Shown here piece by piece: positions 1 through 36,948 of a stretch of 36,948 nt of DNA; positions within the stretch are counted from its first letter, which is position 1, and each line of letters starts with the position of its first letter. Below the pieces are notes generated by a model. It ran no database searches, was not told the origin of the DNA, and worked only from the letters and a program-made list of their open reading frames with translations. The DNA lies in assembly GCA_003164255.1 (NCBI GenBank), contig PLST01000461.1, forward strand, positions 4,139 to 41,086, written 5' to 3'. The position numbers and the translations under genes are program-made. The stretch is from Acidobacteriaceae bacterium (GTDB lineage Bacteria; Acidobacteriota; Terriglobia; Terriglobales; Acidobacteriaceae).

Positions 1-335
1 ATCCGGATGTGTTCATTAGGGACTGTTTGGTAGTAAACCGCGAGGCGCTTCCTCACCTCGGCTGCGCGGGAGCGGACCACCGGGTCTTCGTTCGTGTCGT
101 AGTCCGGGCGTCTGCCAAAAACGCTCGCCCCGATAATTCGCTCCTTCAGCATCTCCGGATGACCGGATAGAGTCTGATCCACGATGTACTGCAACAACTC
201 CTGAGACTGTTTGCTGGAGTGAAACGGCGTACTTTGCAGGACTGCCGACAAGGCCCTCTGGACTTCGGCCGCCGGTACAATCTCCGAGTCCTCTTGCCGG
301 TCAGGAGAGTCGGTCCTTTCGACTGTATTCCCCAC
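1..335 (-). CDS. N-terminal part of a regulator-like protein, truncated by the window edge
   Basis: Reverse-strand reading from a GTG at 335-333 gives (V/M)GNTVERTDSPDRQEDSEIVPAAEVQRALSAVLQSTPFHSSKQSQELLQYIVDQTLSGHPEMLKERIIGASVFGRRPDYDTNEDPVVRSRAAEVRKRLAVYYQTVPNEHIR, open to the edge. The 'LKERxIGxxVFGRxPxYDTxxDPVVRxxAxEVRKRLAxYY' pattern is a familiar N-terminal module of acidobacterial regulator/TPR/TolB-like proteins. SD-like GAGGTGA precedes the GTG. Not in the supplied ORF track because it is partial. Confidence 0.65.
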   Translation of the reverse strand, partial: MGNTVERTDSPDRQEDSEIVPAAEVQRALSAVLQSTPFHSSKQSQELLQYIVDQTLSGHPEMLKERIIGASVFGRRPDYDTNEDPVVRSRAAEVRKRLAVYYQTVPNEHIR

Positions 336-362
336 AGGTCACCTCAGTTCACTGGCCGCAAG

Positions 363-441
363 CGTACTGTACTCCCCTTTATATCCTATTGACAAGTCAG
401 AACTAACACCCGAGCGCTCTCGAACAATACCGTACAGTACG
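363..441. promoter_or_regulatory. Pair of CGTACNGTACG palindromes in a divergent intergenic region (candidate operator)
   Basis: CGTACTGTACt at 363-373 and CGTACAGTACG at 431-441, between the truncated minus-strand gene and the plus-strand TonB receptor; centres 68 bp apart. Confidence 0.4.
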
Positions 442-619
442 TTGTCATTCCTCTGTAGAAAGCGCTCCCTTGTGCGTGGAATCGGGGCTGGTCTGTCGGG
501 TGGGCGATATCCAAACTCCCCCGGCCGATTCGACCGCCGCGTAGGCTCCTGGTTTTCCCTACTCAAGGGCCTGGGGCAATCAAATGGGAAATCAACAGAG
601 AAACATCTGGGGAGGCAGA

Positions 620-3600
620 ATGAAAAGGTTACGTCTCGTACACCTGGCAGTCTTGATGGTAACGATGTTCCTAGGGCTGACATTTGTTACAAAACTCCAG
701 GCGCAGTCGAAGAGCATCACAGCCTCGCTTTCGGGAACTGTTACCGACCCTACCGGGGCCAGAATCCCGAAAGCCGCGGTGAAGCTAACCAACCCGGAAA
801 GTGGAACTACTCGAAGCGACACCACGTCGGCGCTCGGTGAGTTTAACTTTGCGTTTCTCCCGACGGGCACCTACGTTCTTGAGGCGAGCGCGCCGGGATT
901 CAAGACAACCCGGCAGGAAGGCATCGTTCTGGCTCAGGGGGATTCAGTGAGCATGGGGGTCAGTCTGACGGTCGGCGCCACCGAGCAAGTCACCGTCAAC
1001 ACGACAGGGCCGCTGCTTCAAACTGAGGACTCGAGCATGAGCACCGAGCTCACGAGCCAGCAACTTCAGGAGCTTCCACTCAACCTCCGGAACGACCTCT
1101 CCTTTGCGACATTGAACTCCGCCGTGAACACACAGGGCTACCGGCAGCTGTTGGCATCCGGCGGCAGTGAAGACACAGCCGACCAGGATTACTCCTTCCT
1201 GAATTTCGGTGGCGGCTACTTCGGAACCAACCTATTCCTTCTGGAGGGCGGCTACGACGTGGCCCAAGGCTGGGGAGGAAGCCAGTATGTTCCCGCTCCG
1301 GAAGACACGGACCAGGTGAAAGTAACCAGCTACGAGTTTTCAGCCGAGTACGGATTCAGCACCGGCAATGCAATCAGCATCACTACGAAGGCCGGCACCA
1401 GCAACTACCATTTCCTGGCCGACGAATACTTGCGCAACCAGGACCTGGACGCTAACCTTTATTTCAACAAGCTGGCGGGCTTGCCCAGAGTTGACGATCA
1501 CCGGAACCAGTTTGGAATCGCCGGTGGCGGCCCGCTCTACATCCCGGGCATCTATAAACACAGGGACAAAACCTTCTTTTTCGCCAACTATGAGGGTCTC
1601 CGGCTCAACGGCGGCCTCACCTTCGGCGGCAATGTGCCGACCACTGCCGCGTTGGGTGGTGACTTCTCATCGGAACTGACGACCACTCAGGTCGGAACCG
1701 ATGCGCTGTGCCGGCCTATCTACAAAGGGGCGATCTACAACCCCTATACATCCAGAGCGGTTACGGCTACCTGCGCTACTGCCAATAGCACCGTGGGACA
1801 AACCGTTGAAATCCGCGATCCCTATGCGGGAAATATCATACCCACAACCGGCGTAGGCGCAATCGACGCTCTGGCCAACAAATTCGCCAAGGGTAACTAC
1901 TGGCCGGCGCCAAAGAATCCGGGCGGTGGCTACAACTTCAACACCTCGACGAGCGCGCCGACCTCCTCCAACGAGTGGGGAATCCGCATTGACGAAAACA
2001 TCAACGCAAATAATAAGATCTACGGGCAATTCTCGAATAAGCACGAGGGAAAGGTGCAAACGGGCGCCTTTTACGGAAACGATATTGCCGGGCCCTACGT
2101 GTTTGACCCGAACAACCGTATGTTTGGGGTTTTGGGCTATTCTCACGTCTTCAGCCCAACTCTTATCCTCACCACCGACTTGTTTTTCACTCGCTTTGCC
2201 GCGGGGAACGTGGTCCAGGGCTATGGTTTCAAACCTTCGTCGCTCGGGCTGCCGGGCGTTCTCGACACGTGGACACCACAGTTTCCGCAGATTTCGTTCG
2301 GAAACACCTTTAGCGGCCAGGGATCATATGCTCCCCTGGGGGCGACACAAAACTCGGGCGAAGCCACCTTCCCTGAGAATAATGGCAGCCTGAACGCCGA
2401 CCTGAACAAAAGCTTCAAAGCACATTCGGTTTCGATCGGGTATCTGGGCATTTGGCAAACCACAGACGGCGGCAGGTTGACCCCAACTGTAATGAATTTC
2501 AGCGTCCCCATGACGGCAGGTCCCGACCCGTCGAATCCGGCGACATCAACAAACGGAGACGGGCTTGCATCCTTCCTGGCGGGCGCCGGCAACTCTGGGG
2601 TCGGCTCGGCTGGAACCACTGGCTACACCGCGTTTGCGGCGACGACCAATTACCTGCACGGAATGTACGTCCAGGACGACTGGAAAGCCAACCGGAAGTT
2701 GACGTTGAACCTCGGCTTCCGTTATGAAATCCAGATGCCGGCTACGGCACGGCATAATCAACAGGCGTACTTCGATTTCCACGCTATCAACCCGATCAGC
2801 GCGGCGACGGGGATTCCGGTTACTGGGGAAATCGTCTACAACACTCCGGGGAACCGCGGTCTCTATCAAAAGAACTTGAACGACCTAGCGCCCCGCGTGG
2901 GCTTTACGTACGCCATCTTGCCGAAGCTGGTGATGCGCGGTGGCTACGGCTGGTATTACGCCAGAAACTGGTATGGCGGTTCCGGTCCGGACCCGGGATA
3001 CTCGACCTCGACAGCCTGGACTTCTTCGCCCGACGGGATCACGGTGACGACGCCGCTCGCGCAGGCATTCCAAACTGGACTTGTGCCGGTGACCGGGAAC
3101 GCGCTGGGAAGCCTGACCGGCGTTGGTCAGGGTGGCGGCGGCGTGAATCCATTCCGTCCCGATCCTCTTACCAAGGAGTTCGCCTTTGGGCTCCAATACG
3201 CCTTCACGGCCAACGACGTGCTGGATGTTGCCTACGTCGGAGGCCGCGGGTCGCGCATTACGATCGGCGGCATGAACTACGGCCAGCTGAATCCAAGCTA
3301 TCTTTCCCAGGGTTCGGCGCTGAACGCCTCGGCGGGCACCAACCCGTATGCCCATGCGTTGAGTTCCCTGGGACTTACTGCTATGGCTTGCCCGTGGACG
3401 GTCGCGCAGTCCCTGATGCCGTATCCGGAGTTCTGCGGGGGCGCCTCAGCCACAGACGAGCCCGTCGGAATCAACAACTACAACGCATTGCAGGCAAATT
3501 TCAAGCATCGTTTCGGGGCCGGCCTGATCCTCACAGCCTCCTACACGTACTCGAAGTTCCTGTCTGACGTTGCCGGACCGGAGGAATGGGGATCGGTCAA

Positions 3601-4255
3601 CGGCGATACCGGCGGCTCCGGTATTCGCAATTACTACAACCTGAAAGCCGATTGGACGGTCGACGGCGAGGATATTCCTGAATCGCTGGTTTTGAACTAT
3701 GTGTATGAACTGCCGTTTGGCCGGGGCAAGACGATTGGCAGCGGCATGAACAGGGCTGAGGATGCAATTGTGGGCGGCTGGCAGTTCTCGGGCATTACCA
3801 CCGTGCAGAGCGGTTTCCCGATGTCGATCGGCCCCAACGGGAACAGCTCAACCGTCTTTGGCGGCAGCCAACATGCAAACCTGACCGGGGCGCCATTCAG
3901 GACCGGCAGCTGCGGCAACGGCAAGCCCGGTAATCCGGTCATTTCTGTGGGAACGAAGTATTGCTTCTTTAACCCGGCGGCCTTTACACCGCCGCCCGCA
4001 TACACCTTCGGCACCGGACCACGCTACTATTCCAATTTGCGGGCACCGAGATACGTGGACGAAGATCTGACACTAGGGAAGTGGTTCAACCTCGTGGAAG
4101 GATTCAAGCTGCAGTTCGCGGTCCAGATGTTCAACGCTTTCAACCACCCCAATTTCGGTATACCGGACTCCGGCGTCGGCGATGGAACTATGGGTGAGAG
4201 TTCGTCCACGCAGGGAGCGAGAGAGATGCAGGGCGTACTGAAGGTCACCTTTTAG
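620..4255 (+). CDS. TonB-dependent receptor, Oar-like, with N-terminal carboxypeptidase-regulatory-like domain
   Basis: ORF 584..4255; the ATG at 620 (MKRLRLVHLAVLMVTMFLGLTFVTKLQAQ signal peptide) has SD-like GGGGAGG upstream. 'ASLSGTVTDPTGARIPKAAVKLTNPESGTTRSDTT..GEFNFAFLPTGTYVLEASAPGF' is a CarboxypepD_reg-type domain; plug/barrel pattern and C-terminal ...VLKVTF follow. Confidence 0.92.
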   Translation: MKRLRLVHLAVLMVTMFLGLTFVTKLQAQSKSITASLSGTVTDPTGARIPKAAVKLTNPESGTTRSDTTSALGEFNFAFLPTGTYVLEASAPGFKTTRQEGIVLAQGDSVSMGVSLTVGATEQVTVNTTGPLLQTEDSSMSTELTSQQLQELPLNLRNDLSFATLNSAVNTQGYRQLLASGGSEDTADQDYSFLNFGGGYFGTNLFLLEGGYDVAQGWGGSQYVPAPEDTDQVKVTSYEFSAEYGFSTGNAISITTKAGTSNYHFLADEYLRNQDLDANLYFNKLAGLPRVDDHRNQFGIAGGGPLYIPGIYKHRDKTFFFANYEGLRLNGGLTFGGNVPTTAALGGDFSSELTTTQVGTDALCRPIYKGAIYNPYTSRAVTATCATANSTVGQTVEIRDPYAGNIIPTTGVGAIDALANKFAKGNYWPAPKNPGGGYNFNTSTSAPTSSNEWGIRIDENINANNKIYGQFSNKHEGKVQTGAFYGNDIAGPYVFDPNNRMFGVLGYSHVFSPTLILTTDLFFTRFAAGNVVQGYGFKPSSLGLPGVLDTWTPQFPQISFGNTFSGQGSYAPLGATQNSGEATFPENNGSLNADLNKSFKAHSVSIGYLGIWQTTDGGRLTPTVMNFSVPMTAGPDPSNPATSTNGDGLASFLAGAGNSGVGSAGTTGYTAFAATTNYLHGMYVQDDWKANRKLTLNLGFRYEIQMPATARHNQQAYFDFHAINPISAATGIPVTGEIVYNTPGNRGLYQKNLNDLAPRVGFTYAILPKLVMRGGYGWYYARNWYGGSGPDPGYSTSTAWTSSPDGITVTTPLAQAFQTGLVPVTGNALGSLTGVGQGGGGVNPFRPDPLTKEFAFGLQYAFTANDVLDVAYVGGRGSRITIGGMNYGQLNPSYLSQGSALNASAGTNPYAHALSSLGLTAMACPWTVAQSLMPYPEFCGGASATDEPVGINNYNALQANFKHRFGAGLILTASYTYSKFLSDVAGPEEWGSVNGDTGGSGIRNYYNLKADWTVDGEDIPESLVLNYVYELPFGRGKTIGSGMNRAEDAIVGGWQFSGITTVQSGFPMSIGPNGNSSTVFGGSQHANLTGAPFRTGSCGNGKPGNPVISVGTKYCFFNPAAFTPPPAYTFGTGPRYYSNLRAPRYVDEDLTLGKWFNLVEGFKLQFAVQMFNAFNHPNFGIPDSGVGDGTMGESSSTQGAREMQGVLKVTF

Positions 4256-4268
4256 GGTTCCTATATCC

Positions 4269-6203
4269 ATGCAAAGGACCGTCCTTGCTCTCTGCCTTAC
4301 GGTCGCGCTCACGAATTCAGCCGTGAGCGCGGTCGTAAGTGCGCAAGAGCCTGCACAAACTCTTCAACCCGTCCTGGCTGGCGCCCAAGCGGCCCAGTCC
4401 AGGGGGGATTTTCAAGCTGCGGCGGATGCATACCGGAAAGCCACCGAGGTTGCACCCTCGATTCCGCAACTGTGGGCCAATCTGGGCCTCATGGATCACC
4501 AACTGGGGAAGTCACCTGAAGCGATTGAAGCCTTCAGGAAAGCGGCCGAGCTGGACTCGTCTCTATTTGTTCCGCAGCTCTTTCTCGGCATCGAGTACCT
4601 CGATGCCAAGAATCCAGCAGCAGCTCTGCCATATCTGAAACGTGCCGTGACGATCAATTCCAAGGATGTGCAGGCTGCACTTTCCCTGGGCAGCACGTAT
4701 TCCATGCTGGATCGCGGCAGTCAGGCTGCCGAGTCCTTTTGGAATGCAACGGAGATTGCCCCGAACAACGGAAGTGCATGGCTTGGCCTCGGGAGAGCGT
4801 ACCTGCAGCAGGTTGAAAGCGACGCGCGTCTTATGACTTCAACTTACAAACATTCACCGTACGTCGTTCTGCGGACCGCGGAGACTCTGGCCGAACAGGG
4901 CAAGCTGGTTGACGCGGAGAGCGCCTACAAGGCCGCGATCGCGTTTCCGGCACCGGCGCCGTGTGCTCATGCAGAGTTCGGGATTGCGCTGCTTCGGGAA
5001 AAGAAGATCGCAGAAGCGCGCGAACAGTTCGAAGCGGAGGCTCGGACGGAAGAACACTGCAGACTAGCGTCGATAGGCAATGCTGTAGCGGCTGCTACAG
5101 AAGGGAAACCGGAGGAGGCCGTCAAAGCGCTCGCAGCGATTGCCGCGAACGATCCCAGATTCATTGAATCAAATCTGTATCTGTTCCGCGATGCTTTATC
5201 GGCAGACCAGGCACGATCAATGGCCGATCTGGCACGGATGCAACAGAGCGACGAAGGGTCTTCAGCCGATTTCGGCACTGTAGTTGAGCAGGCGCTTGTT
5301 TCCGATGTGCAGATCGCGGCGGGAATTGATGAGGCGGAAGCGGCTCAAGGGACGCGACCCGCATCGGCGGCAGCACGGACACTTTACCTTGCCGGGAAGT
5401 ACACAGCCTGCGATCGGGCCCTGATGCCGGCGCTGGAAAAGCTGGACAGCGCGCAACTACAACTGCTTGCATCCTGCGCGTATTACACTGGCGACTTCCT
5501 CTCGGTTTCAAAGGTCGCTAAAAGGCAGAAAGCAAATCCAGCCACATTGCTGCAAGGTTTGTACTGGGAGACGAAGGCCGATCAGAAACTGGCGATTGCC
5601 TCGTTGACTCGAGCGGGCGAGATTGACCCCGACTCGCCGCGGATGCATGTCTTGACGGGAGATGTGTTTCGCCAGAAGCGGCGCTGGAGCGAGGCGGAGG
5701 CGGAATATCGAAAAGCTCTTGCCATCGATCCCGCGAGCCACGGAGCGCGGCTGAACCTTGGGATTGTGCTGTTCAGTGAACTGAAGACAGATGAAGCCTT
5801 CACGATTGCCAAGTCACTGCTCGCGGAGGCACCGGAAGACCCTGAGGCGAACCTGCTCGCCGGAGAGATTCTGGTGCTGGACCACAAGTTTGAAGAGGCC
5901 GAGCCATACCTAACCCATTGCCAAAACCTTGCTCAGGAGTTCGTTCCGTATCTTCATATTCTGCTAGGGCAGGTGTATGCGGAAACGAATAGGGTTCCAG
6001 AGGCCATCTCGGAGTACAAGCTGGGTCTCGTAAGCGATGAGAATGGCGGACTCCACTACCAACTGGCGCGTCTTTATCAGAAGACCGGGGATACAAAGGC
6101 AGCGGCAGAAGCTTTGCAGGTTTCGCAGCGGTTGCGAAAGCATTGGGACGATCGCGCAAGCATTGTCCTTCAACAGTCGGCGACAGACATCAGTCATCAA
6201 TAG
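4269..6203 (+). CDS. Secreted tetratricopeptide repeat protein
   Basis: 644 aa with N-terminal signal sequence (MQRTVLALCLTVALTNSAVSAVVSAQ) and repeated TPR-like units (e.g. PQLWANLGLMDHQLGKSPEAIEAFRKAAELD; AEAEYRKALAIDPASHGARLNLGIVLF). Starts 14 bp after the TonB receptor stop. Confidence 0.88.
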   Translation: MQRTVLALCLTVALTNSAVSAVVSAQEPAQTLQPVLAGAQAAQSRGDFQAAADAYRKATEVAPSIPQLWANLGLMDHQLGKSPEAIEAFRKAAELDSSLFVPQLFLGIEYLDAKNPAAALPYLKRAVTINSKDVQAALSLGSTYSMLDRGSQAAESFWNATEIAPNNGSAWLGLGRAYLQQVESDARLMTSTYKHSPYVVLRTAETLAEQGKLVDAESAYKAAIAFPAPAPCAHAEFGIALLREKKIAEAREQFEAEARTEEHCRLASIGNAVAAATEGKPEEAVKALAAIAANDPRFIESNLYLFRDALSADQARSMADLARMQQSDEGSSADFGTVVEQALVSDVQIAAGIDEAEAAQGTRPASAAARTLYLAGKYTACDRALMPALEKLDSAQLQLLASCAYYTGDFLSVSKVAKRQKANPATLLQGLYWETKADQKLAIASLTRAGEIDPDSPRMHVLTGDVFRQKRRWSEAEAEYRKALAIDPASHGARLNLGIVLFSELKTDEAFTIAKSLLAEAPEDPEANLLAGEILVLDHKFEEAEPYLTHCQNLAQEFVPYLHILLGQVYAETNRVPEAISEYKLGLVSDENGGLHYQLARLYQKTGDTKAAAEALQVSQRLRKHWDDRASIVLQQSATDISHQ

Positions 6204-6313
6204 GGTTCCGAAAGATCGCGAGTTGGAATTGCTTGAATAAGAGTTGATCAGGATTGATCGAGGAAGGGAACAAGCTTGCTTGCCGGGTGAGCAAAGCATC
6301 ATCGGGTAACCGT

Positions 6314-8971
6314 ATGTTCCATTTTGATTGGTTTAGTTCAAAGTTGACACGGGAGTTCATTTTGATCTCATCAGGTTGTACGAAAGCCGTGCTTGCCGTC
6401 GCAGCGCTCGTATTCTCGGGCTCGACACTTTCTTATTGCGCTGGCAATGAGATACGTTCGTTCGAACGAAACGCCAATGGCGCAACTCTGTACGCAGACG
6501 GGGGCGCCTTACGCATCACCGTATGCTCGGATCGGATTGTCCATGTGGTTGCCAGCCCCGCTCGAGAGATTCCGGTTGCGATTGTGCCCGCGGTGATTGG
6601 CGAGTGCAACGACACTCAGTTCAGAATTGAGTCCAACAAGTCAAAGATCTCGGTTCGCACTGCAGCTCTCGAAGTGAGCGTAGACCGTGCAACGGGCGCC
6701 GTCCGCTTCCTCACAGTTGACGGTAAGACGATACTTAGCGAGCCGGTAAGTGGGGGAAGAAAGCTGACCCCGGAAACGATTCAAGGCGTCTCCACATTCC
6801 AGGTGCAGCAGGCGTTTATGTCGCCCGCCGATGAGGCGCTCTATGGTCTCGGCCAGCACCAGGAGGGAATCTTCAACCTGCGAGAGCTTCCGCTTCGTTT
6901 GCAGCAAGCCAATACGAATATTTCTATTCCTGTTTTGGTGTCGACCAAAGGCTATGGGCTGCTTTGGAACAACGCGTCGTTGACGGACTTCAATACGGCC
7001 GACGAACCGATTACGTTGAATGCCGCGACAGGCGAAGGGACATTCAGAACAGGTGCGGCGGGAGAGTATGGATTTTTGCTGATCGGGAACCGAAGGAGCA
7101 AGCTGCGCCTTTCTGTCGACGACAAGGCGATCATCGATATCAACAATATGTGGGTTGCAGATTCTGCCAGCGCTAAGATCAGGCTAGAGGCGGAAACAGA
7201 CTACAAGATTTCGGCTCAAACTGGCGGCAATACCAGTCTGTTTGTGCGCCCTCCTTCCGCGACTACTGAATTTCGTTCTGAGGCCGGTGGAGCGGTGGAC
7301 TACTACTTCTTCTACGGGCCAGAGCTGAACCAGGTGATTGCAGAGTATCGCCAGATGACCGGTGCTGCTCCGCTGCTACCTCAATGGGCATATGGCTTTT
7401 GGCAGTGCAGGGAGCGGTACTCAAGCCAGCAACAGATTCTGGATACGGCCGCGGAGTTTCGCACGCGCAAGATTCCAGTCGATGTAATTGTTCAGGATTG
7501 GCAGTATTGGGGCAAGTATGGGTGGAATGCGTTGCGCTTCGACGAACGGTATTATCCCGAGCCGGCGCAGCTGATGACCCAGCTGCACGAAGAAGATATT
7601 CATCTTGTGGCTTCAGTGTGGGCGAAGTTTGGAACCGAGACCGCAGTCGATCAGGATATGAAGAAAGAGCATCTGATGCTGGCGTCAGCGAATGGCCCTC
7701 GGGAACCCGGAGAGGGACAAGCAAAAGAGGATTGGGTTGACCTTTTCAATCCGAAGGCACAGAAGATGTTCTGGTCTGAGCTGAATCGCGGCCTGTTTCA
7801 CGACGGACTGGACGGATGGTGGTTGGACGCCTCAGAGCCCGAAGGGGACCCGCTCAAAGGAGCGCCAACATTTCTAGGTCCCGGAGAACTTGTACGCAAT
7901 GCGTATCCGCTTTATGAAACCACAGCAGTTTATGACGGACAGCGCGCTGCCGATGACCGGAAGCGCGTCGTGATTCTCACGAGGTCCGCGTTTACCGGCC
8001 AACAGCGCAACGGGACTATCTCGTGGTCGGGCGATATCTCAGCGAACTGGGAGACACTCCGCAGGCAGATCCCGGCAGGGCTGAGCTTCAGCATGTCGGG
8101 GATGCCCTACTGGACCACAGACATTGGCGGCTTCTTCCGTCCGCGGGACCAATACACTTCGGACGCCTATCACGAGCTTCTCATCCGGTGGTTTCAGTTC
8201 GGTGCTTTCAGTCCCATCTTTCGAGTTCACGGCTACCAATCGGAAACCGAAATGTGGAAGTACGGCCCCCAGGTCGAAGGAATCCTGAAGGAATTCGATG
8301 AGCTTCGTTACCGGCTCCTGCCCTACACGTACTCAACTGCTTGGGGAGTCACTAACCGCGGAGCGACGATGATGAAGGCTCTGCCTTTCGTCTATCCAAG
8401 TGATCAGTCCTTGAGAGAAGTCAGCGATCAATTCTTATTTGGCGATTCGCTTCTGATCAATCCAGTAACAGAGCCCAACGTGACGACTCGTAGAGTCGTC
8501 CTCCCTGCGGGCAGTGATTGGTTCGACTTCTGGAGTGGTCAGAAATATCACGGGGGACAAACGATGGTTGCAGATGCCCCGTTGGACAAGATGCCCATTC
8601 TGGTAAGGGAGGGAAGCATTGTTCCTCTCGGGCCCAACATTCAGTACGCTGCTGAAAGTCATGATCCGATTGAACTCCGCATCTACGGCGGCAAGGATGC
8701 CGACTTCCAACTATACGAAGACAGCGGAGACGGATACGCCTACGAGCGTGGGGAACGAGCGACGATAAACCTGCACTGGAATGACAAAACGCGCGAACTA
8801 ACCATCGGTGATCGGAACGGTTCGTTTTCCGGATTGCACGCCAAAATACATCTTAATGTCGCACTGGTCCGGCAAAACCATGGAACAGGAATAGCGGCAG
8901 AGAAATCATTTGACAGTTCGGTGGTCTATGAGGGACATCGGATGACCGTTGGGCTGAAGACAGTAAATTGA
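6314..8971 (+). CDS. Glycoside hydrolase family 31, alpha-xylosidase-like, with PA14-like insert
   Basis: ORF 6254..8971; start uncertain (ATG 6314, or TTG 6362 with SD-like GGGAG giving MISSGCTKAVLAVAALVFSGS). GH31 signatures: PQWAYGFWQCRERY, VDVIVQDWQYWGKYGWNALRFDERYYPEP, catalytic-Asp region DGWWLDASEPEGDP, GMPYWTTDIGGFFRP. Confidence 0.92.
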   Translation: MFHFDWFSSKLTREFILISSGCTKAVLAVAALVFSGSTLSYCAGNEIRSFERNANGATLYADGGALRITVCSDRIVHVVASPAREIPVAIVPAVIGECNDTQFRIESNKSKISVRTAALEVSVDRATGAVRFLTVDGKTILSEPVSGGRKLTPETIQGVSTFQVQQAFMSPADEALYGLGQHQEGIFNLRELPLRLQQANTNISIPVLVSTKGYGLLWNNASLTDFNTADEPITLNAATGEGTFRTGAAGEYGFLLIGNRRSKLRLSVDDKAIIDINNMWVADSASAKIRLEAETDYKISAQTGGNTSLFVRPPSATTEFRSEAGGAVDYYFFYGPELNQVIAEYRQMTGAAPLLPQWAYGFWQCRERYSSQQQILDTAAEFRTRKIPVDVIVQDWQYWGKYGWNALRFDERYYPEPAQLMTQLHEEDIHLVASVWAKFGTETAVDQDMKKEHLMLASANGPREPGEGQAKEDWVDLFNPKAQKMFWSELNRGLFHDGLDGWWLDASEPEGDPLKGAPTFLGPGELVRNAYPLYETTAVYDGQRAADDRKRVVILTRSAFTGQQRNGTISWSGDISANWETLRRQIPAGLSFSMSGMPYWTTDIGGFFRPRDQYTSDAYHELLIRWFQFGAFSPIFRVHGYQSETEMWKYGPQVEGILKEFDELRYRLLPYTYSTAWGVTNRGATMMKALPFVYPSDQSLREVSDQFLFGDSLLINPVTEPNVTTRRVVLPAGSDWFDFWSGQKYHGGQTMVADAPLDKMPILVREGSIVPLGPNIQYAAESHDPIELRIYGGKDADFQLYEDSGDGYAYERGERATINLHWNDKTRELTIGDRNGSFSGLHAKIHLNVALVRQNHGTGIAAEKSFDSSVVYEGHRMTVGLKTVN

Positions 8972-9039
8972 GAGTACTGCATTTGTTCCTTTTGAAATTG
9001 GTAATGTACCGGAGCTTTAAGCAAAGTGATCCAAATCTG

Positions 9040-9057
9040 ATTTCACTAGTTTGAAAT
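9040..9057. promoter_or_regulatory. Inverted repeat ATTTCA-CTAGTT-TGAAAT upstream of the aldo/keto reductase
   Basis: Perfect 6-bp arms, 6-nt spacer, 33 bp upstream of the ATG at 9090. Confidence 0.25.
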
Positions 9058-9089
9058 CTGCGCCGAGTTTTGTCCAACAGGGGTAAGAA

Positions 9090-10127
9090 ATGCAACAGCA
9101 AGGTGAGGTTGTGGTGTCGGCACGGGAGCTAGTCTCTCCTGCCCTGGTGCCTCAAAGAACGCTTTACACCGGAGCACGAATGCCAGCCGTTGGACTTGGC
9201 ACATTCGGCTCCGATCACGTAACGCCGGATCAAGTAGCTGATGCGGTGCTGGGAGCGGCAGCTGTGGGGTATCGCCACTTTGACTGCGCCTCCGTTTATG
9301 GAAATGAGCGCGAAGTCGGCAGCTCACTTGAGCAGATCATCAAGGGGGGCATCAAACGAGAAGAGCTTTGGGTTACTTCCAAGGTATGGAATGACAAGCA
9401 CAATGGTGATGATGTCATCAATTCGTGTCGCCAGTCGCTAAGAGATCTTCGCCTGGACTATCTTGATCTGTATCTTGTTCACTGGCCGTTTCCTAATTTT
9501 CATCCGCCGCAGTGTGACGTGACCTCGCGCAGTCCCGAGGCCAAGCCTTACATCCACGAAGACTACATGAAGACCTGGCGCAAGATGGAGCAACTGGTCG
9601 ACATGGGCCTGGTGCGCCATATTGGCACCTCGAATATGTCGGTACCGAAGCTGAAGCTGGTTCTACGCGATGCACGCATCAAACCCGCCGCCAACGAAAT
9701 GGAGTTGCACCCGCATTTCCAGCAGTCTGAGCTTTTCAAGTATGTGGTTGCTAACGGTATTGTTCCGGTAGGCTATTGCCCCATCGGATCTCCGGGACGG
9801 CCAGAGCGCGACCGGACACCGGAGGATACGACACCTACACAGGATCCGGTTATTCTCGACATCGCCAGGAGCCACGGCATTAGCCCGGCGAGTGTCTGCA
9901 TCAAGTGGGCTGTGCAGCGCGGGCAGGTTCCGATTCCTTTCTCCGTCAACCACTATCGCGACAACCTTGAATGCGTGACCAAAGACCCGCTTACGGACGA
10001 AGAAATGCGCGCCATTGGCTCCATTGACCGCAACTGCCGCCTGATCAAGGGCCAGGTTTTTCTTTGGAAGGAAGGCCAAACCTGGGAGGCATTGTGGGAC
10101 GTGAATGGCGAAATCACGCCTCCGTAA
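9090..10127 (+). CDS. Aldo/keto reductase
   Basis: 345 aa; AKR motifs MPAVGLGTFGS, GYRHFDCASVYGNEREVG, VTSKVWNDKHN, DYLDLYLVHWP, IGTSNMS; Asp/Tyr/Lys/His tetrad context visible. Confidence 0.93.
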   Translation: MQQQGEVVVSARELVSPALVPQRTLYTGARMPAVGLGTFGSDHVTPDQVADAVLGAAAVGYRHFDCASVYGNEREVGSSLEQIIKGGIKREELWVTSKVWNDKHNGDDVINSCRQSLRDLRLDYLDLYLVHWPFPNFHPPQCDVTSRSPEAKPYIHEDYMKTWRKMEQLVDMGLVRHIGTSNMSVPKLKLVLRDARIKPAANEMELHPHFQQSELFKYVVANGIVPVGYCPIGSPGRPERDRTPEDTTPTQDPVILDIARSHGISPASVCIKWAVQRGQVPIPFSVNHYRDNLECVTKDPLTDEEMRAIGSIDRNCRLIKGQVFLWKEGQTWEALWDVNGEITPP

Positions 10128-10260
10128 GCACAGCTCCCTGCTGTCAGGTTTCAGCCATTAGCTAATTTACGCGAGAGCAAGTCTCAGCCTGTTTTGCGGG
10201 GACTCTCAATCGGGCATCCTTAAGGTGGCAGAATTACGAAGGAGGATATCCAGAGGGAGA

Positions 10261-12609
10261 ATGGATTCCATGAATCGCAGGAAATTCCTAACGGCTGGGA
10301 TATCTACGATCGCGCTAACTCAGATGATGAAGGCGACCGACACGAAAGGTTTGCAAACGCAAAACGCCAAACTCATTGGCGGCGCTTCGAAGATAGCTGA
10401 TCGCGATTCTTCGCAAGGATATCTCGTTAGTTTGACTCAAGCCGGTCACGGTGTTACTTTCGCGGGTCTGCCGGCGGGAAACAGGTTGACGATTCGCTAT
10501 TCGTCGCTATCCGTGGGTACGATCAGTGTTGCGGTCAACGACAAGCCGGCATGCAAGGTAAATATCCATTCATCGGGAGCACTCACCAGTTCCTATCTTG
10601 ACGCCATTGTTGATTTGGCGATACCTGCGAATGCCAATGTGACAATCAGTCTGGCGCCCAACGACGTCGGGGTGAATATCGATCGGATCGTTGTTGGTGA
10701 CATATTAGGGTTGCCGCCGGACGTCTGGAACCTGCCCGCGTTACCAGTTGCCAACGGTCCATATTCCGCCGACTGGAAGGCCCTGGGGCGAGCCTATGCC
10801 GCTCCGTCGTGGTGGCGCGATGCAAAGTTTGGCGCATGGTCGCACTGGGATCCGCAATCGATGCCTGAGCAGGGCGATTGGTATGCGCGCGGAATGTATA
10901 TGCAGGGCAGCCCGCAATATGAGTTCCACCTCAAACATTTCGGCCATCCATCGGAATACGGTTACAAGGATATCTGCCACAACTGGGTGATCGACCGATG
11001 GAACCCTGACGGGTTGATGGATCTGTATGTTGAGATGGGTGCCCGTTACTTTATGGCGATGGGCTGTCATCACGACAACTTCGACTGCTTCGACTCAAAG
11101 TATCAACCATGGAATTCGCTGCATGTTGGCCCCAAAGTGGACATCGTCGGCACGTGGGAAAGGGTGGCGAGAAAGCGCGGGATGCGGTTCGGCATTGGTT
11201 TTCATGACACTCCAGCCCGAACCTGGGGCCAGTTTATGCCAGTGCGTTACGCCAGCGACAAGAAGGGGGCCATGATGGGCGTGGACTACGATGCCCTTCA
11301 AACAGTGCGAGACGGGAAAGGAAAATGGTGGGAAGGCATGGACCCGGTCAATTTATATGGCCCGGTCCACACATCGCTGGACCCGCTGAATTCGCCGTTC
11401 GCCAACCAGTTTATGTGGCGAGTGGATGACGCCATTACCAAGTACCACCCCGATGTGATCTATTTTGACGAGCACGCGGGCGATTCGCAAGTGGATTTGG
11501 GCGTTCATATGGGGCTTGGTTTTCTCGCCCCGCGGTTGATCGCGAATTACTACAACAAATCGTTGCAGTGGAACCATGGGAAGATGGAAGCGGTCGTCAA
11601 TCTCAAAGGTGTGGGTGGGCGTTACAACAGCTTCCAGGATCACCCTGAACTGCTTCCCGACGTTGACCGCTCCCTGGTGAAGAGCACCGAAGCAATCATC
11701 GAACCGGAGATTATGGCCTATCCGTTCCAGACGGAAACGAGTATCTCGGATTGGCATTACAAAACGGGGCAGAAATACCTGGATGCCCAGAGAATCATTA
11801 ATTTGTTGATGCAGAACGTATGCCGCAACGGGACCATGCTGCTCAACCTCACCCAGCACGGTCGCGGCGATCTTGATCCGGAGGTGGTGCGCGCCGCCAA
11901 AGACGTTGGTGCGTGGTTGAAACTGAATGGCGAAGCTGTCTACAGCTCACGGCCGTTTGAGGTCTATGGTGAAAGCGGGATTTGCTATACACGCAACAAC
12001 GGCAATGTATATGCCACACTGCTGGATTGGAGCGGCGGCCCGGTTACTCTCAAAGCTCTCTGCGCCGGCGGAGCGACCCTGGGCAAGATTTCCAAAGTTG
12101 AACTGCTTGACTCCGACATTTCCCTTGCGTTCGTTCAAGATGATGCGGGGTTGACCGTCACCCCGGGCGCAACCCCGCAACCGCTTCCGGGAATTACCAG
12201 CGAATCGCTGGCAACTTCGTGCCGGGTGCTGCGTATCAGTCACGACAAAGGCTGGATCAACGATGACGATCTCCGCGTTGTGTCTCATGGGTGGATGCGA
12301 CGCTGCAACCTGGGAACCGGCGACTACAACAACGACCTCACCACCAGCGACAAGCCCGGGGATGTTTGGGGTTGTTCCTTTACCAGCAGCAGCGTCTCGG
12401 TCATCGCGCCGAAAGAAGCAGGAGCTGGACAGATCGAGGTTCAGATTGACGGTCGTACCCGCGCCAAGGTGGACCTGTCAACGACAAGTGCGCGTCAAGC
12501 CCAACAAAGAGTTTTTGAAGTGAAGGATCTGGTTCCCGGTAAACACTCCATCGCCATTATCAATAGGGGGCCTGGGCGGGTGGCCGTGGATGCCCTGATC
12601 GTGGATTGA
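10261..12609 (+). CDS. Alpha-L-fucosidase-like (GH29), TAT-type signal, N- and C-terminal accessory beta domains
   Basis: ORF 10225..12609; likely start ATG 10261 or 10270 (MNRRKFLTAGISTIALTQMM). Core: MDLYVEMGARYFMAMGCHHDNFDCFDSKYQPWNS...VARKRGMRFGIGFHDTPARTWGQF...HPDVIYFDEHAGDS...NGTMLLNLTQHGRGDLDPEVV. Confidence 0.85.
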   Translation: MDSMNRRKFLTAGISTIALTQMMKATDTKGLQTQNAKLIGGASKIADRDSSQGYLVSLTQAGHGVTFAGLPAGNRLTIRYSSLSVGTISVAVNDKPACKVNIHSSGALTSSYLDAIVDLAIPANANVTISLAPNDVGVNIDRIVVGDILGLPPDVWNLPALPVANGPYSADWKALGRAYAAPSWWRDAKFGAWSHWDPQSMPEQGDWYARGMYMQGSPQYEFHLKHFGHPSEYGYKDICHNWVIDRWNPDGLMDLYVEMGARYFMAMGCHHDNFDCFDSKYQPWNSLHVGPKVDIVGTWERVARKRGMRFGIGFHDTPARTWGQFMPVRYASDKKGAMMGVDYDALQTVRDGKGKWWEGMDPVNLYGPVHTSLDPLNSPFANQFMWRVDDAITKYHPDVIYFDEHAGDSQVDLGVHMGLGFLAPRLIANYYNKSLQWNHGKMEAVVNLKGVGGRYNSFQDHPELLPDVDRSLVKSTEAIIEPEIMAYPFQTETSISDWHYKTGQKYLDAQRIINLLMQNVCRNGTMLLNLTQHGRGDLDPEVVRAAKDVGAWLKLNGEAVYSSRPFEVYGESGICYTRNNGNVYATLLDWSGGPVTLKALCAGGATLGKISKVELLDSDISLAFVQDDAGLTVTPGATPQPLPGITSESLATSCRVLRISHDKGWINDDDLRVVSHGWMRRCNLGTGDYNNDLTTSDKPGDVWGCSFTSSSVSVIAPKEAGAGQIEVQIDGRTRAKVDLSTTSARQAQQRVFEVKDLVPGKHSIAIINRGPGRVAVDALIVD

Positions 12610-12671
12610 CCTCGCCAAAACCCTACCCGGCTAGTGATGGTTCCCCATCATCCTGATGGGACATTCGACAC

Positions 12672-13314
12672 TTGCACTACTCGAAGCTGATGGGTCGTGC
12701 AGGGTCCGTCGGACTTCGATGTGAAGCACCGCGTGGTCGCCTCAGTGATTTACCACCTGCCCGTCGGGCCCGGCCTCCTCTTCAGTCCTTCGTCGAAAGC
12801 TCTGGATGCGGTGATCGGAGGCTGGGAACTCAGCGCCGTCGCCACCCTCCCGACCGGCGTACCCTACAACGAGAGATACAACGACGACAATGCCAGCACC
12901 AATACCATTGTTGGCGGCACCCAACCGACGAGGCCGAATTACGTTCCTGGCCAACCGTTCGTTCTCGCCAACCGCACGGCCGGATCCAACGGACAATGGG
13001 TGAATCCTGCTGCCTGGCAGGAGCCGGCTCCGGGCTTCCTCGGAACCTCGGCGCGCAACATGCTCTACGGTCCTGGCTACCAACGGTTCGATATGTCTCT
13101 CGACAAGAACTTCAACATGACCTACAACGAGCACCACCAGTTGCAAATCCGATTTGACGCGTTCAACGCATTCAACCACACCAATTTCGGCAACCCGAAC
13201 ACCTTTCTGGACGGCACATCGACACCCGGCAGAATCACGGGTTCCGATGCGCCTTCAGGAAGCGCCAATGGAGGTTCGCGCGAACTGCAGCTAGCCGCCA
13301 GGTACTCGTTCTAG
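12672..13314 (+). pseudogene. C-terminal remnant of a TonB-dependent receptor
   Basis: Reading from GTG 12697 begins mid-barrel (QGPSDFDVKHRVVASVIYHLPVG...) and ends with ...GGSRELQLAARYSF. About 205 aa versus about 1,200 for the intact receptor here; in-frame stop TGA at 12688-12690; the adjacent frame upstream reads LHYSKLM, resembling the 'YTYSK' barrel motif. Confidence 0.8.
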
Positions 13315-13350
13315 CGTCGGATACCTCAAGCTTGTTCAACCGTTATGGGC

Positions 13351-13380
13351 ACCCCAGGTCTCAAACCAGAGACCTGGGGT
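13351..13380. terminator. Strong hairpin (12-bp perfect stem), terminator- or REP-like
   Basis: ACCCCAGGTCTC-AAACCA-GAGACCTGGGGT, 36 bp after the receptor remnant stop; no T-tract, so either a terminator without U-run or a dispersed palindromic repeat. Confidence 0.55.
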
Positions 13381-13666
13381 TCACTGGGTGAGCCCCTTGC
13401 GTGAGACGGTTTGCTGAAGACCCAGTTGGCGTTGAGTTCCGAGACGACAACTGGATTTTCCCGTCAGGTCGGGTAGATGGATTTGCCATTACCCGTCATT
13501 TGCGAATATTGTTCGAGTGGCTGAAATTTCCTGCAAAATCGACGACTTTGGGCTTAAATCCACATGCCCCAATGCCGTGGGGGCAAGTTCCCCTCTGGGC
13601 ACAAGAAGTTGGTCCATTACGAATGTTTGGTCTGTTCAAGTTCGACAACGAAAGGTGATCTGAAAA

Positions 13667-14938
13667 ATGGCGCAAACTACTCGACGGTCCATGTTGAAAG
13701 GAGCAACCCTTTCGGCATTGGGAACACTCTCGACATTCTCGCTCCCCGCTTTGGCGGGAGCCGTGGAAACCAACAGCTCACCGTTTCAGCGGCCGAAGCT
13801 CAAGATCACCGAGGTGCGCACCGCGCAGGTCATCGTTCATGGACCGCAGACGCACATCAGGATTTACACGGATCAAGGCATCTACGGGCAGGGAGAAACC
13901 ACGGACGCCGCTATCGGAACCGCGTCGCTGATCCATAGTTGGCGGCGCGCGCTCATCGGGCGAGATCCGCTCAATGTCGAAGCGATATGGGAGAGGATTC
14001 GCACCCTGGGAATCTTCGCTGGCGCGCAAGGTGGACAGTACATCACAGCCTTGTCTGGCTTGGAAATTGCGTTGTGGGACCTTGCCGGCAAGGCGCTGGA
14101 GTTGCCCGTGTACCAGCTTATGGGCGGCAAGTTCCGCGATAAAGTCCGCATCTATTGCGACTCGGATATGGATGTTCCCATTGGGGAAGAGTCGGACCGA
14201 AAGCTTCCGTGGATCAAGGCGCAAGGCTTTACGGCGATGAAGATCGACCTCGACGATGCAATGGATCCGGCGCGCTTCGATTCCGTGAATTGGACTGCGA
14301 GCAATGGCGAGATCGATCGCATGGTGAAGTGGGTAGCGCACGTGCGGGAGTCGATTCCAGCCAACATGGACCTGGCCTGCGATATGCATGGCCGCTACGA
14401 TGCTCCGACCGGAAAGAAAGTCGCGAAGGCGCTGGAGCCGTTCAGGCTGATGTGGCTGGAAGAGCCTGTTCCCCCCGAAGACATCGACGCGATGGCGGAC
14501 ATCCGGCATTCGACCTCGACCCCCATCGCCTGCGGCGAGAACCTCTACATGCGCTGGGGATACAGGGAATTGTTTGAGAAGCAGGCAGTGGACATCATTC
14601 AGCCCGACTTCCAGAAGGTGGGAGGGCTTGGCGAAGCCCAGAAGGTCGCCAACATGGCGCAAGCCTACTACATTCCAGTCGCGCCGCACTGCGTGGTTTC
14701 ACCGATTGGGGTGATGGCTACCGCTCACGCATGCACCACATACCCGAACTTTCTGGCATGCGAGTGGCACTGGATCAACCACCTCGATACCTGGAAGACG
14801 TTCGTGAAGGAAGGCGAAATCATCATTGATGGTCACGTCACGCCCACGGAGAAGCCCGGCCTTGGCGTGGAGATGGACGAAGATGCCGCGAAGAAGGTTC
14901 AGATTCCGGGAACACCCTGGTTTGAAGCTGAGAAGTAG
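13667..14938 (+). CDS. Enolase-superfamily (mandelate racemase/muconate lactonizing) protein, galactonate-dehydratase-like, with TAT signal
   Basis: 423 aa. TAT-type N-terminus MAQTTRRSMLKGATLSALGTLSTFSLPALAGAVE. MR-family motifs: FTAMKIDLDD, DMHGRYD (DxH), LMWLEEPVPPED, IACGENLYMRWGYRE, DIIQPDFQKVGG, APHCVVSPIG. Confidence 0.9.
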   Translation: MAQTTRRSMLKGATLSALGTLSTFSLPALAGAVETNSSPFQRPKLKITEVRTAQVIVHGPQTHIRIYTDQGIYGQGETTDAAIGTASLIHSWRRALIGRDPLNVEAIWERIRTLGIFAGAQGGQYITALSGLEIALWDLAGKALELPVYQLMGGKFRDKVRIYCDSDMDVPIGEESDRKLPWIKAQGFTAMKIDLDDAMDPARFDSVNWTASNGEIDRMVKWVAHVRESIPANMDLACDMHGRYDAPTGKKVAKALEPFRLMWLEEPVPPEDIDAMADIRHSTSTPIACGENLYMRWGYRELFEKQAVDIIQPDFQKVGGLGEAQKVANMAQAYYIPVAPHCVVSPIGVMATAHACTTYPNFLACEWHWINHLDTWKTFVKEGEIIIDGHVTPTEKPGLGVEMDEDAAKKVQIPGTPWFEAEK

Positions 14939-14974
14939 TTCTTTGAAGATCACCGGTACTTGGGAGAAGAGACG

Positions 14975-15934
14975 ATGCGGAAGATGATTGCAGGTGTGCT
15001 GGCTGGGATGTCCTTGCTGGCGTTCACTCCGCGCCTGACGGCGCAGCAGGAGTTTTTCACGCGGGACGATGTGATCAAATACACTCCTGACTGGCAGGGG
15101 GAAAGGTTTCCGGACGGTCGGCCCAAGGTGCCCGACGACATCCTGGATCGCATGAAGAATGTGACTCTTGAAGAAGCCTGGGCGACCCTACGCAACGCGG
15201 GTTTTGTGCACCAGTATGAAGATGGCTGGTACTCGATCCATCCTGATCAGATCCTGGTGGGCAGGGCGCTGACGGCGGTATGGATGCCGGGCAGGCCCGA
15301 TATTCAAAAGGTGATTGAAGACCAAGGGAAGAAGGACAATCGCCAGGGGGCTACCAACGCGTGGCCTGTGGACATGTTGCAGCCGCGCGATGTGTATGTA
15401 GCCGACCACTTCGGACTCAAAACGGATGGTCCATCGATTGGCGACAACGTAGGCAACGCCATCTATGCGCGATCGGGGAACGGCATCGTTTACGATGGCG
15501 CGGTTCGCGATATCAATGGTCTGAACGAACTGCCGAATTTTACTTCCTTTGTTCGGTTCTACGACCCTTCGCATCATTTTGGAAGTCTCGCCAGCGGAAG
15601 ACTGCTCAACTCGACCATGGTGAGCATCAACGGGCCGACCCGGATCGGACATGCGACGGTGATGCCTGGAGATGTAATTCTGGGACGGAACGGTGGTGTG
15701 CTGTTCATACCGCCGCAGCTAGCGGAGCGGGTTGTCAAAGAGTCGGAAAGCACTCGTCTTGAGGACACGTTCGGACACCAGCGCCTGAGGGAGAAGAAGT
15801 ACACCGCTGGACAGATCGATGCCAAGTGGTCACCGGAAATCGAACAGGACTACCACCAGTGGCTCAAAGAGAATGAGAATCATCTGACCGTACCCAAGGC
15901 CCAGATTGAAGAGATTTTGAAAGAGGCTAAGTAG
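14975..15934 (+). CDS. RraA / HMG-aldolase-fold family protein with Sec-type signal (paralog A)
   Basis: ORF 14960..15934; likely start ATG 14975 (MRKMIAGVLAGMSLLAFTPRLTAQQ). Family signature DVYVADHFG...IGDNVGNAIYARSGNGIVYDGAVRD; D-x20-R-D spacing counted as exactly 20. Confidence 0.85.
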   Translation: MRKMIAGVLAGMSLLAFTPRLTAQQEFFTRDDVIKYTPDWQGERFPDGRPKVPDDILDRMKNVTLEEAWATLRNAGFVHQYEDGWYSIHPDQILVGRALTAVWMPGRPDIQKVIEDQGKKDNRQGATNAWPVDMLQPRDVYVADHFGLKTDGPSIGDNVGNAIYARSGNGIVYDGAVRDINGLNELPNFTSFVRFYDPSHHFGSLASGRLLNSTMVSINGPTRIGHATVMPGDVILGRNGGVLFIPPQLAERVVKESESTRLEDTFGHQRLREKKYTAGQIDAKWSPEIEQDYHQWLKENENHLTVPKAQIEEILKEAK

Positions 15935-16170
15935 TCGGATCAGGGCCTGGAGGGATCGCCGATGAGGGCGAGTGTCCGGGTCAATGATTGGCAAACGCAC
16001 GCTGTTCATCTGACTATCGAGGCTTTTTTTGAATTTCGGAAACGGGCAACATGTGCAATTGGCAACTTGCGGCGACGGGCCGATCCAATTGAAGAGGGAG
16101 ATCCCACGGCTCTGCCGGAGGATCCTTACTCAATACAACAAGAACGTAGAGCTGAAAGGAAAAAGAGGAA

Positions 16171-17547
16171 ATGTCAGATAAAAGCAGTCTCAACATGAAT
16201 CGCCGTAGTGTTCTCAAGTCTTCGCTGGCCGTACTGGCAGGTGGGGCTCTCAGCCAAGCTGCTGTAGCTGACGCTGCGGAGTCTTCGATCAAGAATGTCA
16301 ATCTGAACTCGAGTCCATCAACTTTAAAGATCACCGACATGCGCTATGCGGTGGTGGTCAAGCCGGGCCCGAGTCCCTGCGTTCTGATCCGCATTGACAC
16401 GAACCAGGGGGTGTATGGCCTGGGCGAAGTGCGGGACATCGCTGGATATCAGTATGCGATGGTGCTCAAGAACCGCATCGTCGGCGAGAATCCGCTGCAG
16501 ATCGACTATCTATTTCAGAAGATTGCCCAGTTTGGAGGGGGAGCGCGGCAGGCGGGCGGCGTTTGCGCCGTGGAGATGGCGCTGTGGGATATTGCCGGCA
16601 AGGTATACAACATCCCAGTCTACCAAATGCTAGGTGGCAAGTGGCGCGATAGCATTCGCATCTATGCCGATACCGAGGAGTCGCCCGAGCCAAGCGAGTG
16701 CGCGGAGCGAGCCAAAGGACGCGTGGCCATGGGGCTCACCTGGCTGAAGATGGATATTGGCATTCGTCTTCTGGAGGGGAAACCCGGGATGGTGATGGAG
16801 CCGGCCGGTCAAAGCAATTGGGAGATGCGCGTTCAGCCACACCCCTTTGTGGCCACCGAGGTTACCGACAAAGGCATCGATCGCCTCTGTGAGTACGTTG
16901 CCGCCGTGCGCGACGCAGTGGGATACGAGATCCCCTTCTCGATCGATCACCTCGGTCACATCGGCGTAAAGTCTGTCATGCGCCTGGCCAAAGCCTACGA
17001 GAAGTTCAACCTCGAGTGGATGGAGGATGTCATTCCCTGGTACTACACCGACCTGCTCAAGGAAATCACAGAGTCGAGCCCGACGCCGATTCTTACGGGA
17101 GAAGACATCTACGAAATCGCCGACTTCGAAAAGCTGTGCAGCAACCACGCGGTCGACAAAATTCATCCCGACCTTGCGACTTCAGGTGGGATCTTGCGGA
17201 CGCACAGAATTGGCGACATGGCGTTTACCTATGGAGTGCCCATGGCGATGCATTTTGCCGGAACGCCGGTGAGCTGCATGGCAAATGTTCACTGCGCAGC
17301 GGCCACGCGCAACTTCCTGGCGCTCGAAAACCATTCGCTCGATGTGCCCTTCTGGCAAGACCTGGTCACGGGCATTGAGAAACCGATCATCAACAAGGGA
17401 TATATCAAGGTGTCGGATACGCCTGGGTTGGGTATCACGCTCAACGACGATGAAGTGAAGCGGCACCTGAAGCCGGGCACAGGATATTTTGAGCCGACTC
17501 CGATGTGGGACGAAGTGCAGTCATTGGACGATGCGCTCTTCAGCTAG
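16171..17547 (+). CDS. Enolase-superfamily protein with TAT signal (paralog B)
   Basis: 458 aa. MNRRSVLKSSLAVLAGGALSQAAVADAAE TAT-type signal (MSDKSSLN upstream, SD-like AAAAAGAGGAA). Motifs VEMALWDIAGKVYNIPVYQMLGGKWRD, LTWLKMDI, FSIDHLGHIG, WMEDVIPWY, LTGEDIYE, HPDLATSGG, AMHFAGTPVS. Confidence 0.88.
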   Translation: MSDKSSLNMNRRSVLKSSLAVLAGGALSQAAVADAAESSIKNVNLNSSPSTLKITDMRYAVVVKPGPSPCVLIRIDTNQGVYGLGEVRDIAGYQYAMVLKNRIVGENPLQIDYLFQKIAQFGGGARQAGGVCAVEMALWDIAGKVYNIPVYQMLGGKWRDSIRIYADTEESPEPSECAERAKGRVAMGLTWLKMDIGIRLLEGKPGMVMEPAGQSNWEMRVQPHPFVATEVTDKGIDRLCEYVAAVRDAVGYEIPFSIDHLGHIGVKSVMRLAKAYEKFNLEWMEDVIPWYYTDLLKEITESSPTPILTGEDIYEIADFEKLCSNHAVDKIHPDLATSGGILRTHRIGDMAFTYGVPMAMHFAGTPVSCMANVHCAAATRNFLALENHSLDVPFWQDLVTGIEKPIINKGYIKVSDTPGLGITLNDDEVKRHLKPGTGYFEPTPMWDEVQSLDDALFS

Positions 17548-17726
17548 AAAAGAAGCTTCGAGTAACCAAGGGGGCGAGGCCAAGGCGATCGCAGCGGAAT
17601 CAATCGCTTTGTTTCGACCCCAGGACCTCAGAAAATCGATCTGAATTGATGGTGAGGCAGTCTGGCCGCTGTTGGGCTGGAAATGGGAATGTCTGCAGCG
17701 GGCCAGTGGGGAAGGAGAAGAGATTC

Positions 17727-18680
17727 ATGAAGAAGACAGTCTCGGCAATTTTGTTGGCATGCGCGGTGTTGATGGCGGCTCCTGCGCGCAGCCAGGTGAC
17801 CATGACGCGGGATCAAATACTCTTTTACACATCGGACTGGAAAGGCGAACGCTTCCCGGATGGCCGGCCGAAATTGCCGGATGCGCTGCTAAAACGCGCC
17901 GTGGATATGACGATTGAAGACATTTGGGAGTTCCTGCGTGGCCAGGGTTACAACAATCAATTTGATTCGGGCTGGCAGGCTCTTCATATGGATAAGCCAT
18001 TTGCCGGCCGGGCGCTTACAGCCCAATACATGCCAACCCGTCCCGATATGCTGAAAGCGATTGCCGCGGAAGGCAAAGCAGAAGGACGAATACTGGGCGC
18101 AGGTTCCGGGACCAACAGCTGGCCCATCAGCGAGCTGCAAATCGGCGACGTGTATGTTGCGGACGGCTTCGGAAAGGTCGTCGACGGTACGCTGATTGGC
18201 TCCAACCTGGGCAACGCCGTTGCAGCGCGCACTCATACAGGATTCGTATTTGACGCCGGGATCCGCGATCAGGAAGAGAATCGGGAGATTCCGGATTTCA
18301 ACGGATTCTATCGAGGGTACGATCCCTCTGCCTGGGCCAATATGGGGTTGACCTCGATCAACGCCCCGATTCGCATCGGACGCGCGGTGGTGTTGCCGGG
18401 AGACCTGGTTCTGTGCAAGCCGGAAGGAGTCATTTTTGTTCCGGCAATTCTTGCCGAACAGGCAATCAGCTATGCGGAATTCACCTCTTTGAAAGACGAC
18501 TTCAATTTTGAGCTCAACCGCGAAGGCAAGAACGGAGCTCAATTTGAAGGAGGCTGGACGGCTGAAAAGTATGACGCATTCGCCAAGTGGATCGACGCTC
18601 ATCCTGAGAAGCTGAAGATGGAGCGCAGCGAGTTTGACGCCTTATTGGCGAAGGCAAGATTACCGCGCTCGGCCCACTAG
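17727..18680 (+). CDS. RraA / HMG-aldolase-fold family protein with Sec-type signal (paralog B)
   Basis: ORF 17505..18680; real start probably ATG 17727 (MKKTVSAILLACAVLMAAPARSQ) after GGAGAAGAGA. Shares 'W.GERFPDGRPK.PD' and 'GRALTA..MP.RPD' with paralog A; GFVFDAGIRD signature. Confidence 0.85.
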   Translation: MKKTVSAILLACAVLMAAPARSQVTMTRDQILFYTSDWKGERFPDGRPKLPDALLKRAVDMTIEDIWEFLRGQGYNNQFDSGWQALHMDKPFAGRALTAQYMPTRPDMLKAIAAEGKAEGRILGAGSGTNSWPISELQIGDVYVADGFGKVVDGTLIGSNLGNAVAARTHTGFVFDAGIRDQEENREIPDFNGFYRGYDPSAWANMGLTSINAPIRIGRAVVLPGDLVLCKPEGVIFVPAILAEQAISYAEFTSLKDDFNFELNREGKNGAQFEGGWTAEKYDAFAKWIDAHPEKLKMERSEFDALLAKARLPRSAH

Positions 18681-18721
18681 ACGGCAGCCCCTCGGTTCAG
18701 GCAAAGAGAATTTGAGAAAAG

Positions 18722-20119
18722 ATGTCCATAAGCCAGCTGAAGAAACCCGGTCGCGGTGTGCCCAAGCGCTACCTGCTTGTGTCGTGGGTATTGGTATTGA
18801 GCGCCGTTGCCTTCATGGATCGCACCAATATTTCGATTGCCGGTGTATCGATCTGCCGGGAATTCGGAATAGATAACGCACATCTCGGCTGGATTTTCAG
18901 CGCATTCCTGATCGGCTACGCCTCGTTCCAGATTCCCGGCGGAGTCCTTGCACGCCGCCTTGGTCCGCGCCGTGTAATCGCGATCGGCGTGATATGGTCG
19001 GGGCTCTTTACCGCTCTGACCGCGTCCATTCCGCGGGGCATCCGCGGGGCGCTTTTCCTGCTGGTTCTTATCCGGTTCTCCCTGGCGGCAGGCGAGGCCA
19101 TCACGTATCCGGCGGCAAACCAATTTGTCGAGAGGTGGTTTCCGATTGAAGAGCGAGGCAAGGCCAACGGCATCATCTTTGGCGGCGTCGGGCTCGGATC
19201 GGGACTTACGCCGCCAATCATGACGGCCATCATGTTGCACTACGGGTGGCGCGCTGCATTTTGGTTCAGCGCAGTTGTGGTTTTGCTGGCGGGAACCATA
19301 TGGTACCTGGTAGCACGCGATACGCCGGAAGAGCATCCCTGGGTGCGCGCTGGGGAACTCGAAGTCATCGTCAAGGGCCGCGGCGACGCCGGGAGGCAAG
19401 CGGACAAACTCGCCGTGGCTGCAGCTTCAGGAGCAGAGGGGAAGCGGAGGGTACCGTGGAGCAGAATACTTCGAAGCAAAGAGATTCTCGCCCTGACGGG
19501 AAGCTATTTTACGTTCGGTTACGTGGCCTGGATTTTCTTTAGCTGGTTTTATATCTATCTGGTTCAAGTGCGCGGCCTGAATCTGAAGACCAGCGCGGTC
19601 TACTCCATGTTTCCCTTTATCGCCATGACGCTTGGCTCTCTTACCGGCGGAGTGGCCAGCGACTGGCTCTCGCGCCACATCAGCTTGCGCGCCGGCAGGT
19701 GCTTTCTGCCTGCCTTCGCCTTGGCCTGCACGGCGCTTCTGCTTTCCGTCGGGTCGAGAGCGCACGATGCTCAGACTGCCACTCTTGTTCTCGCGTGTGG
19801 AGCAGGGGCCTTGTATCTGTCGCAGAGCAGCTTCTGGTCGGTCACCGCCGATTTCGCGGGGCAATACTCCGGGGTTGTGTCCGGGACTATGAATACCGGC
19901 TGCCAGTTGGGTGGCGCCGTAACTGCATCGCTCACGCCCATGATTGCCGCTCACTTTGGTTGGGGGGCATCTTTTCTGACTGCGACCGTGCTTGCTGCTC
20001 TGGGCGCAATTGGTTGGCTCATCGTCAATCCCTCGGCGCGGCTCGATGGCCTGGGGCATTCGGCGCCGCGACTGACCCATGTTACCGAACCAATGATCTC
20101 CGCAGGAGCGGACTTATGA
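18722..20119 (+). CDS. MFS transporter, ACS (anion:cation symporter) / sugar-acid type
   Basis: 465 aa, multiple hydrophobic helices; 'VAFMDRTNISIAGVSICREFGIDNAHLGWIFSAFLIGYASFQIPGGVLARRLGPRRVI' and 'RWFPIEERGKANGIIFGGVGLGSGLTPPI' are ACS/hexuronate-galactonate transporter-like. Confidence 0.88.
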   Translation: MSISQLKKPGRGVPKRYLLVSWVLVLSAVAFMDRTNISIAGVSICREFGIDNAHLGWIFSAFLIGYASFQIPGGVLARRLGPRRVIAIGVIWSGLFTALTASIPRGIRGALFLLVLIRFSLAAGEAITYPAANQFVERWFPIEERGKANGIIFGGVGLGSGLTPPIMTAIMLHYGWRAAFWFSAVVVLLAGTIWYLVARDTPEEHPWVRAGELEVIVKGRGDAGRQADKLAVAAASGAEGKRRVPWSRILRSKEILALTGSYFTFGYVAWIFFSWFYIYLVQVRGLNLKTSAVYSMFPFIAMTLGSLTGGVASDWLSRHISLRAGRCFLPAFALACTALLLSVGSRAHDAQTATLVLACGAGALYLSQSSFWSVTADFAGQYSGVVSGTMNTGCQLGGAVTASLTPMIAAHFGWGASFLTATVLAALGAIGWLIVNPSARLDGLGHSAPRLTHVTEPMISAGADL

Positions 20120-23100
20120 AAGTCGTATTACTGATTGTGATCTCGATTTCCTGCGTGGTGAGTGGCTATGGGAGTTCGGTGTATCCCACACGTCTCGACG
20201 ACCCCGCCGCCATTTATCTAACCCCCGAGGACTTTCACGTTCAAGGCGACGGGAAGGCGGATGACAGCTTGGCCGTCCAAGCTGCCATCAACAAGCTCCA
20301 GGAGACCCGGGGCGAGGGAATTGTCTTTATTCCCGAGGGCCGCTACCGGATTACGAGGACCATTTATCTCTGGCCCGGCATTCGCATGATCGGGTACGGC
20401 AGCCATCGCCCTGTCTTTGTTCTTGGCGAAAACACGCCGGGTTATCAGGATGGCATCGCCTACATGTTCTTCTTCGCAGGTGCGCGTCCTAACTCCGGAA
20501 CCGTTATTCAGGGGGGCGTTCCACTGCTGGGCTTCCACATGCCGCCAACGCCTCCAGGAGTTGTTCCGCCGGACCATGCAGTGCCCGACGCCAATCCCGG
20601 CACCTTCTATTCTGCGATGAGCAACATCGATTTTGAAATTGGGCCTGGCAATGGGGGCGCTGTGGCGATCCGCTTCCATGCGGCTCAGCACACCTATCTC
20701 AGCCACATCGACTTCAATATTGGCTCTGGATTTGCCGGCATTCACGAGGTTGGCAACGAGGCCGAGGATCTTCATTTTCACGGCGGCAAGTTTGGCATAA
20801 TGGCCCGTAAACCTTCGCCGAACTGGCAGTTCACTCTCATCGATTCCACCTTTGACGGTCAGCGCGAAGCCGCCATCCGCGAGAACGAAGCGGCACTCAC
20901 TCTGATACACGACGAGTTCAAAGATGTACCTACAGCTGTCTCCATCGATCCGCACTATTCCGATCAGCTTTGGATATCGGACGCGCGCTTCGAGAACATT
21001 TCCGGCCCCGCCGTTCTCATCAGCAACGAGAACAGCCGCATGACCGAAGTGAATTTCGAAAACATTGTCTGCAGTCATACTCCGGTCTTTGCAAAATTCC
21101 GCGAGAGCGGACGGGAGTTTCGCCAAGCCGCAGAAGCTTATCAGGTGAGTGTCTTTTCCCACGGTCTCAGGCTTGAGTCTCCAGGGGCATTGGCGGCATT
21201 CCATACCAGTTACCAGGCGACGCCGCTTGCGATGCTTCCGCCGGCTGTGCCACCGGCCATTCGACCGCTGCCGGATGCATTACAGTGGGTCAATGTCCAC
21301 ACCCTCGGTGTTCAGGGCGATGGACACAGTGACGACACGGCCGCGCTGCAAAAGGCGATCGACCATCATCGCGTACTCTACTTTCCCAGTGGCCGCTATC
21401 TTCTGCGGGACACTCTTACTCTGCGCCCAGACACCGCCCTGATCGGCCTCCATCCAAGCACGACACAGTTTGACCTGCCCGATGGAACGCCGGCGTTTCA
21501 GGGGCCCGGCACTCCCAAACCGCTCTTGCTTGCTCCTGCCGGCGGCGCCAATGTTCTTGTTGGACTGGGCATCTACACCGGTGGGCTGAACAGCCGGGCC
21601 ACGGGCCTGTTGTGGCACGCGGGCAGGGAATCCCTTGTCGACGATGTTCGCTTTCTGGGCGGCCACGGCACCAATGCGCCGGATGGCTCCCGGATAAATC
21701 CCTATAACAACACGCACACGGCCGATCCCGATTTGCATCGTCCGTGGGACTCGCAATACCCAAGCCTTTGGATCGATGGCGGCGGTGGAACCTTCGCCAA
21801 CATCTGGACTCCCGATACCTTTGCTCAAGCCGGCATCCTGATCTCCAACACCACCGTCCCCGGCTTTGTGTACGAGTTGTCGAGCGAGCACCATATGCGT
21901 GCGGAAATCCAGATAAGGGATGCACACAATTGGCAGATCTACGCCCCTCAGACAGAAGAGGAGAGCGGCGAAAGCGGACATGCCTCATCGCTCGAAATCG
22001 ACCGGTCGAGCAATATCACCATTGCCAACTATCACGGATATCGCGTCACTCACATGGAAGAGCCATTTCCCTACGCGGTGCGCGTGTCGGATTCCAGAAA
22101 TATTCATTTCCGCAATGTGCATGTCGACGCCAACTGTTCCATCGTCATCTGCGATGCCTCGGGCGCATGTCGTCAGTTGGTGCGTTCCAACAAAGTTCCG
22201 TTTGAAGATGCGATCGTAGACCAGACACTGCACGCGGTGGTTCGCGATCGCGAGTTTGCTTACCTAGATCTCTCCGACAATCAGGCAAAACCCGCGTCCC
22301 ACCCCGTTTCCAGCTTCACTGAAATAGGCTCCCAGCCCGAACTTCTGGCCACCGGCTTCTTCAACATCTCCGGAGCCGCCGTCAACTCCGCTGGCGACCC
22401 TTACTTTGTTGACGCCCATTTTCAGCGTATCTACCGGTGGTCGCCCAAGTCGCGGAACGCCGTTGTGGTTCGTGACGCCCCGCTCGATCCCGTCAATCTC
22501 GTCTTCGACAAATCCGACAACCTTGTGGTTCTCTCTTCCGGCGGCAAAGATCTCACAGCCTATGCCTTCCGGCCGGATGACGCGGAACAGCAACTCACTC
22601 TTCTTCAACCCCAGCCCGCCAGTAACCACCCCGGACGGACGGCTGCGCTTCCGGTCGACTATTGGTTCAACGGGGACTTTGCCAATACGTTGTCAGCCAC
22701 ACAGCCGTACACCTACACCACTCTCGAGGGGATGTTCAGGAAGGGGCTCGGAGGCCGCAAAGCTCTCGAATTTGTCTCCCCGGATGGCAGCCTGTTCATT
22801 CCGACTGACCCTGCGCTTGTGCAGGGGGAACCATACTTCGGCACCAAATGGGCGCCCGTTCTCGAGGCCTACGGCCTGGTGAAGGGAAATCCCGGCGAGA
22901 CGTTCTATGCAACAAACGAGGCTGAACAACGGACCTATCGCGGAACACTCAACCCCGACGGCACTCTTTCTAATATAGCCACCTTCGTCGAGCGGGGCGG
23001 AGAGAGCCTTGCTCGGGACGCCGAAGGTAAGGTCTATATCGCCGCCGGACAAGTCTTCGTTTACTCACCTAAGGGCGAGCCACTCGGCACAATAACAACT

Positions 23101-23199
23101 CCAGAGCGCCCACACGATATTCTCTTCGGTGGTCCGGACCATCGGACACTGTATCTGCTCTCGGATCACTCTTTGTATTCTGTCCGCATTCGACCTTAA
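20116..23199 (+). CDS. Secreted double beta-helix (Pectate_lyase_3/GH55-like) protein with C-terminal SMP-30/gluconolactonase-like propeller
   Basis: ATG 20116 overlaps the MFS TGA (ATGA); MKVVLLIVISISCVVSGYG signal. Two beta-helix starts: VQGDGKADDSLAVQAAIN...IFIPEGRYRI-type and VQGDGHSDDTAALQKAID...LYFPSGRYLL. C-terminus 'GESLARDAEGKVYIAAGQVFVYSPKGEPLGTITTPERPHDILFGGPDHRTLYLLSDHSLYSVRI' is SMP-30-like. ORF 19699..23199 over-extends the start. Confidence 0.8.
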   Translation: MKVVLLIVISISCVVSGYGSSVYPTRLDDPAAIYLTPEDFHVQGDGKADDSLAVQAAINKLQETRGEGIVFIPEGRYRITRTIYLWPGIRMIGYGSHRPVFVLGENTPGYQDGIAYMFFFAGARPNSGTVIQGGVPLLGFHMPPTPPGVVPPDHAVPDANPGTFYSAMSNIDFEIGPGNGGAVAIRFHAAQHTYLSHIDFNIGSGFAGIHEVGNEAEDLHFHGGKFGIMARKPSPNWQFTLIDSTFDGQREAAIRENEAALTLIHDEFKDVPTAVSIDPHYSDQLWISDARFENISGPAVLISNENSRMTEVNFENIVCSHTPVFAKFRESGREFRQAAEAYQVSVFSHGLRLESPGALAAFHTSYQATPLAMLPPAVPPAIRPLPDALQWVNVHTLGVQGDGHSDDTAALQKAIDHHRVLYFPSGRYLLRDTLTLRPDTALIGLHPSTTQFDLPDGTPAFQGPGTPKPLLLAPAGGANVLVGLGIYTGGLNSRATGLLWHAGRESLVDDVRFLGGHGTNAPDGSRINPYNNTHTADPDLHRPWDSQYPSLWIDGGGGTFANIWTPDTFAQAGILISNTTVPGFVYELSSEHHMRAEIQIRDAHNWQIYAPQTEEESGESGHASSLEIDRSSNITIANYHGYRVTHMEEPFPYAVRVSDSRNIHFRNVHVDANCSIVICDASGACRQLVRSNKVPFEDAIVDQTLHAVVRDREFAYLDLSDNQAKPASHPVSSFTEIGSQPELLATGFFNISGAAVNSAGDPYFVDAHFQRIYRWSPKSRNAVVVRDAPLDPVNLVFDKSDNLVVLSSGGKDLTAYAFRPDDAEQQLTLLQPQPASNHPGRTAALPVDYWFNGDFANTLSATQPYTYTTLEGMFRKGLGGRKALEFVSPDGSLFIPTDPALVQGEPYFGTKWAPVLEAYGLVKGNPGETFYATNEAEQRTYRGTLNPDGTLSNIATFVERGGESLARDAEGKVYIAAGQVFVYSPKGEPLGTITTPERPHDILFGGPDHRTLYLLSDHSLYSVRIRP

Positions 23200-23345
23200 T
23201 TGGTGCAGACAACATTGAACATGGGAAACTGTCAATCGCTGGAGAGGACTGGCCTTGCCCTCAGAATGCGTATCTCTTAACCGGACGGATTTTGAGGATT
23301 GAATTCATCCCCGTCGTCGGGGCGGTGGAAACATGGGAATCGGCC

Positions 23346-23633
23346 TCATCGGATTCCAAGGATTGTGGGAAGGGCTGAAAACGGCACGATCGTTTTCCGG
23401 GCTTTCCATAAGCCGTCATGTCCATGGCCTGCCTCGATCGCCGCGAACTCCTGGGCGGCGATCTTTACTGCTGCATCCATCCAGTCTCTCGCGAACTGCG
23501 GTGGGCTTTTATGGTGCAGCGTTGAGTGCATGCGTGTTTGGTGACACCACACGAAGCGGCGCCAAGAGACGAATCCGACTAATGTTCTTGAGGAATTGCC
23601 GTTGATCGCGCAAATCAGTGGCCACACACTCAT
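23346..23633 (-). mobile_element. Possible IS3-type transposase (OrfB) C-terminal remnant
   Basis: Minus-frame peptide VWCHQTRMHSTLHHKSPPQFARDWMDA (about 23469-23552) resembles the IS3-family C-terminal pattern 'YN..R.HSTL...SP.QF..DW'. No inverted repeats or full transposase seen. Confidence 0.45.
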
Positions 23634-23639
23634 CGCTCA

Positions 23640-24143
23640 GTGCAAACTGGGAGCAACAGAGTGGAGCGAACGGTCACGCTGATCGGGCTTGGATTGAAGG
23701 AGGATTATCGGATCGGCATGATCGATATCGTAGACATCAACGCAGACCTGTACGCGTTTGCGGGTCCCGGGCATTGGAACGATCCTGACATGCTGCAGAT
23801 CGGCAATGGTGGCATGACGCCGGTGGAATATCGAACCCAGTTCAGTATGTGGGCCATGATGGCTGCGCCTCTGATGGCGGGCAACGATCTTTCGGCTATG
23901 TCGGAAGATACAAAGTCGATCCTGATGAACAAGGAAGTGATAGCTGTTGATCAGGATCCGCTGGGCGAAGCCGGTCGTCGGGTTTGGCAAAATGGGAATC
24001 TCGAAGTATGGTCACGCAATCTGACTGGTGGGTATCGCGCCGTAGTCTTGTTGAACCGGGGAACGGCGGCCGGCATCATCACCGTGCATTGGGCGGACAT
24101 CGGATACCCTGACTCATTGAATGCCCAGGTTCGCGACCTGTAG
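23640..24143 (+). pseudogene. C-terminal remnant of a GH27 alpha-galactosidase-like gene
   Basis: LYAFAGPGHWNDPDMLQIGNGGMTPVEYRTQFSMWAMMAAPLMAGNDLSAMSEDTKSILMNKEVIAVDQDPLGEAG is characteristic GH27 sequence; no N-terminal catalytic half upstream. Confidence 0.85.
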
Positions 24144-24392
24144 AAGGCAAGAGAAATGGGCAGCGTGAAGAGTTATTATACAGCCGAGGTTGCTTCGCAC
24201 GGTGTTGTCATGCTGACAGTCATGCCATAGCATCACGAGTCGGCCCACATGCCTTTTCTGTATGACATTGATTTCCAGCGATGCAGCACCTTTGCAGTGC
24301 AGAGGTCGCGGCCGAACCGGAACAGACATCTCGAAACGAAGCAAAGAGAAGTACGGCGGCTCGATTTCAACTCAATCCATCAAGAGGTCACC

Positions 24393-27300
24393 TTGGCAAA
24401 TCAATACAAATCGCTTGCTTCTCGTGCAGTAAGGCTCGGAAAATCCACAGTTACCTCCATGCTTCTGGGAATCATTTTTGTTCCACTCGAGAATGTGGTT
24501 CATGCCCAGGCCCGGGCGTTCATGGGATCGATCACGCTGCCAACTTATCAAGAAGGCCCACCGGATCCAAACCCGCCCTTCGACGCTTATGCACCCGAAG
24601 GCTCCAATTATCCCTATACTATGCGAACCAACCTGACCGGCGCAAAGGTGGAACACACGTGGCGTGCGGTCATCCTCGAAAACGAGTATTTGAAATGCAC
24701 AATCCTGCCTGACTTAGGCGGACATATCTACACTTGCGTGGATAAGATCAGCGGAAAGCCGATGTTCTATGAGAATCCAACGATCAAGAAGGCGAAAATC
24801 GGTCACCGCGGGGCCTGGGCTGCTTTCGGTCTCGAGTTCAACTTCCCTGTTTCGCATAACTGGGTGTCACTTTCACCGGTTGACTTTGCCTACGCGACCA
24901 ATACGGACGGCAGTGCTTCGGTGACGGTCGGAAACATCGACCGGCCCTACGGGATGCAGTGGACGGTTGAACTGGTGCTCCGGCCAAAGTCCGCGCTTCT
25001 CGAAGAGCATGTTATCCTCTACAACCGTAGCGACGTGCGTCATCGTTACTACTGGTGGGACAACGCCGCAGTGCAAGTGTGGGATGACTCACGCATCGAC
25101 TATGCAATGAAGTTTGTCGCTTCGCATGGCTTTACGGATGTGTATCCTTGGCCGAATCTCCGCCCGGGCGGAAGAGATTTCAGGTTTATCGCGAACCAGC
25201 TAGACGGCCCTGTCTCCTACTTCGCGCATGGAAGCCATGAGACGTTCATGGGTATCTGGAACCCGAAGACGGATACAGGCACGGCGCAGTATTCCAAGTA
25301 CGAAGACCTTCCTGCAAGGAAAATCTGGTCGTGGGGAGTTGATGCCGATGGGTTGGCGTGGAGGACAGCGCTCTCCGATAACCAGAGTGCCTATGTCGAA
25401 GTGCAGGCCGGACTCTTTCGCAATCAGGAAACGTATTCGTTTCTAGATCCTGGCCAGACGATTAGCTTTACTGACTATTGGATGCCCGTGCGCGGAACCG
25501 GTGGGATTTCGCGTGCGAATGAGGCAGGCGTGGTCAAGCTCGACGTGCAGGACGCACAGCTTACGGCTCGCCTGAATGTGAATGCGCCAATCGCTGCAGC
25601 GGAAATTTCGCTCGTGGAGGGCAGCCGGGTTTTATGGCGTGAAAAATCCAATCTGGACCCTGCGAAGACTTGGACAAAAACAATAGGCCTGCAGGATTCA
25701 ACATCCGCCGTAACGTTTGAGCTTAGAAATCGGGACGGTCACTCGCTCCTGCGACAAACGGAGGGCGAGTATGACATGGACCCCACGAGCTCGATCAAAC
25801 CCGGGCCGCAGGCCGCTTATGTGATGCCCGGGCCGGAGCAGCGATCGGAGGATGACTGGTTGCAACTCGGCACAGACCAAGAGCTCAATGGAGAGGTCGT
25901 GCGGGCGATGACAACTTATGAAACCGCGCTGAACAAGTATCCCCGAGGATTTTCCCTGGAAGTGGCAGCGGGGCGGCTGGCCACAGCGCTGCAAAGATAT
26001 GCGGAAGCAGTTCCATGGCTCGAAGACGCGCAAAGCCGGGGCACGGCCAATTCTGTTGTGGCCTATTATCTGGGAATCGCTGAGGAGGGGTTGGGGAATC
26101 CGCGTGCGGCAGAAACTGCGTTTGAGATTGCGTACCGTCAGTCTTCGATGCGAGCGGCAGCCGGCATAAAGCTGGGCGAGTTAAAGGCGCGTGAAGGAAG
26201 ACTTCAGGCCGCACTCGACTTCTTCAAGACCGCTGTGGATGCCGATCCGGAGAACGGCCTAGCGCAAGAACAGTTAGAAGCTGTTACGCGTGCATCCGGG
26301 GCTGCAGCGGACGCTGATAAAGACGCTCACCGGGCCCTGAGAAAGTCTCCCACCAGCGATTTCCTCAAGGAAGAGCTTGGCATTACGGATGTGGGGCATC
26401 TCGCCGCCGATCCGTACCGTGTGCTGCGCGTCGCTGCACAGTATATGGACCTTGGGCTCTATCAAAAGGCCTTCAACGTCCTGACCCCGAATTACAAGCC
26501 GGTTCCTGAGGATGAAATTGAGCCCGGCTCTGTACTTCCACAGGACCATGCTCTCGTGATGTATTACGCCGCATACTGTCGCATGAAGCTTGGCGAAAGT
26601 CGGCGCCATGATTGGGAGGATGCGTCGAAGCTCTCGACGAGCCTGGTGTTTCCTTCGACGGAGACGGATCGTATCGTGTTGGAGGCAGCGCTCGATGAGA
26701 ACCAGGCAGATGCTTCAGCACACTACCTGCTGGGAACACTGCTTTTTTCCAAAGGACTATTCGATGACGGCATGAAGCAGTGGGGCGATGCGAAGGCTAT
26801 CGCGCCAAACAAATCCGTAGTCGACGCGGATTTGGGGAATGCATGGCTCCTGATCAAGCACGACATGGTGCGCGCAAAGCAGGCCTTCATTGAAGGGTCA
26901 ACGAGTGATCCCGGCAACGCGGACATCTACATTGGCCTGGACCAGGCGATGAGCCTGACTTCGTCGCCCGCAGCAGAGCGCGCGACCATGCTATCGCGCT
27001 ATCCTCACGCGGACAGCCCGCAATCCACAATGCCGGTAAATCTGGTTTATCAGCTTGCACTGACGCGGGCGGAAGCGGGTCAGTACGACTCGGCATTCGC
27101 CCTCTTCAAGGACCGATTCTTCGCCCGCGAAGAAGGAGGAATTTCCTCGGACCAGGTACTGTTTGAAGTAGAGTTGATGCGGGCCGAAGCGGATGCGGCA
27201 TCCGGAAACTGCGAGCCAGCCGAGGCCTTTCTGATCAAGGAAGCTTCTTCGCCGGAAACAACCAAAGCATCTCGGACGCTTTTCAAGATGGCTGGGATCG

Positions 27301-27656
27301 CGCGGCAATGCGGCAAAACAGAGCAGGCGCAATCGCTCCTGAAGGAGGCCGGAGTCACGACACCATCGTCTGAAAACCTTCCGTGGATAATCCAAGCTGA
27401 TGAGGCACTCGGCACTGGGGATATTGCGCAGCTTAAAGCGGAGCTCAGCGGAACCATTCCCTCGGCGGAACGTCTGACCGAGATCGGCACCTACAGCAGC
27501 CGCCGCTGGTACGCGATCGGCTTCGACCAAGCCACACTTGGCAACGTTGCTCAGGCTGAGACATCATTCCGGAATGCATTTCTGCTTCCTGATTCTTTTA
27601 TGTCACACCACCTCGCCCGCGCGGGGTTGGCCTCGCTGCAGTCAAGCGGCCGTTGA
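24393..27656 (+). CDS. DUF5107-type domain + tetratricopeptide repeat protein
   Basis: ORF 24249..27656; likely TTG start 24393 after AAGAGGT. 'YPYTMRTNL..AKVEHTWRAVILENEYLKCTILPDLGGHIYTCVDKISGKPMFYENPTIKKAKIGHRGAWAAFGLEFNFPVSHNW' matches DUF5107 style; C-terminal half TPR. Confidence 0.82.
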   Translation: MANQYKSLASRAVRLGKSTVTSMLLGIIFVPLENVVHAQARAFMGSITLPTYQEGPPDPNPPFDAYAPEGSNYPYTMRTNLTGAKVEHTWRAVILENEYLKCTILPDLGGHIYTCVDKISGKPMFYENPTIKKAKIGHRGAWAAFGLEFNFPVSHNWVSLSPVDFAYATNTDGSASVTVGNIDRPYGMQWTVELVLRPKSALLEEHVILYNRSDVRHRYYWWDNAAVQVWDDSRIDYAMKFVASHGFTDVYPWPNLRPGGRDFRFIANQLDGPVSYFAHGSHETFMGIWNPKTDTGTAQYSKYEDLPARKIWSWGVDADGLAWRTALSDNQSAYVEVQAGLFRNQETYSFLDPGQTISFTDYWMPVRGTGGISRANEAGVVKLDVQDAQLTARLNVNAPIAAAEISLVEGSRVLWREKSNLDPAKTWTKTIGLQDSTSAVTFELRNRDGHSLLRQTEGEYDMDPTSSIKPGPQAAYVMPGPEQRSEDDWLQLGTDQELNGEVVRAMTTYETALNKYPRGFSLEVAAGRLATALQRYAEAVPWLEDAQSRGTANSVVAYYLGIAEEGLGNPRAAETAFEIAYRQSSMRAAAGIKLGELKAREGRLQAALDFFKTAVDADPENGLAQEQLEAVTRASGAAADADKDAHRALRKSPTSDFLKEELGITDVGHLAADPYRVLRVAAQYMDLGLYQKAFNVLTPNYKPVPEDEIEPGSVLPQDHALVMYYAAYCRMKLGESRRHDWEDASKLSTSLVFPSTETDRIVLEAALDENQADASAHYLLGTLLFSKGLFDDGMKQWGDAKAIAPNKSVVDADLGNAWLLIKHDMVRAKQAFIEGSTSDPGNADIYIGLDQAMSLTSSPAAERATMLSRYPHADSPQSTMPVNLVYQLALTRAEAGQYDSAFALFKDRFFAREEGGISSDQVLFEVELMRAEADAASGNCEPAEAFLIKEASSPETTKASRTLFKMAGIARQCGKTEQAQSLLKEAGVTTPSSENLPWIIQADEALGTGDIAQLKAELSGTIPSAERLTEIGTYSSRRWYAIGFDQATLGNVAQAETSFRNAFLLPDSFMSHHLARAGLASLQSSGR

Positions 27657-27712
27657 CCGTGAGTTGCTGAATACTGACCAGCGCGCCATGCTTTCGACTA
27701 TTTATGGATCAG

Positions 27713-27726
27713 TAGAAGCGCTTCTA
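27713..27726. promoter_or_regulatory. 14-bp perfect palindrome TAGAAGCGCTTCTA, LacI-family-operator-like
   Basis: Central AA-N-CG-N-TT geometry (AAGCGCTT) typical of LacI/GalR-family operators; lies between two convergent genes. Confidence 0.35.
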
Positions 27727-27972
27727 ATCTGGTACGGGGTCATGCCCGGGAAAGTTGAGCGCCCGGATGAAGAGTCTTCGAGCGGTCCGCTCATTTCAAT
27801 CGACCTCGACAGAATTCAATCTCGCCAGTTGTATCCAGGCTTTCCCGGTTCAAGCCGCGGGGGAACTGTCTTCGGAGGAACTTGTCTGCCGGAACCGGAT
27901 ATTTCGCGACCTATTCCCACTTAAGCAAACGGATAAACCAGTCATCACAGGTTCACGGGAGGCAGGCCTAAA

Positions 27973-28782
27973 TCAGCCCGGAAGCGCGGACCAGTCGAGT
28001 TCAGAGGCCGACTCCTGATCGAGGTAGACCGTGACATCGGGATGGGTACGGAGAATCGAAGCTGGGCATTTGGTTGAGATTGTTTCCTCGAGCGTTCGCC
28101 GCATGATCGGGGCTTTACGGCTTCCTGGGACAGAGACGATAAGCTTCGGGACGCGAAGGATCGCCGGGATGGTAACGCTGATCGCGCACTCGGGAACCTC
28201 CTCTCTGTTCTTGAACCAACCTTCCGCTACTTGCTGTGCCCGGCAGGCCGTGTCCAACCTGATAACTCTCACGTCCTGCGGATCTTTGAAGTCGGCAACG
28301 GCGGGGTCCATGAACGCAAGGTGCCCGTTTTCGCCGATGCCCAGCAGACAGAGTTTCGGACTGGCTGCCTCAAGCTTCTCAGCATAGAGTCGGCAGAATT
28401 TATCCAGATCCTGCGTCGTGCCATCCACTTCGTTAAACGCCAACAAACCGACTTTCTGAATGAGGTTTTCTCTGAGGTAACGACGGAAGGAGGCTGCGTG
28501 CTCGATCGGCAATCCTACGTATTCGTCCAGGTGGAAGCCTTGCACCCGATCCCAGGGAATGCCTTCTATGCGGGTGAGAGCTTCGAGAGTGTCTAGCTGT
28601 GAAACGCCCGTGGCAAAAATCACTCCAAACGATTCCAAACTGGCGCCCAGTTGTTTCATGGCCTCGGCCGCTGCAAGTGCCGCCGCAGCCCCCAGCGATT
28701 CTCGGCTAGGGTGCACCTCGACCGATAGGTTCTCAATCCGAAAACGTCTCACTTTTGCATCGACTGCGATCATATTTCTCAT
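27973..28782 (-). CDS. nagB: Glucosamine-6-phosphate deaminase/isomerase family protein
   Basis: 269 aa; FATGVSQLDTLEAL, VQGFHLDEYVGLP, LCLLGIGENGHLAFMDP, VPGSRKAPIM. Symbol by family; distinction from NagB-like paralogs not tested. Confidence 0.82.
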   Translation of the reverse strand: MRNMIAVDAKVRRFRIENLSVEVHPSRESLGAAAALAAAEAMKQLGASLESFGVIFATGVSQLDTLEALTRIEGIPWDRVQGFHLDEYVGLPIEHAASFRRYLRENLIQKVGLLAFNEVDGTTQDLDKFCRLYAEKLEAASPKLCLLGIGENGHLAFMDPAVADFKDPQDVRVIRLDTACRAQQVAEGWFKNREEVPECAISVTIPAILRVPKLIVSVPGSRKAPIMRRTLEETISTKCPASILRTHPDVTVYLDQESASELDWSALPG

Positions 28783-28879
28783 CGAGGGATGTACGGACTC
28801 CGCTCTTTACATGAAACGTGTTGCCTGTTCATCGTCTGGCTTGAGACTGAAATCGCGCCTTCGTGGAACAGGTATTGCA

Positions 28880-28932
28880 ACCTTAGCGAGTCCTGATCAT
28901 CATGTCAAGAAAATTTGCACACATTTGTGAAA
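28880..28932 (-). promoter_or_regulatory. Candidate nagB promoter with upstream operator-like inverted repeat
   Basis: Minus strand reads TTTCACA-AATG-TGTGCAA-ATTTTC-TTGACA-(17 nt)-TAAGGT. Confidence 0.5.
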
Positions 28933-29120
28933 CACATTGCGTCGAACGGATGAGTTTCGTGGTCAAACGGCTAAGCAGCCAGATTCGAGCAATGAATCGA
29001 GAGGAGGCCTTGTGATCGAGGCAGGATTCTGCCTGAAGCTGCGCGAGCCCCCCCGAGAGCTCTTGTTGGCCCCGCGATGAATTTCCCTTGTGGTTTCAGA
29101 AAGGCCGCCTGGTTATGGGC

Positions 29121-30191
29121 CTAGTCGCTTTGCGGTCCGTTCTCAAGGGCCAAATTGCCGGTAACTGCGATCGGCTGGCATGACTCTCGTTTGATCAATT
29201 CGGTTGGGACCGAGATTTCCCGGGACTCCAGTCCGGGCTTGGCAATGCGGCTTAGGATCAGCTCGGCCATTCGCATGCCTAAATGCTCTGGAAATTCGCG
29301 GATGGTGGTCAGACCTGGATAGAGCCACTCACCTACGGTGTCGTCGCAGCCGGCCACGCTGATGTCATCGGGAATCCTCAAACCGCAATCCCGGAGCCCC
29401 TTATATACTCCATGTGCCGTTGCATCATTGCCGGCAAAAATCGCAGTTATACGCTCACCACGGGCCATCAGGGATTTAGTTGCGATGTATCCGACTTCGG
29501 CGTCGTCCTCGGAATTCACACTAAGGTAACGAGAAGGTAGACCTGCATCTTCCATTGCCTGTCCATAGCCGGCAAAGCATCGCGCAAACCATGGAAGATG
29601 GGTATTTCCGACGAACCATATGTCCCGATGGCCAAGGCCGAGAAGATGGCGGGTCATATCGCTGGCCCCACGCGTTTCGTCGGAGTAAACCAGGTCTCCT
29701 TTGGACACAGACCCGAGGTTGAAGATGTTATTGCCGAGTGCGACATAGGGCAAACTCTCGTGCTCGAGCAGCTCGATGAGACTCCCCGAGTTCGTGCCGG
29801 CAACCATGACGGCGCGAATCGCATCGCGGCGTTCAAGGATTTTGGGAAGGTGAAGCCGGTCCCAGTGCGAATTGAGAGAGTAGTTGAAAGAAAGGAAAAC
29901 GATGTCCCAACCTTGCGCGGCGCAATAGCCTTCGGCGCCGCTCAGGATGCTGGAATGGAAGGGATGGAGCATGACTCGATTGCTGAGAAGAAAGGCCAGC
30001 GCCCTGGCCTTGTTGCGCTGCAGCAGATCGAGATCGAACTTCGCAGCCGCATCAAGAACCGCCATTTGAATGGCTGGATCGACACGGTTGTTTCCGTTCA
30101 GAACCCTCGACACCGTCGCAATACTGACCTTGGCCTCTGCCGCGATCTGTTTGAGGCCGACCCTACTTCCCTGTGAAGGTGACTTTTTCAT
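29121..30191 (-). CDS. LacI-family transcriptional regulator
   Basis: 356 aa; VGLKQIAAEAKVSIATVSRVLNGNNRVDPAIQMAVLDAA HTH; periplasmic-binding-like domain ending PDDISVAGCDDTVGEWLYPGLTTIREFPEHLGMRMAELIL. Confidence 0.95.
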   Translation of the reverse strand: MKKSPSQGSRVGLKQIAAEAKVSIATVSRVLNGNNRVDPAIQMAVLDAAAKFDLDLLQRNKARALAFLLSNRVMLHPFHSSILSGAEGYCAAQGWDIVFLSFNYSLNSHWDRLHLPKILERRDAIRAVMVAGTNSGSLIELLEHESLPYVALGNNIFNLGSVSKGDLVYSDETRGASDMTRHLLGLGHRDIWFVGNTHLPWFARCFAGYGQAMEDAGLPSRYLSVNSEDDAEVGYIATKSLMARGERITAIFAGNDATAHGVYKGLRDCGLRIPDDISVAGCDDTVGEWLYPGLTTIREFPEHLGMRMAELILSRIAKPGLESREISVPTELIKRESCQPIAVTGNLALENGPQSD

Positions 30192-30213
30192 GCAGAATCC
30201 GGTAAAACGGGAT

Positions 30214-30227
30214 TGAGAAACTTTTCA
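30214..30227. promoter_or_regulatory. Imperfect palindrome TGAGAAACTTTTCA upstream of the lacI gene
   Basis: TGAnAA/TTnTCA arms 23 bp upstream of the regulator start; possible autoregulatory operator. Confidence 0.3.
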
Positions 30228-30364
30228 CGCAAGCGATACTAATAGACTATACCGCATCCGCTGCGATTCAAAACAGCCGAATTAAGATCTCAAATTGTCA
30301 AATTCTCTTCGTGAATAGAGCCGAAGGCGGCTGGAGATAGGATATCTCTGCTAATTCTGTCAAT

Positions 30365-30418
30365 TTTCTCAATAATGTGAAAGTTTACTTGACATCGTGA
30401 ATTGCGCCGCCCTATGGT
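30365..30418 (+). promoter_or_regulatory. Candidate promoter and operator of the second TonB receptor
   Basis: TTTCTCA-ATAA-TGTGAAA-GTTTAC-TTGACA-(18 nt)-TATGGT. Confidence 0.5.
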
Positions 30419-30565
30419 GTTTTGAACATCACCGCTCCTCAGTCTCTCGCGTTGCAGGTCATCGCGTTCTCGCTTGAAATCGAGGAGCAGGCAGCCTCAG
30501 GCCCCGAGGGATTCGGGGCCATGCAACTTTTGGAGTGAATTGACGCAGGTCAAGGAAAGGTTTCC

Positions 30566-33500
30566 ATGAGAATCAACATCTTCAAAGGGGCGTTGCTGAG
30601 TTGTGCGGCTCTGGCTCTTTCGTTGAGTGGGGCGGCGGCAGTGGCACAGACAATCACTGGTTCGCTTCGTGGAACGGTAACCGACCCGAGCGGTGCTGTG
30701 GTTTCCGGGGCTCGGGTCATGATCACCAACCTGGGGACTGGCGTAGCTAAGCAGATAGTCACAGACGCAAGCGGGTTGTATAACGTCGATTTCCTCGAAC
30801 TCGGCGATTACGCGGTAACGGCAACGGCTTCCGGCTTCGAAACCACCTCGATGGGGCCCATCGCGCTGCGGATCGACCAGATTGCGGTTGCCGATGTGAA
30901 ACTGCAGGTGGGAACGGCGACGACGACGGTTACCGTTTCGGCTGCTGCTGCCAATCTGTTGAACGCCGAGAACTCCACGACCAGCACCTCGATCACATCG
31001 ACCACCCTGGAAAACATGCCTCTCAATGCGCAGAACGTCCAGATCGCGACCTTGTTTGTGCCGGGAGCTTACAACCCAAATGCGACAGCGATGAGCGGAG
31101 CCATGGGGACGGAGCGCGATGCCTACCAGGGGTATAGCGAGCCGGCGGATGCGCAGCCCTCATTCAATGGCAATCGGCAACAGACGAACAGTTACATCCT
31201 TGACGGTGTCGATATAAACGAAACCTTGAACAACGCTGTCGGCTACAATCCTTCTCCGTACTCTATACAGGAAGTGCACGTTATCACCGGAAACGCGGAC
31301 GCCGAGTTTGGCAACGTGAACGGCGCCGAAGTCCTCATGGTAACGAAGAGTGGAACCAACCAGTTCCACGGCAGTGGCTTTGAATATCACGAGAACAGTG
31401 GGCTCACCGCAAATACCTGGGCCAACGAGCATTCACTTACGCCGGTCAGCAAAACGAGCTTCAATCAGAATCAATTCGGCGCAGCGGCGGGCGGGCCCAT
31501 TTTCAGGAACAAGCTGTTCTTCTTCGGCAACTACATTGGCTTGCGCTACAGCGTTCCTCCCAGTCAAAAAATCGAGAGCGTTCCCACCGCAGCCGAACGC
31601 GGTTTTGCGCCGACGGCATCCTGTCCAGCGGGCAATGCCGACCTTTCGCAAGTGCTGACGATCGAGGGCATTCAACTCTACAACACCTCATCGGGAACAA
31701 ACACCCAAACCCCTTACCTGAACAACTGCATACCGATTGTCAACCCGGTAGCAAAATTCCTTTTCACCACCCAAAGTGAAAAGCTCCTGCCTCTACCAAA
31801 CGCAACGCCCGCGCCTAACTCGGTTTCGAGCGGCAACTATATAGGCTACCAGTCCAGCATTATGCACAATGACCAAGGCGATCTTCGCATCGATTACACC
31901 CTCAACGCGAAGGACACGCTGATGGGCAAATACAGCTATGGCGACGCATGGGACACCCAGAGCAAGGTCCCCATAGAGGTGCTGTTTCCTTACGGGAACG
32001 ATTACCCGTTCACCAACGTCGCCATCGCATGGTTTCACATTGTTTCTCCCACGATCGTCAATAACGCGCGTGCTGGCTTCACCCGGAACGTCCTCAATCA
32101 GGGCGCGTTCACCGATCCGTCCGGGCAGTTTGGAACACATGGCGATACCACACTCGGCATTCCTCTTGCGAACCAGTCCATAGCGGGTTTCACCTTCATG
32201 TCAATTCAGAATTCGGATGTTAACTCCTTCGGAACGCAGATCCTCGGAGCATTCAATGTGGACAACAACTTTGACTACAACGACACCCTCACGTGGGAGC
32301 ACGGAAATCACATCTTCAAATTCGGCGCCGAGTTCCTTCGCTACCAGCAGGACTTCTTCGCGCCGGGCAATCAGGGAGGCCTGCTGGGCCAGTTCAGCTA
32401 CAGTGGTGCCTATACCGGCCCCGGTAATTATGGATTCGCCGACTTTATTATCGACGAGGCGTCGAGCGCGAACATTGCCGGCGCAGCAGGTCCATTCGGA
32501 CAGAGGCAATGGCGCGACGCGGCCTATATCCAGGACGACTGGAAGATCCTGCCCAATCTGACCCTGAATCTGGGCGTGCGGTACGCTTACGACCAGCCCA
32601 TTTATGAAGTCAACAACAAGATGGTGGGAGTGAATCTGCCCCTGCATATCAGGCGCCAGTATCCAAGCCGGTCCAGTCGATGCTGAACTACGCAGGGCAG
32701 TTCAATTCAGCCACGAACAAGGCCAATAGCAGGTCGCTTTACAATCCTTATTATCTGAATATCATGCCTAGATTCGGCTTCGCGTATCGTGTCAATCCGC
32801 AGTTGGTTGTGCGCGGAGGCTACGGAGTGACGGACGAAATGGAGTCCACAGGCACGGGCTGCGCATGACGCAAAACCCACCATTCCAGCCATCCTTTGCG
32901 CAAAACGCCGCAGCACCCAGCACAACAGCGGGGGGGAACCTGGTTCCCGGTGGAGGCTGGCTTTCAAACCACGGCCGGCAACAATCAGAACGTAAATGGA
33001 TCAGGCTACGACACCTGGGATCCGAACATGCGTCCTGCCGTGATCCAGCAATTCAACCTGACCGGGCAGTACCAGATCGACAGTCACACCACGGTTCAGG
33101 CGGGTTATGTAGGCAACATTGGCCAGCATCTGGCGGTACCCATTTGGATCAACCAATATAGCGAACTCCCACCCAGTACTTGCGATGTCAATTTCATGTT
33201 GGCCATCGAGCCGTACTATACGCTTGTGGGCCCGGGCGGCGACGTCATTGAGACGGCCTCCAGGGCGATTACAAACTATCATTCGTTGCAGGCTACTCTG
33301 CAGCGCCACCAGACAAAAGGCCTGGAACTCCTGGTGAACTACACGCTTGCCAAGAACCTGACGAACAACGTCGGGTATTATGGCGTCGATGGTTTCGGCG
33401 TCGATGATTCTTTCTGGCAGAACATAAACAATCCGCGAGGAGACTACGGGCCCTCAAGCTTCGATGTAAGGCAAATGGTAAGTGCAAGTGCGGTGTATGG

Positions 33501-34107
33501 CCTGCCGTTCGGCCGCGGAAAACTCTTCGGTTCACGCTGGAGCCCCATCGTGGACGAAGCGTTCGGTGGATGGCAATGGTCTATGACAGCCCGTCTCAAT
33601 ACGGGACTGCCAATGTCGGTGACTCAGAGCCCCGGCAACAATTGTTCAAACATAAACTGCCCTGGACTCGCGGACTATATCTCACATGCTAACCGGTATG
33701 CGCCACTTGAGATTCGCGGCCGGGGCACCGTCGGGGGTGTATTCCACTGGTTCGGCACAGACCCGTCGGCAGTTCCTTGTACCAGTCACTACGATCCTGC
33801 GTCGGGCACAGGGACCGCGCCGACCGGGGGCTGCGCTTACGGCCGTGCTTTGGGTTTCGGGGATGCTGGCGTTGGTACACTGCGCGGACCGGGATTCCAG
33901 GACTACGACTTCTCGCTCTCCAAGGCCTTCCAGATCGTCGAAAGTCAAACCTTGAAAGCCCGAATTGACGCTTTCAACGCACTCAACATCGCGAGTTACG
34001 GGAATCCAACAACCCGTATCGGAGGCAATGCGGCCAGCTTCGGTGTGATCGGCGGAACAATATCCGCACCGCGGCAACTCCAGTTGTCGCTGGTCTACCA
34101 GTTCTAA
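30566..34107 (+). pseudogene. TonB-dependent receptor, Oar-like, interrupted by three apparent single-nucleotide indels
   Basis: ORF 30566..32686 (signal + CarboxypepD_reg + plug) continues in other frames through 32680..32868, 32865.. (MTQNPPFQPSFAQNAAAPSTTAGG) and 32896..34107 (ending ...RQLQLSLVYQF). Could be genuine decay or sequence error. Confidence 0.85.
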
Positions 34108-34150
34108 CCGCAGCCTTAGAGCATGTTTTCAACTTTGACGTCTCAACCGG

Positions 34151-34191
34151 TAAGGCTCCTGGGGCCCGGCTTAAAGCCGGGTTCCACCTTA
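34151..34191. repeat. Nested hairpin downstream of the second TonB receptor (terminator/REP-like)
   Basis: Inner stem CCCGGCTT-A-AAGCCGGG (34165-34181) within outer TAAGG...CCTTA (34151-34155 / 34187-34191). Confidence 0.45.
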
Positions 34192-34720
34192 AGCAGCCCC
34201 AACGAGACCAAGAGGAGACACGAAAACAAGCCAGGAAAACGCAAAAAGTGCATGGGCTAAGATGGCTAGCGAGCGCCTTGGAGTGCGGTAGTCTCACGGT
34301 CCGAGTTTCTTAGAATAGGTTGCAAAGGCGATCGATGAACTGGATGGCGGGAGATGTCGCATAGGTTCTGTCTTCCACCTCGATCATTCGCGTCGCGGAA
34401 TGACAGGTGAATCTGAAGGAAACCTTAGACAGAAGGGTTCTGGTTAACAGGAACCGTCAATCACCGCCGGAGCTGACATTTTGAGGTTCATCGCAATGAT
34501 CGTCAATGGCCTGCCGCGCTTCGAAACCTGTCATGACGAGAGGCTGAAAATTGTATTCAACTGGAATGACGCGGAGAAAAGAACGGTGCTGTTTTGTTTG
34601 GCAACGTGCGCCCATGATGGGATTGTCTCCGGACGATGTCCATTTTTTCCGATGGGAATCGGGCTCGCATTGATTTCTTTGGCTCACAAATCCGTGAATC
34701 GCTCCGACGAAAGCAGGGAC

Positions 34721-36022
34721 TTAATGAGTCGCGCCTTGTAACGGGAACGATATGGTTAACATCGCTCCGGGAATGGCGTTTTTGACCGTAATATCTCCAC
34801 CGTGAACGCGAACTGCTCTTCGGGCGATGGCCAATCCTAGGCCCAGGCCCCCAGTTCGCCCATCGCGTGACGCGTCGGCTCGGAAGAAGGGATCAAATAT
34901 TCGCTGTGTTAGCGAGTCCGGGATTCCTGGACCGAAGTCACGCACCGTAATACTGGCTGTATCTCCGTCGCTCTTCAGAGAGACTTCTACAGACCGGCCA
35001 CGAGGCGAGTACCGGATTGCGTTGCGCACGACATTCTCAACCGCACGCCGAATCAATTCGGCGTTCCCTTGAACGATCGTTTCCGGTTCTGAGCTCACAT
35101 CGATCCTGCATCCGGCGCCCTGTGCGTCAACGTCGCAATCCTCAACTGTCAACGTCAACAGATCGTTGAGGCAGACTCTCTCCATTTCGACAGCTCCGGG
35201 CTCGCCTTCCGCCCGGGCCATGTCAATCAAGGTCTCCACAAGATCGGACAGCCGTTCAATCTCGTGGCGAAGCCGAGTTGCCGTAACATCCCGATCTGTC
35301 GTTTTGCGAACCATCTCCGCTTCAAAGGTCAGGCGAGCCAGAGGAGAGCGAAGTTCATGGGAAACATCCTGCAGCAACTGCCTTTCAGTCATGAGCAGCG
35401 TCTCAATGCGTTCGGCCATCGCGTTGAACGATCTGCCCAGATTGCCGATTTCGTCGTTTGACCGCGGCGTCGCGCGTGCTGTCAGCTCCCCGGCTCCAAA
35501 CCGGTCCACCACACCGGCAAGTTGTCGAACCGGGCGCGTGATGTACATCGTAACCAGCCAGTACAACGCTACGACCGTTACTAGCAGCAGAACATAGAAT
35601 GGGGTAAACAGGATAGTGGATGGCCCGATGGAAGTCGCAAGCCAGATGTAGTTCCCCTCGTCGGAGCGCAGTCCCATGGTGAGCTGGTTGTGTTCTCCGC
35701 GGTACGGGCGCTCTTTCCCAACGGAAACTTTGATCAGCTCAGAATGGTCCTCGCCACTTTCAAGATCGTGCCCGGAAGCATTGCAAATACTGTAATGGGT
35801 TTCTCCGGGCTGGTTCAACTCCTGCATGTAGCGCGCCAGTCCTTCCTTTCCATCCGCATGGTAGACGGTGAGCGCATAGCGAAACAGTTGCTGATTTGCG
35901 TGAGTGAAGTTTTCGGTTGTGGACTTGCCGATGACGTTGGCGCCAATCAAGAGAAATACGGCCAGAGAGATCGCCAGCGCCGCAACCGACCATATGGTGA
36001 CTTTCAGCGATATCGATTTCAC
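34721..36022 (-). CDS. HAMP-domain sensor histidine kinase (CpxA/EnvZ-like architecture)
   Basis: 433 aa; N-terminal TM, ITRPVRQLAGVVDRFGAGELTAR HAMP, LLQDVSHELRSPLARL H-box, ENVVRNAIRYSP N-box, DFGPGIPDSLTQRIFDPFFR, GGLGLGLAIARRAV. GTG start overlaps the upstream stop. Confidence 0.95.
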   Translation of the reverse strand: MKSISLKVTIWSVAALAISLAVFLLIGANVIGKSTTENFTHANQQLFRYALTVYHADGKEGLARYMQELNQPGETHYSICNASGHDLESGEDHSELIKVSVGKERPYRGEHNQLTMGLRSDEGNYIWLATSIGPSTILFTPFYVLLLVTVVALYWLVTMYITRPVRQLAGVVDRFGAGELTARATPRSNDEIGNLGRSFNAMAERIETLLMTERQLLQDVSHELRSPLARLTFEAEMVRKTTDRDVTATRLRHEIERLSDLVETLIDMARAEGEPGAVEMERVCLNDLLTLTVEDCDVDAQGAGCRIDVSSEPETIVQGNAELIRRAVENVVRNAIRYSPRGRSVEVSLKSDGDTASITVRDFGPGIPDSLTQRIFDPFFRADASRDGRTGGLGLGLAIARRAVRVHGGDITVKNAIPGAMLTISFPLQGATH

Positions 36023-36720
36023 TGCTCGTCTCCTGCCAGCACATAGCCTATGCCGCGAATGGAGCGAATAGTAATGCCAGCGCTTTCGATTTTCCGCCGC
36101 AGGCGGCTAATGTGCACCTCAAGCGATCGTTCGAATGGCGTGGCCTGCCGCTGGTACAGGATGCCGCAAACCTGGTCGCGGGTAACTACCTTGCCTCTCG
36201 CTCGGGCCAGAAGATCGAGAATGTCGAACTCGGTCGATGTAATCTCGATCGGCTCATCTCCAATCCAGGCACCGCGTGATGCGGCGTTCAACCGCAGCGG
36301 TCCGACAGAGATCGTCTCGCTTCTCGCGGTCTGAGAACTTTGCGTTCTGCGCAGCACCGCCGCGATGCGTGCCGCCAGTTCTTCGGGACCGAAGGGTTTG
36401 GCGAGATAATCGTCGGCGCCTGTGTTCAGGCCTCGCACGCAGTCTTCTTGCGCACCGCGAGCTGTCAGCATAATGACGGGCACAGAAGAGCGGCGGCGCA
36501 GCTGCGTGAGCACTTCAAACCCGTCGAGTCCGGGCAGCATAATGTCGAGAAGGATGAGATCAAACTTCTCATCGACTGCACGTGCCAAGCCGGTTGCGCC
36601 ATTATGGACGGCGTGGATCGCATAGTCGGATTCGGAGAAGAATTCGCCGATCAACTGGCACAGGCGTACATCATCGTCAATGATCAGGATGCTGTTCCGT
36701 CCGTGGTGCTCACTCTCCAT
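36019..36720 (-). CDS. OmpR-family response regulator
   Basis: 233 aa; ILIIDDDVRLC, LILLDIMLPGLDGFEVL, VIMLTARG, GADDYLAKPF receiver plus C-terminal winged helix (ITSTEFDILDLLARARGKVVTRDQV, EVHISRLRRKIE, IRGIGYVLA). Confidence 0.96.
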   Translation of the reverse strand: MESEHHGRNSILIIDDDVRLCQLIGEFFSESDYAIHAVHNGATGLARAVDEKFDLILLDIMLPGLDGFEVLTQLRRRSSVPVIMLTARGAQEDCVRGLNTGADDYLAKPFGPEELAARIAAVLRRTQSSQTARSETISVGPLRLNAASRGAWIGDEPIEITSTEFDILDLLARARGKVVTRDQVCGILYQRQATPFERSLEVHISRLRRKIESAGITIRSIRGIGYVLAGDEQ

Positions 36721-36948
36721 GCTGCATCCTCTTTTACCACAATTCAGCGAGCGGTGATCGGCCGGTGCCGGAGCCTTAACAATTCTTGAGGCTTCGTGGC
36801 ACTGGTGTTAGGTGGCCTGTCCGATTTCACAAATCTTGAGGTTCGCCCAGCGTTGTCTGGTGTTCAATCGGGTTAAGAAGCCGATAAGCAGGATGGAACC
36901 GACTCTGAAAGGCACGCAGATGCAACTGAGAACCAACTATCGCTCAAT

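Follow-up and report, generated by a model that had tools for sequence, protein, structure and literature searches.

Bacteria from soil and aquatic habitats, in several phyla, have adjoining genes for an enolase-superfamily protein (Eno) and an RraA-fold protein (Rra), both with predicted export signals at their N termini. We analyzed a window of 36,948 nucleotides from an Acidobacteriaceae bacterium in which two such pairs and a transporter gene form one tight run on the + strand, in the order EnoA, RraA-A, EnoB, RraA-B, and an MFS transporter of the anion:cation symporter (ACS) type. We hold it to be moderately probable, from sequence, that this run specifies a periplasmic non-phosphorylative sugar-acid pathway with two related branches, from which pyruvate or keto-acids would be imported. 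No description of an exported Eno/RraA cassette was found in the literature searched.

Gene run, catalytic residues, and export signals

The ORF coordinates and Pfam matches agree with the five genes and the order given in an earlier note on this DNA. Successive genes of the run are separated by 36, 236, 179, and 41 bp. The gene that follows the MFS gene starts at 20116, with a 4-bp overlap, so that the transcription unit probably extends to 23199. This next gene (20116..23199, + strand) encodes an exported pectate-lyase-fold protein (RHGA/epimerase-like; Pfam PF12708, 1.3e-30) with a C-terminal SGL-like match (PF08450, 3.8e-12). Upstream, a fragment of a TonB-dependent receptor gene (12697..13314, + strand; 3' piece, positions 658 to 838 of the 838 in the OMP_b-brl_4 profile) ends 352 bp before EnoA. 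A plasmid origin was considered for the region around this fragment and rejected, as a search of the plasmid collection gave no match. The genome of the window has a completeness of 67.6%, and further pathway steps may therefore be missing from view.

EnoA (13667..14938; Pfam MR_MLE_C, 4.7e-65; MR_MLE_N, 1.5e-13) and EnoB (16171..17547; MR_MLE_C, 2.7e-46) both belong to the mandelate racemase subgroup, with N- and C-domain scores of 51.4 and 219.8 bits for EnoA and 48.5 and 158.5 bits for EnoB (cutoffs, 22 and 29.4 bits). The Asp/Glu/Glu metal ligands and the His-Asp pair at the barrel ends are kept in both clades, with few outliers. EnoA has the catalytic set K192-x-D194, D239-x-H241, E265, E291, D314, and H341 (conservation over 83 EnoA-clade proteins); these residues of acid-sugar dehydratases favor the dehydratase role predicted for it earlier. 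EnoB keeps the metal ligands, K-x-D, and His/Asp, and its third-strand histidine is replaced (D-H-[YFWL]-G-H). The D-x-H histidine of the third barrel strand was found in 83/83 proteins of the EnoA clade and in 0/29 of the EnoB clade (tree support, 1.0), where Y, F, W, or L stands instead; with this histidine lost, EnoB may not be a dehydratase. The best NCBIfam model for EnoA was the galactonate dehydratase equivalog PRK14017 (273.7 bits, below the cutoff of 311), against which EnoB scored 198.7 bits. The EnoB structure model (pLDDT, 81.2) is nearest in fold to 2qq6 (TMt, 0.84), an entry whose title assigns no function.

RraA-A (14975..15934, 319 amino acids [aa]; Pfam RraA-like, 3e-13) and RraA-B (17727..18680, 317 aa; 1.4e-16 for the longer ORF) have the RraA-like fold (PF03737; 50.7 and 61.5 bits; cutoff, 24.5). 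We took the RraA-A start as the ATG at 14975, the listed TTG at 14960 being less likely, and the RraA-B start as the ATG at 17727, which has AAGGAG upstream and lies in an ORF opening at 17505. The full D-X20-R-D motif, which reportedly marks class II pyruvate aldolase activity (as Mazurkewich et al. are said to have described in 2014), is present in RraA-A as D157-X20-R178-D179, which argues for the aldolase function earlier suggested for this protein. RraA-B and its orthologues have S-X20-R-D, with Ser in place of the first Asp. Across 145 Rra proteins, R-D was invariant and the full motif occurred in 125. In the HMG/CHA aldolase, the corresponding Arg-123 and Asp-124 are catalytic and metal binding (PMC5065237). 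The RraA-A model (pLDDT, 84.7) matches RraAS2 (5x15; TMt, 0.89; Foldseek E value, 2e-12) and the HMG/CHA aldolase (3noj; TMt, 0.69). Both proteins scored far below the cutoffs of the HMG/CHA aldolase equivalogs NF006731 and TIGR02798 (179 and 304.5 bits), with 43.5 and 41.8 bits for RraA-A and 47.4 and 49.7 bits for RraA-B.

All four enzymes begin with predicted export signals, as had been claimed, and such signals recur in relatives across phyla. EnoA (MAQTTRRSMLKGATLSALGTLSTFSLPALAGA; 13667..13762, + strand) and EnoB (MSDKSSLNMNRRSVLKSSLAVLAGGALSQAAVADA; 16171..16275, + strand) start with twin-arginine (Tat)-type sequences, TTRRSMLKG and MNRRSVLKS, each followed by a hydrophobic stretch; relatives of EnoA carry RRxLK signals. 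RraA-A (MRKMIAGVLAGMSLLAFTPRLTAQ; 14975..15046, + strand) and RraA-B (MKKTVSAILLACAVLMAAPARSQ; 17727..17795, + strand) have Sec-type signals ending in TAQ and RSQ. The EnoB match to Pfam TAT_signal (3.8e-4; 20.7 bits) falls just under the cutoff of 22.7, and both arginines are invariant in 17 aligned EnoB proteins. Export-type N termini were found in 106/112 Rra and 69/74 EnoA proteins with a simple handmade rule that also yields false positives (cytosolic-type UxuA, 4/4; SDR, 2/5) and that flagged 0/41 FGGY, ALDH, FAH, AraC, and IlvD neighbors. In two Eno homologues of cytosolic type from the same genome, the domain begins right at the N terminus.

Pairing and genomic neighborhood

We examined 80 loci chosen by Rra sequence alone from Acidobacteriota, Alphaproteobacteria, and Bacteroidota. 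An enolase-superfamily gene lay within 700 bp of Rra in 71 of them, on the same strand in 66, and the median gap between same-strand neighbors was 15 bp. Because the pairing recurs in so many loci picked by Rra only, with export-type N termini, the arrangement goes beyond chance. In dereplicated Bacteroidota, the two genes were adjacent in 37/39 cases. Their order flips between phyla (Eno-Rra or Rra-Eno); thus, closeness is conserved though order is not. Both pairs were present in one run in 23/80 loci, and many loci hold the A pair only.

Partners are faithful to each other: in tree-based clades, A-clade Rra proteins accompanied EnoA in 68/68 cases and other Rra proteins accompanied EnoB in 21/23. 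It is important to note that this split rests on an 88-leaf Rra clade (support, 1.0) whose cut was chosen after seeing a first one (118 leaves; support, 0.87), which mixed the types (Fisher P = 0.02, a value that is descriptive only, as the loci are not phylogenetically independent and the cut was picked post hoc). EnoA and EnoB form two distinct clades that differ in their active sites, and each is matched by an Rra clade of its own. By sequence, the two pairs are two ancient lineages, and a recent tandem duplication is ruled out; the earlier note's description of them as duplicated does not hold. Adjacency of the pair is conserved over several phyla. Within Acidobacteriota, where the note suggested looking for the pair, conservation is partial: an RraA-B relative was found in 29/396 genomes of an Acidobacteriota phylum sample, and 7/8 RraA-B loci of the window's own family (Acidobacteriaceae) were without Eno within about 9 kb.

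The transporter gene of the run (18722..20119, + strand) is an MFS member above the cutoff (MFS_1, 4.9e-58), as proposed, and its nearest NCBIfam subfamily is the D-galactonate transporter TIGR00893 (215.2 bits, below the cutoff of 395). As the cassette's transporter, it is one of several alternatives. Bacteroidota cassettes often adjoin SusC/SusD and an SBF (BASS) transporter, of a family that moves pyruvate and similar small 2-keto or 2-hydroxy acids, and cassettes elsewhere adjoin ACS-MFS transporters or lactate or gluconate permeases; LctP lies near EnoB in two loci. SBF was present in 22/35 dereplicated Bacteroidota loci and adjacent in 20 of these 22, against a background of 3 to 4 genes per genome, or about 1% expected per 17 kb. 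The cassette SBF proteins are nearest to PanS and the pantoate-binding ASBT-NM, and BASS relatives transport pyruvate, glycolate, and 2-keto acids (PMC10645422). The proposed link to transport is thus backed by small-organic-anion transporters beside the cassettes.

Other neighbors point to sugars and their acids. TonB receptors lie upstream of Eno/Rra genes in four loci, in one of which a 36% relative of the pectate-lyase-fold protein sits 3' of EnoA-RraA. Pentose-related genes (GH127, arabinofuranosidases, and GH43) occur near cassettes, as do aldonate-related genes (L-arabinonate-dehydratase-like IlvD, GntP, gluconokinase-like FGGY, SGL, and PQQ dehydrogenase), and no aromatic-pathway genes were seen among the neighbors. 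These neighbors suggest L-arabinonate- or D-galactonate-type acids as the substrate.

Proposed pathway and its alternatives

From gene order, export signals, catalytic residues, pairing, and transporter neighbors, all read from the sequence, we infer which reactions occur and in what order, on what substrate, and in which direction transport runs. A TonB outer-membrane receptor (SusC/SusD in Bacteroidota) would admit acids derived from glycans or sugars to the periplasm, where Tat-exported, metal-dependent EnoA would dehydrate an aldonate to a 2-keto-3-deoxy acid; EnoB would carry out the same reaction on a different substrate or stereoisomer. The Sec-exported RraA-fold partner, as a class II aldolase, would cleave the 2-keto-3-deoxy acid to pyruvate and an aldehyde. 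Pyruvate or the keto-acid would then cross the inner membrane through a small-acid transporter, which is ACS-MFS in this run and SBF, LctP, or GntP elsewhere. The extracytoplasmic sugar-acid pathway first proposed for this DNA thus gains from the signals, adjacency, EnoA residues, RraA-A motif, and transporters, and loses its duplication. A broader form of the model is tentative, and we give it somewhat less than an even chance: that in Bacteroidota and Acidobacteriota the whole catabolism of sugar acids to pyruvate is periplasmic, with an outer-membrane receptor, an exported dehydratase and class II aldolase in two coinherited pairs, and an inner-membrane pyruvate/keto-acid symporter, so that small acids rather than sugars are imported.

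The two pairs might instead act in series, with EnoB an epimerase or another step preparing the substrate of EnoA and RraA-A, and RraA-B having another function. The EnoB active site, with K-x-D and His/Asp but not the D-x-H histidine, the missing first Asp in the RraA-B clade, and the 23 two-pair runs all fit such a scheme; the separate Rra partner clade of each Eno and the many A-only loci fit parallel branches better, and we consider the series arrangement unlikely.

The second step is uncertain, given the missing first Asp of RraA-B and the example of FlDet, an RraA-family 2-keto-3-deoxy-D-glucarate dehydratase/decarboxylase that performs no aldol cleavage (PMC8563752). An Rra protein acting likewise would convert the Eno product to alpha-ketoglutaric semialdehyde, or decarboxylate a beta-keto acid, and the imported product would be oxidized to 2-oxoglutarate in the cytosol. 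Moreover, oxaloacetate decarboxylation is a further activity of class II pyruvate aldolases (PMC5065237), and FAH and ALDH genes lie beside the cassette in three loci. However, with RraA producing the semialdehyde, FAH would be superfluous; FlDet (237 residues, no signal) was active on only one tested keto-acid, a hexarate, and RraA-A retains the aldolase motif. We regard this alternative as rather improbable.

Less probable again are substrates other than free sugar acids, such as oligosaccharide-linked aldonic or uronic acids or aromatic-derived keto-acids, with export serving polymer processing. SusC/SusD or TonB receptors, which usually import oligomers, lie upstream, and an aromatic-pathway enzyme, the HMG/CHA aldolase, has the RraA fold, but the neighbors are sugar-acid rather than aromatic-pathway genes and the Eno proteins are closest to the galactonate, gluconate, and mannonate dehydratase families. 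That the N-terminal stretches are mispredicted and the pathway is an ordinary cytosolic one is very improbable: export was predicted by rule and EnoB narrowly misses the Tat cutoff, but the RR motifs and Sec-type signals occur repeatedly in different phyla, the FGGY, ALDH, FAH, AraC, and IlvD neighbors pass the same rule in no case, and the two cytosolic-type Eno homologues lack the extension.

Non-phosphorylative sugar-acid breakdown is generally regarded as cytosolic. If the pairs act where their signals send them, C-C cleavage of sugar acids would take place outside the inner membrane, and bacteria would import pyruvate or keto-acids produced in the periplasm. Many Bacteroidota and Acidobacteriota proteins whose present names go no further than "RraA family protein" or "mandelate racemase" would then gain candidate reactions. 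With SBF, LctP, and SusC/D as neighbors, the question lends itself to direct tests in cultured species.

Comparison with known systems

With the RraA regulator of ribonuclease E, the cassette Rra proteins have the fold alone in common. They are predicted to be exported and carry R-D, and RraA-B reaches 20.5 of the 136 bits required by the RraA equivalog, where RraA-A is not listed; a regulator role was rejected on the signals and this low score. The HMG/CHA aldolase of P. putida F1 (3noj; PMC5065237) shares the fold, R-D with both Rra proteins, and the full D-X20-R-D with RraA-A. It is an aromatic-pathway enzyme, whereas the Rra proteins add N- and C-terminal extensions and a signal, and RraA-B lacks the Asp. 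FlDet (LC519890; compared by description) is of the same family and acts on a 2-keto-3-deoxy sugar acid (PMC8563752), but its Edman N terminus is without a signal and its gene lies beside those for KGSA dehydrogenase and alginate lyase. Among curated models, those of the D-galactonate, D-gluconate, and D-mannonate dehydratases fit EnoA and EnoB best, and EnoA shares their D-x-H and His/Asp pair; both Eno proteins score below the curated cutoffs and have a Tat signal, and EnoB is without the D-x-H histidine. A parallel in reaction order is offered by the COG4948/COG3836 non-phosphorylative pathways of SAR202 (PMC10444878), in which an enolase-superfamily dehydratase is likewise followed by an aldolase acting on sugar-acid substrates. 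Those pathways use COG3836 and COG0329 aldolases, and RraA does not appear in that paper, whereas in the cassette both enzymes carry export signals and adjoin TonB or SusCD receptors and small-acid transporters.

The five-gene run and its surroundings

The run EnoA (13667-14938), RraA-A (14975-15934), EnoB (16171-17547), RraA-B (17727-18680), and MFS (18722-20119) was found on the + strand where the earlier note had placed it, with the Rra starts corrected to 14975 and 17727 (both +). The gaps between the genes are, in order, 36, 236, 179, and 41 bp. Pfam searches identified mandelate racemase group N and C domains in both Eno proteins, an RraA-like match above the cut-off in both Rra proteins, and an MFS transporter in fifth place. 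An exported pectate-lyase-like protein, ending at 23199, overlaps the MFS stop by 4 bp with its start; GH31, AKR, and GH29 genes lie upstream of the run. Also upstream of EnoA is the 3' fragment of a TonB receptor gene (12697-13314; OMP_b-brl_4 profile 658-838 of 838), which starts 87 bp past the GH29 stop and is either a remnant or an assembly error. Between this fragment and EnoA, at 13350-13382, lies a strong inverted repeat rich in GC (CCCCAGGTCTC...GAGACCTGGGG). Of a gene for a GH27 alpha-galactosidase, only the 3' part is present (23640-24143), covering positions 213-284 of the 284 in the Melibiase profile and the C-terminal domain.

RraA-A and RraA-B were the only two PF03737 matches in the window's genome (5.1 Mb in 632 contigs, 67.6% complete). 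This genome holds a second sugar-acid locus (L186; G000:C202), with genes for a Tat-type exported UxuA-like protein, an ACS-MFS, an SGL lactonase, an HpcH/HpaI aldolase, a 3-hydroxyisobutyrate-dehydrogenase-family reductase, and a galactarate/altronate dehydratase.

Conservation and age of the two pairs

One genome per species was scanned with a query alignment of Rra sequences that contained no Eno; this recovered 80 loci from Acidobacteriota, Alphaproteobacteria, and mostly Bacteroidota. An Eno gene lay within 700 bp of Rra in 71 of them, on the same strand in 66 (median gap of same-strand neighbors, 15 bp), and 23 loci had both EnoA-type and EnoB-type neighbors. After dereplication (merging of loci with Rra 85% identical), the Eno neighbor was kept in 37/39 Bacteroidota clusters and in 6/13 others, the latter an undercount because incomplete Eno genes had been filtered out. 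Gene order is Eno-Rra in Acidobacteriota, whereas it is Rra-Eno in Bacteroidota.

Conservation across Acidobacteriota, raised in the earlier note, held for some loci, but within the window's own group the cassette is patchy: an RraA-B relative was present in 29 of 396 genomes of the phylum, and EnoA (E < 1e-80) in 2 of 59 relatives' genomes, once as a fragment. At one locus in the same genus (L203; G410:C3), RraA-A is intact (82%) and EnoA is reduced to its 3' third; thus, the pair is decaying in that genome.

The same note had suggested that the pairs might be duplicates. Judging from their sequences, they are instead two old pairs: the Eno tree separates an A group (n = 83) from a B clade (n = 29; support, 1.0), and the partner Rra split likewise, well-supported A-clade Rra adjoining EnoA in 68/68 cases and Rra outside that clade adjoining EnoB in 21/23. 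EnoA retains K-x-D, D-x-H, Glu, Glu, Asp, and His; EnoB retains the metal ligands, K-x-D, and His/Asp, with an aromatic residue or Leu replacing the D-x-H histidine. Most RraA-B orthologues in the window's own family had no Eno neighbor, and the RraA-B/Eno pairing is therefore looser there. At locus L033, the neighbors of RraA-B are an MFS gene, a UxuA-like protein of Tat type, and an Eno of a third type. This third, more distant Eno group (28-30% to EnoA; L033, L048, L051/L189, L151, and L198) occurs near Rra or EnoB genes and is Tat-type wherever the start is readable.

Export signals

A simple rule, which looks for a charged start, a hydrophobic stretch without charges, and a cleavage site with small residues, predicted signals in 106/112 Rra and 69/74 EnoA. 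It flagged 26/26 SusD and 0/41 FGGY, ALDH, FAH, AraC, and IlvD neighbors; it also flagged UxuA (4/4) and SDR (2/5) and thus gives false positives. Most EnoB escape the rule yet carry RRxFL-type motifs, both arginines of the twin-arginine motif being invariant in 17 aligned EnoB. Five loci (L033 [G345], L117, L153, L173, and L198) have, inside the cassette or close to it, Tat-type exported UxuA-like proteins with a TIM barrel of the xylose-isomerase type; these may be an alternative exported dehydratase.

Chemistry, transport, and the proposed pathway

The predicted RraA-A fold matches RraAS2 (PDB 5x15) and HMG/CHA aldolase, in which Arg-123 stabilizes the pyruvate enolate and Asp-124 binds the metal (PMC5065237). 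R-D is invariant in Rra (145/145) and D-X20-R-D occurs in 125/145, the RraA-B clade having Ser at its first position. A simple aldolase reading is weakened because FlDet, an RraA-family protein, is a dehydratase/decarboxylase (PMC8563752). The predicted EnoB structure matches PDB 2qq6 and acid-sugar dehydratases.

Among dereplicated Bacteroidota loci (12 kb; n = 35), SBF transporters and SusC/SusD each occurred in 22. The SBF gene adjoined directly in 20 of its 22 loci; six such genomes had 3-4 SBF genes each, and hence the chance expectation is ~1% per locus. The SBF protein is closest to PanS and to pantoate-binding ASBT, and plant relatives transport pyruvate, glycolate, and 2-keto acids (PMC10645422). 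Other transporters were LctP-type permeases near EnoB (two Acidobacteriota loci), GntP (four Bacteroidota loci), ACS-MFS (the window, L033, L102, L106, and L202), and upstream TonB receptors (L040, L045, L194, and L202). Sugar-related neighbors included GH127, arabinofuranosidases, GH43, and GH67, as well as an IlvD resembling L-arabinonate dehydratase, an FGGY resembling gluconokinase, an SGL resembling gluconolactonase, and PQQ dehydrogenases. A small DUF4440 protein adjoins the cassette in four Bacteroidota loci (L138, L178, L179, and L180).

The best explanation is a periplasmic pathway in which the dehydratase would act on a sugar acid, a putative aldol step would follow, also in the periplasm, and the product would be passed to a small-acid transporter, putatively for import. 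L-Arabinonate and D-galactonate share the same C2-C4 configuration. Acids of this type are our first guess for the candidate substrate because of this shared configuration, because the closest family of EnoA is galactonate dehydratase, and because arabinofuranosidases recur; gluconate would also fit, from the GntP and gluconokinase-like neighbors.

Each cassette protein is a member of a known family; we found no account of the exported Eno/Rra pair among the open-access papers covered by the search. The nearest published system is that of SAR202, where non-phosphorylative sugar-acid catabolism involves many enolase-superfamily enzymes (PMC10444878). It resembles the cassette in these enzymes, and in sugar-acid catabolism as proposed for the cassette, but relies on different aldolases.
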